A DNA stretch of 64,000 bases from NCBI RefSeq assembly GCF_900156475.1, contig NZ_FTNR01000015.1:1-64000 (forward strand), given 5' to 3'. Numbering within the stretch: position 1 is the first letter of the stretch; each line of letters begins with the position of its first letter. Position numbers and translations under genes: made by a program. Under the pieces are notes generated by a model that had not been told where the DNA came from, did no database searches, and was given only the letters and a program-made list of their open reading frames with translations. The stretch is from Natronorubrum thiooxidans (GTDB lineage Archaea > Halobacteriota > Halobacteria > Halobacteriales > Natrialbaceae). Shown one piece after another: positions 1-64,000 of the stretch.

Positions 1-389
1 GCGTCTTGGTGCACACTTGCCGCCTCCTCGTTCCTTCCGCAAACATACCTCGATAAGCCGCCGCTGTCACGCGATTCGTCTCCTAACTAAAGACGGATGC
101 TTTAAGGATTATTTCGATGTGAGAATTAAGTACGGAATCTGATTCTGCTCTAGAGCCCGTACGCGAGCGTGCGCGAGAAACACGGGCCATTCAGAATTTG
201 AGATCTGAAACTGTGGTCGCCGCCGAGAAAAATCTATACAGCCGTATTTGGTTTATAGGATGTGGTTTTGTACGCTCGAGTACCCGAGACTACCGAAATC
301 GACCGCGAGAGCTGTTTTCATAATCACTTGGTTAAATACCAGTTTAACCAAGGGACTTTACGAGGGTCGACACTGTACCCCACATACGA
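1..389. other. non-coding leader with remnant regulatory DNA
   Basis: No convincing gene is seen before the first integrase. Bases 57-98 resemble, base for base and without gaps, the reverse strand of 16093-16138 (roughly four of five bases shared by eye). That second copy lies upstream of a membrane protein/wHTH gene pair, so this stretch looks like a duplicated promoter or leader that has lost its gene. A strong inverted repeat lies at 327-352, listed separately. Confidence 0.5.
327..352. repeat. perfect inverted repeat upstream of integrase 1
   Basis: Arms CTTGGTTAAA (327-336) and TTTAACCAAG (343-352) are perfect complements separated by the six bases TACCAG. The repeat ends 37 bases before the integrase start. 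Two ~10-bp arms around a 6-8 bp centre is the architecture of a tyrosine-recombinase core site, but an autoregulatory operator or hairpin is equally compatible. No matching palindrome is seen upstream of integrase copy 2. Confidence 0.6.
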
Positions 390-1532
390 ATGTCTGGATC
401 AACGGATCGACGGGCTTCCTCCGGGGGAACGACTGTCCACGAGGCTGTCGAGAGCTACCTTCGCTACAAAATCAACGCCGACGGCTCGAAGACGACCATG
501 CGCTCACCACTGTGTGAGTTCGCCGATCACTGTCGAGACGAACGTGACCTCGAGCTTGTGGAAGACCTCTCCCCCCATGACGTCCGTAGTTACAGCGAGC
601 ACCTCTACGACCGCGTCGTGATCGACGAGGATCTGGCGGCTTCAACCGCCCACAACTACTTCGCGTACGTGAGGGCCTTTCTCTCCTGGTCTGTCCGAGA
701 GCAACATCTCGAGTCCAACCCGGCAAATACGAACACCGCGATGGACCCGCTGCCAGAGGACGACGGGAAACGCAAGCGCCAGTACTGGAGCGCCGAGGAC
801 CGCGAGACGTTGCTCGAGTACGCCACCAAGCGCGTGGACATGGCTCTGGAAGAAACCATCCGGACCGATGTAGAGGCGGCCTTCCGTGACCGGGCGATCG
901 TCGTCATGCTCGACGGGACAGGGGCGCGTGGTGCTGAGTTGTTCGCTGATCCGAAAGATGACAAGCGTAACGGCCTCCGGTGGAAGAACGTCGATTTCGA
1001 CGAGCGGCTGATTGAAGTCTACGGCAAGTCCCGTGAGTACGAACAGGCCCCGTTTCCTGCGAGTGTCCACGACGTCCTCAAGCGATGGTATCGGGTGCAA
1101 GAGCCGACGACCGAAGCGTGGCCCGTCTTTCCGACCGGCCACTATGGGTCGAAAAAGCGTACACTCGAGGATGCACTCGGCGAGAAGGCAGTCTCTCGGG
1201 CGCTCGAGGGTAGGGGTGACGCCGGGAAGACCGAGGTGCTTGACCGTCTACACCGCGAGCACGAGGTGCCGCCGCCGTCGATCTCGAAAGAGGGTGTTCG
1301 CCAACTGTTGAAACGACTCACCGATGAGGCCGGGATCAACCCCGACGGCGAGTACGACTATCTGACGCTACATGGCGCTCGGCGGGCACTCGGGCGCGAT
1401 CTCTATACCAGCGGGATGTCCGAAAAGGCTCAGGAAGCGTTACGACACAACTCGATCGAGACTACCCACGAGGCCTACGCCGACGTCAAGATGAAGGATG
1501 TCTCCGATTCGATTGACGACGTTCGTAGCTGA
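390..1532 (+). CDS. tyrosine recombinase / phage-type integrase (copy 1)
   Basis: This 380-residue protein is a site-specific tyrosine recombinase of the XerC/D-phage integrase type. An N-terminal SAM-like DNA-binding domain spans roughly residues 10-105 (VHEAVESYLRYKI, then LYDRVVIDEDLAASTAHNY). The catalytic domain follows. Visible active-site residues are Arg in the TGARGAEL segment, His and Arg in LHGARRALGRD, His in ALRHNSIETT and the nucleophile Tyr in EAYAD near the C-terminus. The ATG start at 390 gives a short unique head before the conserved TTVHEA. A second, nearly identical gene lies at 35227-36420 in the same orientation, with an unrelated upstream region. Its job is probably integration/excision of a mobile element or resolution of plasmid multimers. 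Confidence 0.93.
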   Translation: MSGSTDRRASSGGTTVHEAVESYLRYKINADGSKTTMRSPLCEFADHCRDERDLELVEDLSPHDVRSYSEHLYDRVVIDEDLAASTAHNYFAYVRAFLSWSVREQHLESNPANTNTAMDPLPEDDGKRKRQYWSAEDRETLLEYATKRVDMALEETIRTDVEAAFRDRAIVVMLDGTGARGAELFADPKDDKRNGLRWKNVDFDERLIEVYGKSREYEQAPFPASVHDVLKRWYRVQEPTTEAWPVFPTGHYGSKKRTLEDALGEKAVSRALEGRGDAGKTEVLDRLHREHEVPPPSISKEGVRQLLKRLTDEAGINPDGEYDYLTLHGARRALGRDLYTSGMSEKAQEALRHNSIETTHEAYADVKMKDVSDSIDDVRS

Positions 1533-1600
1533 GAACGAACTACTCAAACGGTCAGCCAAAACAGCCGTCACACTACTGATGTTCGTTGGCTTATCAGATG
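1533..1600 (+). pseudogene. 3' tail remnant of an ISH6-like transposase
   Basis: Directly after the integrase stop, one frame reads NELLKRSAKTAVTLL. This matches the C-terminal ELLERSAKTAITME of the decayed ISH6-like transposase at 21.1-22.5 kb, and the nucleotides (tcagccaaaacagcc) match as well. Only the tail is left, so an ISH6-like copy was probably lost or truncated next to the integrase. Confidence 0.55.
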
Positions 1601-1675
1601 CGAGCATAGCCAACTTTAGAACAGGATCAAACTTTAGATAAATTTGCAACGCGACCAAAATATTGGGGAATACCG

Positions 1676-2029
1676 CTACTGAAGTTCTTCAACGAGTGCA
1701 GCAACCGTCTCATCGACGAGATCTCCGGCAAGACGTCCCTGCCAGAAGTCGATATCCTCGTGGTCAATGGATTGAACGCCCCACGGGACGATCCGACTCT
1801 CATCCGGTGTCCCGCCACGAAGCCAGCTCTCCTCAGGAATGGCAATGAGGCCATCCATCCAGGACCTTGACGTTAGGGTTACTGCGATATATTGCTCGCC
1901 GTAGAATGGACGTCCCTCGTGGTTCGAGAGAATGAGCCAGGGCCGAGCGTCCTCGTCACCTTTGAATGGGTCATCGCCGTAGACGACATCGCCCCGTTCG
2001 AAAACAGGGGCTGCTTCTTCGTCGGTCAC
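1676..2029 (-). CDS. PemK/MazF-like toxin
   Basis: This small protein begins TDEEAAPVFERGDVVY and contains the PemK/MazF-type pattern RPWLILSN followed by GEQYIAVTLTS, expected for a beta-barrel endoribonuclease toxin that cuts mRNA in the cytosol. An upstream in-frame ATG at 2080 exists. The GTG at 2029 is preferred because it overlaps the stop of the preceding HTH gene in a GTGA arrangement, giving 117 residues. The overlap and order (HTH gene first, toxin second) are typical of a translationally coupled toxin-antitoxin pair. Catalytic residues were not confirmed by alignment. Confidence 0.72.
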   Translation of the reverse strand: MTDEEAAPVFERGDVVYGDDPFKGDEDARPWLILSNHEGRPFYGEQYIAVTLTSRSWMDGLIAIPEESWLRGGTPDESRIVPWGVQSIDHEDIDFWQGRLAGDLVDETVAALVEELQ

Positions 2030-2397
2030 TGTTCGTCCTCGACGCTCGGGTGTGGTTTCTGAGGTGCGTGCTCGCGCCACGCCTCCTTGTCCTCGGTACC
2101 GAGTTGGTCGTTGAACAGTTCGGTCGCCCGCTCGTAGCCGCTGTATCCGTCGAGGCGCTCTGCGTCGTCGGTCACCGCCCAGTACGTTGCCTTGTGCTCG
2201 ACCAGGTCGCGGTTCTTCAATCGCGAGAGAGCGGTGCTAACCGCACCCTCGTCGACGCCAATTTGAGAGGCGATCTCGCGGGCCTTGAACGCTCGCTCCT
2301 CGTTGGCGGCGAGAAACCCGAGGACCTGATCTGCGACCGAAAGATCCGCGAGCTCGTCCTCGCTCGTGTTCTCGAAGGTATCTCGGTCGATGGACAT
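2026..2397 (-). CDS. winged-helix protein, probable antitoxin/regulator of the MazF-like toxin
   Basis: This 123-residue acidic protein has a MarR-like winged helix at residues ~20-75: ADQVLGFLAANEE, REIASQIGVDEGAVSTALSR as the recognition region, then NRDLVEHKATYWAVT as the wing. The C-terminal tail is charged and low in structure, as antitoxin tails often are. Its stop overlaps the GTG of the PemK/MazF-like gene. The inference is that it binds its own promoter and neutralises or represses the toxin. A stand-alone regulator is the alternative. Confidence 0.7.
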   Translation of the reverse strand: MSIDRDTFENTSEDELADLSVADQVLGFLAANEERAFKAREIASQIGVDEGAVSTALSRLKNRDLVEHKATYWAVTDDAERLDGYSGYERATELFNDQLGTEDKEAWREHAPQKPHPSVEDEQ

Positions 2398-2509
2398 CGT
2401 TGAATGGGGGATACGTTATGCACTGTAAAGAGTGTTAGGAGTGAAAGCTACGAAAACACTGAAATGCTATCCACTATTCTTACACGGTTGAACGCGTTCG
2501 TGGACGAGT

Positions 2510-2704
2510 TTGGCCATTGAGCAGACAAACCAAGCACTCTCTGAATCTGCCTCTGTGCAACGAGACATCGACGCCGAGACGATCCAAAAATGGCAGACGA
2601 TCCGCCGCAACCTAGCATTCGCGAACGCTGCTCTCTCGATTGCGAATGTCCAGCGCTTCGTTGATGGTGACCGTCACTTGACTGATGACAGCGTTCCCAC
2701 GTAA
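2510..2704 (+). CDS. unrecognised short reading frame between TA pair and SWIM gene
   Basis: A TTG-initiated frame of 64 residues reads LAIEQTNQALSESASVQRD and ends HLTDDSVPT. It is helix-rich and matches nothing I know. It sits in a stretch containing transposon debris, so it may be the head of a disrupted gene rather than an intact one. There is no clear TATA box or Shine-Dalgarno sequence. Confidence 0.25.
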   Translation: MAIEQTNQALSESASVQRDIDAETIQKWQTIRRNLAFANAALSIANVQRFVDGDRHLTDDSVPT

Positions 2705-2706
2705 CA

Positions 2707-2805
2707 TCTGGGTGGGGAACGTTCCTCCGGATACTCGAGTACAAGTGCTTGAAAGACTCTATAGGAGTTCGTCTCGTTCTCGCAAGCAACCGTGCCAACG
2801 TTTGG
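2707..2805 (+). pseudogene. IS200/IS605-type tnpB fragment
   Basis: One frame reads GWGTFLRILEYKC, matching AAWGTFLRMLEYKC of the intact TnpB at 8.1-9.3 kb (region just before the zinc finger). The match ends after about 30 codons in unrelated sequence. The fragment overlaps the 5' end of the SWIM gene in another frame, so that gene's upstream DNA or N-terminus may have been created by this insertion remnant. Confidence 0.6.
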
Positions 2806-4222
2806 CCGAACACAATCTGGGAAATGGCACATCGTCGGGCCTGATGGATGCCGATATGGACGAGCATTTGCTGATGAGACAGGGAACTCACCAGATAAGT
2901 CCATCATAGCAACAGATATTGTCGCATACGAACCACCCGAATCACCAAACAGTACTCAATCTCGTTCGAGATCACTCTCCTCTACAGGGAGACCCGTTCT
3001 ACAGGGCCGAACCACTGAGCAGCGTCTTGTCTTCCCGACTGACATTCGTGAGAAGAGCCCTGACGTGTGTGAGTCATGCCGCCTACAACTAGAACAACAG
3101 CAGAAGCGGCGCTCACAAGTCATCACTCAACTCAAGCGAGTGACGCCGGTTCGTGACATCGATTGGGAGATGGTTGAAGAGGAGACTAAACGCCCCTGTG
3201 ACTGGTGCTGCGCCCACGAACTCACGACATGGCACAGTAGTGAGCTCAACTGTACGGTCTGTCCAGCCTGTGGCCGCCTCTTCGAGACATCACTCGGTGA
3301 GCCAACTGCTGAAAATTCACCAGACGAAGATCTCCTGCCGGAAACGCCAACAGAGCCGGTTGAGCCGATTGTGTTCGGAGCAACACTCCCAGACTACGAC
3401 CCCACTGAACTGGTTGGGAGCAATCGCCCACTGATCAAATACCGCGAAAAGAACAAATATGCTGAGCTGGTGCTTGAACTCGAGCGAACCGGCCACGCGT
3501 TCTCAGCTGACGGGATCGCTGCACTCGAGGAGATTCATTCGAACTACGCCGATCGAGTTGCTGACGACACCGCCCACCAGACTGATGTCACGCTAGATAT
3601 CGGTATGACGCCGCGTACGGCAACGATCAAAGGAATATTTCCCGAGGATAGTTCATCGGTGATCGGAACGTGTTGGGATGTCGTGAGCGATCCGACCAAG
3701 TGGTACCCGATCGGATGGCCAGAGCAAGGGTGGATCCACCGTCGGTCAGCTGATCCCTCTATTCCTGGTGACGAGCCCGTTGGAGACGCATTTCCACGTC
3801 TCCAAACACAGACACCATCTCAATCAGTCGATCTCGAGATACTTCAAGAAGTAACCGAGCCAGGCCGCTATGAGCGAGGAAGCCGCTACTACGAACGTGG
3901 ATCAGTGACTGAGCTCGAGTACGTAGACGATACTCTCCAAGCAACAGTCCAAGGGAGCCGTCCATACGATGTTCGGGTTACACTCTCGCAGGGAAGCTAT
4001 GTCAGTGGCCAGTGTAGCTGTCCTGATGATGCAGTGCCGTGTAAGCATATTGTCGCAGCCGTGCTGGCTAGCGGTGACATCGAAGCCGTCGGCGGTGATC
4101 AATCGCTGGAAGCTCTCCTTGCAGCGGCGTCCGCCGAAGAGCTCCGGAGTGTACTTTCTGAGATCGCGGACGAAGATATAGGGCTTCGCAAGCGCCTCTA
4201 TGAGGAATTGAGCGAAGACTGA
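2792..4222 (+). CDS. SWIM zinc-finger protein with additional CxxC motifs
   Basis: The 476-residue protein carries a C-terminal SWIM finger at about residues 355-425: a YERGSRYYERG helix, PYDVRVTL strand, then the ligands C-S-C-PDDAVPC-K-H. Toward the N-terminus lie CESCRLQ and CDWCCAHEL...CTVCPACGRLF, suggesting one or two further zinc ribbons. SWIM domains bind DNA or proteins and are common in recombination and mobile-element proteins. A second SWIM protein with a similar finger lies at 43758-44561. The GTG at 2792 is within debris of a tnpB fragment, so the first residues are uncertain. The cellular role is unknown; nucleic-acid binding is inferred. Confidence 0.75.
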   Translation: MPTFGRTQSGKWHIVGPDGCRYGRAFADETGNSPDKSIIATDIVAYEPPESPNSTQSRSRSLSSTGRPVLQGRTTEQRLVFPTDIREKSPDVCESCRLQLEQQQKRRSQVITQLKRVTPVRDIDWEMVEEETKRPCDWCCAHELTTWHSSELNCTVCPACGRLFETSLGEPTAENSPDEDLLPETPTEPVEPIVFGATLPDYDPTELVGSNRPLIKYREKNKYAELVLELERTGHAFSADGIAALEEIHSNYADRVADDTAHQTDVTLDIGMTPRTATIKGIFPEDSSSVIGTCWDVVSDPTKWYPIGWPEQGWIHRRSADPSIPGDEPVGDAFPRLQTQTPSQSVDLEILQEVTEPGRYERGSRYYERGSVTELEYVDDTLQATVQGSRPYDVRVTLSQGSYVSGQCSCPDDAVPCKHIVAAVLASGDIEAVGGDQSLEALLAAASAEELRSVLSEIADEDIGLRKRLYEELSED

Positions 4223-4230
4223 GCAGGATA

Positions 4231-4490
4231 TCACGCTGGTGCAACATCGGGGGAGTGCTGGCCGATGGGAAGGTCGATATCGATCTCATCGTACCACACA
4301 ACCGGACGCTTTGCGCGACCGTTTTGCTCGAGTTCGACGAGTCCGTAGTCGGCAAGTTCGGTCACGCTCTCAGTGACTTCTGGCGGATGACGGCCGACGA
4401 TTCACGCGAGTTCACGAATACTGTCTGGCTCATGATCAGCGATTGCCTCGAGCAGAACGGCAAACTGCGCCTGGGTGATTCGTCGTCACC
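4231..4490 (-). pseudogene. broken HVO_A0114-type winged-helix regulator
   Basis: The reverse strand encodes AQFAVLLEAIADHEPDSIRELA, a TGA at 4402-4404, then IVGRHPPEVTESVTELADYG and LVELEQNGRAKRPVVWYDEIDI before a final stop at 4231. Helix-turn-helix, wing and the WYDEIDIDL ending fit the haloarchaeal HVO_A0114-like regulators. There is no intact start: the frame is closed upstream at about 4490. Internal stop plus missing head mark it as a pseudogene. A long frame on the opposite strand here is accidental. Confidence 0.65.
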
Positions 4491-5076
4491 GTGGAAGCCG
4501 TTTACCGCGACACAGCACGTCACCGTAGATCCGCCGGGGTTCTATTGGGACGCGTCGATCAGACTTGCCCCGCTTCTCTCCTTGCGCGTCCGTGACCTGT
4601 TCTGTGACTGTGAAGGCACTGCGAGTGTGTCCCTGTTCAGCGTCATCCCGCTCGACAGAGCCAACTCGAGTCCGGAGTTAGAAGAAGCAGAATTGATGCG
4701 CTATCTCGCCGAGGCCGTCTGGTATCCGACCGCGCTCCTTCCCGCAGCGGGCATCGAGTGGGAGTCGATCGACGACCGTACGGCGAAAACGACCGTCGAA
4801 GACGGGGACGTGTCCGCCTCCCTGACGTTCTCGTTCAACGAGGACGACGAGGTGACCAGGGTCCACGCTGATCGATATCGACGCCTGGACGATGGATACG
4901 AGTCGATGCCCTGGTCCGGTTACTGGCGGAACTACGAGACGCGGAACGGCGTACGTGTGCCGACAGAGGGGAAAGTCGTTTGGCATCTTCCGGACGGTGA
5001 CGTGCACGCATGGCAGGGACGGGTCACAGACATACAGTACGACGACTTTCTATCCTGTCGTGGACGTGGGCGATGA
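4474..5076 (+). pseudogene. 5'-truncated DUF6544-like protein
   Basis: The reading frame is open from 4255, but its first ~75 codons run antisense to the regulator remnant. Recognisable protein begins near SSPWKPFTATQHVTVDPPGF and continues with FYWDASIRLAPLLSLRVRD, YLAEAVWYPTALLPAAGIEW, and an ending HAWQGRVTDIQYDDF. This resembles haloarchaeal DUF6544/DUF6920-type proteins of unknown function, which usually have a longer N-terminal part with a membrane segment. The present frame is probably a fusion of junk and truncated gene and may not be expressed as a functional protein. Confidence 0.55.
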
Positions 5077-5197
5077 CTCTCTTCGCCTCGTCTGAATTCG
5101 GTACCGGACAACGACTCCGTCTTCGTCCACCGACACTGCACGTGGTGTCGATGGGACGATTCGGACCATCGAGGGGGCTGGATGCGGTCATCATCGG

Positions 5198-5376
5198 TGG
5201 ACCGTACTCGCGCTCGTAACGCTCCTGACGGTACCCGTCGTGCTCAGGACGACGACGCCAATCTTCCGGATATTCTGGCTCGTCGTCCCCCTGGCTCATC
5301 TGGTTCGGTTCCGCGATGCCAGCGCTGTTGGACTGAAGACAATCGATGCAAGGCGGTTCCTCCGAACAGCATCTAG
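5198..5376 (+). pseudogene. N-terminal fragment of a membrane protein (CPBP-protease-like)
   Basis: One frame reads WTVLALVTLLTVPVVLR, then IFWLVVPLAHLVRFRDAS and VGLKTIDARRFLRT, a two-helix membrane head that resembles the start of haloarchaeal CPBP-family intramembrane proteases. The coding similarity ends at ~5376, where the 3' end of the convergent serine hydrolase begins. No catalytic EExxR motif is present. The assignment rests on the N-terminal look only. Confidence 0.35.
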
Positions 5377-5379
5377 CTG

Positions 5380-7332
5380 TCACATTTGGTACCAGAGAAG
5401 ATTCCAGTACCAGAGCAGCGATGTGAACACCATTGCAGCGAGCGAGACCACCGTGTAGTGAACCCGCGTCCAGCGCCCCCATTCTCGGTTCCATATGGCA
5501 ATGCCTGCGAATATCACCGTTAAAACGCTCGCTACTGCCCCGACGAGTGAGGGTATAGTAAGGAAGCGAAATAGTAACCGGTCTCCATACAGAAACGCAG
5601 TTGGTCGCATCGCCACCCCTCCCGCGAAACCGATTACAAACAGGAGGAAACAGACAGCAGCTATGCCTCCTGTCCACCGTGCAAATCGGAGTGGGGAGTC
5701 TTCCCGAGATCGTTCCGTACCACGATACCAGCACCTGATGGCTGCCCCAGACCATCCAAAGATGGCCGTCACGAAGACTACTACAGAGAAAGCAACGATC
5801 GCACCGTGAACCCGTGGTTGTTCTACTATCGAAAGTCGTTCGTACGCCGACGCTGGACGACTCCCGAGAAACAGGTGTGTGATATCTCCATCGGTTTCAC
5901 GAAATGCGAGTTGGTCGGGACCGTCGGTTTCGTGGAAGAAGAGCGGCTCCACTTCGATCCATCGCTTCGTTTCGTCGCCGTGTGTCGTTATCAGCTGTTC
6001 TCGATCGTCGAGAGAAACGGAGACAGTCTCGGTAACGCCGATGAATTTCTCTGAGGTCGTAGACGGGACTCTGAGTGTTCTGTACGTCCCTTCGAGGTCG
6101 GTCCCTCGTGTTAGTGTGCTATCTGAAACCGCTACTGACGGCTCTTCCGTGGGGAAGTATTGCTCAACGAATTCGTCGATGAACTCCTTTCTGGCATCAA
6201 TCCCTCCGGGGCCATTGTATGAGACGAACACCCCTACGTCGTGTTCGGGAACAAGAAAGAGGAGGCTGTGAAATAATTGTGTGTCACCGGCGTGACCAAT
6301 CACCCGGACACCGTGACGACTCATCTCGTAGAAACCGAAGCACATTCCGTTCACTCGTTCGTCGTTGGCGAATCGACGGCGGTGCATCTCCGCGATCGTT
6401 TCCGATTCGAGTATCCGGTCATCATCAATAGTTCCGCCCTGAAGATGTGCCCGGACGAATCGTGCCATGTCGGTCGCGGTCGCACTCATTGCACCTGTGG
6501 GCGGCATACCAACGAACTCGAAGTCATCTTCTCGGAACCCGTTCGCTGTGGCTGTGTATCCCTTTGCAAGATCTGCCTGGAGACGGTCTGGAACCGGCTG
6601 GGCGAACGTGCTCCGATCCATCGAGAGCGGATCAAAAATTTCCTCAGTAACGTAGTTCTCGAACGACATCCCAGCGGTGGTTGCCGCGATGTGACCGGAG
6701 AGGCCAGCGCCGTAGTTCGAATACGCAGTAAACTGTCCCGGCGGACGGACGCGAGTAGGTTGCTCTTCGACAAGGGACTGCTCCAGTGGTTGGAGGTCGG
6801 TTTCTTCCAAGACGAACGTCCCGTGAGCCCGATCCTCGAACCCGGGTGCATGCGTCCCGAGATGGTCGAGTGTGATCGGTTGCTCGTCCGTCCCAGGAAC
6901 ATCGATTTCATTGAGATACTGGTTTACGTCAGTGTAGAGATCGAGCCGCCCACGTTCGACACCCTGCATCACGGCTGTCCAGGTGATCAGTTTCGACACC
7001 GAACCGATACGAAAGAGCGTCTCATCGGCACGAACTGGTGTTTCCGAACTAATGTCACTAACACCGTATCCCTTTGCGAACTCCGAATTGCCATCGACGA
7101 CAGCGACTGTCGCCCCTGGAATTTCGTGAGCTTCCAGTTGCGCACGTACGAGACCATCGAGAAACGACTCGAAAGCGTTCGGATCGGCGAGCGGCCCTGT
7201 ATCAGGCTGGGCGACGGCCCTACTCGCAGTATCCGTGCTAGCATTTACGGGTGTCGAGAAGGCAGCAGCACTGACCGCGAGTCCACCCAGAACGTCCCGG
7301 CGCGAAACGGAGTCCATTGGACTGTAGCTCAC
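5380..7332 (-). CDS. Tat-exported beta-lactamase-fold serine hydrolase with C-terminal membrane helices
   Basis: This 650-residue protein starts with a twin-arginine signal (SRRDVLGGLAVSAAAF). Its beta-lactamase/penicillin-binding-type domain spans about residues 45-380. The catalytic SxxK is in GSVSKLITW, the YxN is in AYSNYGAG and the HxG motif is in IGHAGDTQ. A beta-rich segment follows, then about four membrane helices (VHGAIVAFSVVVFV, WTGGIAAVCFLLFVIG, LVGAVASVLTVIFAG, VVSLAAMVFTSLLWY). It should act outside the cell, anchored by the C-terminus; the substrate (peptide, ester or amide) is unknown. The GTG at 7332 overlaps the DUF998 stop; an ATG at 7317 would keep the twin arginines and is equally likely. 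Confidence 0.88.
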   Translation of the reverse strand: MSYSPMDSVSRRDVLGGLAVSAAAFSTPVNASTDTASRAVAQPDTGPLADPNAFESFLDGLVRAQLEAHEIPGATVAVVDGNSEFAKGYGVSDISSETPVRADETLFRIGSVSKLITWTAVMQGVERGRLDLYTDVNQYLNEIDVPGTDEQPITLDHLGTHAPGFEDRAHGTFVLEETDLQPLEQSLVEEQPTRVRPPGQFTAYSNYGAGLSGHIAATTAGMSFENYVTEEIFDPLSMDRSTFAQPVPDRLQADLAKGYTATANGFREDDFEFVGMPPTGAMSATATDMARFVRAHLQGGTIDDDRILESETIAEMHRRRFANDERVNGMCFGFYEMSRHGVRVIGHAGDTQLFHSLLFLVPEHDVGVFVSYNGPGGIDARKEFIDEFVEQYFPTEEPSVAVSDSTLTRGTDLEGTYRTLRVPSTTSEKFIGVTETVSVSLDDREQLITTHGDETKRWIEVEPLFFHETDGPDQLAFRETDGDITHLFLGSRPASAYERLSIVEQPRVHGAIVAFSVVVFVTAIFGWSGAAIRCWYRGTERSREDSPLRFARWTGGIAAVCFLLFVIGFAGGVAMRPTAFLYGDRLLFRFLTIPSLVGAVASVLTVIFAGIAIWNREWGRWTRVHYTVVSLAAMVFTSLLWYWNLLWYQM

Positions 7333-7988
7333 TCGCCTCGATGTGCGGTTGCAACAGGTCGGCCAGGACTCCCAAGCAGGTAGCCACCGAAGGCTACCAG
7401 CCAGAGCATCACTGGGTAGACGATCATCCGTTCCGTCCCGCCGTGGCCGATGGGGCCGAACGCCGCCGTATTGCCGGCGTCACCTACCGCCATGAGCACG
7501 ACGAACACTAGTCCCACACCGCCCGCGAGGACCGAGATGTATCGCATTACCCCCGAGAGTCGAGTTGCAGTCCCGAGGGCCTGTACGTTGAAGAATACGA
7601 ACGCGAGGAGCGCGAATAGAGAGTGGAGGCCGCCGGTATCGAGCGGGAAGACACCAGCGCCGATCGCACCAATACTGGCGAGTGCAAAGATAGCGAAGAG
7701 CCAGCGTTTTCCATGGGTCCGGTAGAAGTAGAACCCGCCAAGGAGATTAAACAAGCCGACTGCGATAAGCGAAATATTGAACACTAACGCAGTCTCGGCA
7801 ATGACGCCGAGATCACTGATGGCGGCCGCACCGAAGTCGTAGCCAGGGGCCATCGCTGCTGTAAGCATGATAACCGTCATGAATTGGGCGGCAAGTAAAA
7901 CGAAGAAAATCCCTGCACGCTTCCGGTTATCTGACTCTATTTCGTGAATTTCATCAGTTGCCTGGCTATACGCGGCACTTTGAGTCAT
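7329..7988 (-). CDS. DUF998 multi-pass membrane protein
   Basis: About 219 residues with six or more hydrophobic helices, including GIFFVLLAAQFMTVIML, ALVFNISLIAVGLFNLLGG, WLFAIFALASIGAIGAGVFP and YISVLAGGVGLVFVVLM. The ISDLG segment after the first helix and the GVFPLD turn are typical of DUF998. The ATG at 7988 is preferred over an upstream one at 8027, because the intervening residues look non-coding and a purine-rich ggtga precedes it. Its stop overlaps the serine hydrolase GTG, so the two are probably one transcript and work together at the membrane. Function unknown. Confidence 0.82.
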   Translation of the reverse strand: MTQSAAYSQATDEIHEIESDNRKRAGIFFVLLAAQFMTVIMLTAAMAPGYDFGAAAISDLGVIAETALVFNISLIAVGLFNLLGGFYFYRTHGKRWLFAIFALASIGAIGAGVFPLDTGGLHSLFALLAFVFFNVQALGTATRLSGVMRYISVLAGGVGLVFVVLMAVGDAGNTAAFGPIGHGGTERMIVYPVMLWLVAFGGYLLGSPGRPVATAHRGE

Positions 7989-8040
7989 AGTATATTCACC
8001 AATCGCTAGTTCGCGTCCAGAGAACATATAGGAGTTCTAC

Positions 8041-8190
8041 TGACCACCGCAGAGAATGTGAACCACCCCACCCTACTCGCTCACGGCTGACGCCGTTCGC
8101 TCCTTGAGGATGGGGCTTCCTGATTCCACGACGCGCTTTGCAGGAACCGAAGTGGTTCCCCTAGGGAGCGCAGTCTCCACAGGCGTTGAT
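8041..8190 (-). ncRNA. putative omega/reRNA region at the tnpB 3' end
   Basis: In IS200/IS605-type elements the guide RNA of TnpB is made from the 3' end of tnpB through the right end of the element. Here the last tnpB codons and the following gtggggtggttcacattc would form that region, with a GC-rich potential stem near gagcgaacggcgtcagccg. The exact RNA ends and element boundary cannot be fixed from one copy, so this entry is an inference from family knowledge. Confidence 0.35.
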
Positions 8191-9317
8191 TCGGAGCGTC
8201 CCGCTCCTACTTGCTTGATACCACGAGAAAGAATGTTCCAGGCCGCGTTCCAGTCCCTGTCCGCCGTGAACCCACAGGAAGGACAGGAGTGTTCGCGGAC
8301 CCACAGCGGTTTGTCGGTCGAGACACCGCAGGCCGCACACTCTTTGGTCGTTCCGGCCGGATCGACAGCCACGAAGTGCGTGCCTTCGCGTTCGCACTTG
8401 TACTCGAGCATTCGGAGGAACGTCCCCCACGCTGCTCCGGCACGGTTCCGAGAGTTGCCGTCAAGCTCGACCAGACCTTTCGCGTCAAGGTCTTCGACCG
8501 CGACGAGATTGTACTCACGAGCGTAGTAGTTCGAGAGTTTGTGAAGGAAGTCGCGGCGCTTGTTCTTCAGGTCGGCGTGACACTCGGTCACTCGGCGGCG
8601 TTGCTTCTCGTAGTTGTTCGACCCATGTTGCTTCCGCGAGAGCTTCCGTTGCTCTCGCTCGAGTCGGGTGCGTTCGTCCGAGAGGTCAGCCGATTCGATC
8701 GCGTGGCCGTCGGTGTCGTGGGCGTACTTCAGGATGCCCACGTCGATACCGACGACGTTCTTCGGCCGGTCGGGCTTTTGAGGTGGCTCTCGGTCGACTT
8801 CGACACCGAACGTAGCGAACCACTCGCCGGTCGGTTCCTTCTTGAGTGTGACCTGCTTGAGTGTGGCGTCGTCAGGGATCTCTCGGTGGAGCCGGATCGG
8901 AATATCCGCGAGTTTCGAGAGCGACAGCACAGTCTGACCGCCCTTCTTGTCGAGCTTGAAGCCAGACTGGTTGTACGTGAAACTGCGGAACTCCCGTGGT
9001 GGCTTCCACTTGAGTTGACCGACACCGTAGCCGTTCTGCTTGAGCGCAGAAAGGCTACTGAGGTTGTTGAATAGCCGTTCGACGACGGTTTGGAGAACCT
9101 TCGAGTACACGTCCGAGAGACCATCCCACCACTTCTTGAGGTCAGGTAGCTCCGACCGAAGCGTGGTCATGGACGGCAGTTCACCGTGGTTCTCTCGGTA
9201 TTCGTTGAGGCGGTAGCGAGTGTGATTGTACAGTTGCCTACAGATATCGCGGTGGCGGTCCAACTCCTCGCGTTGGGCGTCGGACGGCTCAAGGCGATAC
9301 TTGTAGGCGTAATACAT
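8073..9317 (-). CDS. tnpB: TnpB RNA-guided endonuclease of an IS200/IS605-type element
   Basis: Starting at the ATG at 9317 (MYYAYKYRLEPSDAQ), this is a 414-residue TnpB. The N-terminal HTH/WED-like part contains the usual YKYRLEP opening. RuvC motifs are intact: Asp in NVVGIDVGILKYA, Glu in LVAVEDLDAKGL and Asp in TADRDWNAAWNI. A four-cysteine zinc finger (CAACGVS...CPSCGF) lies between the last two. TnpB cleaves DNA guided by an RNA from the element's end and promotes retention of the transposon. No tnpA is present, so the element is non-autonomous for transposition. The start overlaps the stop of an upstream RHH gene (TGATG). Confidence 0.95.
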   Translation of the reverse strand: MYYAYKYRLEPSDAQREELDRHRDICRQLYNHTRYRLNEYRENHGELPSMTTLRSELPDLKKWWDGLSDVYSKVLQTVVERLFNNLSSLSALKQNGYGVGQLKWKPPREFRSFTYNQSGFKLDKKGGQTVLSLSKLADIPIRLHREIPDDATLKQVTLKKEPTGEWFATFGVEVDREPPQKPDRPKNVVGIDVGILKYAHDTDGHAIESADLSDERTRLEREQRKLSRKQHGSNNYEKQRRRVTECHADLKNKRRDFLHKLSNYYAREYNLVAVEDLDAKGLVELDGNSRNRAGAAWGTFLRMLEYKCEREGTHFVAVDPAGTTKECAACGVSTDKPLWVREHSCPSCGFTADRDWNAAWNILSRGIKQVGAGRSESTPVETALPRGTTSVPAKRVVESGSPILKERTASAVSE

Positions 9318-9439
9318 CAGTCCTCGCGTTCCTCGATTAGTTCGTCCAGTTTTTCGCGGACAAACGACGAGAGGTTGAGGTGCTGGTCCTCGATCCACTC
9401 GTCTTGGTCCTCCCGAATGGTGATAGTCTTCCGTTTCAC
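9317..9439 (-). CDS. small ribbon-helix-helix protein upstream of tnpB
   Basis: A 40-residue protein (VKRKTITIREDQDEWIED, then LNLSSFVREKLDELIEER) has the beta-strand plus two-helix pattern of a CopG/Arc-like RHH DNA-binding protein. GTG at 9439 is the chosen start; an in-frame GTG at 9448 adds three residues. Its TGA overlaps the tnpB ATG in TGATG, implying translational coupling. Such RHH heads commonly precede haloarchaeal tnpB genes; repression of the tnpB promoter is the likely role (inferred). Confidence 0.8.
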   Translation of the reverse strand: MKRKTITIREDQDEWIEDQHLNLSSFVREKLDELIEERED

Positions 9440-9452
9440 CGTATGCACACAA

Positions 9453-9835
9453 TACACGCTATACGTAAAATATTACCGATTACGTGGGCCTGTGAGCCTG
9501 CTGTAGAACAGTCCAAGAAACACGAGCGGCGCTGTATCCCCTCCCTGCTCGCGCCTTCGGCGCTCGCTGAGGAAGGGGGCTTAGCGCCTCAATTCAGCTA
9601 AATATAATGACCGTCTAATGGGATGACAATCTTCTCGAAATCATAGTCATTTCAATTCGTTGAATAGGTGCCGAATCTGCCTCGAAAAACTATTCATCGG
9701 CGTACAGTGGAGACAGTGGATTCTACTACTCTGTAACGGACAGGCAAGATGATCTCAAATATATTTGAGTTACATTGCTGCCAATATGTAGTTTTATAGA
9801 CAATATTTATACTGGTTTGCGCATTACAGCACTCT
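9453..9835. other. IS left-end region and MFS gene promoter
   Basis: Bases 9487-9600 hold GC-rich hairpin-forming sequence (for example gcgccttcggcgc near 9547-9560) typical of a subterminal IS200/IS605 end; the element probably ends close to 9600. The remaining AT-rich stretch contains a TATA box, TTTATA at 9806-9811, centred about 27 bases before the ATG at 9836. This implies a leaderless MFS transcript. No gene is seen. Confidence 0.5.
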
Positions 9836-11113
9836 ATGAAACTCTTCGAGTTCGCCCGTGAGCGCCAGTGGGTTCCCATCACTGGATATCTGATCTACGT
9901 GTCTGCGCTCACGGCAGGATACTATTACAACCTCACGTTCGTCCAACTGGGGCTGACCGATCTCGGAACGCAGAAGATCGGTATGCCCCCCGGGGACGTG
10001 TCGATAGTGATGGCCATACTTGCGCTGCTCACCCTCGTCGCAGCCGTCGCCAGCGGCGTCCTGATGGATCGGCGTGGATGGAGCACTGACCTGTACGTGA
10101 AGTTCCGGCTGCTCTTTCTGGTCATTTTCGTCCAACTGCTTCTGACGATCGCTGCCCCACACGTGAGTACGATCGAACAGTTTGTACTCTGGGTGATCGT
10201 CTGTTCGATGGCGCTCGGCGTCGGAATTCCGGTGTCCTTCAGCTTCATGCTCGATTTCGTTCCCGTGAGAGACCGCGGATACGTCGCTGCTATCGTGGCA
10301 GGATTGTCGTTCTTCGTCGCGGCCCTGTATCCAATTGAGTGGCGAATCGACGAGTTCAGTCTCGTCATGAGCGCGATGATGGTTCCAGCTGTCTTCGTTC
10401 TCGCCGTTCTCTCAGTCAAGCGGTTCCGATTCGTTGATAGCCTCGCCAGTCAACACAAACGCGATACGTTCGGAACTGGCCGATTCTGCCGACCGATACC
10501 GGTTCGGACGGTTAGTTTCGCGTTCTGGGGGCCGATCCTGCTGATGTTCGGCGTCTTCTTCATCGATAGCCTGGGCTTTCTCCGGATCATCGAGACGCCA
10601 CAGTACATCTACACGTCTTGGCAATCCCCCGACCTGAGCGTCCGGTTGTTTATCGCTGTCTTGCACGTCATTGGGGCGCTCGCCGCTGGCGTCATCTACA
10701 CGAATTTCGACCGAAATTGGCTGTTCTTCTGGGTGTTCGGCCTGTTCGCGTTCACGCACCTCCTGTATGTCTTCCATATCCAGTTTGGAGCGGGTGATAC
10801 CCCACCACTGGTACTGCCGATGTTCTACGTGCTCGCCGTCAGTTTCTACACGACGCTCAACTTTGCACTCTGGCCGGATCTCTCCACGCCCGAGACCATT
10901 GGCACGCACACGGCCCTCGGTGTCGGGATAGCGGGGTGGCTGGCAACCTTCTTGAGTACCTCGCTAGCGCTGTACTCCGAGGGGGTCGGACTCTCACTGC
11001 TGAACCATCTGACGTACGTGAACGCGCTGGCACTGCTGTTCGTCGTCGCACTTCCGGTGCTGCTATACGTGCATCGGATGGTTGAATTGGCTCGTGGAGG
11101 GACGACGCCATGA
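9836..11113 (+). CDS. MFS-type membrane transporter
   Basis: A 425-residue protein with about twelve hydrophobic helices, for example GYLIYVSALTAGYYYNL, VMAILALLTLVAAVASG, WVIVCSMALGVGIPVSF, ILLMFGVFFIDSLGF and ALLFVVALPVLLYVH. The loop after helix 2, GVLMDRRGWSTD, resembles the MFS signature between helices 2 and 3. The substrate cannot be told. A TATA box 27 bases upstream indicates leaderless transcription. The stop overlaps the start of the bactofilin-like gene (ATGA), so the two are co-translated. It may be an uncharacterised MFS branch, since the fold is inferred from helices and one motif. Confidence 0.7.
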   Translation: MKLFEFARERQWVPITGYLIYVSALTAGYYYNLTFVQLGLTDLGTQKIGMPPGDVSIVMAILALLTLVAAVASGVLMDRRGWSTDLYVKFRLLFLVIFVQLLLTIAAPHVSTIEQFVLWVIVCSMALGVGIPVSFSFMLDFVPVRDRGYVAAIVAGLSFFVAALYPIEWRIDEFSLVMSAMMVPAVFVLAVLSVKRFRFVDSLASQHKRDTFGTGRFCRPIPVRTVSFAFWGPILLMFGVFFIDSLGFLRIIETPQYIYTSWQSPDLSVRLFIAVLHVIGALAAGVIYTNFDRNWLFFWVFGLFAFTHLLYVFHIQFGAGDTPPLVLPMFYVLAVSFYTTLNFALWPDLSTPETIGTHTALGVGIAGWLATFLSTSLALYSEGVGLSLLNHLTYVNALALLFVVALPVLLYVHRMVELARGGTTP

Positions 11114-11973
11114 ATCTGGAACTCATCCCGCTCTTGATAATCGTGCTACTCATGATCTCGGCGGGTGGAGCAGACGTCGAAACCACCGAGTTCGTTATTG
11201 AAGGAGACCACGAGATAACCGAGCACCGAGGCGCGTTGATCGTCGGGGATGCGACGGTCACGGTGCCGGCCGACGAAGCGGTGTCTGGTCCAGTCTACGT
11301 TATCGGTGGCGAGTTCCGGATCCATGGAACAGTTGAAGGTGACGTGACGCAACTCTCCGGATCACTCGTCGTCGAGGACGGTGCAACGATCGATGGAGAA
11401 CTCCAGCACATTGGTGGAAGCGAGGAACTGTCTACCGAAGCAACCATTATGGAGCAGACCACTGTCGCGTTTGAATCCTCCGAACCCAGCCCGATCGCCG
11501 CGTATACGCCGATCGTGCTGACGACGTTGATACTAGCGGTTGTAGGAGCGTTGCTCTCCCGAAAACATGAACCACTGCTCGATAATGTCGGGGCAGCCGC
11601 GAAAGATCATCCGCTTATCAGCCTAACTGTGGGAGCACTTCTCTCCGTAACGTTTCTCTCGGTGTTCGTCTTCATGGCGTTCACCCTGATCCTCCTCCCT
11701 GTGAGCATACTCGGTCTTCTGGTAGGCTTGTTGATTATTGCTTACGGAATCATCGCACTGGGATATCTCGCTGGTCAACAGTTGAATACCCCACGAGTTG
11801 GGCTGGCGACCGGTCTCGGAGTCGTTGTTGTCATGGTGCTCTTACAGGTGACCGGAGTGATTCCGATCCTCGGGGACCTGATCGCAGGTGGGCTTCTCCT
11901 AACCGGACTGGGGGCTGTCGTACTGACGTACTTCGGACTGCAAGAGTTCGAACCGGTATCGCTTCCGGAGTGA
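11110..11973 (+). CDS. bactofilin-like (polymer-forming) repeat protein with membrane C-terminus
   Basis: 287 residues. A short N-terminal hydrophobic segment (LIPLLIIVLLMISAGG) is followed by a right-handed beta-helix style region, with turns such as GDATVTVPADEAVSGPVYV, GEFRIHGTVEGDV and GSLVVEDGATIDGEL, resembling polymer-forming cytoskeletal (bactofilin) repeats. Then come four or five membrane helices (YTPIVLTTLILAVVGALL, LISLTVGALLSVTFLSVF, IIAYGIIALGYLAG, VVVVMVLLQVTGVIP). The repeat part should face outside, held by the membrane domain. It is coupled by ATGA overlap to the MFS gene, suggesting a transporter-scaffold pair. Function unknown. Confidence 0.7.
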   Translation: MNLELIPLLIIVLLMISAGGADVETTEFVIEGDHEITEHRGALIVGDATVTVPADEAVSGPVYVIGGEFRIHGTVEGDVTQLSGSLVVEDGATIDGELQHIGGSEELSTEATIMEQTTVAFESSEPSPIAAYTPIVLTTLILAVVGALLSRKHEPLLDNVGAAAKDHPLISLTVGALLSVTFLSVFVFMAFTLILLPVSILGLLVGLLIIAYGIIALGYLAGQQLNTPRVGLATGLGVVVVMVLLQVTGVIPILGDLIAGGLLLTGLGAVVLTYFGLQEFEPVSLPE

Positions 11974-12082
11974 TACTGAGGTTAACAGCAAGAGGTATGC
12001 AGTCATGTCTGAATATCATCCCAAATCCGGAACCGTGATTGTGTTGATAAAACATAATTATAGCGACATGTTTATCAATATA

Positions 12083-12824
12083 GCACTGTCTAGTTCAGCA
12101 CCTCCTGGGCTGGCGTTCGGCCATCGAGTGCTTGATTCGGCCTATCGTGGTTGTAGTGGTGTCTAAACTGTCTGAGCCAGCGACGTGCACTGGCTGGACT
12201 GCCCCGCCAAAACGAGTGAAAGCGGTCGATTCGCATCGACACAGTCTGGAACCATTTTTCGATGTGGTTCCGGTCTGTATAGTTGAGTTGACCGCTCAGA
12301 TCGTGTCGAAAGAGGGCAGTCAGATAGCCACCGCCATCAACCAGAAACTCAGTGTCTGACACGTCGTGTTTCTCGGTTAGCCGATGCAAAAATGCCGCCG
12401 CGGGATCGGTCCCGCGGCGGCTGTGTACGTCGATTTCGAGCAAGAGCTTCGACTCCGTATCGATCGCCGCGTACAGCCATTTCTTTTCGCCATCGACCTC
12501 GATCTGTTTCTCATCGACGGCGACCCGCGACGGCGCTGCCGTCGGCGGGTCCGCCTGGCTCTCCGCGAGATCGTGCGTCCAGTTCCAGACAGCTCCATGA
12601 GACCGATCGACGCCAAGTAAGTCCAGCACAGCGACGACTTCCCGCACCGACAACCCCATCGAATGCAGGCGCACCCCAAACACCCTAACGGGTGTTCAGG
12701 GTGCGCTCGTTCTCCCAAATCTCATCACAATCCACGTCTAAGCTCTCTCTGAGCAGGTTGGCAAGTTGCATGGACACTTCTTGCCACCACCTGCTCGTTC
12801 CTCAAACTCTCATCTAGACAGTGC
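12083..12824 (-). mobile_element. IS6-family insertion sequence
   Basis: Inverted repeat GCACTGTCTAG is present at 12083-12093 and its complement at 12814-12824, giving an element of about 742 bp. It encloses one transposase reading frame whose stop overlaps the left repeat. No matching target duplication is visible next to the two ends, which suggests replicative cointegrate resolution or later rearrangement at this site. Confidence 0.88.
12090..12771 (-). pseudogene. IS6-family DDE transposase, frameshifted near its 5' end
   Basis: The 5' part from ATG 12771 reads MQLANLLRESLDVDCDEI WENERT. After about 25 codons the frame meets a TAG, and the rest (VFGVRLHSMGLSVREV onward) continues in another frame from about 12690. 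One extra base in the ccctgaacaccc stretch explains it. The catalytic domain is otherwise intact: Asp in VAVDEKQIEV, Asp in FLVDGGGYLT and Glu in RNHIEKWFQ. The downstream part alone has 197 residues from a GTG at 12683, so a shortened transposase could still be made. Confidence 0.85.
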
Positions 12825-13006
12825 CCTGTACTCGTAGTGGTGTCTGTTGAGGAATAAGGACGGTCGTATAGTTCGAGCATCCCAAACGCTGCGGTCACAG
12901 TGAGTAGGTGATCAGCGATCGACCCGGACGATTCGACGGTTGGACGAACATTCGATTGATGGACGCGAAACGATAGATAAGGCCGTAAACTACCTGCACC
13001 TGTCCC

Positions 13007-13282
13007 ATGAAATCTCCACTCCCGACGAACAGACTCGTTTCGCTTACGCTCGCTGGCGCAGTGTTGACCGGTGTCGTCGCACTCGCGCTGGCAGCCCCCG
13101 GGCTCGGACTCGGCGTCGATTCGCTGACCGACGAGAACCCGACAGTTGCGAGCGACGCGCCGACGCCAAACGAAGACTTCACACCGGCGGTCGGGACGCA
13201 AGGCGACGATGAACACGAGAACGACGAGTACGAAGAACACGAGGAGTACGAAGACGAATACGAAGAGGAGGATGACGACTAG
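13007..13282 (+). CDS. small exported protein with an extremely acidic tail
   Basis: 91 residues. An N-terminal signal-like segment (LVSLTLAGAVLTGVVALAL) is followed by a short linker and a tail of almost only Asp, Glu and Tyr (EYEEHEEYEDEYEEE). It lies two bases before the apbE start, so it heads the operon of ApbE, Tsp3-repeat protein and b-type cytochrome. An exported metal- or partner-binding peptide is possible; no family is recognised. Confidence 0.65.
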   Translation: MKSPLPTNRLVSLTLAGAVLTGVVALALAAPGLGLGVDSLTDENPTVASDAPTPNEDFTPAVGTQGDDEHENDEYEEHEEYEDEYEEEDDD

Positions 13283-13284
13283 CG

Positions 13285-14154
13285 ATGAGCTTAGCGGACA
13301 CCCTCACTGCCGCCCGAACGCGACTCGGTGACGTCAGACTGGAGTTTCGGTGCTGTAATACCGACTTCGTGATTCGGATGACGGGCTACCATTCCGATGT
13401 CGCGGCTGAGCTCGCCAGGGAGACCGCACTGTCGCTCGAGGCCGAACTCGATGCGTTCGATCCGGAAAGCGCAGTCGCGCGTCTCAACCGGACCGGACGC
13501 GTCGAGAACGAACACGTCGCTCGCCTAGTTCGGCGCGGTCTCGAGTACGGCAAGCACACCGACGGCGTCTTCGACATTCGTCAGGGGGCGGTCGAACACG
13601 ACCTGAAGGCATACCTCCGCGGTGACCAGGAATCGATTTCTGCGCCGTTCAAAACGGGGTCGGTGCGCGTCGACGGCAACCGCGTCCTCACCGAGACAGA
13701 ACTCGACCTCAATGGCCTCGCGAAAGGCTACATCGTCGACCGCGTGGCCGCCGCCGCAGCGGGGCCGGGTCGACGCGGATTCGTCAGCGGCGGTGGCGAT
13801 ATGTCGCCGCCGACCGGGCCGGTCGCCGTCGAGAGTCCCTACGGGGATTCGCGTCCGCTCAAAGTTCTCGAGACCGACTGGAACGTCGCCACCTCCGGGG
13901 GCTATCGTCGGGAGCGCGACGGCGTCGACCACGTCTACGATCCGACGACGGAGCGACTCGGCGCACGCCACGAGTCGGTCACCGTCGTCGCACAGCACGA
14001 CTGTCTGGAAGCCGACGCGCTCGCGACGACGCTCGCCGCACTACCACTCTCGGACGCGCTCGAGCGCGCAGCGGCGTGGCCGGGCCTCGAGGCGTTCGTC
14101 GTTCACGACGGCGTCTTTCGGATGACGGAGGGATTCGATGAACACGTCGCATAG
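13285..14154 (+). CDS. apbE: ApbE-like FAD:protein FMN transferase
   Basis: 289 residues with ApbE hallmarks: LDLNGLAKGYIVDR (family DLGGIAKGY), FVSGGGDM, the ATSGGYRR loop, HVYDPTTE (family HIxDPxTG) and LEADALATTLAALP near the end. ApbE enzymes move FMN from FAD onto a Thr/Ser of a target protein in a Mg-dependent reaction, building covalent flavoproteins for extracytoplasmic electron transfer. No clear signal peptide is seen, so cytosolic action or non-classical localisation must be assumed. Its 3' end overlaps the next gene by 17 bases, and the downstream gene encodes a protein ending in TGAS, a possible flavinylation-like motif. Confidence 0.88.
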   Translation: MSLADTLTAARTRLGDVRLEFRCCNTDFVIRMTGYHSDVAAELARETALSLEAELDAFDPESAVARLNRTGRVENEHVARLVRRGLEYGKHTDGVFDIRQGAVEHDLKAYLRGDQESISAPFKTGSVRVDGNRVLTETELDLNGLAKGYIVDRVAAAAAGPGRRGFVSGGGDMSPPTGPVAVESPYGDSRPLKVLETDWNVATSGGYRRERDGVDHVYDPTTERLGARHESVTVVAQHDCLEADALATTLAALPLSDALERAAAWPGLEAFVVHDGVFRMTEGFDEHVA

Positions 14155-14425
14155 CGGAACGATCACGGTCATCGCGATCGTGCTACTGGTTGTTACAGTC
14201 CCGGTGCTGTGGGGAGTCGCCGACGTTCGTGAGGCCCAAGCGGTCGACCGCGAACAGGCAGACCTCGTCGACTCGACAGTACCAACGAGACAGGCACCGA
14301 ACGATTATGATGGCGATGGGGTTCGTGACAACGCGGACCAGTGTCCAACACGACCGGAAACGACGAACGACTTTCAGGATGGCGACGGCTGTCCTGACAT
14401 CGTCGAGACGACGGGGGCCTCGTGA
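14138..14425 (+). CDS. exported thrombospondin type 3 repeat protein ending in TGAS
   Basis: 95 residues. An N-terminal hydrophobic anchor (VIAIVLLVVTVPVLWGV) is followed by one calcium-binding Tsp3-type unit, NDYDGDGVRDNADQCP then FQDGDGCPDIVETTGAS. Two Asp-rich loops and paired Cys residues fit extracellular calcium binding. The last four residues, TGAS, resemble the [ST]GA[ST] sequence flavinylated by ApbE, but the usual Asp three residues before it is Val here. It overlaps apbE upstream and the cytochrome gene downstream (ATGA), so a role as a small redox or docking partner outside the membrane is a reasonable guess. Confidence 0.75.
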   Translation: MNTSHSGTITVIAIVLLVVTVPVLWGVADVREAQAVDREQADLVDSTVPTRQAPNDYDGDGVRDNADQCPTRPETTNDFQDGDGCPDIVETTGAS

Positions 14426-14970
14426 TGGAGATTATTTGGTATCTCGACCGTGGCGCAGCACTCGTCGCCTACCCCGCGCTGTATCTCGCAGTCCTGACGG
14501 GAATCCTCTACACTGCCCGGTCGTTCGGCCCGCTCTACCGACTCGCCCGCAAAATCCACATCGAAGTATCGGTGTTCGCGATGCTCGTGACGCTCCTTCA
14601 CGGCGTCCTTGGCGTCCTCGACACCTGGTTCATCGTCACTGGATCAGCGCCTCAACCCGCGTACTCGACGACCTACCTGCTCGCCGGCGTCGTGGTCGGC
14701 GTCGGAGCGCTGCAGGTGCTCGTCGTCGCAGTGCTTGGCTTTCTCGACGCACAGCGGTTCGACCGACCCTGGGGACCGCGAGTCGTCCACGCGTTCGCCT
14801 ACGGCGGCTTCGTATTCGCAACGGTCCACGCTGCCGCCATCGGAACTGACGTCGCGGGGCTGATCCGACCAGTCTTCGGCCCAGCGATCGCGTTCCTCGG
14901 CTATGTCCTGCTATTGCGCCTGCTGGTAGCCAGCGGGCGGCTGTCGACACCCACAACGACGAACCAGTAG
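14422..14970 (+). CDS. ferric-reductase-like b-type cytochrome membrane protein
   Basis: 182 residues with five hydrophobic helices (GAALVAYPALYLAVLTGIL, IEVSVFAMLVTLLHGVLGV, LLAGVVVGVGALQVLVVAV, AFAYGGFVFATVHAAAIG, FGPAIAFLGYVLLLRLLV). Paired histidines, RKIH/LLHG on one helix and VVH/TVHA on another, look like axial ligands for two hemes, as in ferric reductase-like/MsrQ-type proteins. It would carry electrons across the membrane to the flavinylated or Tsp3 partner. It is coupled to the Tsp3 gene by ATGA overlap and is the last gene of the operon. Confidence 0.75.
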   Translation: MMEIIWYLDRGAALVAYPALYLAVLTGILYTARSFGPLYRLARKIHIEVSVFAMLVTLLHGVLGVLDTWFIVTGSAPQPAYSTTYLLAGVVVGVGALQVLVVAVLGFLDAQRFDRPWGPRVVHAFAYGGFVFATVHAAAIGTDVAGLIRPVFGPAIAFLGYVLLLRLLVASGRLSTPTTTNQ

Positions 14971-14971
14971 A

Positions 14972-15511
14972 TCAGTAGCTATCCCACAGGTCGAACAGTC
15001 GGTCGACGACTCGATCCGTGAACGTCCGCCGATGAACGGTATAGAGGTACTGCACGCGCTCTGGGTCGCGCAGTTCGTATTCGACGCTTCGACCCTGCCG
15101 TTCCTTAGTCACGAGATCCGCGTCCTCGAGTTTCGAGAGATGCCACGACACCGTCGACGGCGACCGCTCGAGACGATCGCTCAGGTCGGCGGTCGACAAC
15201 GCCCCTTCGACGGCGAGGTGGGCGACGATCCGGCGGGCGTACTCGCGTCGCAGCGCGTTCATTACGGCTTGATCGACCGCGTCGAACTCTTCTGCCGGGT
15301 AGTACCGAGTGTACTTCCCGTCGTCCGACTCCTCGAGCAAGCCGTGGGCTACCAGCCAACGGAGGTGGTACTGCAGCGTTCCCTGCGCGTACTCGAGAGC
15401 CTCGAGGAGGGCCCGAAAGTGAATCCCAGGATTGTCACGGACGTGCTGGTAGATTATTCGCCGCGATTGTAGTTCCAGCGCCGGGTCCACGTCGGGGTCG
15501 GAGCCCACCAT
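14972..15511 (-). CDS. double winged-helix transcription regulator
   Basis: From ATG 15511 (MVGSDPDVDPALEL) the 179-residue protein carries two winged helices. The first is RRIIYQHVRDNPGIHFRAL, with GTLQYHLRWLVAHGLLEES. The second is YARRIVAHLAVEGALS, with SPSTVSWHLSKLEDADLV and ERQGRSVEYEL as wing. This is a common haloarchaeal ArsR/MarR-like two-wHTH layout. It starts two bases after the stop of the 3-TM gene. It converges on the ApbE operon and may regulate its own unit through the repeated TAGCTAAAGAC boxes upstream. The ligand is unknown. Confidence 0.85.
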   Translation of the reverse strand: MVGSDPDVDPALELQSRRIIYQHVRDNPGIHFRALLEALEYAQGTLQYHLRWLVAHGLLEESDDGKYTRYYPAEEFDAVDQAVMNALRREYARRIVAHLAVEGALSTADLSDRLERSPSTVSWHLSKLEDADLVTKERQGRSVEYELRDPERVQYLYTVHRRTFTDRVVDRLFDLWDSY

Positions 15512-15513
15512 GG

Positions 15514-15843
15514 TCAATCCCGACTCAACGCGACGAAGAACGCGAGCAACCCAACCAGAATGAGCGCCGCGGCGCCGTGTTCTAATAACTCGACGGTCCG
15601 CACGGAGAAATACGGCAGGAGGTAGTACTCGAGAAAGACGACGCACCCGTAGATCGCGAACATGAGATAGCCGACGGCGACGACGGCCATGCGATAGTCG
15701 CGTTCCCGTCGCCACGCCAGCGCACTGAGCAGTGCCAGCACCGTACCGAGGAGAAAAATCCCGAGACTGACGATCTGCTCGAGTTGCTGGGCGAGCGTCA
15801 GTGCAACGGCCATCGTGACGAATTCCGGAACGAGCCCTGCCAT
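15514..15843 (-). CDS. three-helix membrane protein (DUF7521-like)
   Basis: ATG 15843 gives 109 residues with three hydrophobic helices: VSLGIFLLGTVLALLSALAW, MAVVAVGYLMFAIYGCVVF and LLEHGAAALILVGLLAFFVAL. The pattern and its pairing with a two-wHTH regulator match a frequent haloarchaeal cassette in which the membrane protein probably relays a signal to the regulator. A longer frame opens at 16083, but its extra N-terminus is basic and unlike the rest. Two 11-base motif copies lie ~260-310 bases upstream. Confidence 0.7.
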   Translation of the reverse strand: MAGLVPEFVTMAVALTLAQQLEQIVSLGIFLLGTVLALLSALAWRRERDYRMAVVAVGYLMFAIYGCVVFLEYYLLPYFSVRTVELLEHGAAALILVGLLAFFVALSRD

Positions 15844-16092
15844 TAGGTACGACTCAACAGAGGTGTCGGGAAAGAAAAAGGATTGTCGTCCAACCATCGA
15901 ATCGGACGGACGGACGGAACGGTCCCAGCGTCGGGTTGGCAGGCTGGTCGTCGTTGCGACGGCCGCTCTGCGACGGATTTTGTACACACTACGTTCGGAC
16001 GCACAGGTATTGCCTTTCGCGTCGGCGAGCGTGTGACTGACTTTCGAGAAAGTGATCGCTTCGAGCGCGCCCTCGCCGGCCATAACCCCGGC

Positions 16093-16154
16093 GTATATCT
16101 GTCTTTAGCTAAGCGAGAAACCACGTGACAGCGGCGACCATCTGTCTTTAGATA
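16093..16154 (-). promoter_or_regulatory. paired TARCTAAAGAC boxes upstream of the 3-TM/wHTH pair
   Basis: On the reverse strand TAGCTAAAGAC (16101-16111) and TATCTAAAGAC (16144-16154) are 43 bases apart, each followed by AGAT. Related copies are TAACTAAAGAC at 84-94 and 39772-39782 and TAGCTAAAGAC at 16345-16355 on the forward strand. The segment around the first box is also shared with bases 57-98. They look like operator or promoter elements, but could be remnants of a mobile repeat. Confidence 0.45.
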
Positions 16155-16588
16155 ATACTCACAATAATACTGCTCGGCTGTAATTTTTGCTGGATTTCGT
16201 CCATACACCTCCTAAATCACCGGAAATACCGATCACAACGCTGTTTATCGCCCGATCTCACGGTGTAGACCGTCTCATCAGCTGAAATCGTTCCGTACAA
16301 TACTACCAGTTATAATCTCTTCCCTATCGATTACTACCAGTCTTAGCTAAAGACGAATGCACGGCCAAGTTACTGCTCGATTTCCGGCGGTTCCTTGGCA
16401 GTCGACCAACTGGAACAGTTCTTAACAGTGGATAGTAGCACGGTTCTTTTATTCAGAAACACACCTGAAACTCAATCGAAGGGGTCAGTAACTGAATGTG
16501 CGTATTGATCACCAAGATTTCTACCAGTACAAAGAGATGTTCAGACAGTCGGGGGAGATACAGCGCGCGAATACAGCATAAATAATTC
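16155..16588. other. intergenic, motif box and direct repeat A
   Basis: No gene is seen. A TAGCTAAAGAC box occurs at 16345-16355. From 16423 to 16494 lies copy A of a ~72-bp direct repeat whose second copy is at 33877-33948. Everything between the two copies is potassium and stress-related or insertion-sequence DNA. Confidence 0.6.
16423..16494 (+). repeat. direct repeat A (island boundary candidate)
   Basis: Starts TAACAGTGGATAGTAGCACG and ends GTAACTG. It aligns over 72 bases with 33877-33948 in the same orientation, with roughly four of five positions identical by eye and the blocks GATAGTAGCACG, TTTATTCAG and CCTGAAACT conserved. The two copies are ~17.4 kb apart. Confidence 0.7.
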
Positions 16589-16810
16589 TTACCTCTTCTG
16601 CTTGTAACGTTCCTGTTGTACCTGCTGAAGACGGTAATTGACGCCCCATACGATCCAAACAAAAAGAATCCCCGTCCCGATAACGGTTTCTAACCGAACA
16701 ATTTGGTCGTCAAGGACGTAAGCAGAAGCGAGCACGATGATAGCCCAAACCAGAGTAACGTAGACAATTTGATCGAGCGAGTCCGGTCCCAAGACTTCCC
16801 GAAGAGACAT
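16589..16810 (-). CDS. small two-helix membrane protein near the K+ cluster
   Basis: 73 residues: two hydrophobic helices (IVYVTLVWAIIVLASAYVL and VIGTGILFVWIVWGV) and a basic C-terminal tail (QQERYKQKR). A second protein of the same size, topology and ending lies at 22717-22941 next to a trkH gene. The recurrence beside potassium transport genes suggests a small accessory subunit, though no family is recognised. Confidence 0.55.
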   Translation of the reverse strand: MSLREVLGPDSLDQIVYVTLVWAIIVLASAYVLDDQIVRLETVIGTGILFVWIVWGVNYRLQQVQQERYKQKR

Positions 16811-16958
16811 AATTCTGCGTTTGCGAACAGTGCCAATAAATTTCCCGGCAATAATATAAAGGCCAGCTACCCAGCTCGGTGCACCTGTCAGTAGACGCTC
16901 CCCACCGGCCGATACAGAGGAAGCGAAGATAGGGTATGAGAACCGTTGTATGATATCC

Positions 16959-17702
16959 TCATCTACCAGTAAATACTCCTAAGGTCTCATCAGTGATACC
17001 CGACCGCGAATGGACTGTAACAAAGTCGTCTTCCTTGATCGTTGTCTCTCCGGTCGGGGTAATGGCCTGATCACCCCGATCAATTCTCACGACCAGTACT
17101 CCCGACGGAATCAGCTCTTCCTCATTGGCCTGTTGAAGAGTCTTGCCAGCAATTGGCGCTCCTTCGTTGACGATGACTTCGATCACGTCTGCATCCCCAG
17201 AAAGCCCTGCGACACCAGTTACTGGCGAAATTGGCTCTTCCTCTCGAGGGCCGAACTGAGCATATGGTCGGAAGTATTCTCGGTGAATGAGGCCCTCGTC
17301 ATCGATCTCGATCCCGAGAGCAGTGATATCTTGTGCAATGCGTGTGAGGTCGTCGGTATCCTTCCCGATTGCCTTGATTCGGAGATTGCCTTTCCCCGTC
17401 ATGATCTCTCTCACGTTGATCACACCCGGAACATCGAGGACGCGTTGCGCCAATTCCTGTCGATCAGTCGCTGACGTGGTACAGATAAACAGATTTGTTA
17501 AACAGCCGTTAGATCGTTCATAGTTTACGTGAGCGTGATACCCCTTGATGATTCCTCCTTCTTCGAGACGCCGAATTCGATTCCGGACAGTCGGGGGAGA
17601 TACGTCTACTTTCTCAGCGATATCCGGAGCAGACGTATGCCGTCCTTCTTGTGTGAGATAGTAGAGTATCCGTTCATCGACCTCATCGATTCCTTGGCCC
17701 AT
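16959..17702 (-). CDS. AsnC/Lrp-type regulator fused to an RCK_C (TrkA-C) domain
   Basis: 247 residues from ATG 17702. The N-terminal Lrp/AsnC winged helix (DEVDERILYYLTQEGRHTS, then VSPPTVRNRIRRLEEGGII) is followed by a segment resembling an effector domain (VPGVINVREIMTGKGNLRI). An RCK_C domain spans about residues 170-245 (VIEVIVNEGAPIAGKTL, IPSGVLVVRIDRGD and TTIKEDDFVTVHS). RCK_C domains bind small ligands, c-di-AMP in several bacterial K+ systems, so this regulator probably senses ion or nucleotide state and controls the divergent trk genes. TTTAAA lies 33-38 bases before the ATG, pointing to a near-leaderless transcript. Confidence 0.88.
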   Translation of the reverse strand: MGQGIDEVDERILYYLTQEGRHTSAPDIAEKVDVSPPTVRNRIRRLEEGGIIKGYHAHVNYERSNGCLTNLFICTTSATDRQELAQRVLDVPGVINVREIMTGKGNLRIKAIGKDTDDLTRIAQDITALGIEIDDEGLIHREYFRPYAQFGPREEEPISPVTGVAGLSGDADVIEVIVNEGAPIAGKTLQQANEEELIPSGVLVVRIDRGDQAITPTGETTIKEDDFVTVHSRSGITDETLGVFTGR

Positions 17703-17932
17703 ATTTATACCGTACAATTGATTCTCTATCTACTTTTAAATACGCCTTGGTTTCTGGTTTGAAAACGGCCTCAATTCCTCGAGTTGGTGAGATAGTTTCG
17801 TCGAGAGGCGGCGATTTCACCGCCTAGAAGCTCTCTCCCGACTATTAAACGATTAGAAAAAATATTTGCAATATATGAACGAATCAGCAATACAATGGGA
17901 AGATATTTTGCCTTCCAAAACAACTTCTATAT

Positions 17933-18283
17933 ATGACCCCCTCGAACGATGAATCGCCACTCACGAACCAACTCCCGGACTTCCTCGTTGAGAGACTCGA
18001 TACGCTCGAACCGCCGGAACTTCGCATGGTCCACAAATACGTCGAGCAACGTCTCGAGTCAATGCATCCCCCGATCGAGGAGCAGATCCGTGAGGAGGCA
18101 GCGGGAGACGTCCTCAGTATCGAAACGGACAGGATATACACGCTCGTAAAAATGCGTTCTCCGAGTCAGGGAGAATCCAACGCGGATTCACAGCCGGTCT
18201 CTCTCTACCATGTGGTGCGGGAGAGACATCCTGATGGTGAGGAGGCCCTACACTGGTCGTTTCTGGGAGATATTCAGGAGTGA
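17933..18283 (+). CDS. small haloarchaeal protein heading the first trk operon
   Basis: 116 residues with an [18 protein letters not shown] opening helix pair and a beta-rich end, [23 protein letters not shown]. The protein at 24849-25205 has the same plan, and the one at 47515-47892 a looser version. The stop is four bases before the UspA gene, so it is operonic with UspA, TrkA and TrkH. It has no membrane segment. Role unknown; an adaptor or regulator of K+ uptake is suggested only by position. Confidence 0.6.
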
Positions 18284-18287
18284 TCCA

Positions 18288-18701
18288 ATGATGCAGTCTC
18301 TCACCAACCATGTTGTCGTACCAGTTGCCGATGAGGAAGATGCACGCGCGACAGCAACTGTCCTTGACCAGTATCAGTTTGACCGTGTCACAGTCGTTCA
18401 TATCATCGAAAAGGGTGAAGGAGTGCCCGATAAGCTCGCCCTCGAACAAGCCGAATCACGGGCCGCAGATGCATTTGACATGTTTCAGGAAGCAATTCCT
18501 GAGGCAGAAGACGAGATAACGTACTCCAGAGATGTTGTCAGTGCTATCATTAATACTGCTGAGGAATTGGAGGCCAGTTCCATCGCATTCCGTCCTCGGG
18601 GTGGTAACCGCCTCGTCCAATTCCTCTCTGGGGACAAAGCGCTTAGACTCATCACGGAATCCGATCGGCCAGTCATTGCGCTTCGGGAGGAGAAAAGATG
18701 A
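18288..18701 (+). CDS. UspA-like universal stress domain protein
   Basis: 137 residues from the first of two ATG codons. It opens [19 protein letters not shown] and has [33 protein letters not shown] and RPVIALR, a one-domain USP fold. The classical GxxGx9GS nucleotide motif is altered to [18 protein letters not shown], also in the paralogue at 27961-28401, so nucleotide binding is uncertain. It lies in the trk operon and overlaps the next small gene by ATGA, fitting a stress-linked modulator of potassium uptake. Confidence 0.82.
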
Positions 18702-18835
18702 GACGTGACTCCAGTACTGAAGTAGTAACGTCTTCTCAGGAGTGGAAGCCCCCACGAACAGTCGTGATTTCCTGTGGACCAGAAGAGTCCCCGATGCAGA
18801 TTTGGGAAGTGATCCCACAGCAACTCGAGGTATAA
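18698..18835 (+). CDS. 45-residue coupled small protein between uspA and trkA
   Basis: The ATG at 18698 overlaps the UspA stop (ATGA). The frame encodes [30 protein letters not shown] and [15 protein letters not shown], then stops six bases before the TrkA start. The tight spacing on both sides argues that it is translated. It has no membrane helix and a single Cys. It does not recur in the second trkA-trkH unit and matches no family I know. Confidence 0.55.
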
Positions 18836-18841
18836 GATACT

Positions 18842-19513
18842 ATGTACATTATCATTGTCGGCGCTGGAAACATTGGATCGAACCTGATTGAACGAGCGGT
18901 GAGTGACGGTAACGATGTTGTTGTCATAGAGCACGATGAGGAACGAGCGAACACCGCGTCGGCCGAATACGATTGTCTCGTCCTGAACGCTGACGCCACA
19001 ACTCACGATACCCTCAAGGATGCGGATATCGATCGCGCGGACGCCGTGATCACCACAACGGACGTCGATGCGACCAATATCATGGTGATGTTGCTCGCAC
19101 AGGAACACAATGTTCCGAATCTCGTCAGCGTTGTTCACGATCCGGAGAACTTGCCTGTCTTCGAAAAGATCGGTGTTAACCTGATCGAAAACCCACAACG
19201 GCTGATTGCAGACTACCTCTATCACTCTGTCCGGTATCCCAACGTCAGTGACTTCATCGAACTCGATGACACGACCGAACTGGTTGAGATAACTGTCACT
19301 GAAGATGCGCCGATGAACGCCCAACGCCTCAACACGGCCCTTGAGTCGGGGCGGCTTCCCGAGGGGTGTTTGGTCGTTGCACTCGAACGAAATGGCAATA
19401 TCCGGGCACCGCGGGGAGAGACAACGATCCACGCAGGTGACCATGTAACGGTGTTCACAGATGATGCTGCGTTATCTGATGCGGTCTCGGCGTTTACCGG
19501 CGAACAACCATGA
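18842..19513 (+). CDS. trkA: TrkA potassium uptake regulatory subunit
   Basis: 223 residues: an RCK_N Rossmann domain with the dinucleotide motif GAGNIG, acidic end VVVIEHDEER, and HDPENLPVFEKIGVN, then an RCK_C domain from about residue 140 (ELVEITVTEDAPMN, LPEGCLVVALERNG, TTIHAGDHVTVFTD). It binds NAD(H)/nucleotides and gates the TrkH channel from the cytosolic side. It overlaps the next gene, trkH, by ATGA. The paralogue at 25437-26108 is very similar throughout. Confidence 0.94.
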   Translation: MYIIIVGAGNIGSNLIERAVSDGNDVVVIEHDEERANTASAEYDCLVLNADATTHDTLKDADIDRADAVITTTDVDATNIMVMLLAQEHNVPNLVSVVHDPENLPVFEKIGVNLIENPQRLIADYLYHSVRYPNVSDFIELDDTTELVEITVTEDAPMNAQRLNTALESGRLPEGCLVVALERNGNIRAPRGETTIHAGDHVTVFTDDAALSDAVSAFTGEQP

Positions 19514-21057
19514 AGATTCAGTATCGAGCTGTTGGACGCGATGTTGGCCGCATCCTGCAAGTCGTGTCGCTTATGCTTGTCGCGTCGATACTGATTGCTA
19601 TCACGAACCGTGAATTCTTCACGGTTCCAGCATTTGCTTTCTCCGCCGTTGTAATGGCCAGCATCGGTATCGCCTTGGCGCGACGATATCGGAACGTATC
19701 CACGTCTGGGAAGGCCGAGGCGATGGTTACTGCGGCTAGCGCATGGGCGATGGTTGGCATTCTCGGAGGATTGCCGTTTCTGTTGATCGCATGGACAATG
19801 GCGCTCGATCCGTTCCCCGCGTGGACGAATACACCGCCACTGGACGACACGACGGTAATCTTCCTTCACCCACTCGATGCGATCTTCGAGAGCATGAGTG
19901 GGTTCACTGGGACGGGATTGACGGTCGCCGCAGTTGAGGAAGAACTACCCCGCTCGCTCCACTGGTGGCGCTCGTTTACCGAATGGATCGGTGGCGTCGG
20001 CGTGATCGTACTGACCGTCGCCATCCTCGCTCGCCCCGGCAGTGGCTCGCTGACGCTCTACGAGAGCGAAGCCCGCTCTGAGAAGATTCACCCGAGTATC
20101 GTGAATACTGTCAAAGAAATATGGAAGATTTATCTTGGGCTGACGCTCGCCTCCATTGCGCTGTTTCTCGTGGTTGGGATGCCCCTCTGGGACGCAATCA
20201 ACCACGGTATGACCGGCATTGCGACTGGCGGATTCTCAGTTCACGCGGATTCGATTGGCCACTACAATAGTCCGCTCATCGAATATGCGGTCGTCCCGGT
20301 CATGATCGCCGGCAGTATCGCTTTCCCCGTCCACTACCTTATCTTCAAGGGCGAACTCGAGAATTTCTATAAAGATATCCAGACTCGATGGGTGTTCCTC
20401 TGGTTCGGTATCGGCTCACTCGTCCTGACCGCGATTCTCTGGCTCAACGGTCACTATGAAACGTTCGAGGAGACCTTCCGCATCGCACTCTTCCAGTTCG
20501 TCTCTGCGACCTCAAATACCGGGTTCGGGACAGCCACAATCGGAGGCGGGACGGAACGGGCCTGGACAGCTGGTGCAACACTGATGACCTGTTTAGGGAT
20601 GCTTACTGGTGCGGCGGCCGGATCTACAGTGAGTGGTCTCAAACTTATTCGTGTCATCACACTTGTCAAGGGAACGGCATGGCAGATAAACAACGTCCTG
20701 CAGCCAAACAGTGCGATCCGCCGACTCCAAATCGGGCAGCGGAATCTGAGCGGAGACCAAGTCCAACGGGAATACACTGAAGCAACGGTCGTGTTTGTTC
20801 TCTGGGTTGCCTGTCTCATCGTCGGAGTCACTGTTCTCCTCCAAACGCTTTCCCCGGCCTATCCGCTTGAATACGTCATTTTTGACGTGATGAGCGCTCA
20901 GAGTAATGTTGGGCTGAGTTCTGGGATCACTGGACCCGAGCTGCCTGCGACGGGGAAAACAATGTTGATCGTTAACATGTGGGTTGGTCGATTGGAGATT
21001 ATCCCGATTGCTGTATTGTTCGGGGCGGTGTTTCAGCGGCTCGGCCTCTATACGTAA
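19510..21057 (+). CDS. trkH: TrkH potassium channel subunit
   Basis: 515 residues with four M1-pore-M2 repeats. The pore-loop filters are visible as SGFTGTGLTV, GIATGGFSVH, SATSNTGFGT and SAQSNVGLSS, each with the conserved Gly that selects K+. Start ATG 19510 overlaps trkA. The protein pairs with the adjacent TrkA to import K+, the main compatible solute of salt-in haloarchaea. It is closely related to the copy at 26105-27652 and more distantly to 23174-24712. The operon ends here before an insertion element. Confidence 0.95.
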   Translation: MKIQYRAVGRDVGRILQVVSLMLVASILIAITNREFFTVPAFAFSAVVMASIGIALARRYRNVSTSGKAEAMVTAASAWAMVGILGGLPFLLIAWTMALDPFPAWTNTPPLDDTTVIFLHPLDAIFESMSGFTGTGLTVAAVEEELPRSLHWWRSFTEWIGGVGVIVLTVAILARPGSGSLTLYESEARSEKIHPSIVNTVKEIWKIYLGLTLASIALFLVVGMPLWDAINHGMTGIATGGFSVHADSIGHYNSPLIEYAVVPVMIAGSIAFPVHYLIFKGELENFYKDIQTRWVFLWFGIGSLVLTAILWLNGHYETFEETFRIALFQFVSATSNTGFGTATIGGGTERAWTAGATLMTCLGMLTGAAAGSTVSGLKLIRVITLVKGTAWQINNVLQPNSAIRRLQIGQRNLSGDQVQREYTEATVVFVLWVACLIVGVTVLLQTLSPAYPLEYVIFDVMSAQSNVGLSSGITGPELPATGKTMLIVNMWVGRLEIIPIAVLFGAVFQRLGLYT

Positions 21058-21085
21058 TCTCCGTCACCCGATCTTACGTGGATTT

Positions 21086-22488
21086 GGTCGTGTCTCAAAC
21101 TCGTCTAGAGTAGTAACTGACTCTTGTGAAAGCAGGGTCATCCCTGGTACCTACACCGAAGTGACCCATGCACGCCGAGATCAACGTGCGGTTCGCAGTT
21201 AGCATCGCCAAGTCAAAACGCTACCGCTCGCCATGCTCGCTGAATCTCTTACCGAGATTCAGCTTGAGGCCACTATCCTCAAGGAGTTCGTCAGAAGCCT
21301 CGACGAGCGCCTCGTCGAAACGTACTGTGTGTGAGAAACACGCGCGCGGAAACGGCGACTGCCGTTTCCAGCATGCTGGAACCTCCACACGAACCGCTGT
21401 GACACCGCAGGAGAACACGAATTCAACCTTCACCACGTCAAAGACGCTATTGCTACCGACGACGATCCGACCTATTTCTGTCCGCTCGAGGATCTTATCG
21501 ACTTTGATGGCCAGCGCATCTGTCAAGAAGATATCTTGCTCCAGGCTGCCGAACTCGCTACTTCGCTCCACTGCCCTCGATCACGACGGTCAATCGCCGA
21601 GTCCAAGAATACGGCAGCAAGCTCGGTGACTTCGTTCGTGATCGGCTTCCTGGGACGAAGGCAGACACTGTCGTTCCTGACGGAACGAAGTGTCATAGCC
21701 AGCAGGATCACTGATCCTACCATGGTGTCAACGTCACCCACGGCTGTTTGCCCGAGGGTAACGACACAGAAACCACACTCTTAGACGTCAACGTCAACGA
21801 ATCCTGGGATGAAACAGCAGAAGCCCTCGAAGAGACTGAAGCGGTCACTGACGACGCCACGGTCGTCAGTGACGCCGAAAAAGCGCTCGTCGATGCGTTC
21901 GAAAGTGGAGACCGATCTCACCAACTCGATCTCGTTCACGTCGGTCGAACGCTCGGGTACAAGCTCTGGAAAGACGATGCGTTTCTGCTCGGAGAGCGGA
22001 AAGCGGTCGTCTCTGGCGTTACGGATGACCTGTTCCATCTGAAGAACTCTGTCGCGCTCCATGCACCGAGGAATGAGCGTTTGGCGATCCGCGAGCGGAT
22101 CGACCAAACGCTCGAGAATCTCCGGAAGGAAGCCTGGAGGTTAGAGCGTCAAGATTCCCCGAAGCTACGGCGTACCTCCGGGAATGGGCAGAAGCAACCG
22201 TGACGTTCGCGGAACTCGCGCTTGACCAACAGCAAGTTCCGTGGACGTCAAACGTGGTCGAACGAGCCATGGGTGATGTTTCGAAGCGGTATAAGAATCA
22301 ATGGATGCGGTGGTCAGAAACAGGGATAGAGTCGCTTCTCTGGTTGAGTTTGGTGCAGTATGCTGATCCCGAGCAGTTCGCGGCGTTCGCCTACGAACTT
22401 CTTGAGCGATCAGCCAAAACAGCCATCACAATGGAGGAGTCAGTTGACGCTACTAGAGGCGAACTCTAGACGAGTTTGGGACGGGACC
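21086..22488 (+). mobile_element. decayed ISH6-like insertion sequence
   Basis: Imperfect 26-bp inverted repeats bound the element: the left begins GGTCGTGTCTCAAACTCG (21086-21111) and the right is its near complement (22463-22488), sharing CAAACTCGTCTAGAGT. Inside is a transposase-like sequence in several frames. The eight bases outside each end do not match, so no target duplication is seen. It separates the first trk operon from the second group. Confidence 0.8.
21168..22469 (+). pseudogene. ISH6-like transposase with multiple frameshifts
   Basis: Fragments in three frames can be joined: MHAEINVRFAVSIAKSK, then LTEIQLEATILKEFVRSLDE, FCPLEDLIDFDGQRI, TVNRRVQEYGSKLGDFVRD, DVNVNESWDETAEALEETE (21748-22203), and FAELALDQQQVPWTSNVVER with ELLERSAKTAITMEES (22200-22469). 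These fit the ISH6-type haloarchaeal transposase, for which DD(E) residues cannot all be traced here. At least four frame changes make it inactive. Confidence 0.8.
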
Positions 22489-22610
22489 AAATGTTTGTGA
22501 TACCAAGGTCAACACCAAGGACGGAGACGTGCTTAGCATCTCTCGTCTCGGCATCATCGTTCTCCACGGCAGGCTTTGTTCGCACGTGAAGGGTACGGAG
22601 AATCAAGGAG
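22489..22610 (-). pseudogene. tnpB fragment containing the first RuvC motif
   Basis: The reverse strand reads LHVRTKPAVENDDAETRD then KHVSVLGVDLGITNIW, the stretch around the first RuvC Asp of TnpB. The frame is cut at 22488 exactly where the ISH6-like element ends, so that element probably jumped into or beside an older tnpB. No continuation is visible on the element's other side. Confidence 0.6.
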
Positions 22611-22626
22611 AAAGCCCCGTCCCTTT

Positions 22627-22678
22627 ACAGTAGACAACCTCACCAGCAGCGTCGTGAATTAGGTCCGGCGTCTACTGT
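22627..22678. repeat. inverted repeat, large hairpin
   Basis: ACAGTAGAC (22627-22635) and GTCTACTGT (22670-22678) are perfect complements with a 34-base loop. They lie beside the tnpB fragment and the phrase catcctccccaccctgaa on the reverse strand, which is usual near haloarchaeal IS200/IS605 ends. The repeat is therefore probably an IS end structure rather than a gene terminator. Confidence 0.45.
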
Positions 22679-22716
22679 TCAGGGTGGGGAGGATGTCAAT
22701 GGTCTCAGGGTGGTTG

Positions 22717-22941
22717 TTACCGTCGTCGCTTCGATTGTTCTTCAGATTCGGCCAGAATTCGTTCGATTGCCCACCCTGCCCATAAAAAGATAATCACTAT
22801 GAACACGGTCATCTCAATCCGAATGATTGTTCCGTACCAGATGGTGAGGATAAGAGCCATGATCACCACCCCAGCAGCAACGATGCCGAAGACATCGTAA
22901 AATGAGTGTGGATGACGAACGCTTGGTAACCGAACGTCCAT
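22717..22941 (-). CDS. small two-helix membrane protein divergent from trkH
   Basis: 74 residues with helices FGIVAAGVVIMALILTIWYG and MTVFIVIIFLWAGWAIERI and a charged tail EESEEQSKRRR-like. Size, topology and basic end match the protein at 16589-16810, although the sequence similarity is weak. It is transcribed away from the trkH at 23174, so a shared promoter region is likely. Function unknown. Confidence 0.55.
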   Translation of the reverse strand: MDVRLPSVRHPHSFYDVFGIVAAGVVIMALILTIWYGTIIRIEMTVFIVIIFLWAGWAIERILAESEEQSKRRR

Positions 22942-23173
22942 GAGTTGAACTACACGAGGTTTGTATAAAGATCCTATACCCGCTTCAGTTCTACCTTATG
23001 TTCGAGAACGCAGATCAGGGCCAACTGTCGGTCGCTCGGTTCGACGGCATGGATTGACGGCGGCTGTGGCAAGGGTACTAGAGGCAGCGTGGCGGTCACG
23101 ATGGATTAATATTATCCTGCCGAAATGCCGTTACATACTGTGTTCAGATGTGGCTACAAGAGTGGGGTGTCCT

Positions 23174-24712
23174 ATGCAACTCCGAACTGATTGGCGTGCC
23201 AGTTTCGCGCTGGTCGGGACTGTCCTCAAGTACCTCTCTATCCCGCTGGTAATTCCGATTGTTGTGGCACTCATCTACGACGACCCCACATTCCCGTTCG
23301 TCGCGACGATTGCGCTCACGATTGCAGTCGGCCACAGTCTCGAGCGACTCCGCCCTGAACCGGATCTGCGGATTCGGGAAGCGATGTTGTTTGTTTCGAT
23401 TTCATGGCTTGCCGTCGCCATTGTGGGCTCAGTCCCATATGTGCTCGCTGGTTGGGGAACCGAGTCGACACTCGCTAATCCCGTTAACGCGCTGTTTGAG
23501 TCGATGTCCGGCTTCACAACAACTGGTGCAACTGTCCTCGGAGAAATCTCGCTAGAGCGTCACTCTCACGCTGTGATGATGTGGCGACAGCTCACTCAGT
23601 GGCTCGGCGGGATGGGGATCATCGTCTTGATGATCGCGATCCTGCCAGAGATCGCCGTCAGCGGCGCACACTTGATTGAGTCGGAAGCACCGGGCCCAGA
23701 GTTACAGAAATTAACGCCACGGATCGCCGAGACGGCACGGATTCTTTGGCTTGTTTATTTCGTCTTTACTGCCGTCTACATCGCACTGCTCTATGGCTTT
23801 CACCTCATGGGACTAGCTCCTAACATGGGGCTATACAACGCCATCGCCCATGGGTTCACGACGCTCCCAACTGGTGGCTTCTCACCGGAGGCCGACAGTG
23901 TCGCAGCGTTCTCTGCAATTGTCCAGTGGACTGCAGTTCCCTTTATGATTATCGCCGGGACGAATTTCGCCCTATTCTGGCACATCTTCAGCGGTGAAAG
24001 CCACCGTTTTGTTCGAAACTCTGAATTCCGTGCCTACATCGCTGCAATCGCCGGTCTGACCGTTCTTCTCGCTGGGATGCTCTATACGGGAGTCGCACCG
24101 GCTCTTCCGGGACTAGGCGGCGTGACCGAAGGTGTCCCTGAGAACTCGCTGCGGCAGAGCACCTTCCAGATCGTGTCGTTGTTGACTTCGACTGGCTACG
24201 CAACCAGCGACTTCGTCGAGTGGACCTCGACAGGGAAAATTGTCCTCCTCTTCGCTATGCTTGTCGGCGGTTCGGCTGGCTCAACTGGCGGTGGAGTTAA
24301 AGTCATTCGGTGGCTGATCATCTTCAAGTTTCTCCGCCGTGAACTGTTCACGGCGTCCCATCCCGAGCTTGTCCAGCCGATCCGTCTCGGCGGTAACGTC
24401 GTCGACGAGGACGCCATCCGCGGCGTTCTTGGCTTCACTCTCATGTATCTTTTCATTTTTGCCATTGCGACGCTACTCATTGCCCTCGATTCCAGTCGCA
24501 TTGGTTACACGCTGACACCACTCGAAGCGTTCAGTGCGAGCCTTGCAACGATCGGCAACATCGGTCCTGGGTTCGGGTCGCTCGGCCCATTCGGAAGCTA
24601 TCTTGCCTTCCCAGATACCTCGAAACTAGTGATGATCTTTCTCATGTGGATCGGTCGTCTCGAGATTATCCCTGTACTTGTCCTGTTCACTGGTGACTTC
24701 TGGACGCGCTGA
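23174..24712 (+). CDS. trkH: TrkH potassium channel subunit, divergent member
   Basis: 512 residues from ATG 23174 (MQLRTDWRASFALVG). The frame is open from 22961, but the added head is basic and lacks helices. Pore loops SGFTTTGATVL, TLPTGGFSPE, TSTGYATSDF and TIGNIGPGFG mark four K+-filter repeats. It is clearly more distant from the other two TrkH proteins here and has no trkA directly attached; it may share a TrkA with a neighbour. It is flanked by a divergent small membrane gene and a convergent hypothetical gene. Confidence 0.92.
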   Translation: MQLRTDWRASFALVGTVLKYLSIPLVIPIVVALIYDDPTFPFVATIALTIAVGHSLERLRPEPDLRIREAMLFVSISWLAVAIVGSVPYVLAGWGTESTLANPVNALFESMSGFTTTGATVLGEISLERHSHAVMMWRQLTQWLGGMGIIVLMIAILPEIAVSGAHLIESEAPGPELQKLTPRIAETARILWLVYFVFTAVYIALLYGFHLMGLAPNMGLYNAIAHGFTTLPTGGFSPEADSVAAFSAIVQWTAVPFMIIAGTNFALFWHIFSGESHRFVRNSEFRAYIAAIAGLTVLLAGMLYTGVAPALPGLGGVTEGVPENSLRQSTFQIVSLLTSTGYATSDFVEWTSTGKIVLLFAMLVGGSAGSTGGGVKVIRWLIIFKFLRRELFTASHPELVQPIRLGGNVVDEDAIRGVLGFTLMYLFIFAIATLLIALDSSRIGYTLTPLEAFSASLATIGNIGPGFGSLGPFGSYLAFPDTSKLVMIFLMWIGRLEIIPVLVLFTGDFWTR

Positions 24713-24848
24713 TATTCTCCTTAGTTTGGAATATGGTTAAGAATCTTCGCGCTGGAGCTTTGCTGAATCCTTCTTGTTGTCTTGCGGTTTTCTGAATGCC
24801 GTCTTCACTTCGGATCAATTCCAAATAGTTCCGTTCAAGCAGGCTACT

Positions 24849-25205
24849 TCATTCGTCGTCAAGTTCGATTTTTCCAATAAATCTCCAGTATGGCTTTTCT
24901 GTACCATTTGGATGGTGTTCCTGTGTAACGTAGTAGTGGTATGGTCCATGTGGGCAATCATCACAGCCTTCGCTACAGAAAACCCGCTTCACAACTTCGG
25001 TATATCCATCGTGCTCAGTGACTTGAAGGATATCGTCTCCGGGATTTGGCTCAACTGGAGACGGTGATTCATTTTGAAAGCTAAGTAGTTCCTGTGCATG
25101 AATAATCGTTTTCCGGAGTTCCTGAGCGTTTAATTGGTGCAACTCTAAAACAAGTTGATCGGGTAACCCTTCTGGAGGTGTGGGTTTCTTTGGATCGGAA
25201 GTCAT
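24849..25205 (-). CDS. small haloarchaeal protein, paralogue of the trk-operon head
   Basis: 118 residues: PEGLPDQLVLELHQLNAQEL as an N-terminal helix pair, then CSEGCDDCPHGPYHYYV with two Cys pairs, and PYWRFIGKIELDDE at the end. The LPDxLV opening and the YHYxVxxExxPxG...WxFIG ending match 17933-18283. The CxxxCxxC plus HGPYHYY part recalls DUF6788-type proteins. It is cytosolic, possibly zinc-binding, of unknown role, and recurs with K+ transport genes. Confidence 0.55.
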   Translation of the reverse strand: MTSDPKKPTPPEGLPDQLVLELHQLNAQELRKTIIHAQELLSFQNESPSPVEPNPGDDILQVTEHDGYTEVVKRVFCSEGCDDCPHGPYHYYVTQEHHPNGTEKPYWRFIGKIELDDE

Positions 25206-25436
25206 AGGTGGAGTTCGAACCGAATAAACATAATAGATGCACCAAAGTAAGCAAAAGGGTACACTACCATCTCAGAATTTTGGAAGTCACTGTGTCTATC
25301 TATCTTTCTGATTAGATCAGTTACAAACAAATACGAATAAATCTGATTTGTTGCTTGCCAACAGTATAACCCTGTATCGTCTTCTCGAAAGAGCAAAAAG
25401 GACCAACAGAGAGATTTCTAAAAGAGGTTGATATAG

Positions 25437-26108
25437 GTGTATCTGATTGTTATTGGTGCGGGAGACACCGGTTCGCACCTGATTGAGCGTGCAGTAAACG
25501 ACGGTAACGATGTCGTGGTCATCGAAAAAAATGAAGAGCGAGCAAACACTGCCTCTGCGGAGTACGATTGTCTCGTCTTGCATGACGATGCGAGAAACCA
25601 TGACACACTCAAGGATGCAGAAATTGATCGTGCAGATGCTGTTATCTCTACAACAGATATCGATTCGACTAATATTATGGTGATGTTGCTTGCACAGGAA
25701 CACGATGTTCCGAACCTCGTAAGCGTCGTTCATGACCCTGAAAATCTCCCTGTTTTCGAAAAAATTGGTGCAACGCTAATTGAAAACCCACAACACCTGA
25801 TCGCAGACCACCTGTATCACTCTGTTCGATATCCGAACGTTAGCGATTTCATCGAACTTGATGAGACCACTGAACTGGTAGAATTAACTGTTAGCAAAGA
25901 CGCGCCAATGAGCGGACAACTCCTCAACTCAGCACTAGAGGTTGGCAGCCTTCCCGAAGGCGCTCTCATTGTTGCACTCGAGCGGGATGGAACGATACAA
26001 GCGCCGACAGGAGATACGAGAATACAGGCCGGTGATCAGGTAACGGTATTTACTGATGATGCCTCGCTGGCTGATGCGGTGAAAGCGTTTACCGGCAGTG
26101 AGATATGA
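25437..26108 (+). CDS. trkA: TrkA potassium uptake regulatory subunit (second copy)
   Basis: 223 residues starting at GTG 25437 (YLIVIGAGDTGSHLIERA). RCK_N with GAGDTG and VVVIEKNEER, then RCK_C with LPEGALIVALERDG and TRIQAGDQVTVFTD. It is highly similar to 18842-19513, including HDPENLPVFEKIG. It ends by ATGA overlap into trkH. The upstream ~230 bases carry no gene. This unit lacks the uspA and 45-residue genes ahead of trkA; a uspA-like gene lies downstream instead. Confidence 0.93.
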   Translation: MYLIVIGAGDTGSHLIERAVNDGNDVVVIEKNEERANTASAEYDCLVLHDDARNHDTLKDAEIDRADAVISTTDIDSTNIMVMLLAQEHDVPNLVSVVHDPENLPVFEKIGATLIENPQHLIADHLYHSVRYPNVSDFIELDETTELVELTVSKDAPMSGQLLNSALEVGSLPEGALIVALERDGTIQAPTGDTRIQAGDQVTVFTDDASLADAVKAFTGSEI

Positions 26109-27652
26109 GGATACAGTATCCGACGATCGGACGTGATCTCGGCCGAATTTTGCAGGTCATTTCGCTGATGCTGCTTGTCTCGATACTAGTCAGCGTAGTC
26201 AATAGAGAGTTCTATGCAGTCCCTGCGTTTGCTCTCTCTGCTGTAGTGGTAGGAGGTCTTGGTGTCGCGCTCGCACGACAGTTCCAAACGGCTCCAGATG
26301 CTGGGAAACTTGAGGCGATGGTCACGGCGGCCACCGCATGGGGTGCAGTCGGCCTGCTAGGCGGACTTCCTTTTTTATTCATTGCATGGACAATCGCACT
26401 GGATCCATATCCGGCGTGGACGAATACACCCCCAATGAACGAGACGGTCGCCGTCTTTCGTCACCCACTGAATGGGACCTTCGAGAGCATTAGCGGCTTT
26501 ACGAGCACTGGGCTAACGATGGCCATTGTCGAGGAGGAACTTCCACGATCAGTGCACTGGTGGCGATCGTTCATCGAATGGATCGGCGGTGTCGGCGTCA
26601 TTGTGCTGACTGTTGCGATCCTTGCTCGTCCCGGCAGTGGTTCACTGACACTCTACGAGAGCGAGGCTCGCTCCGAAAAGATTCATCCGAGTATCGTCTC
26701 AACAGTCACAGAGATCTGGAAGATTTATCTTGGAATTACACTCTCAGCGATTCTATTATTTGTCGGAGCTGGAATGCCACTATGGGGTGCGATCAATCAC
26801 GCGATGACTGCGATTTCTACTGGTGGTTTCTCGATTCATGCGGATTCGATCGGCTATTACGGAAGTCCATTGATCGAATACGCAGTTGTGCCAGTAATGG
26901 TCGCCGGAAGTATCGCATTCCCAATCCACTATCTGATTCTCAAAGGCGAAGTGCGTAATTTCTACGCTGACATCCAGACCCGGTGGGTCTTTATTTGGTT
27001 CACGGTTGGAACGATTGTGTTGACGGCACTTCTTTCGGCCAACGGGCAATACGGCACACTTGAGGAGACGTTCCGTATTGCATTGTTCCAGTTCGTCTCC
27101 GCGACCTCGAACGCCGGGTTCGGGACGACGACAATCGGGGGTGGTACCGAACAGGTCTGGACAACCGGAACGACGCTTCTACTCTGTGTTGGAATGCTGA
27201 CCGGAGCTGCGGCAGGATCAACGGTTGGCGGCCTCAAACTCATTCGCGTACTTATACTGCTCAAGGGCACTGTGTGGCAGATCAAAAACGTCTTTGTACC
27301 GAGTAGTGCCGTTCGACATCTTCAGCTTGGTAAACGAACGCTCAACCAAAACCAGCTTGAGCGAGAGTATACTGAGGCAGCGGTTGTGTTTATCCTCTGG
27401 ATACTCTTTCTCATGCTTGGTGTCGCCGTATTCCTGTGGACCGTCTCTCCGGCATATCCGTTAGAGTATGTGATTTTCGAGGTGATGAGTGCACAGAGTA
27501 CTGTTGGCCTTGATGCAGGTATTACTGGACCTAACATGCCCGATGCAGCAAAGGTTATGTTAATATTTAACATGTGGATTGGGAGATTAGAAATCATTCC
27601 TGTGGCTGTGCTGTTGGGGACTGTCTTCCAACGGCTTCGACTCTATGACTGA
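26105..27652 (+). CDS. trkH: TrkH potassium channel subunit (third copy)
   Basis: 515 residues, same length as the 19510-21057 copy and alike over the full length. Pore-loop filters are SGFTSTGLTM, AISTGGFSIH, SATSNAGFGT and SAQSTVGLDA. Paired with the overlapping trkA, it forms a complete K+ uptake unit. Two near-duplicate trkA-trkH pairs within 8 kb imply a recent duplication or dosage selection at high salinity. Confidence 0.94.
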   Translation: MRIQYPTIGRDLGRILQVISLMLLVSILVSVVNREFYAVPAFALSAVVVGGLGVALARQFQTAPDAGKLEAMVTAATAWGAVGLLGGLPFLFIAWTIALDPYPAWTNTPPMNETVAVFRHPLNGTFESISGFTSTGLTMAIVEEELPRSVHWWRSFIEWIGGVGVIVLTVAILARPGSGSLTLYESEARSEKIHPSIVSTVTEIWKIYLGITLSAILLFVGAGMPLWGAINHAMTAISTGGFSIHADSIGYYGSPLIEYAVVPVMVAGSIAFPIHYLILKGEVRNFYADIQTRWVFIWFTVGTIVLTALLSANGQYGTLEETFRIALFQFVSATSNAGFGTTTIGGGTEQVWTTGTTLLLCVGMLTGAAAGSTVGGLKLIRVLILLKGTVWQIKNVFVPSSAVRHLQLGKRTLNQNQLEREYTEAAVVFILWILFLMLGVAVFLWTVSPAYPLEYVIFEVMSAQSTVGLDAGITGPNMPDAAKVMLIFNMWIGRLEIIPVAVLLGTVFQRLRLYD

Positions 27653-27689
27653 TCTACCTTTCAACAGCGAGAGAATCCCGCCGCTCACG

Positions 27690-27850
27690 GCATCCTCAGA
27701 ACGCAGTATCCGATGACAGCGTCGTCCCGCACTGCGAGCACTACTGATCGTATACACTGAATCAATTTGCGTTGTGTCAACCCCTTCGACTTCCGTCTTG
27801 TAGACCCACGCATGGAACGTTTTCGTACAGGGCGTCGGTCGCAGATCTCC
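27690..27850 (-). pseudogene. tnpB C-terminal fragment
   Basis: The reverse strand reads YKTEVEGVDTTQIDSVYT before changing frame. This aligns with the TnpB stretch ahead of the zinc finger (…YKxExEGVDxxQIDPxYTS). Cysteines expected next are lost. It is a decayed third tnpB trace in the 308-base space between trkH and the uspA-like gene; nothing else is seen there. Confidence 0.5.
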
Positions 27851-27960
27851 ATAGTCGGAACCGATGGACTCAATCCATCATGATAGGGTAGATGTTAATG
27901 TTTCGAAAAATTTGCACCAGGCTACCAAACTATTATCATCTGTGTTTCCCTTCTTTTTGT

Positions 27961-28401
27961 ATGGTTGGAACACATGATTCTCCCAAAGGCGACCTTCTCG
28001 AACATATTGTAGTTCCTGTCGCAAATGAAACCGATGCGATCAAGACAGCAATGGCACTTGAACCGTACAATCCAGATAAGGTAACAGCCCTTCACGTCGT
28101 CGAAAAGGGCGAAGGCGTTCCGGATAAAATACCCGTCGAACAATCTGAAGAACTCGCTGCAGAATCATACGCTGCTGTTCGTAGGGTATTTCCTAATGCT
28201 GACGATCATACTGCCTACGCTCGCGATGTTGTCGGCGCTATTTTCAAGGCTGCTGACGAAGTAGATGCGAGCGCCATCGCGTATCGCTCCCGCGGTGGAA
28301 ATCGGATTATGCAGTTCCTTTCTGGAGATCGATCGCTCAAACTCATTACTCAAGCCGACCGACCTGTCATCGCATTACCGCAAACTGATACAGATTCATA
28401 A
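27961..28401 (+). CDS. UspA-like universal stress domain protein (second copy)
   Basis: 146 residues from ATG 27961 (MVGTHDSPKGD). Segments [51 protein letters not shown] and RPVIALP match the 18288-18701 protein. As there, the nucleotide-binding glycine motif is non-canonical. It lies downstream of the second trkA-trkH unit and converges on the APC permease gene, a hairpin separating the two. Confidence 0.8.
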   Translation: MVGTHDSPKGDLLEHIVVPVANETDAIKTAMALEPYNPDKVTALHVVEKGEGVPDKIPVEQSEELAAESYAAVRRVFPNADDHTAYARDVVGAIFKAADEVDASAIAYRSRGGNRIMQFLSGDRSLKLITQADRPVIALPQTDTDS

Positions 28402-28418
28402 ACAGCGTGAATCAACGA

Positions 28419-28440
28419 CCACGGGTCAGGTGACCCGTGG
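28419..28440. terminator. hairpin between convergent genes
   Basis: CCACGGGTCA and TGACCCGTGG form a perfect 10-bp stem with a GG centre. It lies 18 bases after the uspA-like stop and 38 bases after the last codon of the opposing permease gene, where a bidirectional terminator is expected. No T-run follows. The same form also occurs at IS200/IS605 ends. Confidence 0.5.
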
Positions 28441-28477
28441 AATCCTGCCTCGACCGCTGTTGAACGCGCTGATTGTA

Positions 28478-30751
28478 TCAGCGGCGACCAAAGAGCCGAT
28501 CCCGGAGCGAACGCGACGATGGGCGTTCAGTCAACAGAACCGGTGTATCGATATCTTCGATAACATCGAACACGAGCGAGCCGCGAACGATACGCGACAG
28601 GAGTCCACGCTCTGTTGCGCCGATTATGACAAGACCGTGGTCTGCACTGGAGCGTTCGATCACGGTCTCGATATCTCCCGTCTCGATATGTAACGCAGCA
28701 TCTGATAACTGATGGCTGTCGGCCCATTCACGCAGGAATTCACGACCCTCTGCTTCTTCTCCCTCATCGACGATGTGTAACAACGAAACCTCAGCACCAA
28801 TCGTTTCGTGCAGTGCGAGGGCGACCTCTGCGGAGAGATCTGACGACGCTCCTCCGGCTGTGGGGACGACGATATCGTTCGGATCGAACTCCGTTGCGTC
28901 CAAAACGAGGAAATCACACGGCAAGTCGTGCGTCAGTTCGTCAAGGGTGCTTTCGGCACGCCCGCCCGCAAACCGCGTGCCGCCGTAGCCCATTACGACT
29001 GTGTCGGCATCATTCGATTGCGCTGCATCATACACTTCTTCAAGACCACGATGGGAAAGGATCGTCTTCGTCTCAATCGGTACATCGAACGCCTCTGCGT
29101 CTTGCTTGGCGTCTTTGAGAAGCGTCTCCGAGGCGGCGTTAATCTCGCCGTTCTCGGCAGCAGCGGCAAGCGTTGTCTGGTCAGGCACGGTAACAATGTG
29201 TGTTGCAAGAACTCGACCGCCTTCGTGTTCAGCGAGCGCACTGGCAAGTGTTATAAGAGCACTCTCGGTTCGAGGGTTGGCCAGTGCGACCATGATCGTC
29301 GGTCCGTCCGTCCCACTCGGCGCAACTGCATCAGCAGCGTCGACGACTCGATCCGGCATCTCTTCCTCACGATTTCGGATATAGTCAGAGAGAATACCCC
29401 GTTGAGTGGTTTTGTCACGAGCATAGAGGAAGTACCAGAGAATAGCCCCGAGAACGAACGCCCCGGACAGTGCGATCTCCAGCCCGTCCATAAACGCGAC
29501 GAGTCCAAGCGATAATACCGCGCCGAGGATCGGCGTGATGGGATAGAACGGGACTCGGAAATCGGGATCGTACTCCGGGACGTCCGCTTCCCGGAACACG
29601 ATGAGTCCGACGTTCATCAGCGCGTAGACGATGAGGTGGAGGACGCTCGCTGCTTTTGCGAGGACCTCGATATCTCTTCCCAGAAACGCGATGAACGCGA
29701 TGATGAGCACGCCAGTGACGAGAATCGATCGATAGGGCGTCGAGAAGTTCGGGTGAATTTCGTTAAGCCAGTTGGTGACGATCTTATCACGGCCCATTGC
29801 GAAGTTGATGCGCGCCGAGGCGAGAATCGACGCGTTCGCCGACGATGCCGTCGCCAAGAGTGCGCCGACGGTCATCAACGCCGCTGCGGCAGCAGCGATA
29901 CCCCCGAGCGGACCGAGAGAAGAGGGAAACGCGACCTCGGCAGCCTGTGCAACCGGCGCATCCTGGCTGAGGTCGGGCCACGAGATGACCCCGAGCATGG
30001 TCGTCACGAGGATCGCATAGATAACGGTCACGAGCCCAACACTCCCGATAATGGCGATAGGGAGATTCCGTCCTGGATTTTTCAATTCCTCAGCGACGGT
30101 TGCGATTTTCGCGTAACCGAGAAATGAGACGAACACGAGGGCCGTCGCCGGCAGAATCGCCCCTGCCCCGAACGGCGCAAGGCCGCCCTCATCAGCCAAC
30201 GTCGCATAATCAAACGAAGAAAAGCCTGCAACGGCGAACGCGGTGAGAATCGCAAGCAAAGTAAATACGATAATCGTCTGGATACCACCGGTTTCCTTCG
30301 CACCAATGTAGTTGACGCCAACGAAAATAGCACCAGCGAGGAGCGCCCCGAGTTGGATTGGGCTGAGGAACGCGACTTCTGGTAACGGAACGAAAACAGC
30401 GAGATATTGTCCAAATCCGATGCAGTAAAACGCAGAGGCGAAGGCAAGTCCCATCCAGTCACCCATGCCAGCGATCGATCCAAACATCGGCCCGAGTGAC
30501 TTGTTGATATAGTAGTAGCCGCCACCAGCTTTTGGCATCGCCGTACCGAGTTCAGAGACAGACAATGCGTTCACCATTGCAATCAGCCCGCCAACGATGA
30601 ACGAAACGACAACAATTGGTCCTGCTGCGTTGGCGGCAACACCGGGCAAGACAAAAATTCCAGCACCAATCATTGTCCCAATACCAATCGTCATCGCAGA
30701 GATAAGGCCGAGGTCTTTTGCAAGTTCCTCGTCCCCCTCGCCATGGCTCAT
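28478..30751 (-). CDS. APC-family amino-acid permease with two C-terminal UspA domains
   Basis: 757 residues from ATG 30751 (MSHGEGDEELAKDLGL). The first ~430 residues form a 12-helix APC transporter with the helix-1 signature IGIGTMIGAGIFVLPG and the helix-3/8 patterns of amino-acid permeases. The soluble C-terminus has two USP modules: one from about residue 460 (GPTIMVALANPRTESALI to PCDFLVLDA) and one from about 620 (NDIVVPTAGGASSDLS to TPVLLTERP, with GATERGLLSRIVRGS as nucleotide motif). The second keeps the classical G-rich motif. Substrate unknown; the USP part probably adjusts transport to stress or nucleotide state. Confidence 0.92.
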   Translation of the reverse strand: MSHGEGDEELAKDLGLISAMTIGIGTMIGAGIFVLPGVAANAAGPIVVVSFIVGGLIAMVNALSVSELGTAMPKAGGGYYYINKSLGPMFGSIAGMGDWMGLAFASAFYCIGFGQYLAVFVPLPEVAFLSPIQLGALLAGAIFVGVNYIGAKETGGIQTIIVFTLLAILTAFAVAGFSSFDYATLADEGGLAPFGAGAILPATALVFVSFLGYAKIATVAEELKNPGRNLPIAIIGSVGLVTVIYAILVTTMLGVISWPDLSQDAPVAQAAEVAFPSSLGPLGGIAAAAAALMTVGALLATASSANASILASARINFAMGRDKIVTNWLNEIHPNFSTPYRSILVTGVLIIAFIAFLGRDIEVLAKAASVLHLIVYALMNVGLIVFREADVPEYDPDFRVPFYPITPILGAVLSLGLVAFMDGLEIALSGAFVLGAILWYFLYARDKTTQRGILSDYIRNREEEMPDRVVDAADAVAPSGTDGPTIMVALANPRTESALITLASALAEHEGGRVLATHIVTVPDQTTLAAAAENGEINAASETLLKDAKQDAEAFDVPIETKTILSHRGLEEVYDAAQSNDADTVVMGYGGTRFAGGRAESTLDELTHDLPCDFLVLDATEFDPNDIVVPTAGGASSDLSAEVALALHETIGAEVSLLHIVDEGEEAEGREFLREWADSHQLSDAALHIETGDIETVIERSSADHGLVIIGATERGLLSRIVRGSLVFDVIEDIDTPVLLTERPSSRSLRDRLFGRR

Positions 30752-30880
30752 ACTCGGGCCATCGAACACCACTCATATAAGAACTCCGGTAGAATTCCTT
30801 AATAAGTAATAAAGAGGATGTACAATTACTCATTAAGTAATTTACATCCAAAACATCGATATAACGTACCACGCAAATAG

Positions 30881-31648
30881 ATGAGTATCATGGATTATCG
30901 GCTTGATGAGATTGACCGGCGCATCATTTATGAATTGATGCACGATGCACGGAATACATCTGCACCGACGATTGCCGAACAGGTGAACGTTTCTCCAGGA
31001 ACAATACGAAATCGAATTAATCAGCTTGAAGAACACGATATCATCCGTAATTATACCGCTGAAATTGACTTCGAACAAGCTGAAGGCCATTTAACAAATC
31101 TCTATGTCTGCAACGCCCCAGTCTCCGAACGTAAGGCACTCGCACAAGAGGCAAGTGCTGTCCCTGGTGTTATCAACGTCCGTCAGTTAATGACTGGCCG
31201 CCGAAATCTCCATGTCATGGCCGTTGGAGAAGACACCAAACATCTCAGACGGATCACTCGAGCCCTCTCACGACTGGGTATCGAGATTGAGGATGAGACA
31301 CTTGTGGAGTCTGAAACGCATAGCCCTTATACCAAATTCGGGCCTGATGAGGCGATTTCAACAAGTACAACGACGGATGTCATTAGCCTCGCTGGTGATG
31401 CGAACGTCGTCGACGTAACTGTACAGGCCGCTGCTCCTATCGTCAGTAACACGCTCGAGGAAGCCGTTCAAAACGGAATCCTTAATGACGATTCATTGGT
31501 CATCGCTATCGAACGCGGCGATCGTGTATTGACACCCCATGGAACAACTGTTATTCAACCAGATGATATCGTAACGGTGCTATCCCGGAATGGTAATACT
31601 GATCACGTACTTGAGGCATTCGTCGCTGACGATGCAGTATCAGAATAG
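30881..31648 (+). CDS. AsnC/Lrp-type regulator fused to an RCK_C domain (second copy)
   Basis: 255 residues. The HTH is at ~5-55 (DEIDRRIIYELMHDARNTSA, VSPGTIRNRINQLEEHDII), a middle domain follows (VPGVINVRQLMTGRRNLHV), and the RCK_C domain is at ~175-245 (VVDVTVQAAAPIVSNTL, LNDDSLVIAIERGDR, TTVIQPDDIVTVLS). It has the same architecture as 16959-17702. The two regulators stand at opposite ends of the potassium island, facing outward from the transporter genes. It is divergent from the APC-UspA gene, which it may control through the 129-base AT-rich spacer. Confidence 0.88.
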   Translation: MSIMDYRLDEIDRRIIYELMHDARNTSAPTIAEQVNVSPGTIRNRINQLEEHDIIRNYTAEIDFEQAEGHLTNLYVCNAPVSERKALAQEASAVPGVINVRQLMTGRRNLHVMAVGEDTKHLRRITRALSRLGIEIEDETLVESETHSPYTKFGPDEAISTSTTTDVISLAGDANVVDVTVQAAAPIVSNTLEEAVQNGILNDDSLVIAIERGDRVLTPHGTTVIQPDDIVTVLSRNGNTDHVLEAFVADDAVSE

Positions 31649-31784
31649 TCTCAGATATCATAATAATATACCAGAAAACATATTCATAATATAACTATTC
31701 ACTATTGCGAATTTTTTGTCGTAACGCGGTCATCATTGTCTCAAGGTACCGCTGCTACGGAACAACTGACTGCTGCCAGACCAG

Positions 31785-32338
31785 CTACTCGTTGGCCGCA
31801 TGCACACCAAGAACACGGTCACCAAACGCGAGTACGAGTAACGCACCGATCAGATCGAAGACAATGTCGAGGAATGTGTCCTTCGGGCCGTACGTGACAA
31901 GTATCGGCTCGAGTTCAAGACGTTTTGCTGTTGCGTGAATAGCGTACTCGACGAGTTCCCAAGCAAGCCCGAGACTGACGACGGCGGCAATGACCCGTGG
32001 GCCAGGGTTACGTCCCTTCCGCCGACTGGCCACATAGACAATCCCGGCCAGGATCGACGAAGAATGCGTGTGTGTAAGGTGATCCCACCACCAGACGTCA
32101 TCGTATGGTCCGAGCATCCCGACGGCGTGGGTGACCATCGCGGTGTTCACATATACTCGCTGCCACGGTCGGAGTTCGACGCCATACGCACGCGTGACGA
32201 ACTTATGAAGTATGTGCCGATCGCTGCGACGACGGCATTGACAACTGCGCCTGGATCCCGTCGTCGAAGTCCGACGAGGAACACCATGAGCAACGTGAAT
32301 CTGGCCTCACGACCGACTCCTCGCTCAGCTGGCGACAT
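31785..32338 (-). pseudogene. YjdF/DUF2238-like membrane protein, frameshifted
   Basis: The 5' part (32147-32338 frame) reads FTLLMVFLVGLRRRDPGAV and GTYFIS. The continuation FVTRAYGVELRPWQRVYV plus NTAMVTHAVGMLGPYDDV, WWWDHLTHTHSSSILAG and LAWELVEYAIHATAKRLE is in another frame from about 32206 down to the stop at 31785. Together they make one membrane protein with the family's WWDHLTH signature. A one- or two-base indel near 32206 breaks it, which could be decay or a sequencing error. A start at 32147 would leave a 121-residue fragment. Confidence 0.7.
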
Positions 32339-32741
32339 ACTCTTTCTAGAACAGACTGACTACTCGAGATACATAGCAATATCGTCCCGTGAAGGGACCC
32401 AGACACCCAGTACAGTTCTGGGCTGGTGTTCGCTCATTGTCCCTGGTTGCTATAATAGATCCGTCAGTTGTGACTCCTAGTTTTAAGTGATATCCACGAC
32501 TATCAGCGAGGCAAGAAGATAGGAGAATATACCCACCGCTCATCGATGTGGGTTGCAGGAAACGGGGGCGTCAGTTCGCCCCCTGAGTTGGCTACTCAAT
32601 CCTGCGACCCGGATCGATATAAAAGTTTGCCTCTCGAGGAGCCCTGGCTCTGTCCAGCACGATATCTCGTCTCCTTCGAGAGTCGTCTCTCTCCCCAGCA
32701 GCATCGCGACTCGACCGACAACCAGCAGCCCACGACCCTCC
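32339..32741. other. intergenic with promoter of the coiled-coil gene
   Basis: The stretch holds a TATAAAAG box near 32617-32624, giving a likely transcript start around 32645 and a leader of ~100 bases before the chosen ATG at 32742. A frame is open from 32553, but its first 63 residues are Ser/Arg-rich and unlike the acidic protein that follows. No other gene is seen. Confidence 0.4.
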
Positions 32742-33641
32742 ATGACAATTGGAAAAGATCCGGACGCAGTTGACGCAGAAACGCCCACTAATCACGACGT
32801 TGCCGTCGCTCTCGGCTTTGACAGCGTCGATACGCACACCAGCACTGATCTGACGGCCGACGACGGTAATGATGAACTCCCTAGTCGCGCAGAGATGTGG
32901 GCTATCATCCAAGAGCAGTCACAGACGATCGACCGCCTTGAGAAGCGTATCGACGATCTCCAGCAGGAACAGAGCCGTGCCGAGCGCAACCGCAAGGAGA
33001 TCGCCAGCCAACTCCACGAGATCAACGAGTCAATTGCCGAGACCGACGAGACGGTCGATCAAGCGAAAGAGATCGCAAAAACTGCGAACGCGAATGCCGA
33101 GCAAGCGAAGTCGATCGCCGAGACCGGCGAGACTGCCTTCGATCGGGAGGACCCGGAGGAACTACCCAACGGCATCGAACCCTCGAGCAGTCCGTTGGAC
33201 TTCCTTGCGAACTGCCGCCAGCACCGCGTCAAAAAGCACCTCGTCGACCAAGGGACACCACGAAAGAACCGATTCCGTGCACTCCTTGTCATGAAGCGCT
33301 GGGACGAGTTCGCAACGAAGCGCACGAACGGGAGCGGCATCTTTTGGACGCGAGACGATGTCCGAAATGCGCTCACTGCAATTCTCGGAACGCGTCCCCA
33401 TGCACAAACACTCAAACGCGTGTGGGGAGAGATGATCGCGATCGGGAGCTCAGACATTGAGGTCACCGAGCGCCGTGTCTCTGCGAAACAAACATCAAAA
33501 GAGATCATCACGATGGACATCGAGACCACTGAGAGACTGCTCGAGGCTCGCTATCACCATCTCGAGTTGCTCGACATAGATGGGCAAGTCACCGACGGTG
33601 TCACACCAGTTGTGACCCGAACCGACACGGTGGAGGTGTGA
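32742..33641 (+). CDS. coiled-coil protein with C-terminal winged-helix-like domain
   Basis: 299 residues from ATG 32742 (MTIGKDPDAVDAETPTN). A long coiled coil runs over about residues 50-125 (IIQEQSQTIDRLEKRIDDLQ, SQLHEINESIAETDETVD, ending NANAEQAKSIAE). The C-terminal half contains ALLVMKRWDEFATKRTNG and DVRNALTAILGTRPHAQTLK, a likely HTH. Such coiled-coil plus HTH proteins are frequent on haloarchaeal plasmids and proviruses; partition or structural DNA binding is a guess. It is monocistronic, inside the right edge of the K+ island. Confidence 0.6.
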   Translation: MTIGKDPDAVDAETPTNHDVAVALGFDSVDTHTSTDLTADDGNDELPSRAEMWAIIQEQSQTIDRLEKRIDDLQQEQSRAERNRKEIASQLHEINESIAETDETVDQAKEIAKTANANAEQAKSIAETGETAFDREDPEELPNGIEPSSSPLDFLANCRQHRVKKHLVDQGTPRKNRFRALLVMKRWDEFATKRTNGSGIFWTRDDVRNALTAILGTRPHAQTLKRVWGEMIAIGSSDIEVTERRVSAKQTSKEIITMDIETTERLLEARYHHLELLDIDGQVTDGVTPVVTRTDTVEV

Positions 33642-34128
33642 GAGCACGGTTGATCTCATCCCGAGAGGGAGAATTACTCTGATAAACGAGACAACGGATT
33701 TGGTCGTCGTCTTGGTCCGACGACGTCGCTGCTACCGCTAGCTGCAGGTGTGTGGAGAAGACCTTCCTTTCAGAAAGAATGTTTGAACATCTAACGCTGG
33801 TTCTGGAGTTTCAGCGGTGGACTCACTCACAACGGGTGTGATTGATAAGGTGGTCTGAAGAGTCCAAGCCATTACCTAACAGTAGATAGTAGCACGATTT
33901 CTTTATTCAGAATCATGCCTGAAACTGAATCGGGCAGTTCGGTAACTGCGTCTGCCAACCTTTTGCGCTGCGCTCCCTCGCTTTCGCTCAGTCGCTCGGC
34001 AAAACGTTGATGAAAAGCACTCCTCCCTTCCCTACGGGTCGGTCGTCGGCCCGCTCGCTCACTCCGTTCGCTCGCGGTGAGTGCTCAGTTCTTGCCCTGT
34101 ACTGATCAGATGGACACGATTTGTCGGA
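33642..34128. other. intergenic with direct repeat B and GC-rich stems
   Basis: No gene is seen. Copy B of the 72-bp direct repeat is at 33877-33948. It is followed at ~33957-34012 by a stem-forming TTTTGC...GCAAAA around CG-rich ctcgctttcgctcagtcgctc, and then by more CGCTC-type repeats before the PIN gene's 3' end. The region has the look of an insertion boundary. Confidence 0.5.
33877..33948 (+). repeat. direct repeat B (island boundary candidate)
   Basis: Starts TAACAGTAGATAGTAGCACG and ends GGTAACTG. It aligns without gaps to 16423-16494 in the same orientation. Both copies are followed by sequences that differ, so the shared part is limited to this block. Confidence 0.7.
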
Positions 34129-34743
34129 TCAGCTTGGTGGAAGAGCATCATCATATTCGCCGTCAAGGATCTCGGAACAATCGACGGGGATACTAGTCCA
34201 CGCGTTCTTCACAACCTCGTACCCGGTCCACCCTTCTGTCCGAATCATCTCCACGGTTGCCTCGCAGAATTCAGGCTTTGAGATGAGGTCGTTGTCAAGC
34301 AGGATGTAGAGGAGATACGGTGGTCCGACAACGTCAATGTCGTACGCGTTATCGTCAATGAGACGCCGAATTGACCGTCTCGCAGCTGAGTCAAGAATCG
34401 TTACGATCTGATACGAAGAAGCATGCTCAGAAAGTTCTTGCTTGAGCGATTGCTCGCCTGCGTCTGGTCCATGCGGGCGGGGAACGACAGTTACGCACGA
34501 CCACGGCGACGAATCCTCGTCTAGATGTTCAAGAACACGTTGGCTTCCTTGCTTCAAGTAGTGCTCACGGCTGCCCTCAGGCGGATATTTGTTCGAGCTG
34601 ACGTGGTTTTGAAGTTCGTGCTTGCAGACGTTTGTCGTTGTAAGATGGATCGCATCTTTCAGTCGTTCCCACTGAGTGGTGTTCGCAACTGCGATCAAGG
34701 AACTCGTATCGGCCAGTATCGCGTGGCGAGTCTCACTTGCCAT
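34129..34743 (-). CDS. PIN-like nuclease, probable toxin
   Basis: 204 residues. It opens HAILADTSSLIAVANTTQWE, with the Asp expected in the first PIN motif, has CKHELQNH with the conserved Glu, and contains DAGEQSLKQEL, where D/E are expected in the PIN core. PIN toxins are Mg-dependent RNases. The start overlaps the 3' end of the upstream antitoxin-like gene by 11 bases, the usual toxin-antitoxin order. It is larger than a typical VapC (~135 residues), and the C-terminal part (VVGPPYLLYILLDNDLISK) is unfamiliar. Confidence 0.65.
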   Translation of the reverse strand: MASETRHAILADTSSLIAVANTTQWERLKDAIHLTTTNVCKHELQNHVSSNKYPPEGSREHYLKQGSQRVLEHLDEDSSPWSCVTVVPRPHGPDAGEQSLKQELSEHASSYQIVTILDSAARRSIRRLIDDNAYDIDVVGPPYLLYILLDNDLISKPEFCEATVEMIRTEGWTGYEVVKNAWTSIPVDCSEILDGEYDDALPPS

Positions 34744-35059
34744 CTCTGCCCGTCAGGAATTCAGACGTGTCTCGCTCCATAGCCGCCTCGAACGACTCTT
34801 TCTCCTCTTCCATCTTATCGAGTTTCTCACCGAGGAGGACTCGGGCCACGTCCTCACCGATATCACCGCGGCTGTATCGTTCGTACACCGCGATTTTGTC
34901 CTGTTCATCTAATGACTGTCGAAGCATTTCGACCAGGCCGACGCGGGCGAGTTCGCTCACGTTGACGCCACCGATGTGGATCTCATCGAGGAGTTCCGCG
35001 GCCTCTTTCTCGGCTCCGGCACGGAACTGAATCGTCTTGTCGTAGCTTGATCCGCTCAT
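34733..35059 (-). CDS. probable antitoxin of the PIN pair
   Basis: 108 residues from ATG 35059 (MSGSSYDKTIQFRAGAEKE); an upstream start at 35086 is possible. The DKTIQFRAG strand followed by helices VNVSELARVGLVEMLRQSL suggests a ribbon-helix-helix-like DNA-binding head, and the rest is a long charged helical tail. It overlaps the PIN gene. It is expected to bind the toxin and autoregulate the operon; this is inferred from the layout. Confidence 0.65.
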   Translation of the reverse strand: MSGSSYDKTIQFRAGAEKEAAELLDEIHIGGVNVSELARVGLVEMLRQSLDEQDKIAVYERYSRGDIGEDVARVLLGEKLDKMEEEKESFEAAMERDTSEFLTGRDGK

Positions 35060-35226
35060 ACATTGACGTTCGACGGGGAGGGACATATATGTTATGACGT
35101 GTACCTACTTGTCAATACATATCGTCAGGGATGTAGTACCACCGTTCAGGCCTCTCTCACAAGGGGTGCGGTATGAGTTAGGAACTGTGAAGAACCATTA
35201 TGATCTAATCAAATGAGCGAAAGCTA

Positions 35227-36420
35227 GTGAACTCGTCGAATCCCCTGACGACCACAACTTCAGGATCTCAAATTCTACAAACCACCATACAGCTGACACC
35301 CGTTACGACCGTCCACGAAGCCACCGAGAGCTACCTTCGGTACAAGATCAACGCCGACGGCTCAAAGACGACCATGCGCTCACCACTGTGTGAGTTCGCC
35401 GATCACTGTCGAGACGAACGTGACATCGAGTTCGTCGATGACCTCACACCCCACGATGTCCGAAGTTACAGCGAACACCTCTACGACCGCGTGGTGATCG
35501 ACGAGGATCTGGCGGCCTCGAGCGCCCACAATTACTTCGCCTACGTCCGGGCGTTCCTGTCGTGGTGTGTCCGAGACCAACACCTCGAGTCGAACCCGGC
35601 GAATACGAACACCGCGATGGACCCGCTACCGGAAGACGACGGGAAACGCAAGCGCCAGTACTGGAGTGCCGAGGACCGAACGGCGCTACTCGAGTACGTG
35701 ACCAAGCGCGTCGACATGGCCCTGGAGGGAACGATTCGAACCGACGCCGAGACGGCCTTCCGTGACCGGGCGATTGTCGTGATGCTCGACGGGACGGGGG
35801 CGCGAGGTGCCGAGTTGTTCGCCGACTCGAAAGACGACAAACGCAACGGCCTTCGCTGGAGCGACGTTGACTTCGACGAGCGGTTGATCGAAGTCTACGG
35901 CAAATCGCGTGAGTACGAACAGGCTCCGTTTCCTGCCAGTGTCCACGACGTCCTCGAGCGATGGTATCGAGTCCAAGAGCCGCTGACTGAGGCGTGGCCT
36001 GTCTTCCCGACCGGTCACTACGGGTCGAAAAAGTGTACACTCGAGGCCGAACTTGGTGAGGACTGGGTATCGTCGGCGCTCAAGGATAGGGGCGACGTCG
36101 GTAAGACCGAGGTTCTCGACCGTCTGCATCGCGATCATGAGGTGCCACCGCCGTCGATCTCGAAAGAGGGCGTTCGTCAGTTGATGAAACGGTTCACCGA
36201 CGAGGCTGGGATCGATCCGGATGGGGAGTACGACTATCTGACGCTGCACGGTGCTCGTCGAGCCCTCGGTCGGGATCTGTATACTAGCGGGATGTCGGAA
36301 AAGGCTCAGGAGGCGTTACGACACAACTCGATTGAGACCACCCACGAGGCCTACGCCGACGTGAAAATGAGGGACGTCTCGGATAGCATTGATAATGTCC
36401 GTAATCATAGTAGCCACTGA
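35227..36420 (+). CDS. tyrosine recombinase / phage-type integrase (copy 2)
   Basis: 397 residues. From TTVHEA onward it is almost identical to copy 1 (390-1532), with the same catalytic Arg (TGARGAEL), H-x-x-R (LHGARRALG), His (ALRHNSIETT) and Tyr (EAYADVKM). The first ~27 residues and all upstream DNA differ, so the GTG start at 35227 is less certain than the shared body. Both copies point the same way, 34.8 kb apart, and both encode full-length catalytic domains. The differences are mostly conservative, indicating two functional paralogues rather than an assembly duplicate. Confidence 0.92.
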   Translation: MNSSNPLTTTTSGSQILQTTIQLTPVTTVHEATESYLRYKINADGSKTTMRSPLCEFADHCRDERDIEFVDDLTPHDVRSYSEHLYDRVVIDEDLAASSAHNYFAYVRAFLSWCVRDQHLESNPANTNTAMDPLPEDDGKRKRQYWSAEDRTALLEYVTKRVDMALEGTIRTDAETAFRDRAIVVMLDGTGARGAELFADSKDDKRNGLRWSDVDFDERLIEVYGKSREYEQAPFPASVHDVLERWYRVQEPLTEAWPVFPTGHYGSKKCTLEAELGEDWVSSALKDRGDVGKTEVLDRLHRDHEVPPPSISKEGVRQLMKRFTDEAGIDPDGEYDYLTLHGARRALGRDLYTSGMSEKAQEALRHNSIETTHEAYADVKMRDVSDSIDNVRNHSSH

Positions 36421-36573
36421 ACGTCACCGAACACCTCATCGCACAGCTGTCGTTCAATGGGTGTGTAACTCGTTTCAGTGGTGTTGTGAGTGTTAGTTTA
36501 GGGTAGGTGGTGGCAGAATGGGGATAAATTCAATATGACTGACTAATATAGGTGTAGACAAGGTATTCTGACC

Positions 36574-36864
36574 ATGCCGGAACCTAATAAAATGGATCGA
36601 ACTGAGTTAGAGGACTATGTAAGAGAACTGGAGCGCGAAAACCAACTACTCGGAAAAGCGATTCAGCAAGCTACGAGACATATCGAGAAATCGTCTGAGA
36701 AGGATGCAGAGTTGGGAAAGATCTTGCAGGAATCTATAGAGGACTCTTCTGATGAATTGCCTCAGCTCAGATTAGATAAAGACGAGACAGAAGAAGCATT
36801 AGCGAGTCTTGAAGAGACCGTTGATGAAGCGATCGAACGCATGGATGAAGTCGGGCGCTGGTAG
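36574..36864 (+). CDS. small acidic coiled-coil protein
   Basis: 96 residues, nearly all helical and charged (MDRTELEDYVRELERENQLL, EALASLEETVDEAIERMDE). It is the first gene of an AT-rich group of tiny proteins directly after integrase 2. The next gene starts 13 bases after its stop. No family is recognised; such proteins are common as cargo of haloarchaeal viruses and plasmids. Confidence 0.55.
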   Translation: MPEPNKMDRTELEDYVRELERENQLLGKAIQQATRHIEKSSEKDAELGKILQESIEDSSDELPQLRLDKDETEEALASLEETVDEAIERMDEVGRW

Positions 36865-36877
36865 AAACTACAAACTC

Positions 36878-37039
36878 ATGCAGGATATTGTTGGGGCAAA
36901 CTGCTGCAACGATGCAGTGGATACGGTGGGCTGTGTATGCAGCAACTGCGGGTCAGAAGCAAACTGCATAACAAAAGCCGGTGATGAATTCACCGGAATT
37001 AGTTGCGGGAACTGCGGAGAACAAATGCTGCCTGAGTAA
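36878..37039 (+). CDS. 53-residue zinc-ribbon protein
   Basis: From ATG 36878 it reads MQDIVGANCCNDAVDTVG, CVCSNCGSEANCITKAGDEF and TGISCGNCGEQMLPE. Two knuckles, CSNCG and CGNCGE, about 25 residues apart form a probable zinc ribbon. A frame opens earlier at 36809 but overlaps the preceding gene out of frame, so 36878 is preferred. The role is unknown; nucleic-acid or protein contact is typical for such ribbons. Confidence 0.6.
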   Translation: MQDIVGANCCNDAVDTVGCVCSNCGSEANCITKAGDEFTGISCGNCGEQMLPE

Positions 37040-37166
37040 AAGGAGGCTCAAAGTTGGAAATAAATTCTACAGAACTTAGACTGAAGCGATCTCAAACGAG
37101 GTTTTATTGGTCTCCTTTCACACCTACCAAGTAACACTTTTTAATAAGAACTTCGTATATTATAGC

Positions 37167-37529
37167 ATGTTTGATCCATTTGACCCAATCGATTTTGACT
37201 TTCAAGAGTTCAACCCACTGAAGGACTCACATGATCAGAGACTCCAAAATGAATTCCGCATGGCGTCTGATGAGGATTTGCTATTGGTGAAAGAGCGATT
37301 GAAGATGGATCCGAGTATCAATCGGACTACTCGAAGTACGTTGAAGGACATGATCCGCGATGAAAAGAAGCGGCGACACTCTGTTGATCCAGATCCGGTT
37401 GCAGGCTCTGGCAAAAATAAGAATTATTCAAGTAGCAGTGATGAGGGTGGCAGTTCTTCGAAAGCAGATCAAGAACCGGAATATGTTGAGGGGTATCAAG
37501 AGAGCTATATTTCTGATTATCAAGAATGA
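37167..37529 (+). CDS. hypothetical acidic/serine-rich protein of the AT-rich cassette
   Basis: 120 residues from ATG 37167 (MFDPFDPIDFDFQEFNP); the frame is open from 37107 with a hydrophobic-poor extension. A helical middle (DEDLLLVKERLKMDP, TRSTLKDMIRDEKKRR) precedes a disordered Ser/Glu/Tyr tail (SSSSDEGGSSSKADQEPE). It lacks membrane segments and known motifs. It lies between two zinc-ribbon genes, 17 bases before the next. Confidence 0.5.
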   Translation: MFDPFDPIDFDFQEFNPLKDSHDQRLQNEFRMASDEDLLLVKERLKMDPSINRTTRSTLKDMIRDEKKRRHSVDPDPVAGSGKNKNYSSSSDEGGSSSKADQEPEYVEGYQESYISDYQE

Positions 37530-37546
37530 TTTGAGGTGTATGTGAG

Positions 37547-37708
37547 ATGCCCGTGAAAAAAGTTGCTTGTCCGAGTTGTGGAGAGATTGCGAATGTTACA
37601 GTTAACTCAAAGAAGGATAATATATCGAAAATAACTTCTGGTTTTAGATATAGGCTTCAATCAGCATGCAAACATTGCGATGAGGATATAACTTACAATT
37701 TGAAGTAA
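37547..37708 (+). CDS. second 53-residue zinc-ribbon protein
   Basis: Reads MPVKKVACPSCGEIANVTVN, then FRYRLQSACKHCDEDITY and ends NLK. CPSCGE and CKHCDE are the two knuckles of a zinc ribbon. It follows the serine-rich gene closely (17 bases). Its low GC and lysine/asparagine content differ from the surrounding acidic haloarchaeal proteins, a sign of viral or foreign origin for the cassette. Confidence 0.6.
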   Translation: MPVKKVACPSCGEIANVTVNSKKDNISKITSGFRYRLQSACKHCDEDITYNLK

Positions 37709-38147
37709 CAAATAAGATCCTGTAATCCTATTTATAAGTGTTCTTGAGCCAAAGATAGAGACTTGAATCCTGAGAGCTACTTGTGTACTCGGTACAAGCC
37801 GTAGCTGAACAGAAATAGCGTGAACGGTCATCGGTGCCACAATCAACAATCGTGAACACCGGCGGTGCATATCAAACATCACGCTGATCGCCTCCGCTGA
37901 CGCCACGGATCGTTCTCTGGGAGGTACTCGACGTACTCATCACTGCAAGGATACAGCAACTCAAGGTTCTGTAACTCTCGAATCCGTTCCTCGGCGCGGT
38001 CTTCGGGGAACTCCTCGTTCAGATCTCCGTGGAGTGGCTCGAGCTATTGTTCTAACTGTTCTCTTGAATTTGCTCAAGTCTCACGCCGGATAGCGAGTAG
38101 GGACTGTTATCGATGCATTCAAAACCAAAGTGATAGAATAATAATCT
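37709..38147. other. gap with one remnant, otherwise empty
   Basis: Apart from the reverse-strand fragment at 37879-38060 no gene is supported. The first ~150 bases are AT-rich and could hold a terminator for the zinc-ribbon cassette. The last ~90 hold the likely promoter for the gene at 38148. Confidence 0.4.
37879..38060 (-). pseudogene. 3' fragment of an unknown gene
   Basis: Read on the reverse strand, HGDLNEEFPEDRAEERIREL, QNLELLYPCSDEYVEYLPEN and DPWRQRRRSA end in a TGA at 37879. The frame is closed upstream by a TAG, so only a C-terminal part survives. The acidic composition shows it was a real haloarchaeal protein; its family is not recognised. Confidence 0.45.
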
Positions 38148-38363
38148 ATGGTTAATATCAACTTTGATTTTGATGATGATATGATCGCTGTTGACGACTA
38201 CGATCGCAAGCAACGGCTCGTCGCCGCACAAGACGGCGGTGTTTGGCGCGTTCTCGAGGGGCCGATCGGCGGCCCGAACACGCTCTCACAGCGGACGACT
38301 GTCGGGACTGCGAATCAGGTCCTCGTCGAGACGTTGCAGTGGCTTGCCGAGCCTGGCGAATAG
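38148..38363 (+). CDS. small hypothetical protein
   Basis: 71 residues: an acidic head (NINFDFDDDMIAVDDYDRK) then QRLVAAQDGGVWRVLEGP and TVGTANQVLVETLQWLAEPG. Codon use fits a haloarchaeal gene. No family is recognised. It ends 22 bases before the stop of a convergent broken gene. Confidence 0.45.
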   Translation: MVNINFDFDDDMIAVDDYDRKQRLVAAQDGGVWRVLEGPIGGPNTLSQRTTVGTANQVLVETLQWLAEPGE

Positions 38364-38384
38364 CGAGTACTACGACCTACACTC

Positions 38385-38752
38385 TCACTGAACTCGCTCG
38401 AGTACGTCTTCGGTTCGTTGCTCACCGTCCCCTGGGACAGACTGTAACCGGTCTCGATCGATCTGCCGTAGATCCTCGAGCGAGTCGTACTCGCGGGCGA
38501 TCGTCTTCGAGATTCGGTGCCAACGCCGGGGATGTCTTCGACGACGCTTCGGATTCGTCCGTTCCGATCATCGAGATGGAACTCGAGACGGTTATCGAAC
38601 TCCGTGCTATCGATCTCGCCCGTGGCGCAGGCGGTTTGAGCGGCTTCAACAGGAGATGGGTCGCTCGAGAGTCGGTCGCGGACGTATACGACGCCAGCAG
38701 CAGTGACCAGAGCGACGTAGAACAGTGTCTCGGCGTGCTCGAGCACCGTCAC
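38385..38752 (-). pseudogene. SHOCT-like plus helix-hairpin-helix protein, frameshifted
   Basis: The 5' part reads TLFYVALVTAAGVVYVRDRL (membrane segment), ATGEIDSTEFDNRLEFHLDD (SHOCT-like), then VVEDIPGVGTE. The rest, ISKTIAREYDSLEDLRQIDR then LQSVPGDGEQRTEDVLERVQ, a helix-hairpin-helix, is in the next frame and ends at 38385. A single missing base near 38522 separates them. Repairing it gives a coherent membrane-anchored DNA-binding type protein, so this is a recent break or a sequence error. Confidence 0.6.
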
Positions 38753-39058
38753 GTCCCGCGTTCGTCCCGATCGGTTCGGGCTTTATTTTCGACGTAGGAC
38801 CGACGCGAGTCATACAGCGAATCACGCTCGGCGACGCCGTGCGTGCGCGAATCTGGTACCGTGAGTTCCATGAAATCGTTCTGATGTGTGTCGACTACAA
38901 CATCAAGCGTGCTGTGAGCTAGACAAATCCAACGCTGTATGGCGATCACCACGGCCAAATGAGTGGTTCAAAGCATCGACTGTGTGTTGTGAGATTGAAA
39001 AGAGACGCTACGGTGTATCGACAAGTCAGTAATGTAATATGGCGAGAATACAAATCAG
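38753..39058. other. gap with IS5-type remnant
   Basis: The stretch contains the transposase tail listed at 38824-38922 and nothing else that can be supported. The final ~100 bases are AT-rich and precede the split membrane gene. Confidence 0.4.
38824..38922 (+). pseudogene. C-terminal remnant of an IS5-type transposase
   Basis: The frame TLGDAVRARIWYREFHEI then VLMCVDYNIKRAVS and a stop resembles the ending of haloarchaeal IS5-family transposases (…VRARTWYREFREIVLMxxVYNIxRA). The upstream part is missing and the coding frame upstream belongs to no transposase. Confidence 0.5.
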
Positions 39059-39076
39059 GTGAAAGAACTGCTGGAT

Positions 39077-39774
<698 letters not shown>

Positions 39775-39784
39775 CTAAAGACCA

Positions 39785-40879
39785 ATGGACCCCGATCGCA
39801 TCCTCGAGCGGGACGAGGAGATCGATCAGTATGCGGCCGCGCTCCGTCCGGTTGTCGAAGGATCGATGCCGGACAACATTATGGTCTACGGCAATACCGC
39901 GGTGACGCGGTATATGATCGATATGATGCATGAGGCGTGTGAAAACAGCGGAAATGTACTCTCGACGGTCTTCTTAAACTGCAACGAGATGACCGCGTTC
40001 AAGGTCGTCCGGACGCTTGTCAACGAGTTTCGCGACAAGAATAAAGATGAGTTCCCCGCACGCGGGCTCTCGACGCGGGACGCTCTCGACGCGCTGTACG
40101 AGGAGATCGACAATCGGGAGGGGACGTGTATCTTGGTCCTCGACGAGATTGACCATATCGAAAACATTGACTCACTGCTCTACGACCTGAGTCGGAGCCA
40201 CTCGACAGGGAATCTCGAGCACGCAACGGTCGGGATCATCGGAATCTCAAACGACTATACGTTTCGCGATATTCTTTCGTCGAAGACGAGAGGGACGTTC
40301 GCCGAGGAAGAACTTGACTTCACGCCGTACACTGCCAACGAACTGGAAGCGATCCTTCGCGATCGGGCTGAGATTGCGTTCAACGACGGTGCGATCACGG
40401 AGGCGGCGATCAATCTGTGTGCAGCGATCGCAGCCCAAGACAGCGGTAACGCTCGTCAAGGCCTTGACATCCTCCATGCTGCGGGGAAAGAGGCTGATAA
40501 AAAGAACGACGAGCAGGTGACTGAAGTGCACATCCGAACGGGTAAGCGCAATGTCGAACGCGGGAATATTGAGCGACGAATAAATAGCCTCACCGTTCAG
40601 CAACAACACATTCTCTATACCCTCGCGCTGCTGGAAGCTGACGGCCAGACACCGGCCAGAACAAAGGAAATCTACTCTCTATATACTTCGGTCTGCGAGC
40701 AATCTGGGCTTGCTCCGCTCTCGACGACGCGAAGCGTACGGGAACACCTTGACAAGCTCTCGATGCAAGGGTTCGCCGATCAGATTCTTCGAAACAAAGG
40801 GCGGGACGGCGGGAAGTACCATGTCTACGAGTGTTCGATGCGAGCCGATATCGTCCTTGAGATCGATCTCCGGGAGTGA
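39785..40879 (+). CDS. Orc1/Cdc6-like AAA+ protein lacking the P-loop core
   Basis: 364 residues, shorter than the usual ~400. The AAA+ part begins RILERDEEIDQYAAALRP; Walker B is intact (CILVLDEIDHIE), sensor 1 is VGIIGISNDY, and the C-terminal winged helix (TVQQQHILYTLALLE, then STTRSVREHLDKLSMQG) is complete. At the Walker A site it reads MVYGNTAVTRYM where relatives have YGKTGVGKTAVT, so about five residues including the Lys are missing in frame. The N-terminus is also short. It probably still binds origin-like DNA but cannot hydrolyse ATP normally. A TAACTAAAGAC box ends three bases before the ATG. Confidence 0.85.
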   Translation: MDPDRILERDEEIDQYAAALRPVVEGSMPDNIMVYGNTAVTRYMIDMMHEACENSGNVLSTVFLNCNEMTAFKVVRTLVNEFRDKNKDEFPARGLSTRDALDALYEEIDNREGTCILVLDEIDHIENIDSLLYDLSRSHSTGNLEHATVGIIGISNDYTFRDILSSKTRGTFAEEELDFTPYTANELEAILRDRAEIAFNDGAITEAAINLCAAIAAQDSGNARQGLDILHAAGKEADKKNDEQVTEVHIRTGKRNVERGNIERRINSLTVQQQHILYTLALLEADGQTPARTKEIYSLYTSVCEQSGLAPLSTTRSVREHLDKLSMQGFADQILRNKGRDGGKYHVYECSMRADIVLEIDLRE

Positions 40880-41167
40880 TCACCAGCTGTACCGGAATGG
40901 GCCTGTGAGGTGTCGCGTGTCATCACGAGGTCGAAGCCGAGGTACTCGTCTTGCCTTCTCTGTGAACAGCCACGACCACAGGGCCAGGATTCTCACCCTG
41001 CTCCGCCCATAGGTCTCCTCCTAACGTAATACCACCCGCTTCAGTACTGTAATTCCAAGAGTACGAAGAGAGTCCTACCGCCTGTTTCAAAATAGCCTAT
41101 TTTGGAATAGCCTATTTTGGAATAGCCTATTCGGAAGTGTTATTCTCTGGCGAGATAACGTATCGAT
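40880..41167. other. intergenic with a triple operator-like repeat
   Basis: After the Orc1-like gene ~200 bases hold nothing recognisable. The last part contains the three-fold AATAGCCTATT repeat and the promoter of the ATPase gene at 41168. Confidence 0.5.
41091..41131 (+). promoter_or_regulatory. three tandem AATAGCCTATT boxes, 15-bp period
   Basis: Copies begin at 41091, 41106 and 41121. Each is a palindrome (AATAG, centre C, CTATT) separated by TTGG or similar. The last ends 36 bases before the ATG of the ATPase gene, overlapping the expected TATA/BRE position. A period of 15 bp with palindromic units suggests cooperative binding of a dimeric repressor, perhaps the ATPase protein's own winged helix. 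Confidence 0.65.
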
Positions 41168-42550
41168 ATGGAGCGCTTCGTCAACCGGGAAAAAGAGCTC
41201 TCACGACTCCGAAGGTGTTACGACTCCGACGACGCTGAGATGGTCGTCATCTTTGGCCGACGGCGCCTTGGGAAAACACAACTCGTCCAGCACTCGCTTG
41301 CCGAGCGCGACGACGCTATCGTCTATCAGGCTACAGAAACCACTTCACAGATACAACTTGACGAGTTCGTCGACGTCGCTGCTGACACGTTTCCAGGGAT
41401 TGCGGATATCAAGCAGAACTGGGAAGCACTCTTGGGGTATCTCGGCGACCAAGACGGGATCGTCGTCCTCGACGAATTTCCCTATCTAATCGACGCCGAT
41501 GAGAGCCTTCCCTCCGTCATCCAGCGGTTATGGGACCAGCGATTCCAAAATACATCGGGAACACTCATTCTGGTTGGATCATCGATCAGCATGATGGAAG
41601 AAGCGACGCTTCTTGGCAATAGTCCTCTGTACGGGCGCTTCACCGAGAAACTTGATCTCCGGCCACTCGAGTTCACCGCCGCACAAGAGTTCCTTCCAGA
41701 CGAGTACTCCTCAGAAGAGCGTATTTTCGCGTGGGGGATTTTCGGTGGCGTCCCATACTATCTCGACGGTATCGATCTCAATCAGGACCTCGGGACAGTC
41801 CTCACGAAGGAAGTGCTCTCTCAGAAAGGGTACCTCCACAACGAACCAGAATACGTCCTCCGGACCGAGCTCACAGACCCGAATCGGTATTTTGCGATCC
41901 TCACTGCAATAGCCGCAGGGAAGACGACCTCGAACGAGATTGCCCAAACGGTGGGAATCGACGGGAAACAAATCTCGACGTACACTCAGAAGTTAGAGCG
42001 GTTGCGGCTTATTGAACGGGAAGTTCCCATCACCGAGGAGAAAGCGAAGTCACGTCGCGGACGCTATCGAATCCTGGATCCCCTCTTTCGCTTCTGGTTC
42101 CGCTTCGTCTACGGCAAAGAAGATCGATACGAACGTCTAGGCGAGGACGCCTACGAAGCAGTTATCGAACCAGAACTCCCTGATTTCGTCAGTCAAGAGT
42201 TCGAAACGCTTTGCCGGGACGCCCTCACGAACCTGTATCCAGAGAAGCTGTTCCTCGATATCGGCCGCTGGTGGTACAAGGAACACGAGGTCGACGTTGT
42301 CGGGTTTACCACAGACGGGACAATGGTCGTGGGAGAATGCAAGTTCACTAGTGCGCCGCTTGACTACAGTGCACTCGCCTCACTCGAAGATCATGCATCG
42401 GAAATTCGCTGGACACCGGATACTGGCGAAGTTGACATGGAATACGCGTTGTTCACACGGAGTGGAGCAACACAATCAGTACAGGAAGCCGTGTCCGAGC
42501 GTGACGATCTCCAATTGTTCGACCTAGACGATATTTCTGACTTATCGTGA
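41168..42550 (+). CDS. archaeal AAA ATPase with DUF234-type nuclease-like C-terminus
   Basis: 460 residues. It starts FVNREKELSRLRRCY; Walker A is FGRRRLGKTQLV, Walker B IVVLDEFPYLI, and the ISMMEEATLLGNSPLYGR segment is typical of this archaeal ATPase family. A winged helix follows (TTSNEIAQTVGIDGKQIST). The C-terminus has YKEHEVDVVGFTTDG and VVGECKF, a PD-(D/E)xK-like E...D...ExK arrangement as in DUF234. Such proteins are abundant in archaeal mobile DNA and may act in defence or DNA processing, unproven. Three palindromic repeats lie just upstream. Confidence 0.85.
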   Translation: MERFVNREKELSRLRRCYDSDDAEMVVIFGRRRLGKTQLVQHSLAERDDAIVYQATETTSQIQLDEFVDVAADTFPGIADIKQNWEALLGYLGDQDGIVVLDEFPYLIDADESLPSVIQRLWDQRFQNTSGTLILVGSSISMMEEATLLGNSPLYGRFTEKLDLRPLEFTAAQEFLPDEYSSEERIFAWGIFGGVPYYLDGIDLNQDLGTVLTKEVLSQKGYLHNEPEYVLRTELTDPNRYFAILTAIAAGKTTSNEIAQTVGIDGKQISTYTQKLERLRLIEREVPITEEKAKSRRGRYRILDPLFRFWFRFVYGKEDRYERLGEDAYEAVIEPELPDFVSQEFETLCRDALTNLYPEKLFLDIGRWWYKEHEVDVVGFTTDGTMVVGECKFTSAPLDYSALASLEDHASEIRWTPDTGEVDMEYALFTRSGATQSVQEAVSERDDLQLFDLDDISDLS

Positions 42551-42613
42551 AAGCGGAAATATGTCTGTGAGGCGACTTTGCAACGCGACAAAAAAACCAC
42601 GCCGGTCAGGAGT

Positions 42614-42979
42614 TCAACACAGCCGAGTTCCGTCACCTTCCCAGTAGTGCCAGTCGTTGACCGCTTCTCTTGTATTGGTGTCCGGATTAACTGGCTCCAA
42701 CTGTGACAGTGGAACACCGAATTTCCGGTCCATCCATTCGATTCGGACAAACATCTCGCTCACAACCTCATCGATCATCCCAACCACGCACACAACTTCA
42801 CCCTCTTCGAGTGGTGAAATCACTCGCTCCTCGATACACTGTGCCTGGAACGGGAAGGAGAGCTGCTCTTCGAGATAATAACACCAGCCGATCGCCTGTT
42901 CGTCTGGGGTGTAGGCATCGACGATCACCTCGTTTTGAATGCGTTCGTCCCGCTCATCGTCACGTTGTTCCCGTGTCAT
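42614..42979 (-). CDS. CcbP-like calcium-binding protein
   Basis: 121 residues. Segments NEVIVDAYTPDEQAIGW, YYLEEQLSFPFQAQCI, LEEGEVVCVVGM and MFVRIEWMDRKFGVPLSQL, ending VNDWHYW, match the small calcium-binding family known from cyanobacterial CcbP. It should be cytosolic with acidic surface sites for Ca2+. Its start overlaps the stop of the pRiA4b-like gene (ATGA), so it is the last of three co-translated genes. Confidence 0.72.
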   Translation of the reverse strand: MTREQRDDERDERIQNEVIVDAYTPDEQAIGWCYYLEEQLSFPFQAQCIEERVISPLEEGEVVCVVGMIDEVVSEMFVRIEWMDRKFGVPLSQLEPVNPDTNTREAVNDWHYWEGDGTRLC

Positions 42980-43761
42980 GGCCGTTTCTCCTTGGTGATC
43001 GCGGCTGTGTCGGTAGATGCGATGATGTTGCTTTCGTTGAGACGCTCATTGACCGCTTCGGATTCGTAGACATCCTTGACGATACAGTAGTAGTGAGATG
43101 GCGTACCGAAGTCGTAGGCCATACTAAGCCTGTCGCCCTCCCAGAGCGAAGCACGGTCGGAAACGTCTGCAATCGTCATTTCGCTCGCTCTCGCATACGA
43201 CCGGTCGCCTGCTTGCTCGTACTGATGGTCGGGAAGTATGTTGAGGCTGGAATCCAAGTACTCCTCTTCGAGACCGTACATCCGGAGGTGCAAGTCGTTT
43301 AGTGTGGTGAACCGACATACAAGTTTGTCCAACTCTGCCATCGTCGTCTCCGGTCGAACCATAATATCGTACCATTCGTCTCGAGCACGACCTTTCTGCT
43401 TCCACCGAAGACGATACCCGACGGTTCCGATCCGCTCGGATACGTCTTCGTCAGCTCGCTCTTGTTCTTTCTCGAGTGCGTTGAGTGTGTTCGACCAGCA
43501 GTACGAGCAGATCTCTTCCGGGGCATTACCTTCGATGCCTGCTTTCTCTATCTCATGATACTCCACGAACGTTCGAAACGGGACACGCTGGAATCGGTGG
43601 TGACGGTATCCCCGTTCGCACATTTTTTCTCCAGGAGCACTTGGGCCAAGTGACAGATGAGAGTTCGTCTCCGAACCGGTGGCGTCTATATCGATAATGT
43701 GTCCGACTGTTCCGCCTCCGCTGCCGATCTCGATGAGAAATCGGTCTGTTATCTCGTTCAT
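42976..43761 (-). CDS. pRiA4b ORF-3-like domain protein
   Basis: 261 residues. The first half has CERGYRHHRFQRVPF, a CSYCWSNT Cys pair and helices. The second half resembles the plasmid pRiA4b ORF-3 fold: RLRWKQKGRARDEWYDI, TTMAELDKLVCRFTTLNDLH, LRMYGLEEEYLDSS, then WEGDRLSMAYDFGTPSHYY. This domain is found in mobile-element and plasmid proteins of unknown activity. It overlaps the SWIM gene upstream and the CcbP-like gene downstream by four bases each, so the three form a tightly coupled unit. Confidence 0.65.
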   Translation of the reverse strand: MNEITDRFLIEIGSGGGTVGHIIDIDATGSETNSHLSLGPSAPGEKMCERGYRHHRFQRVPFRTFVEYHEIEKAGIEGNAPEEICSYCWSNTLNALEKEQERADEDVSERIGTVGYRLRWKQKGRARDEWYDIMVRPETTMAELDKLVCRFTTLNDLHLRMYGLEEEYLDSSLNILPDHQYEQAGDRSYARASEMTIADVSDRASLWEGDRLSMAYDFGTPSHYYCIVKDVYESEAVNERLNESNIIASTDTAAITKEKRP

Positions 43762-44561
43762 CGTGAGTTATATCGGTCCTCAAGGTCGTCGAGCGCCCGC
43801 CAGAACTGCTCGTTGTTGATCGGCGGTTCTGTCGACGTCCGTGCTTCTAGCACGCCAGCGTATGTGTCGAACTCTTCAGGACTCGGATCAGTCGCGAGCA
43901 CGCAGTCAGCGTAGCCATCGAGGGCCCGCTGGATAGTCTGTGCGTAGTGGTTATAGGCGCCGTCGATCCAGTTCGATTTCTCATCGACTTCCTCAAACAC
44001 TGCCCGATAGACGGTTGCGGCGGCCAGATATCGGTCCCGGTCACGGTACTGCTCAGCAACCTCGAAAAACCGCGAGAAGTCAATCGCAGCCATTACGGTT
44101 GGTTCGGCGTGTTGCTCGAACAGTTGCCCAATCTCCTCGCGGTACTCCTCAACCGGCTTGTGCTCGTCGCTGAACCGTGCAAGAAACTGATCTCGCAGGT
44201 CCGGATGAGAAGCAAGGACATCGCGGACGAATGCTCGAAGGTCCCCAGCGGAGACGTCGTCAAGTACCACTTCGATTTGGTCGCTCTCATCGGCTGGTGG
44301 ATCTATAGCAAGGGAGAGCAACACCGCCACGACGTGCTTGCAATCTCCCGCGCCGTCGTAGGGGCACGTACACCGCGCATCGATACTGTTCCCGTCCAGT
44401 TCGACGGTCACATCGTACAGATTCGAGCCCTGGACAGACGAAGTGACGAGGTTGTCGAATCGCTCAAGTCGCTGGATTCGCCCCTTCTGGTGGTAGGTCT
44501 GGCCGCGTTCGAACACTGCGTCCGTACATTGGTCTCTGATTGTGTCTTCATCGACGTTCAT
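43758..44561 (-). CDS. SWIM zinc-finger protein (operon with pRiA4b-like and CcbP-like genes)
   Basis: 267 residues. An N-terminal SWIM finger at about residues 10-80 shows FERGQTYHQKGRIQRLERFD, NLYDVTVELDG and the ligands C-T-C-PYDGAGDC-K-H. An all-helical repeat-like region follows (VVLDDVSAGDLRAFVRDVLA, YREEIGQLFEQHAEPT, YLAAATVYRAVFEEVDEKS). Compared with the SWIM protein at 2792-4222 the finger is alike, but here it is N-terminal. The gene heads the operon and is divergent from the XPB helicase gene, 163 bases apart, suggesting shared regulation. Function unknown; DNA binding is inferred. Confidence 0.78.
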   Translation of the reverse strand: MNVDEDTIRDQCTDAVFERGQTYHQKGRIQRLERFDNLVTSSVQGSNLYDVTVELDGNSIDARCTCPYDGAGDCKHVVAVLLSLAIDPPADESDQIEVVLDDVSAGDLRAFVRDVLASHPDLRDQFLARFSDEHKPVEEYREEIGQLFEQHAEPTVMAAIDFSRFFEVAEQYRDRDRYLAAATVYRAVFEEVDEKSNWIDGAYNHYAQTIQRALDGYADCVLATDPSPEEFDTYAGVLEARTSTEPPINNEQFWRALDDLEDRYNSR

Positions 44562-44724
44562 TTGTTTCAGCTACGTGGGCCGGCGTGGAAGGGATTCCGG
44601 CTCATGGTCTCAAGGCGGCTTCTGTCCTTGAGTATCTCACGCATCCGATTTTGCTTGAGCGCAAACCGAACGATAGCCAGCAAACCCAAGTACGACGTCG
44701 ACCGTAGACGTCCGTAGTAGTTAC

Positions 44725-46137
44725 ATGCGCCTGACGTTCGATGATGGAACACTGTTACTCGAGGACGCCCCCGACAGTGTTCCCTACGCCGAGTGGGATG
44801 ACCGCGTCGACGAGTATCGAGCGCAGGCCTATCGCTATCACGACCTCCGTCAGTGGGCGACTCCCTCCAGTCGCGACCAGCAGACCCTCGCACAGGCGAC
44901 GATGGCTGGTGACTCCGTCGAAGACGATGCCAGAGCCTACAGCGACCTTACTCTTTCACCTGCCGTCGCGATCGAACCTCGAGGCTACCAGCAGGCCGCC
45001 CTCAAGGCCTGGATCGAACACGATCGTCGGGGGAGTGTCGTCCTCCCGACCGGCAGCGGGAAAACCTTCCTCGCGATCCAGGCAATCGCTGACGCTGGCG
45101 TCAGTACGCTTGTGGTCGTCCCCACGATCGATCTGCTCAACCAGTGGCATGCGACGCTCACCAACGCGTTCGGAGACCAGCCTCCTGACGACGTCGGCGT
45201 TCTTGGTGGCGGCAGCCACACGATCACGGACGTGACGGTGACGACCTACGATTCCGCCTATCGGTACATCAACGAGTACGGAGACCAGTTCGGTCTGCTG
45301 GTCGTCGACGAAGTCCATCATTTGCCCGCCCCGACCTACCGGCAGATCCCCGAAATGACGATCGCGCCTTATCGGCTCGGATTGACTGCCACCTATGAAC
45401 GTGCAGACAACCAACACGAGGCCCTCGACGAGTTGCTTGGCCCCGTCGTCTACGAGGAGGACGTCGACGAACTCACCGGTGAGTACCTCAGCGATTACGA
45501 GACGATTCACCTCGAGGTCGAACTCACCGCCGACGAGCGCGAACGCTACGACGAGGAATACCAGTTGTATCGCGACTATGTCGACGCCCACGACTTCGAC
45601 ATCTGGAAGGAACGGGGCTACCAGGAGTTCCTCAAGCGCAGTTCCTATGATTCACAGGGGCGACGAGCCCTAATCGCGAAACAGCGGGCCGAAGAAATCG
45701 CTCGAACCGCCGAGAAGAAACTCGATACCCTGGACAACCTCCTGAAACGCCACTACGACGACCGGACGATCATCTTCACCGCCAACAATGACTTCGCCTA
45801 TGGGATCTCCCAGGAGTTCGTCATCCCGTGTATCACTCACCAAACGGCTACCGAGGAACGCACAGACCTTCTCGACCGATTCCGGACCGGAGAGTACTCG
45901 ATGCTCGTGACCTCACAGGTCCTTGATGAGGGTATCGATGTGCCTGCGGCGAACGTCGGAATCATCCTCTCGGGAAGTGCCTCGAAACGCCAGTACGCCC
46001 AGCGGCTCGGGCGGATTCTCCGTCCAACGGAGGACCGCAAGCCGGCACGTCTTTACGAGATCATCGCCACGAATACCAAGGAAACGTACGTCTCTCAACA
46101 CCGTCGCCGAGGGGTGCGAACTGATGCTGACAGCTGA
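44725..46137 (+). CDS. XPB/Rad25-type DNA helicase
   Basis: 470 residues of a superfamily 2 helicase. RGYQQAALKAWIEHDRRG precedes Walker A VVLPTGSGKTFLA. Walker B is VVDEVHHLPA, motif III LGLTATYERAD, and later motifs are SQVLDEGIDVPAANV and RQYAQRLGRILRP. The short N-terminal domain (LEDAPDSVPYAEWDDRVDEY) fits archaeal XPB. XPB opens DNA with 3'-5' polarity and in archaea partners the nuclease Bax1 in repair. The bax1-like gene starts inside its 3' end (14-base overlap), as expected for a functional pair. Located on a mobile-looking region, it could serve element DNA processing. Confidence 0.9.
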   Translation: MRLTFDDGTLLLEDAPDSVPYAEWDDRVDEYRAQAYRYHDLRQWATPSSRDQQTLAQATMAGDSVEDDARAYSDLTLSPAVAIEPRGYQQAALKAWIEHDRRGSVVLPTGSGKTFLAIQAIADAGVSTLVVVPTIDLLNQWHATLTNAFGDQPPDDVGVLGGGSHTITDVTVTTYDSAYRYINEYGDQFGLLVVDEVHHLPAPTYRQIPEMTIAPYRLGLTATYERADNQHEALDELLGPVVYEEDVDELTGEYLSDYETIHLEVELTADERERYDEEYQLYRDYVDAHDFDIWKERGYQEFLKRSSYDSQGRRALIAKQRAEEIARTAEKKLDTLDNLLKRHYDDRTIIFTANNDFAYGISQEFVIPCITHQTATEERTDLLDRFRTGEYSMLVTSQVLDEGIDVPAANVGIILSGSASKRQYAQRLGRILRPTEDRKPARLYEIIATNTKETYVSQHRRRGVRTDADS

Positions 46138-47485
46138 TCTCGCACGCTCGCGCACGCGAAACGGATCTATTAAGCCACTGTTTATTGATCCTGCCAAGCC
46201 CCAGTATCGGGAGACGGCTCAGGAACTCATCGACATCTTCGAAGACCATCTGGGCGAACCCAAGGGTAATCTCGAGGAGACGATCGACCAGCTGACGATC
46301 GCCGATACCGATTACAAGATCGTCCAGGGACTGGCCAAGCTCCTCACAGACGAGTGTGAGTTCGAGACAGTGGCTGCGACTGATCCCCAGGAGATCCGTC
46401 AGGCACTGTTCGCGAAGGCCAACGAGTCGTACCCGATCGTCCGCCAGCCCACCCTCGGAGACGACACTCAGCGCCTCGAGGTCTACAGTGCCGTCGCCGA
46501 CCAGCTCGGAATTAGTCTCAAAGAGTGCTACCGAGGGATGTACGCCGACCTCGAGGACAACATGCTGCTGGTGCGATTCGGTGACCTGCGCGTCGACGAG
46601 TACGCCGGTGACAGTAGTTCGTCGACGACCCGCTTAACGGGGGATAGCGAGGAGACCTACGCCGAGGACACGATCAGCGTTGACTGGCTACTCACGCGGT
46701 ACAACCTCGCGCTGGCTCAGGCGGTCCTGTACGATGCAACACAGATGCGAATCCAAGTGTGGGACCATTTCAACACGGTGTTCAGCTATGTCAAGTTGTT
46801 CGGGTTGATGCACCGGATTTATCCAATCGACGAAAGTGGCGAGCGGGTCGAGTCGACGGACGTCGCTGCAGGTTACGAGGCAATTCTGGATGGGCCTGCG
46901 TCGTTGTTCTCGAAATCCCGGAAGTACGGTATCCGCATGGCGAATTTTCTCCCAGCGCTCCCCCTGTGCGACCGTTGGGAGATGGAGGCCGAGATCCTCG
47001 ATGGAGAAAGAAGATCGACAAACAGTGGATCACTGACGTTCGAACTTGACCATACCGATGGATTGTCCTCCCACTACGGCGATCAGGGTAAATTCGACAG
47101 CGATCTCGAGCGAACGCTGTCCCAGAAGTGGGAACGAGCAACCACCGACTGGGAGCTCCGCCGCGAGGACGACGTGCTAGATCTGGGTGTCGAGGTAATG
47201 ATCCCGGATTTCGCGGTTGAACATCCGGACGGGCGACGGGCGATCCTCGAGATCGTGGGCTTCTGGACGCCTGAGTACCTCGAGGAGAAACTCGCGAAGA
47301 TCGAGGCCGCCGACCTCGACCATCTCCTGATCGCGGTTTCCGATCGACTCGAGTGTTCGGCGACTGATGTCGAGAAGGTGAGCGATCAGGTGCTGTGGTT
47401 CAAGTCAGGGATTCACGTCTACGATGTTGTCGACCTCGCAGACAAGCATGCTATCCAGACGAGTGTAGAGCGGTCTCACGACTAA
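46124..47485 (+). CDS. DUF790 / Bax1-type nuclease, partner of XPB
   Basis: 453 residues from ATG 46124 (MLTADLARSRTRNGSIKPLF). It has the DUF790 landmarks: AKLLTDECEFE, SISLKE-like LGISLKECYRGMYADLE, SVDWLLTRYNLALAQAVLYD, and a C-terminal nuclease core VEVMIPDFAVEHPDGRRAIL plus EIVGFWTPEYLEEKL. In Archaeoglobus and Sulfolobus Bax1 nicks DNA bubbles opened by XPB. A longer in-frame start at 45923 overlaps the helicase and is unlikely. The pair is intact. Confidence 0.85.
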   Translation: MLTADLARSRTRNGSIKPLFIDPAKPQYRETAQELIDIFEDHLGEPKGNLEETIDQLTIADTDYKIVQGLAKLLTDECEFETVAATDPQEIRQALFAKANESYPIVRQPTLGDDTQRLEVYSAVADQLGISLKECYRGMYADLEDNMLLVRFGDLRVDEYAGDSSSSTTRLTGDSEETYAEDTISVDWLLTRYNLALAQAVLYDATQMRIQVWDHFNTVFSYVKLFGLMHRIYPIDESGERVESTDVAAGYEAILDGPASLFSKSRKYGIRMANFLPALPLCDRWEMEAEILDGERRSTNSGSLTFELDHTDGLSSHYGDQGKFDSDLERTLSQKWERATTDWELRREDDVLDLGVEVMIPDFAVEHPDGRRAILEIVGFWTPEYLEEKLAKIEAADLDHLLIAVSDRLECSATDVEKVSDQVLWFKSGIHVYDVVDLADKHAIQTSVERSHD

Positions 47486-47514
47486 GCCTTGGACAATGTG
47501 ATTCAAGAGAATGA

Positions 47515-47892
47515 CTAGTCTTCTCTCGGATTTACTGGCCCGATGTATTCATTTTTCCAAGACTTCCCATCACGCCACTGCCAGTAGTAATAGTGATAGT
47601 CAGGTTTTGTTTCCTTGATCGTGATGTAGGCTCCGCTCGCAGGGACATCTTCGTAGTCTGTTGGGTCGATTGAGATTCCTCTATCTTCGAGATCCTCGAG
47701 TTCTTGTCCATCAATCTCTTCTTCGGCTCGTTTTTGCTCGAGGTCGTGCTTTCGCTTTGCTCGCTTCCAAGCTGCTAGGTTAGCAGCGTACTCCACGACT
47801 TGCTCGAGTCTCTCCGGTGATTGACTCTCAAGCGGGTTCACGATATAGTCCGGCAGATCCGGTGTGGATGGCTTTCCTGGACCGGTATCCAT
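47515..47892 (-). CDS. small hypothetical protein next to an inverted repeat
   Basis: 125 residues from ATG 47892 (MDTGPGKPSTPDLPDYIV); the longer frame from 47961 would run through an inverted repeat. A charged helix (AAWKRAKRKHDLEQKRAEEE) and the ending YHYYYWQWRDGKSWKNEYIG with VNPRED recall DUF6788-type proteins and, more loosely, the small proteins at 17933 and 24849. The inverted repeat at 47894-47934 lies immediately before the ATG, so it is probably its operator. Confidence 0.6.
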   Translation of the reverse strand: MDTGPGKPSTPDLPDYIVNPLESQSPERLEQVVEYAANLAAWKRAKRKHDLEQKRAEEEIDGQELEDLEDRGISIDPTDYEDVPASGAYITIKETKPDYHYYYWQWRDGKSWKNEYIGPVNPRED

Positions 47893-47893
47893 A

Positions 47894-47934
47894 GTTACCC
47901 CACACAATCCAAACAGTTCAATCTGTGGGGTAAC
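47894..47934. repeat. inverted repeat IR1 at the left edge of the conjugation unit
   Basis: GTTACCCCACA (47894-47904) and TGTGGGGTAAC (47924-47934) are perfect 11-bp complements 19 bases apart. A sister copy with the same arms lies at 61383-61424. It directly precedes the ATG of the small gene at 47892, so an operator role is the simplest reading. Confidence 0.8.
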
Positions 47935-48232
47935 TTGAGTAGATACTCTGTCCCAAAACATCTAAAAATATGAATTTCATTACCACTTTTAATTTTCTGA
48001 TTGCTAGTAAAAGTAAGCAGTCGATTCACTAGTTTCACAATACATTTAAGAAATACAGAAGATATTTACTCGGTCTCAATAGATCAACTCTCGGTAATCA
48101 AATGCGAAATACACTGAATAGAGAGAAATTCTTTTCTCCAACACAGCCCAGCGAAAGTATTTCCAGAGATAGCACCGCCTTCGCTGGCCCATGTCACGAT
48201 TCTGATCGACATTACTTCAGGCGTATCTGTCC
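47935..48232. other. AT-rich intergenic upstream of the conjugation operon
   Basis: About 300 bases, clearly richer in A and T than the surroundings, with several A/T runs that could serve as promoters in both directions. No gene, repeat or hairpin could be supported beyond IR1 at its left edge. Confidence 0.45.
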
Positions 48233-48643
48233 ATGACAACGGAGAATCAAAGCCCAGACGAGCAGAGTGACTCGAGCGCCCTCAGACAGCGAGTTCTGCG
48301 TAGTGGGGTTGCAGCCTTCGTTATGCTCTCGATCGTTGCCGTTGACCCTGTTCTTGCACAGGACAGTGTCGTCTGTGATGCAGAAGGGCTACCAGATATG
48401 ATCTCTGGGTTCTTCCAAATCACGACCGCTCTCGGTATCATGGGTTTGGTCGTCGTGTGGCAGGCTGATTCACTCGTTGAGATGTTCACGATGAATATCG
48501 AGCAAAAAAAGAGCCTCAAACAGCACAAGCGAACAGCGCTGAAGTCTGCGGTTATTCTCGTCATCCTTGGGCCGCTGTATACGGTCGCTGGCGCTGCGAT
48601 GGGGCTTCCACTTGCGGAGTGTGTCAATCTCGTGCCGTGGTAA
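48233..48643 (+). CDS. pilin-like small membrane protein (VirB2-like?)
   Basis: 136 residues with an N-terminal hydrophobic segment ending in VLAQDS (signal-like), then ISGFFQITTALGIMGLVVVW and SAVILVILGPLYTVAGAAMG. Two central helices with a basic connecting loop (EQKKSLKQHKRTALK) resemble VirB2/TrbC-type pilins, although no sequence match is certain. As the first gene of the operon with VirB6-, VirB4- and VirD4-like genes, it is the best pilus-subunit candidate. Confidence 0.5.
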   Translation: MTTENQSPDEQSDSSALRQRVLRSGVAAFVMLSIVAVDPVLAQDSVVCDAEGLPDMISGFFQITTALGIMGLVVVWQADSLVEMFTMNIEQKKSLKQHKRTALKSAVILVILGPLYTVAGAAMGLPLAECVNLVPW

Positions 48644-48675
48644 TCTCAGAACACTTGCAGCGATAATCACAGTCC

Positions 48676-50370
48676 GTGCATCAGAAGACGTCCGTCGTGG
48701 TTGCCGTCGTCGCTCTTGCTGTCGCTACGCTCGCGTTCGCTGGTGTGGCTGTGAGTGCTGAGAATCCACCACGACCGGGAACCGACGAGAGTGATTTGGA
48801 CGTCAACGAGACGGCGACACTGTGGTCAAAGGCTCCGAACGAATGTCTCAGCGAAGTCGAGTACGCAGAGCGCTATGACGAATCTCGAACAGCCATGCAG
48901 GAACTCGGAGACTGCACGGATCTGACGTTCAAAGAGCCGCCAGACACGGCTGAGCGTTGGACAGCATACGATTACGAATCACTCGAGGGCGGTGATACAG
49001 AGACATCGGTCTATCCGACACATGCAGAACTCACAGATTCGGTACTCATCGCCGATGCACACGCGACGAAGTTCGCGATTCAGCCATCGACACAAACACA
49101 TCTCGACGCCGACGAGACGGTTCACTACATCGCCCCAGAAGGCACGCTGCGAGGATTCGTCGATTATCGAGTCCGTCTCGATAGTAACTCGTCAGTCCAA
49201 AGCCACGGTATCGACGAAGTCCGCCTCCTGCGCGATGATGACATCATCGAGACTGTTGGAGGCACGCAGACACCTACCTTCGAGTACGCGTTCGACCACG
49301 GTGGGTCGGCAATGCTCACACTCGAGGCAGATATCAGTGCTCGAGTCGAGCAAGACCTTGGAAACGAGACAGAGTTGGTCACTGATGAAGTAACCGTTTC
49401 TCAGGATCTCGACGTCGAAGTCTACGATCTGCAGGCCACGGTCTATCATGCATCGTATCCGAACGGCGACAGCGGAGTCGCGATCTACCAGGACCAACCG
49501 TGGCACGGCTACACACTTTCAGACGATGGTGAAGCCAGGGTCCGTGGTGTGTGGCGATACTACACCGCTCGCGACACTGGGTGGGACGAACTCACTCACT
49601 CGACTCGAGCGAGCAGAGAGACGGTCACCTCTGATGCCCTCCCAGTGTATGTGCATGCATACCCGTCCGAATTAGGTCCGCGGACAGAACCAATCCGAGA
49701 TGGGCCGAATATCCTCGAGGTATGGGGAACAGAGAGTTCCTCGCCTGAGCCGGCGATTCATGAGAACGTCGATATCGAGGTGGTTTCTGAGGCCTATACG
49801 CGATCGGACGGACTTGCCCTTCGCTACGAGGACATCGATCGGGATGCGGTCGCTGTTGATGGGATCGTTCGCGGTGTCTCCGCAGATATCGTCGAGCCCG
49901 ACGGTGGCTCAGAACGAGAGATCCGTGAGAGCGATCTCTCCGTTGAGATCATCGAATCGAATGCCACCGCTGTGACGCTCCAGGTCGAACTTCGTGACGC
50001 AGAGACGGGAACGCCGATCATGCTCGAGAATCCGTTTGATCTCCCACGATTCTCACTTATCGGCCACGAGTCACGCCAAGGCTACATCACGATTGCTAAT
50101 CAGCAGGTCCGAACGGACATCACCGGCACTGCTGAGGTGACCGTCACCCAACCCGGAATCTACACTGCAGAGTATCACCCCGGCTCGTGGCGGTCACACA
50201 GCCCAGCATACCTCGGTGATACTGCTACAGAGACGTGGCATCCGTTGGCGACGCCGACAGGCTGGTTCACGCTCTTAGTCGATGTCGTTCGTTATGCACT
50301 CCCGTTTGCAGTCGCGCTGTACGCTGCCAAGCGAATTGGCACCTTTCTACAAATGAGAGATACGTTATGA
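48676..50370 (+). CDS. large exported surface protein of the conjugation operon
   Basis: 564 residues starting at GTG 48676. A signal peptide (VVVAVVALAVATLAFAGVAV) leads a long beta-rich, acidic extracellular region, probably several immunoglobulin-like domains (HYIAPEGTLRGFVDYRVRL, VQSHGIDEVRLLRDDD). One C-terminal membrane helix follows (LLVDVVRYALPFAVALYAAK) with a short basic tail. It could be an adhesin or mating-pair stabiliser. The stop overlaps the lipoprotein gene (ATGA). No known family. Confidence 0.65.
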   Translation: MHQKTSVVVAVVALAVATLAFAGVAVSAENPPRPGTDESDLDVNETATLWSKAPNECLSEVEYAERYDESRTAMQELGDCTDLTFKEPPDTAERWTAYDYESLEGGDTETSVYPTHAELTDSVLIADAHATKFAIQPSTQTHLDADETVHYIAPEGTLRGFVDYRVRLDSNSSVQSHGIDEVRLLRDDDIIETVGGTQTPTFEYAFDHGGSAMLTLEADISARVEQDLGNETELVTDEVTVSQDLDVEVYDLQATVYHASYPNGDSGVAIYQDQPWHGYTLSDDGEARVRGVWRYYTARDTGWDELTHSTRASRETVTSDALPVYVHAYPSELGPRTEPIRDGPNILEVWGTESSSPEPAIHENVDIEVVSEAYTRSDGLALRYEDIDRDAVAVDGIVRGVSADIVEPDGGSEREIRESDLSVEIIESNATAVTLQVELRDAETGTPIMLENPFDLPRFSLIGHESRQGYITIANQQVRTDITGTAEVTVTQPGIYTAEYHPGSWRSHSPAYLGDTATETWHPLATPTGWFTLLVDVVRYALPFAVALYAAKRIGTFLQMRDTL

Positions 50371-51206
50371 CAAATAAACAGAAAACAATACACAGACGCA
50401 CAGCTCTTGGAAGTATCCTTGCCGGGATCACCACCGGGCTTGCTGGCTGCACCAGTTCGGGCAATGGTAGTGACGACAGGTCAACTGACGCTGCTGGAGA
50501 TGTCATCCAGAGCGTCGATGTTGATGGACTCGAACTGGTGATCGAACTCAAGCGAGATGAGATTGATCAGCTGAACGTAATCGCCCCCTCTGGTGATCTG
50601 TTCTCACAGCAAACGATTGAATCGGGGGTGTCCCAGGTATCGATCGACGTTGGGACAGACTACTCTCCCGGAGAGTACGAAATTATTGGCCTCGCGGATG
50701 AGGAGTCAGTCGAGGCAGTACGAGTTTCGCTCGAACCGGACCTCGAGCTAACAGAGCTTCGACTGGGTCGAGACCATCCCGAGGAGATGTACGATGGAGC
50801 GAGTGACTCTCAGATCGATGCCGAAGCGATCCTTTCTGTGACGAACCAAGGAACCGGCCCGACTGCAGTTACCGCTCTTCGATTCGAAGGCGATGTCCCG
50901 TTTCCGACCCACGAAAGCTACGATGAGAACGATGAGAGTGGTATCTATGACCCAGAGAACGATTTCGGAGCGGACGCTGACTCGATAACAATCCCTGCTG
51001 GTGAAACAGTTCTGGTCTACAGTAATTCACGGCCCTTCTCACCAGCTGGTACACGCTCGAAGTGTAATTCAGTCGGTCGTAATGGGCAGTTCACTGTCCA
51101 CCTTTTTGCAATCCACGATGCAGCGGACATCACTCTCGAGTACCTGATACACTACCTCAGTTCAGATTCGGAGGACTGCGTAATCGAAATTGAGGAGACT
51201 GCATGA
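50367..51206 (+). CDS. Tat-dependent lipoprotein of the conjugation operon
   Basis: 279 residues from ATG 50367. The head HRRTALGSILAGITTGLAGC has twin arginines and a lipobox ending in Cys, so it is exported folded and lipid-anchored outside. The mature part is beta-rich (VTNQGTGPTAVTALRFEG, ITIPAGETVLVYSNSRPFSP), like CARDB or lamin-tail-type adhesive domains. It overlaps its neighbours by four bases at both ends. It probably supports the surface protein or the pore. Confidence 0.75.
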   Translation: MTNKQKTIHRRTALGSILAGITTGLAGCTSSGNGSDDRSTDAAGDVIQSVDVDGLELVIELKRDEIDQLNVIAPSGDLFSQQTIESGVSQVSIDVGTDYSPGEYEIIGLADEESVEAVRVSLEPDLELTELRLGRDHPEEMYDGASDSQIDAEAILSVTNQGTGPTAVTALRFEGDVPFPTHESYDENDESGIYDPENDFGADADSITIPAGETVLVYSNSRPFSPAGTRSKCNSVGRNGQFTVHLFAIHDAADITLEYLIHYLSSDSEDCVIEIEETA

Positions 51207-52351
51207 AACTGGCATGGTCTCTCTCAGATATCGGGATTAAATGGTTCGAAGACGCGATTGACAAACTTATCGAATGGTTCCAAGAGGGACTGACAGATGG
51301 CTACAATGCGGTCACAGCCCAAGTTTTTGGGACGCCAACACCGGAAACTGACGGCGGATTCGTCTTCGGTGTTCCATCGAACACTCCCTGGGCAGAGATC
51401 CATAGTAGCCTCGTTGCTGGTGAGATGATGCTTGTCGCATTATTATTACTCGTAATGTGTGTCCAAGGGCGACACACCATTCGAATCTTCAATATCGGTA
51501 GTGCGTACGAGACTCGAAAGACGAAGCGAAGTGCTTGGACGGGCGCGTTTCTGATCGTAACTTGGTATTGGATCGCTGTTCTAGCTCTGTATTTGATTGA
51601 TGGCTTCACAATTGCACTTATTCCAGACGTTTCGGTAGTCACGGACACGATGATTGATCTGCTTTCGTTGACGGTTTCTAACCCAGCTCTTGCGCTCTTT
51701 CTTACGGGGGTTGGTGCTGTCGCGATGTGGATCCTTCAGGCCCTCTTCTTCCTCCGGGAAATCATGTTGTACATCCTCATTTACGCGATGCCGATCGGCA
51801 TCGCTCTGGCCTACGGAAACCTTCCTGTTGTCTCCCATATTGCCAGAACGGTCTGCATGAAGTTTGCACCACTTGCGATCATGCCGCTCCCAGTAGCACT
51901 GCTGTTCAAAGGCTACGAGCTGCTCTTCAGTGAGGGAACTGATTCAGCGCTCATTCCAGATAGTTCGTTCCTGAGCTACCTTATCGCGGTCACACTGCCA
52001 CTTCTCTCGATCCTCATCGTCTGGAAGCTGTTCAAGTATGCCAGCCCGATGACGACGAAGATCATCGGGGCAACAACCAAGGGTGCAGTAACCGCTGGCG
52101 CAGCCGTCGGGGCCGGTGCTGTTGCAGGCCCTGCTGCAGCAGCCACAACTGCGGCATGGGGACCGAAAGCAGCTGTTGGGTATACGGCTGCGTCGAAGAT
52201 GCGCCAAGGCAGTGGCTCATCCCAACAGTCTGGAAACTCGAGCGGCGGCAGCGGAGGACGAACCGACCACGACAACGTTGCGACAGACGCGTACGGCCAG
52301 GAGGGTGTCCCGGCGTACCGTCGCACCGAGAACGATCCGGGGTACTACTGA
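51203..52351 (+). CDS. VirB6/TrbL-like polytopic membrane protein
   Basis: 382 residues with six or so helices, for example LVAGEMMLVALLLLVMCV, GAFLIVTWYWIAVLALYL, LTGVGAVAMWILQALFFL, LYILIYAMPIGIALAY and YLIAVTLPLLSILIVWKL. A Gly/Ala-rich stretch (AAVGAGAVAGPAAAATTAAW) and a disordered Ser/Gly tail follow. The soluble N-terminal helix bundle, central helices and low-complexity tail are the VirB6/TrbL plan. It would form the inner part of the DNA channel. Confidence 0.65.
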   Translation: MKLAWSLSDIGIKWFEDAIDKLIEWFQEGLTDGYNAVTAQVFGTPTPETDGGFVFGVPSNTPWAEIHSSLVAGEMMLVALLLLVMCVQGRHTIRIFNIGSAYETRKTKRSAWTGAFLIVTWYWIAVLALYLIDGFTIALIPDVSVVTDTMIDLLSLTVSNPALALFLTGVGAVAMWILQALFFLREIMLYILIYAMPIGIALAYGNLPVVSHIARTVCMKFAPLAIMPLPVALLFKGYELLFSEGTDSALIPDSSFLSYLIAVTLPLLSILIVWKLFKYASPMTTKIIGATTKGAVTAGAAVGAGAVAGPAAAATTAAWGPKAAVGYTAASKMRQGSGSSQQSGNSSGGSGGRTDHDNVATDAYGQEGVPAYRRTENDPGYY

Positions 52352-53452
52352 ATGACGCAAGATCACGATGCAGCTGGCCGTCGAATCATGGATGAATTGG
52401 GCGAAGAGAGTCGAATTCCGATTCTGAATATCGAAGAAGGTGACGTGTATGTCCTTCTTGGATTCCCGATCGGTGGCCTCCTTTTTGGTGGCCTCACGGG
52501 CCTCGATGGTGCGATTCTGCCGTTTGTCTTACTCGGTGTTGTCCTCGGTGGGTCAATCGTCTACGCATCACCAAATCACCTTCCGGCGTCAACGTGGCTG
52601 GCTGATGTCTATCGCTACTACTGCAAACGACCACGGTTCACGTACAGCACAGAAGCCACGGCGGAATCAGACGAACCGAGCACGGACGGCGGACTCGTGA
52701 GCTATACGCCATTCAAACCGGACGAGCGAACACAGGATCTCACGAACATCAGGCGAGCGTGGCCTGGTGCCGGTGCAATCGAGCGCTCCGATGGCGCGAT
52801 GGAGGCCTACCTCGAGATCGATCCTGGGAACATGGATTTCGCGATGTCCGGCGACTGGGCTCAGATCCAGCAACTCGGCGAAGAGTTCGCGAACAAGGAA
52901 CTCGACTTCACACTCAAATTCCACGCAACAACTCGCTCGTTCCCGGTCGAGAAACTGATCGACAGGATCGACGGTCGACTCACCGATAGTGACGTCAAGC
53001 AGAATCCAATCTTCAAAGAACTACTCGAGGAGTATCGCGAGCAACGTCCGCGAGACCTCGAGGGGACCCAGCAGGTACGCTATTTCATCGGTGTCGAAGT
53101 CGACCCGTTCGAGGTCTATGATCGGTATCAGGACGAACAATCGCCTGCAGAGAAGCTCACCTCGTTTCCGGTGATTGGCTTCCTGTTCAACCCGTTCGTG
53201 ACCCGTCGCAACGACATGACCGACGCGGAGATCCGGGCGGCCATGTTCGAGAAACTCGAGAACCGCTGCCGTAGCCTCCAGACGGAGTTCATTCAGAAGG
53301 CATCAGGGTGGTCTGCCCACCGGTTGACGACGGTCGAACTCTTTGTCCTCTCGATGGACTTCTGGAACGGCGAGGAACACGAGTACGATGACGGCGCGGA
53401 TGCAATTCGTGATCATCCAGCGGTTGACCACCAACGGAGGGTCGATCAATGA
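52352..53452 (+). CDS. VirB3/VirB4-like N-terminal component
   Basis: 366 residues, starting directly after the previous stop (TGAATG). Two membrane helices near the start (VYVLLGFPIGGLLFGGL, ILPFVLLGVVLGGSIVYA) resemble VirB3/PrgI. The soluble rest (MEAYLEIDPGNMDFAMSGDW, TLKFHATTRSFPVEKLIDRI, MFEKLENRCRSLQTEFIQK) resembles the N-terminal half of VirB4 proteins but has no Walker motifs. With the downstream gene it looks like a VirB4 split into two polypeptides. It overlaps that gene by four bases. Confidence 0.6.
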   Translation: MTQDHDAAGRRIMDELGEESRIPILNIEEGDVYVLLGFPIGGLLFGGLTGLDGAILPFVLLGVVLGGSIVYASPNHLPASTWLADVYRYYCKRPRFTYSTEATAESDEPSTDGGLVSYTPFKPDERTQDLTNIRRAWPGAGAIERSDGAMEAYLEIDPGNMDFAMSGDWAQIQQLGEEFANKELDFTLKFHATTRSFPVEKLIDRIDGRLTDSDVKQNPIFKELLEEYREQRPRDLEGTQQVRYFIGVEVDPFEVYDRYQDEQSPAEKLTSFPVIGFLFNPFVTRRNDMTDAEIRAAMFEKLENRCRSLQTEFIQKASGWSAHRLTTVELFVLSMDFWNGEEHEYDDGADAIRDHPAVDHQRRVDQ

Positions 53453-55623
53453 TCGATATGCTCCCGCTTTCGATTGTTGAGCAGGTCCAGGGGTCGCTTC
53501 CTGACCCAGAAACTCAGGCCGGACTCGCCGTCTACATTGGGGTGACAGCATTGGTCACGCTACTTGTGAAGATCGCATGGGACTACTGGCGAGCCGAAGA
53601 CGTCGAAGAAGTCGAGTTGATCGATCTTCTCGAGGAGACAACCGTCGAAGACGGTCTCGAGGAAGGTCAGGTCCTCGACGACATCGCTGAACAGCATCAA
53701 CAGGCGATCGCGCCGGCAGCGATCGAGTGGGATACGCGTACCGCTCGCGTTGGTGAGCAGTGGACGTCGACGCTCTACATTGCGGATTATCCGGATTATC
53801 CAAAAGACGGCTTTCTGACCGAACTCTTCGAACTCACCGATGTCGAGTTCGACCTCACTGTTCACGTCACGCCGAAGAGCCAGCAGCAAGCTCGAGACGA
53901 GCTTCAGCGGGTTGCCGACGATCTTCAGGCTGACGCCGACCTCGAGAGCACTGTTCGTGGGAGCTATCTTCAGGAACGAGCGAACGAAGCACTGTCGACG
54001 TACAAGAGCGTCGAGAACGGAAGCCGTGTCTTCGATCAGGGCATGTTGATTACGGTGCGAGCGGATACTCGCGACCAGTTGCGTGACGATGTCCGGACGA
54101 TCCGCAGTCGACTGCGTGAACAGCCTGCTGGCCTCTCGCCAAAAACAGCGATCTGTAAGCAGGACCTCGCAATTCAGGCCGCTGCACCAGTCGGACCCAA
54201 TCCGTTCGACCGAGAGGCCACAGCACTCGGCGGTGCGGTCGGTGCGTTGCTCGCCTCACCACACAACGCCACAATCCTCGAGGACGGCGGCGTCGAGTTC
54301 GGCGTTCACTGGAAGAACCAGAGTCCGGTCGTCATCGACCCATTCGCTCGAGAGAATGGCTATGCGATGTTCACGATCGGCGACCCAGGTTCTGGGAAAT
54401 CGTTCGGCTCGAAGCAGAACTTCATCCGTTCGATCGAGCAAAGCGAGGATCGAATTGGGATCATCCTCGAGCCATTGAACAACTGGGCAGGCGTGGCCGA
54501 AGCTCTCGGTGGTGAGCGAATCACGATCGGTGGGGAGATGGGTCTGAACCCGCTCGAGATCAAGCCCACCCCCGAACGGGTGCAACGGGCGATGGGCAAG
54601 GACGCCAGCCCGTATCGCGAAAAGCTCGACAGCGTGATGAGCTTCCTCTCGAACTACTTCGCACTCCGGGGAATCACACTCGGTGACCGCCGAACGACGT
54701 TGGAGACTGCGATCGAGCGTGCATATTCACGCAACGGAATCACCGACGATATCGCGACTCATCATAACGAGAGCCCGACGATGCGGGACGTCCTCGATAT
54801 CCTCGAGGAGATGGTCGAAACACCGACGGAGTACGTCGTGCGGACGGACGAGGAAGCGACGAAGATTGGCGAAGACGCGACGTGGCTCATCGATCAGCTT
54901 CGCCCGTTCGCAGAAGACGGCCGGTACGAAAACCTGGGTCGAGAGACAGAGTTCGACATCCGCGACGAGAAGGTAATCTATCTCGACCTCGCCCAGCAGG
55001 AAGGAAGTCTCGGTGGGAGCACGAGTCTCGTCATGCAGTTGCTGATCTCGCTGGTCTATGAGCGTGCGAAAGAGACGGACAAAGAGGTCGTCTTCGTCAT
55101 CGACGAGGCTCGTTACATCATGCAGGACGCGGCGAGTCTCGAGTACCTCGAGATCGTCTTCCGTCACCACCGACATCACAACCTCTCGATCCGACTTGTG
55201 ACCCAGACTGTCGACGAGTTCTTCCAGCATCCAGAGTCCGAGGCGATCATCGACCAGTGTGCGATCAAGCAGTTCCACCATCTCGATGGAATGGACCGCG
55301 AGTGGGCAAACGAGTTCGGTCTCAATTCGGCACAGATGCGCTTCGTCCAAGAAGCCGTGCCTGGCAACGACCGGACGGGCTATTCGGAGGCGCTCGTCGG
55401 CGTCGACGGCGAGTGGCGGGGAATCGAAGTCCGCGCGATGGAAGACGAAACGGCAGTGATCGACTTTGATCCGAAGGTCCAGTCTCAGACTGAGCTGCCA
55501 GGTCGTTCAGCAGACACACCTACAGAGCAATCTATGAATATTGATCCAGCAACCTCACACCAAGTATCAACTTCACCACAGACCGATGGCGGTAAGCACG
55601 GAGGTGAATCGGACCATGAGTAA
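53449..55623 (+). CDS. VirB4/TraC-type transfer ATPase
   Basis: 724 residues. One N-terminal membrane helix (AVYIGVTALVTLLVKIAWDY) precedes the VirB4 N-domain. Walker A is at ~311 (GDPGSGKSFGSKQNF) and Walker B at ~547 (VVFVIDEARYIM), with RHHRHHNLSIRLVTQTVDEF and EAIIDQCAIKQFHHL after it, typical of VirB4. It energises substrate passage through the channel, located on the cytosolic face. Its 3' end overlaps the coupling-protein gene by eight bases. Confidence 0.88.
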   Translation: MIDMLPLSIVEQVQGSLPDPETQAGLAVYIGVTALVTLLVKIAWDYWRAEDVEEVELIDLLEETTVEDGLEEGQVLDDIAEQHQQAIAPAAIEWDTRTARVGEQWTSTLYIADYPDYPKDGFLTELFELTDVEFDLTVHVTPKSQQQARDELQRVADDLQADADLESTVRGSYLQERANEALSTYKSVENGSRVFDQGMLITVRADTRDQLRDDVRTIRSRLREQPAGLSPKTAICKQDLAIQAAAPVGPNPFDREATALGGAVGALLASPHNATILEDGGVEFGVHWKNQSPVVIDPFARENGYAMFTIGDPGSGKSFGSKQNFIRSIEQSEDRIGIILEPLNNWAGVAEALGGERITIGGEMGLNPLEIKPTPERVQRAMGKDASPYREKLDSVMSFLSNYFALRGITLGDRRTTLETAIERAYSRNGITDDIATHHNESPTMRDVLDILEEMVETPTEYVVRTDEEATKIGEDATWLIDQLRPFAEDGRYENLGRETEFDIRDEKVIYLDLAQQEGSLGGSTSLVMQLLISLVYERAKETDKEVVFVIDEARYIMQDAASLEYLEIVFRHHRHHNLSIRLVTQTVDEFFQHPESEAIIDQCAIKQFHHLDGMDREWANEFGLNSAQMRFVQEAVPGNDRTGYSEALVGVDGEWRGIEVRAMEDETAVIDFDPKVQSQTELPGRSADTPTEQSMNIDPATSHQVSTSPQTDGGKHGGESDHE

Positions 55624-58600
55624 TACCGAGTATCTGAAGATCACGCCGTCGTCCGAACCCATTCACCGAACGGACGTTCCAGCTACGTTGGAGAGCCTTC
55701 ATAAACTCTCGAACCCAGCGTCAACGAGCTTTTGGAACCGGGCGGATCCACGGGTAGACACTGCACCACCGACGTTCGAGTTCCTCGTCGTCTCTACGGG
55801 ACCCGACGAGCCAGTCGAATTCTACTATGGGGTTGACCAAGAGGCACACGTCAAGACACTCGAGAAACGCCTCACGTCGATCTTTCCGCACAGTTTCACC
55901 ATCACGAAGACAGAACTCGATCTCGAGGAAGCGCTTGTACCCGAGAGAGACACCCCACAAGAGGAGCACTCCGACCTCGAGTTAGACGAACACCACCCTT
56001 CGAGCGAGGATGAACCCATCGACGACTCAAAGGGAGACGATGAGTATGTCGAGCCTTCTCCGCTCGGGGTCGAGTGGGTGGGCAAAACCGGCCGCAAAGA
56101 AGACTGGATGACGACGATCACGCCGTTCGTGATCGAGGAACTGGACGAAGAATACGATGCAGAGCGCCCGCCGTTATCGGCGATCGTTGATGCATTGCAC
56201 GAGATGACGGTGCCGATCGCGTATCAAGTCGTCTGGCAACGCAAGCCGGACTGGCGAGACGACGCCGAAATCCGTAAATCGAATCTTCGCAACGGGCGAG
56301 ACACGTGGTCAGAAGAACTCATCGGTTCGTGGATCGAACCCGTCGACGCCGATCCCGAAGAGCGTGAACTGTCTCAGGAGTCCCAAAACCGGATTCGCCG
56401 AATCGAGAGCAAACATCCCCGGAGGACGTTCACTGTGAATGTGCGGGCAGTCGCGATGGGAGATCCAGACGATACCGATCTTCACGCAGAACTCGAGCAA
56501 CTAAAGTCGTCGTTAGATCCACTCGAGGGACCGTTCTACGAACTTGTCGGCCGTCGAATTCGTGAGAAGGGTATCCTGTCGAGGCGGAAAGCGAAGCGAG
56601 CACAACGGCACCTCGAGCGAGTGTTCAATGCGGAAATCGTCACTGGTGGCAGGAAAACCCGGCCGGATCTCGTGTTTAACGCCGACGAACTCGCGAACCT
56701 GGTAGTCGTTCCCGGCGGGGAGGACTTGACCGTCGACGGATCACGTGGTGTGCGTTCAGAGCAGCGGTCGCGAAACCCGCTGCCACGGCCAAACCCCGAC
56801 CTGATGGAGCAGTTCCGTGAGGGGATGGCGATCGGGTACGCACTCGACGAAAACGGGACTCCAGAGGACGAACCGACGCGGATCCCACCACAGTTGCTGC
56901 CGACCCACTACCTTCGAGCAGCAACTACCGGCGCTGGAAAGTCGAAAGCGCTCATCAACGACATGCTCTCACTCTATGAGAGTACTGATGGGCCGATTAT
57001 CCTCGTCGACCCGAAAGGCGACGGAATGACCGAAAACTACCTTCGAGCACATGCTCGACGCTTTGGTGTCGACGATCTCGAGGAGAACGTCCTCCACTTT
57101 TCGGTTCCGGATATCCTCCCTGGATTTTCGTTTTTCAACCTCACGCCTGGACTCTCACACGGACAACGGCGTGTCGATGCTGTTCAACGGAAAGCCGATC
57201 ACTACGAGGAGATCCTGAAGCTCGTGATGGGGCGAGACCGATACGAACGGGCAACGGCTTCCCCACTGTTGATCGAGGCACTCATCAAGACACTATTCGA
57301 CGAGGAACACGGTCGAGAGAACGGGCGCCATCGTGCATCTTCGGACTACTTCGCTCATCAGCAACTCGAGCACGCACTCGATCAGCTCTGGCAGGCTGGA
57401 CCACCGAATCCAAACGAGGAGGCAATCCCGAACTCGAGCGACCCGGAAGTTACCCGAACGGTACGCCGCCAGCTCCAATCTGACGGGCGGACGTTTGCGA
57501 ACGTGATGGGCGGAGTTAGTAATCGATTCGCCTACATCTCACAGGATTCTCACCTCCGACGAATCTTCAACAACACCGATCCGCAGTTCGACTTCAGGGA
57601 ACTCCTTGACGAGAATCAGATTGTACTGTTCGATCTTGGTGATCTCCGTGATGATGCTGCACGAATGCTGACCGGCGTTATTCTCACATCACTCGAGGAT
57701 GCACTCCGGACGCACGAGGACGATCTCGGCCAACGATCCGACGACTACGTTGTGAACCTGCTTATCGACGAGGCAGCGTCAGTCGTCGTTTCTGATGTCC
57801 TCAACGATTTACTCGAGAAAGGACGCAGCTTCCGTCTGTCGGTGGGCCTCTCGATGCAGTTTCCAGAGCAGATGCAAGCAGAGGGTGGCCGACGTGTGTA
57901 TCTGAACGCGCTCAACAACATCGGAAGTCCGATCCTTGGCAAAGTGAACGTCGACCGTGAGCTGGCACGGGCGATGGCTCACGAGGATCTCGATCCAACG
58001 GCCTTCGCGAACCGGGTTCGGTCACTCCCTCGAGGTGAGTGGATTGCCCAACTCCCGAGCCCTGTGTTTGGAGAGACGGGTCCGTATCCGTTCAGTATCA
58101 AACCACTCCCGATCCCGCCAGGTCATCCAGAGAGTGACGATCCGCTCTCTGAGTACGAAGAGCAGCAGTTCCAGCGAGCGTTTGCTCAAGTTCACGACCG
58201 GACCCGACGGGAGTTTGGTGTTCACGAGTCGGCTGCACCGACCGCGGAGGCTCCGGAACCACTCCAGGACGTTCTTGGGGCGGACAGTTCGGACCTCGAT
58301 CACGCTCTTGCCCACATTATTCGGAACCTCCAACTCCGAGAGGACTCCCGCGAGGACAATGGCTGGATAGACGCAAAAACCGTCGATGTAGAGCTACGAA
58401 CGGCATTTGAGGAGGAACACGCAAATGCTGATCTCCCCTCTTTCGAGGACCTCGCTGATGTCCGTCAGCGGTCTCGTCTCATCGAGGTGGGGTTGAGTCA
58501 GGCATCTCGTGACGTCGCCGTTCGGCTTACAGACGCTGGTGAATCGGTCGTAGCACTCGACACCGGTGAGAGCAGGGCAGCAGGTAGTATCCGCCATGAC

Positions 58601-59713
58601 GAGGCGATCACACGGATCGACGCTGCACTGACGAAGATCGGCTGTACCGTCTCGGTTCCAAAACAGGACGGGAGCGAACAACCTGATGCGAGAGCGGTTC
58701 ATCCTGACTGTGACCGCCCCTTCGCGATTGAAGTGGAAACGACAACCCCTGATAACCCTGCTCAGGTACTGGCAAACCTTCGAAAAGCTCAGGATGCCGA
58801 TGAACTCCCGATTTTCGTTGTCGAGGAGGCAAAGCCGGAGACCTACTGGGCAGAGCGGGTCGATGGGATTCTCTCATCCCCTGTCCGAGAGCTTTCGACC
58901 GGAGAGACACGACTGTACACCAAAGATCGGGCACTCTCGTTCAACGGTGGCGCAACGACAGACGGTGGCGTAACGGCAGTCCGACCAGCCACCGAAAACA
59001 GCAAGCAGACCGTCTGGAAACGCCAAGACGGACGAATCGTCCTCGAGAATGGCCAGGGCGACAGTCTCGTAGAGACGACGTCGGTAGCAGAACTCTCGAG
59101 AGACCATGTTCCGGCCGTGTACAGCTACGATCAAGCTTCTGGAGAGTACATCGTTTCCGAACAGGGGCTGCAGTATGTCTACGATTCGAAAGAGGCGTTT
59201 TCCGAGAAGTGGACTCGACTCATGGAACCGTTTGTTCCCGAAGCCGACCTTTCCTATCCCGACTATGGTCCTGGTGACTATTCGATCGTCGTTCTTCGGA
59301 CCGATGGTCAACCGGTCGTCTACACAGATGGAGAGACTGCCGCACTTGAGACGCTGCTCGAACATGAAGACGTGTGTTCAGCGATCAAGAGCAGTGATGA
59401 AGAGGAGTCCTCGTTCGAGCCTAGCGAGTTGCTCCTAGCAGAGATTGCTGATGATGCAGATGCAGTTGTTGGACGATTCGCGAGCCTGTACCTCACTGAG
59501 GAGTCGACCAGTACGGTCGCTGCCAGCACAGTTTATGATTGTTATGAACAGTGGGCCAAACAGCATGACATTGATCCAGATGGCAAGAGCTGGTTCGCTC
59601 GTCGGTTAGGCAACCACATCGAACTCAACCGAATAACGGAGCGACGTGACGGTGAGCTTGTCCGGTGTTACGAGGGTCTGAGACTGGATCACCAAGGGAC
59701 ACTCGAGGAATAG
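55616..59713 (+). CDS. VirD4/TraD-like coupling ATPase with nuclease-like C-terminus
   Basis: 1365 residues from ATG 55616; a longer start at 55541 is inside the VirB4 gene. Walker A is at ~434 (AATTGAGKSKALIND), followed by ILVDPKGDG, and Walker B is at ~714 (NLLIDEAASVVVSDVL), with the RSFRLSVGLSMQFPEQM segment of T4SS coupling proteins. It lacks clear N-terminal membrane helices. The C-terminal third has KIGCTVSVPKQDGSEQPD and PFAIEVETTTPDNPAQVL, a PD...ExE pattern of PD-(D/E)xK-fold proteins, possibly lacking the catalytic Lys. Expected role: bring DNA to the channel. The tail is unusual for the family. Confidence 0.85.
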   Translation: MSNTEYLKITPSSEPIHRTDVPATLESLHKLSNPASTSFWNRADPRVDTAPPTFEFLVVSTGPDEPVEFYYGVDQEAHVKTLEKRLTSIFPHSFTITKTELDLEEALVPERDTPQEEHSDLELDEHHPSSEDEPIDDSKGDDEYVEPSPLGVEWVGKTGRKEDWMTTITPFVIEELDEEYDAERPPLSAIVDALHEMTVPIAYQVVWQRKPDWRDDAEIRKSNLRNGRDTWSEELIGSWIEPVDADPEERELSQESQNRIRRIESKHPRRTFTVNVRAVAMGDPDDTDLHAELEQLKSSLDPLEGPFYELVGRRIREKGILSRRKAKRAQRHLERVFNAEIVTGGRKTRPDLVFNADELANLVVVPGGEDLTVDGSRGVRSEQRSRNPLPRPNPDLMEQFREGMAIGYALDENGTPEDEPTRIPPQLLPTHYLRAATTGAGKSKALINDMLSLYESTDGPIILVDPKGDGMTENYLRAHARRFGVDDLEENVLHFSVPDILPGFSFFNLTPGLSHGQRRVDAVQRKADHYEEILKLVMGRDRYERATASPLLIEALIKTLFDEEHGRENGRHRASSDYFAHQQLEHALDQLWQAGPPNPNEEAIPNSSDPEVTRTVRRQLQSDGRTFANVMGGVSNRFAYISQDSHLRRIFNNTDPQFDFRELLDENQIVLFDLGDLRDDAARMLTGVILTSLEDALRTHEDDLGQRSDDYVVNLLIDEAASVVVSDVLNDLLEKGRSFRLSVGLSMQFPEQMQAEGGRRVYLNALNNIGSPILGKVNVDRELARAMAHEDLDPTAFANRVRSLPRGEWIAQLPSPVFGETGPYPFSIKPLPIPPGHPESDDPLSEYEEQQFQRAFAQVHDRTRREFGVHESAAPTAEAPEPLQDVLGADSSDLDHALAHIIRNLQLREDSREDNGWIDAKTVDVELRTAFEEEHANADLPSFEDLADVRQRSRLIEVGLSQASRDVAVRLTDAGESVVALDTGESRAAGSIRHDEAITRIDAALTKIGCTVSVPKQDGSEQPDARAVHPDCDRPFAIEVETTTPDNPAQVLANLRKAQDADELPIFVVEEAKPETYWAERVDGILSSPVRELSTGETRLYTKDRALSFNGGATTDGGVTAVRPATENSKQTVWKRQDGRIVLENGQGDSLVETTSVAELSRDHVPAVYSYDQASGEYIVSEQGLQYVYDSKEAFSEKWTRLMEPFVPEADLSYPDYGPGDYSIVVLRTDGQPVVYTDGETAALETLLEHEDVCSAIKSSDEEESSFEPSELLLAEIADDADAVVGRFASLYLTEESTSTVAASTVYDCYEQWAKQHDIDPDGKSWFARRLGNHIELNRITERRDGELVRCYEGLRLDHQGTLEE

Positions 59714-60132
59714 CATGAGATCTGCTGAAACCCGTCGAAAAGCCGTTGTACAGCATTCCCCGGGAGAATTACGGCATAGACCGTGGAACCCGAACGGAAT
59801 ATCGGAAAAACGCCAGACGGAACGGTGTTACGGCATATTTGAGTTTGCTGTAACACTGCTCTTTCGACGAGGCGATGCCGTACGTTCTGTAGAGGCGTTA
59901 CAGCGCAGGAATTCTCCCGATTCCGGGGTCCTGTTACGGCAAAAACCAAGTGAGAAAGAACGGGGGGTACCCATTGGAACTGCTGTTGATCGACTGGAAG
60001 GGGAAGAAACTGCGCCGAATGGTGGTGCGACCTCGAGTGCGTCTTCTGTGAGGCAGCCACTTGGTGTGCGGTTTGTTGGACTGGAGAACAGTGGCAGCCA
60101 GAGCACTGGAATAGAGTGTGGCTGTTGAATCT
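59714..60132. other. repeat-rich gap between coupling ATPase and primase-like gene
   Basis: About 420 bases. A frame of 137 codons is open from 59715, but it is basic and low in coding character, and an array of short repeats runs through it, so non-coding is preferred. The array (59743-59943) is listed separately. The last ~190 bases hold nothing else recognisable apart from the primase leader. Confidence 0.5.
59743..59943. repeat. iteron-like array of GTTACRGCA repeats
   Basis: Seven copies related to GTTAC[GA]GCA occur in 200 bases: near 59745, 59769, 59826, 59897 and 59933 on the forward strand, and near 59846 and 59876 on the reverse strand. Clearest are TGTTACGGCA at 59826-59835, CTGTTACGGCA at 59931-59941 and GCGTTACAGCG at 59895-59905. 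Spacing is 20-55 bases. Short repeated units in both orientations beside a primase-like gene are what plasmid origins or operators look like. Archaeal ORB sequences are not recognisable here. Confidence 0.6.
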
Positions 60133-61371
60133 ATGATTGACAAGTCAATTTTACCGACGGAGATGTGCGTTCGCGAGCAGTGGATCTGTTGGCGAGAAGA
60201 GAACCGAAACGGTGATCTGACGAAGATTCCAGTCAACCCGAAGACAGGCGACTTCGCATCGTCGACAGACGATCGTACCTGGGCCACCCTCGAGATTGCT
60301 CTCGAGTATGTGTCTTCGGCTCGAGCAGATGGAATCGGGTTCGTCTTTACGAGTACAGATCCGATCGTTGGGATCGACCTCGATAAGTGCCGAGATCCAG
60401 AGACAGGAAGGCCGGATCCGGAAGCAAAGGAGATCGTCCAACAACTCGAGTCCTACACAGAAGTCTCGCCATCTGGAACGGGCTATCACGTCCTCATTCA
60501 TGGCGACCTCCCCGACGGGCGAAACCGGCGTGGCGGTGTCGAGATGTACGATCAGTCTCGCTTCTTCACTGTGACCGCAGACCACGTCGACGGGACGCCG
60601 ACATCGATCAATGAACGCCAGGACGCCCTCGAGGCAGTTCACGAGGAGTTCGTCGCTGAGGACGATACCAACGACAAGATCGACGCCACTGGCGGCCGAC
60701 GTGGTGACTCGGGTCAGAGCCAGACGCTTGATCTCGAGGACGAGGTACTACTTGACAAAGCTCGCTCGGCGGGTAACGGGGAAAAATTCGACCGGCTGTG
60801 GCGGGGGAACACCAGTGGATACGACAGTCAGTCAGAAGCCGATATGGCACTGTGCTGTCTGCTGGCGTTCTGGACCGGTGGAAACCGGCTGCAGATGGAT
60901 CGTCTGTTTCGACAGTCAGGGCTTATCCGAGGGAAATGGGACGACGTTCACCACGCCGATGGATCAACATACGGAGAGAAGACCCTCGAGCGCGCGATTG
61001 CTGCGACAGATGACTTCTACGAGCCGACAACGTCTACTGTGGAGACGTCAGTGGATACTGCTGCTAATACTGACTCCGATACTGCATCTCCTCTTGAGGC
61101 TGGCATCGCGGAACCGAGCTCTGAAGGGGGTGATCGAGTGTACCTCGAGGAAAAGAACGACCTTCTCGAGACCCGTATCGACGAGTTGGAGCAGACTATT
61201 GCTGACCAACGTGACCAGATCGAACAGCTCACAGCAGAGCGCCAGCAGTTGCGATCGATCGTTGACCAGCAGGAGAGCGACCTCGAGGATACCACTGAGC
61301 CACCCTCCGAGAAAGATGGGGATTCGTCATCACTCCGAACTCGGATGAAGCGGTTGTGGCGGCGAAGCTGA
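60133..61371 (+). CDS. primase-polymerase-like replication protein with coiled-coil tail
   Basis: 412 residues from ATG 60133; a GTG at 60118 would add five. The N-terminus, LPTEMCVREQWICWREE, then TKIPVNPKTGDFA, VGIDLDKCRDPETGRP, EVSPSGTGYHVLIHG and VEMYDQSRFFTVTADHV, matches the AEP-like primase-polymerase domain of phage/plasmid proteins (D-x-D in GIDLDKC). A middle region resembles the primase-associated helical domain (DMALCCLLAFWTGGN, LIRGKWDDVHHADGSTYG). The end is a coiled coil (EEKNDLLETRIDELEQTI). It would start replication on the element, directly behind the iteron-like array. Confidence 0.8.
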   Translation: MIDKSILPTEMCVREQWICWREENRNGDLTKIPVNPKTGDFASSTDDRTWATLEIALEYVSSARADGIGFVFTSTDPIVGIDLDKCRDPETGRPDPEAKEIVQQLESYTEVSPSGTGYHVLIHGDLPDGRNRRGGVEMYDQSRFFTVTADHVDGTPTSINERQDALEAVHEEFVAEDDTNDKIDATGGRRGDSGQSQTLDLEDEVLLDKARSAGNGEKFDRLWRGNTSGYDSQSEADMALCCLLAFWTGGNRLQMDRLFRQSGLIRGKWDDVHHADGSTYGEKTLERAIAATDDFYEPTTSTVETSVDTAANTDSDTASPLEAGIAEPSSEGGDRVYLEEKNDLLETRIDELEQTIADQRDQIEQLTAERQQLRSIVDQQESDLEDTTEPPSEKDGDSSSLRTRMKRLWRRS

Positions 61372-61382
61372 TCTGCCAGGTA

Positions 61383-61424
61383 GTTACCCCACAAGTAAAA
61401 TCGCTAGCCCATTCGTGGGGTAAC
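61383..61424. repeat. inverted repeat IR2 at the right edge of the conjugation unit
   Basis: GTTACCCCAC (61383-61392) and GTGGGGTAAC (61415-61424) are perfect 10-bp complements. It has the same arms and almost the same length (42 versus 41 bases) as IR1 at 47894-47934, but a different loop. It lies 11 bases after the primase-like gene. Confidence 0.8.
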
Positions 61425-61486
61425 TCCAAAGGAGAACGTGGCTGTCATAGAATAGCTCACAGATTCTCTTTGCAACTCCCGGTGAA

Positions 61487-61588
61487 CGGTAAGTACAGGC
61501 GAAGGACTTACCGCTGCAGCATCCGAACGAGCGAAGCGAGTTCGGTTCACCGACGCGAGGCCGAAGGCCGAGTCGTCGGCCTTTTTTT
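61487..61588 (+). ncRNA. three consecutive stem-loops ending in a T-run: candidate small RNA / terminator
   Basis: Stem 1: CGGTAAGT/ACTTACCG (61487-61494, 61506-61513). Stem 2: CCGAAC/GTTCGG (61523-61528, 61540-61545). Stem 3: AAGGCCGA/TCGGCCTT with loop GTCG (61564-61583), followed by a run of seven T (61582-61588). The last stem plus T-run is a good terminator for the operon that ends at 61371. The regular series could also be a separately transcribed structured RNA. Confidence 0.5.
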
Positions 61589-61812
61589 ATCGAATTTTTC
61601 CGCTTCGGGTTCGCTTCGCTCACCCTCGCGCAAAAACTTCGTTCCGCATACCTACTCATCGGTCAGTTCACCGAAGTATGGGTTGTAATTAATATCCTGG
61701 GAAGCGTTCTATGACACCGTCAGAGAACAATTGCTCGAGTAATTTCGCTGCTCACCAGAACGGTTTCTCATCCCCGAAGGGGTGAGGGGAACATAGACTC
61801 CCCTCACTGACT

Positions 61813-62238
61813 ATGAGTTCTGAACCACCAACACCGAAACTGGGAGTCGGCTACAAGACGCCTCGAGAGATAACGGCCACGTCACGGGAGACTCGTCGAC
61901 ACCTTCCTGTTCCAAACGATCGTAGTAGAGTCTCGACCATCTCGTACGTGGAGTGGGTTCTCATCGAACTCACCCATGAAGACCTCGCTGCTGAGTACCG
62001 GTCGTCACATCTCTGGGGAACCAAACGCACACAGTATACCGCAGAGAACCCTCGAGGAGAGGTCTTCTCAAAGCATCACTACGATGCTCGAGTTGGGTGG
62101 CATACCGAGACACTCGGTCGGGAGGAACTTCGAACAGAGCTCGTGAACAAATTGTCACGGTCTCGTCCAGAGACATCAGATCCGGATCTCGATGCAACGT
62201 GTCGATGTGACCGTTTCGTGCTCAAACCGATCAGATAA
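61813..62238 (+). CDS. hypothetical protein
   Basis: 141 residues: TPKLGVGYKTPREITATSRE, ISYVEWVLIELTHEDLAAEY, FSKHHYDARVGWHTETLG, ending CRCDRFVLKPIR. No known family and no membrane segment. It has typical acidic haloarchaeal composition with many Arg and Thr, so it is likely a real gene. It is monocistronic after the conjugation unit; the next gene starts ~80 bases downstream. Confidence 0.5.
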   Translation: MSSEPPTPKLGVGYKTPREITATSRETRRHLPVPNDRSRVSTISYVEWVLIELTHEDLAAEYRSSHLWGTKRTQYTAENPRGEVFSKHHYDARVGWHTETLGREELRTELVNKLSRSRPETSDPDLDATCRCDRFVLKPIR

Positions 62239-62315
62239 CTTCGCTAACAGCAGAGTTCGAATTGATATCCAAGAGTAGAAAAAACTCAAGAAGAGTCGGC
62301 AGTAGTCTGAAGTAC

Positions 62316-63038
62316 ATGGACTTCGAACAAGCGAGTATGGATGATACGAATCGCATTCGTCCTGACGGTGGGATCGACGTCTTAGACCCACCACCGACGG
62401 ACATCATGGACGAAGAGACGCTCGAGCCAGCAAGGCTTGCACAGAACGCTCCCAGGCTCGAAACAGTCGTTCAACTCCTCAATCAGCCGGCGTTGGCACG
62501 TGTGTATGTTTACGTCTGCTACTGGGGCCCGGTTTCGCCGCCGGAAATCATGGACAACCTCGAGCTATCGAAATCGACGACCTACGAGTACGTCGATCAG
62601 CTCGTCGACCTCGGTCTCGTCGATCGAGATGACTCAACGCGTCCGCAACAGTTGACCGCAGATCCGATCATCATCGTCGAGCAGTACGTTCCCATCGTCA
62701 TCACGCCGACGGTCTTGCACGCACTTGCGCTGCAGGAAGTTGACGAGGACGTCGAATACTTCATGGACCGCTACGGTGCTGGCAAACTCATCGCTGCGCT
62801 GCGGGGTGCAGGATTACACTTCGCGGGGAAGACGACTCAGCGGATGGTCGCGACTGATATCGACGTTCGTGAGACCGAAGCGATGATGATCATCTACGCA
62901 CTCGAGCCAGCACTGACTGTTGGCCGAACCCATGATCCGTTCTTCGAGCATCTGTTTCCGGATGTCCACGATCAGATGGATCTTCCGTCTCTTGACGAGG
63001 TAGATGGAGCCCCAGCAGAGTCAAATTCCCACGAGTGA
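62316..63038 (+). CDS. winged-helix protein (DUF7437-like), probable partner of the PIN gene
   Basis: 240 residues from ATG 62316; an ATG at 62337 is an alternative. RLETVVQLLNQPALARVYVY then LSKSTTYEYVDQLVDLGLVD forms a wHTH, and the rest is helical (RYGAGKLIAALRGAGLHF, VRETEAMMIIYALEPAL). Similar proteins are often coded just before PIN-domain genes in haloarchaea, and here the PIN gene follows 9 bases later. It is probably an antitoxin-like regulator. Confidence 0.65.
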   Translation: MDFEQASMDDTNRIRPDGGIDVLDPPPTDIMDEETLEPARLAQNAPRLETVVQLLNQPALARVYVYVCYWGPVSPPEIMDNLELSKSTTYEYVDQLVDLGLVDRDDSTRPQQLTADPIIIVEQYVPIVITPTVLHALALQEVDEDVEYFMDRYGAGKLIAALRGAGLHFAGKTTQRMVATDIDVRETEAMMIIYALEPALTVGRTHDPFFEHLFPDVHDQMDLPSLDEVDGAPAESNSHE

Positions 63039-63047
63039 GGACGTTGG

Positions 63048-63257
63048 ATGAGCCGAGACAATCTACTCTCTTCCGAACAAGACGTCCTCGTCGACGCAAA
63101 CGTCTTCTTTGCGATCGGTCACCCATCGAATCCGAAATACGCACGCTTCCGGAGTGCTGTCCGGAACGCTGGTGTCGTGTGCAAACTCCCTCAGCGTGTT
63201 ATTGGAGAGCTTGGTGGGCCAAAATGTGAGAACGATCACTCGCTTGTAAGTCCGTGA
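63048..63257 (+). pseudogene. truncated PIN-domain protein
   Basis: The N-terminus DVLVDANVFFAIGHPSNPKY has the first PIN Asp, and RVIGELGGPK has the next conserved Glu. The protein stops after 69 codons, where a full PIN domain needs about 130. The downstream DNA shows no continuation in any frame. It is probably a dead toxin left behind with its wHTH partner. Confidence 0.7.
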
Positions 63258-63362
63258 CGGACAAAAAGGCCGGAGGTTCAGCCTGTGCCGGGACGACGCG
63301 GCCACGTGGTAGTTCAGATCTGACTGTTCAAGAATCCTACTAGACGGCCTCGAGCCGATCCC
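63258..63362. other. short gap after the truncated PIN gene
   Basis: About 100 bases; nothing recognised beyond a possible continuation of PIN debris. Confidence 0.3.
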
Positions 63363-63566
63363 TCAGTTACGTCCGGTGAAGTAGTTAGCCGCCTGGGTCT
63401 CGGGCCCTATTTCCTCGATTGGGTCGTCGTCACAGTTGCTGCACCGTGGTGGTCTCTCGACGTCTGCATACACCGTCTCGCATCCGTTACAGACGAAAAA
63501 CCGGATTCCTAGCACAGTAGTGGATTGGTAGCGTTTGTTCAAATCGATGTCGCACGCTGAGCGCAT
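63363..63566 (-). CDS. small rubredoxin-like zinc-ribbon protein
   Basis: Up to 67 residues. The core is FFVCNGCETVYADVERPPRC with SNCDDDPIEEI, two CxxC knuckles in a rubredoxin-type order. The N-terminal 15 or so residues are uncertain; a GTG inside could be the true start. It is a cytosolic metal-binding protein of unknown partner, lying between the PIN debris and another small frame. Confidence 0.55.
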   Translation of the reverse strand: MRSACDIDLNKRYQSTTVLGIRFFVCNGCETVYADVERPPRCSNCDDDPIEEIGPETQAANYFTGRN

Positions 63567-63832
63567 GCGAACGACAGCTCCAGCACAGTGGTCGTATGTC
63601 GAGTCGCTAGTAGTTTCTTTCTCGGCACCTCTTCAGGGTGCACCGTTTTGAGAAAGGACTGACCAGCGATTACCACGTTTCCGATCTCGATCAGCGTCTC
63701 ACACTCTGTACTCCGTTCGCCGATACCTCTCGTCATCCACAGCTCGTTTTTCTCCGGATACAACGAGTGGGCTCCTGTTTCCATGCTGGTGGCAGTCGCT
63801 CGCAGTGTTCGAAGACTGGTCAGGGACCGCAA
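63539..63832 (-). CDS. uncertain hypothetical protein
   Basis: A 97-residue frame (ETGAHSLYPEKNELWMTRG, TECETLIEIGNVVIAGQSFL, VLELSFACAQRATSI) with haloarchaeal-like composition in the middle. The head MRSLTSLRTLRATATSM is basic, so a later start such as the ATG at 63781 (METGAHS) is more plausible. Its end overlaps the zinc-ribbon frame by 28 bases. No family recognised. Confidence 0.3.
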   Translation of the reverse strand: MRSLTSLRTLRATATSMETGAHSLYPEKNELWMTRGIGERSTECETLIEIGNVVIAGQSFLKTVHPEEVPRKKLLATRHTTTVLELSFACAQRATSI

Positions 63833-63853
63833 TCGAGCAATCGGGCTGTTCGC

Positions 63854-64000
63854 TCATTCCGGCGGCTGTCGACCGATGACCGAATAAAATGGGTCCGTCC
63901 CAGGCTGGGCGACGATTCGGTCCGTCTCTCCAAATCCACCAGCAGTAAAGTACTCTTCGACGAGCGCTGCTCGTTCGTCCATCGATCGGGTTTGCCAGGC
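63854..64000 (-). CDS. 3' end of a gene cut by the window edge
   Basis: Read in reverse, AWQTRSMDERAALVEEYF, TAGGFGETDRIVAQPGTD and PFYSVIGRQPPE end in a TGA at 63854. The acidic, well-formed sequence is certainly coding. A SAM-dependent methyltransferase tail is possible from the AALVEEYFTAGGFGE style, but the family cannot be named with so little. Confidence 0.55.
   Translation of the reverse strand, partial: AWQTRSMDERAALVEEYFTAGGFGETDRIVAQPGTDPFYSVIGRQPPE

Follow-up and report, generated by a model that had tools for sequence, protein, structure and literature searches.

What is the function of the short repeats that crowd into the gap between a conjugation-type ATPase gene and a primase-polymerase gene on this haloarchaeal DNA? 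The stretch analysed here (the window, 64,000 nucleotides) lies within a contig of 110,765 bp, from a genome that its named relatives place in the Natrialbaceae. Clustered short repeats are what iteron plasmid replication origins have, and a preliminary description of the locus had proposed a candidate replication origin with the adjacent primase-type gene. The array also lies directly downstream of a virB6-virB4-virD4-like run of genes, and its surroundings are as follows.

39785..40879 (+): Orc1/Cdc6-like protein with Walker A deleted, by motif inspection
51203..52351 (+): TrbL/VirB6-like conjugation protein (PF19590, 3e-230)
53449..55623 (+): VirB4-type conjugation ATPase (TraG P-loop, 6e-8; conju_CD1110, 1.7e-41)
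55541..59713 (+): TraG/VirD4-like HerA ATPase, 1390 aa (DUF87/HerA, E 7e-5; TraG-D_C; SXT_TraD and CedB weak)
58589..58876 (+): nuclease-like (PD-(D/E)XK-type) domain inside the ATPase, with invariant PD ... E-V-E
59420..59686 (+): C-terminal winged-helix domain of the ATPase, of D5/P4-primase and RFX type, the proposed repeat reader
59714..60132 (+): non-coding gap (419 bp) that separates the genes for the TraG/HerA-type ATPase and PrimPol
60133..61371 (+): NrS-1-type primase-polymerase (PrimPol; helix-bundle domain PF22763, E 5e-30)

The helix-bundle match bears out that the adjacent gene is of primase type. AEP-like DLD, GYH and MYD motifs were seen by eye in the PrimPol sequence, and the protein has the NrS-1-type make-up of an AEP domain plus a helix-bundle domain; no helicase domain was detected in it. 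A second PrimPol copy in the same genome (L041, G000:C50:172-1406) no longer reads through, owing to a frame change and one stop, and the gap upstream of it has lost the repeats. At a contig end (L010, G046:C3), about 10 copies of a longer repeat like AACGATTGAACGGGTGGTGTGT are present directly 5' of a truncated primase relative. About 35 kb of the window lie between two tyrosine integrase genes that closely resemble each other (390-1532 and 35227-36420, both on the + strand); this stretch includes duplicated TrkA/TrkH-like potassium-uptake genes and may be a block of cargo or a nested element.

The fused ATPase carries two further domains. Its C-terminal winged helix gave a Pox_D5 match in all 15 of 15 ATPase homologues (best E 9e-7) and matched the C-termini of phage primases (E 7e-10), and the best solved fold was the RFX DNA-binding domain (TM 0.86). 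The internal domain was modelled with an alpha-beta-beta-beta-alpha-beta order; its nearest folds were Hjc, VRR_NUC, DdmD and BsaWI, none significant singly, and when the domain was modelled separately the best fold matches were again PD-(D/E)XK proteins, none of them significant. The usual lysine is missing (E-x-E), and we call the predicted domain nuclease-like only.

The 419-bp gap contains the repeat GTTACRGCA in three exact copies, two with one mismatch and two weaker ones, together with two blocks that are invariant among related loci. These are, in order of position:

59745..59755 (+): degenerate repeat GTTGTACAGCA (TGTACAGCA at 59747-59755, two mismatches), read from the sequence and retained in the orphan copies described below
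59768..59776 (+): repeat ATTACGGCA, one mismatch, by motif search
59806..59820 (+): invariant block 1, AAAAACGCCAGACGG (family consensus AAAATCGCAAGACGG), by comparison with related gaps
59827..59835 (+): exact repeat GTTACGGCA, by motif search
59846..59854 (-): exact repeat GTTACAGCA, inverted relative to 59827-59835, by motif search
59876..59884 (-): degenerate repeat CGTACGGCA, two mismatches, read from the sequence
59897..59905 (+): repeat GTTACAGCG, one mismatch, by motif search
59933..59941 (+): exact repeat GTTACGGCA, directly 5' of the core, by motif search
59942..59977 (+): invariant block 2 (core), AAAACCAAGTGAGAAAGAACGGGGGGTACCCATTGG (family form AAAACCRACTAGTATAGA with the inverted repeat CCRAC...GTYGG)

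The seven degenerate copies in both orientations that had been described earlier were thus recovered as five clear and two degenerate ones, and an additional match with one mismatch was present at 59723 (-), just beyond the 59743-59943 range of that description. With the rest of the window as background, the 233 bp from 59713 hold six matches with at most one mismatch as compared to 0.08 expected (Poisson 3.5e-10; about 1e-7 when corrected for window number). A search of the same gap blind to the word gave a weaker signal, the observed score being reached by 4 of 300 gap shuffles. Genome-wide (4.2 Mb), GTTACRGCA occurs 55 times and its reversed control 58 times, so it is the clustering alone that is special. 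The region is indeed non-coding, as had been stated: the only long forward ORF in the gap (59715-60128) had no Pfam match, and the orthologous gap of a close relative (L102) is 414 bp long, a difference which breaks the frame. The idea of a structured RNA was dropped for want of any Rfam match near the array.

The array of repeats is genuine, and it is widely conserved. Its copies keep their distances from the primase in close relatives (-306, -287, -236 and -200), and between L102 and the window repeats and cores differ at 12 of 116 sites as compared to 38 of 119 in the spacers (p = 5e-5), under a motif-versus-spacer mask that was fixed from the window and has a few sites off by one or two bases. 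A word-blind search of about 40 related loci showed that almost all gaps between ATPase and primase contain a 9-mer more than once, and 31 of 38 gaps scored within the top 5% of their own shuffles. The preliminary description had made conservation of the repeats beside homologous primase genes one test of its proposal, and they are conserved there. The word itself varies by lineage (GTTACRGCA, CTTACGGCA, GTCCAGGCA, GTCAGGGCA, GTTCAGGGCA and GTCCACGCA, assigned by eye for less regular loci); a separate set of named genomes yielded the additional word GTTCCACCCA in Halogranum amylolyticum and Natrialba sp. SSL1, and further occurrences of GTTACGSCA.

Two blocks are constant across the words, namely AAAATCGCAAGACGG before a repeat and AAAACCRACTAGTATA after the last repeat. 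The first shows 0-3 mismatches to its consensus in most related gaps, as compared to typically 5-7 in shuffles. The core 15-mer AAACCRACTAGTATA was found in 75 listed places in 391 genomes, against one for the reversed-pattern control, and most of these places are 135-170 bp upstream of an NrS-1-type primase. The 33 core matches in viral contigs were judged to be at chance level, given the size of that collection. An inverted repeat CCRAC...GTYGG lies 3' of AAACCRACTAGTATA, with the outer arms paired in 97.8% of cells; in 9 of 27 sequences the arms show an A-T/G-C exchange, perhaps a single event. A variant core, AAAACCAAGTGAGAAAG, occurs in the word class of the window, and the class with the word GTCCACGCA is devoid of the second arm.

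It was pertinent to ascertain which of the two neighbouring proteins the repeat word follows. Nearest-neighbour assignment of the word class was correct in 33 of 37 loci with the ATPase winged helix and in 22 of 37 with the primase, and linkage could add to the former correlation since array and winged helix are adjacent. Several elements carry near-identical primases and different words; in L100, for example, the primase is 88% identical to that of the window, the winged helix 32%, and the word is different. Judged by their sequences, natural recombinants of this kind are L100, L103 and L105 as against L104, L155 as against L154, and L046 as against L049. The third helix of the winged helix reads RRL with TTAC words and RKL with other words, with few exceptions. 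In chromosomal relatives the primase follows virB4 directly, and neither this ATPase nor an array is present there; an ATPase paralogue with a different C-terminus is located elsewhere. The array therefore belongs with the ATPase, and the primase is disfavoured as its partner. The earlier proposal that joined array and primase is supported in part: the conserved array stands, and the partnership looks mistaken. As the primase is exchangeable across classes, any site that it reads must be independent of class, which points to the invariant core. The complement of the core reads YGGTTTT, and its resemblance to TTTGGTTA, at which the NrS-1 phage primase-polymerase starts synthesis sequence-specifically (PMC8718748), is a partial match and a lead.

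In the ATPase paralogues (L204, L205, L207 and L211-L215), a conserved non-coding block, TTCATAATCGG...CCGCAAG...GAACTAGG, lies 80-220 bp past the stop codon and may be another transfer or attachment site; no tRNA was found at it.

The gap 59714..60132 is a unit that recurs elsewhere. Cassettes of about 380 bp, comprising array and leader without tra genes, are present as orphans on other replicons. One of them (L150) is 93% identical to window positions 59732-60119 and has unrelated flanks, another (L149) adjoins a tyrosine integrase gene, and one contig (L140) carries two word classes. On a further contig (L142, G058:C66), cassettes of different word classes at 6154 (+) and 6784 (-) face each other about 600 bp apart. 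The related contigs L140 (at 14786) and L141 (reverse complement, at 5954) share their downstream sequence and differ in the cassette before it, which looks like a replacement of one cassette by the other. The second GTTACRGCA cluster of the same genome, which precedes a cdc48-type gene on contig 30, is such an orphan and is shared with Natronorubrum bangense; between the two, motif positions differ at 8 of 116 and spacers at 22 of 111 (p = 0.0055), under the same mask, with its few shifted sites, as for L102. A general upstream element of cdc48 was rejected, since of 125 family genomes only 13 gave a match, and most matches adjoin conjugation genes. About half of the orphans examined share their genome with a conjugative element of matching class, which would make mobilisation in trans possible. 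Small mobilisable plasmids with an orphan were not found, the smallest matching record being about 90 kb.

We propose, with moderate confidence, that the conjugation system encoded by the element recognises the array in cis and starts there, as at an oriT or clt. The C-terminal winged helix of the ATPase would bind the 9-bp repeats and thereby load the translocase on its own element, nicking or processing of the DNA in or close to the invariant core may fall to the nuclease-like domain, and the adjacent PrimPol would then prime the core for strand synthesis; we infer all of these steps, and transfer as well. A transfer site is favoured by the word following the winged helix and not the primase, by the relatives that lack ATPase and array together, by the place of the ATPase within the virB6-virB4-virD4-like run and by a winged helix of the type found at the C-termini of P4/D5 phage primases. 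It is also favoured by the orphans without tra genes on other replicons, as known for pWBG749-type oriTs (PMC4652767), and by the orphan common to two species, with its motifs conserved more than its spacers. As in an oriT or clt, the site is non-coding, adjoins transfer genes and has an invariant core (AAAACCRACTAGTATA plus the AAAATCGCAAGACGG block) that could serve as a start site. Against this reading, adjacency of word and winged helix means that linkage alone could yield their correlation, relatives of this winged-helix type act in replication and not in transfer, and the nuclease-like domain has neither the usual lysine nor a singly significant fold match. Some orphans could also be remnants, a same-class conjugative element accompanying only about half of them. 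More tentatively still, the locus might be a first archaeal transfer origin, in which the fused ATPase would be recognition factor, nicking enzyme and coupling protein in one, the invariant core would serve PrimPol for priming, and orphans would let other replicons be carried along.

An alternative close to the idea of the preliminary description is a vegetative origin, at which the P4-alpha-like winged helix of the ATPase would bind the repeats, the HerA motor or a host helicase would open the DNA and PrimPol would prime at the core. PrimPol is placed directly downstream of the array, the winged helix belongs to the D5/P4-primase group, a domain of this type being what P4 alpha uses to bind its origin repeats (PMC4234260), and the YGGTTTT complement recalls the NrS-1 start. 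The Orc1-like protein of the window retains Walker B and lacks the GKTGVGKT Walker A motif, which supports the earlier view that it is ATPase-dead, and no other Orc1 was found in the 110-kb contig. However, all six related plasmids examined carry Orc1/Cdc6 with Walker motifs intact in at least one copy, and the suggestion of an Orc1-independent origin type fails for the family. The primase is kept in relatives without the array, the motor is a conjugation-type ATPase and no known replicative helicase, and the NrS-1 site is matched only in part. GC skew on seven contigs showed no consistent switch at the array, its extrema falling there only irregularly. In an iteron origin the adjacent replication gene sets the specificity, and here the primase is common to several word classes; nor is the arrangement that of a haloarchaeal Orc1/Cdc6 origin, the Orc1-like gene being about 19 kb from the array and devoid of Walker A. 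A vegetative origin appears rather unlikely, yet the array may have an initiator-like role in replication as a second function.

An improbable explanation is that the repeats are operator sites by which a traG-primPol operon regulates itself, with the core as promoter. The gap does lie between two same-strand genes, in most loci 135-167 bp separate the core from the primase match downstream and TAGTATA could be TATA-like, but that stretch is GTGAGAAA in the word class of the window. The intact cassette recurs before unrelated genes, and the arms of the inverted repeat, which a promoter would not need, are conserved with compensatory change. We regard as very improbable a centromere-like partition site or a recombination (att) site. 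Orphans do change place, L140 and L141 differing in the cassette before a common downstream sequence, and one orphan adjoins the integrase gene; yet the window's contig yielded no ParA homologue of the query type, inspection by eye revealed no short target duplication in common, and it is the ATPase winged helix that the words follow.

Conjugative plasmids of archaea have no recognisable relaxase (PMC9905601). With a 390-bp cassette, a DNA-binding domain that matches it, naturally swapped words and orphans, the way in which archaea start conjugative transfer becomes testable in genetically tractable haloarchaea. A transfer site would explain the primase-polymerase at the end of conjugation gene clusters, and the array offers a sequence signature for finding mobilisable replicons. 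In the open-access literature we found no description of such an arrangement, nor of an archaeal docking site for an element's own DNA-transfer motor.

Several known systems can be compared with this locus. At the origin of P4, repeats are read by the winged helix of the alpha protein, and at RSF1010 oriV repeats and a hairpin are used by a primase (PMC4234260). The present array likewise has repeats with a winged-helix protein or primase nearby; in contrast, neither an SF3 nor a RepA-type helicase was seen at this locus, the winged helix forms part of a conjugation ATPase, and Orc1/Cdc6 is present in the plasmid family as well. With NrS-1 the locus shares a PrimPol with helix-bundle domain and the YGGTTTT of the core complement, whereas no helicase domain was detected in the haloarchaeal PrimPol. 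As regards nicking, MOBC relaxases are related to restriction endonucleases (PMC6499999). Streptomyces TraB is a conjugation motor of the HerA/FtsK superfamily, the C-terminal DNA-binding domain of which reads 8-bp TRS repeats in the non-coding clt (PMC4170104, PMC5365140), much as the array of 9-bp repeats here lies beside a conjugation motor that ends in a winged helix. TraB functions without a type IV secretion apparatus, whereas VirB4 and VirB6 homologues are present here, along with a nuclease-like domain, PrimPol, a D5/RFX-type winged helix and an invariant core with inverted repeat that distinguish this locus from TraB/clt. The oriTs of the S. aureus pWBG749 family combine a variable recognition repeat with an invariant core and an adjacent specificity protein; the partner enzyme is near-identical between subfamilies, and orphan oriTs occur elsewhere, sometimes two or three kinds per plasmid (PMC4652767). 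These traits have counterparts here (variable word and constant core, near-identical partner enzyme, orphans), with the ATPase as the candidate for the adjacent matching protein. In pWBG749 the specificity factor is the separate SmpO and the nickase is the Mob relaxase; here both roles would fall to the motor protein. We do not claim membership in either group, and TraB/clt and the pWBG749 oriT subfamilies appear to be the closest parallels in logic.
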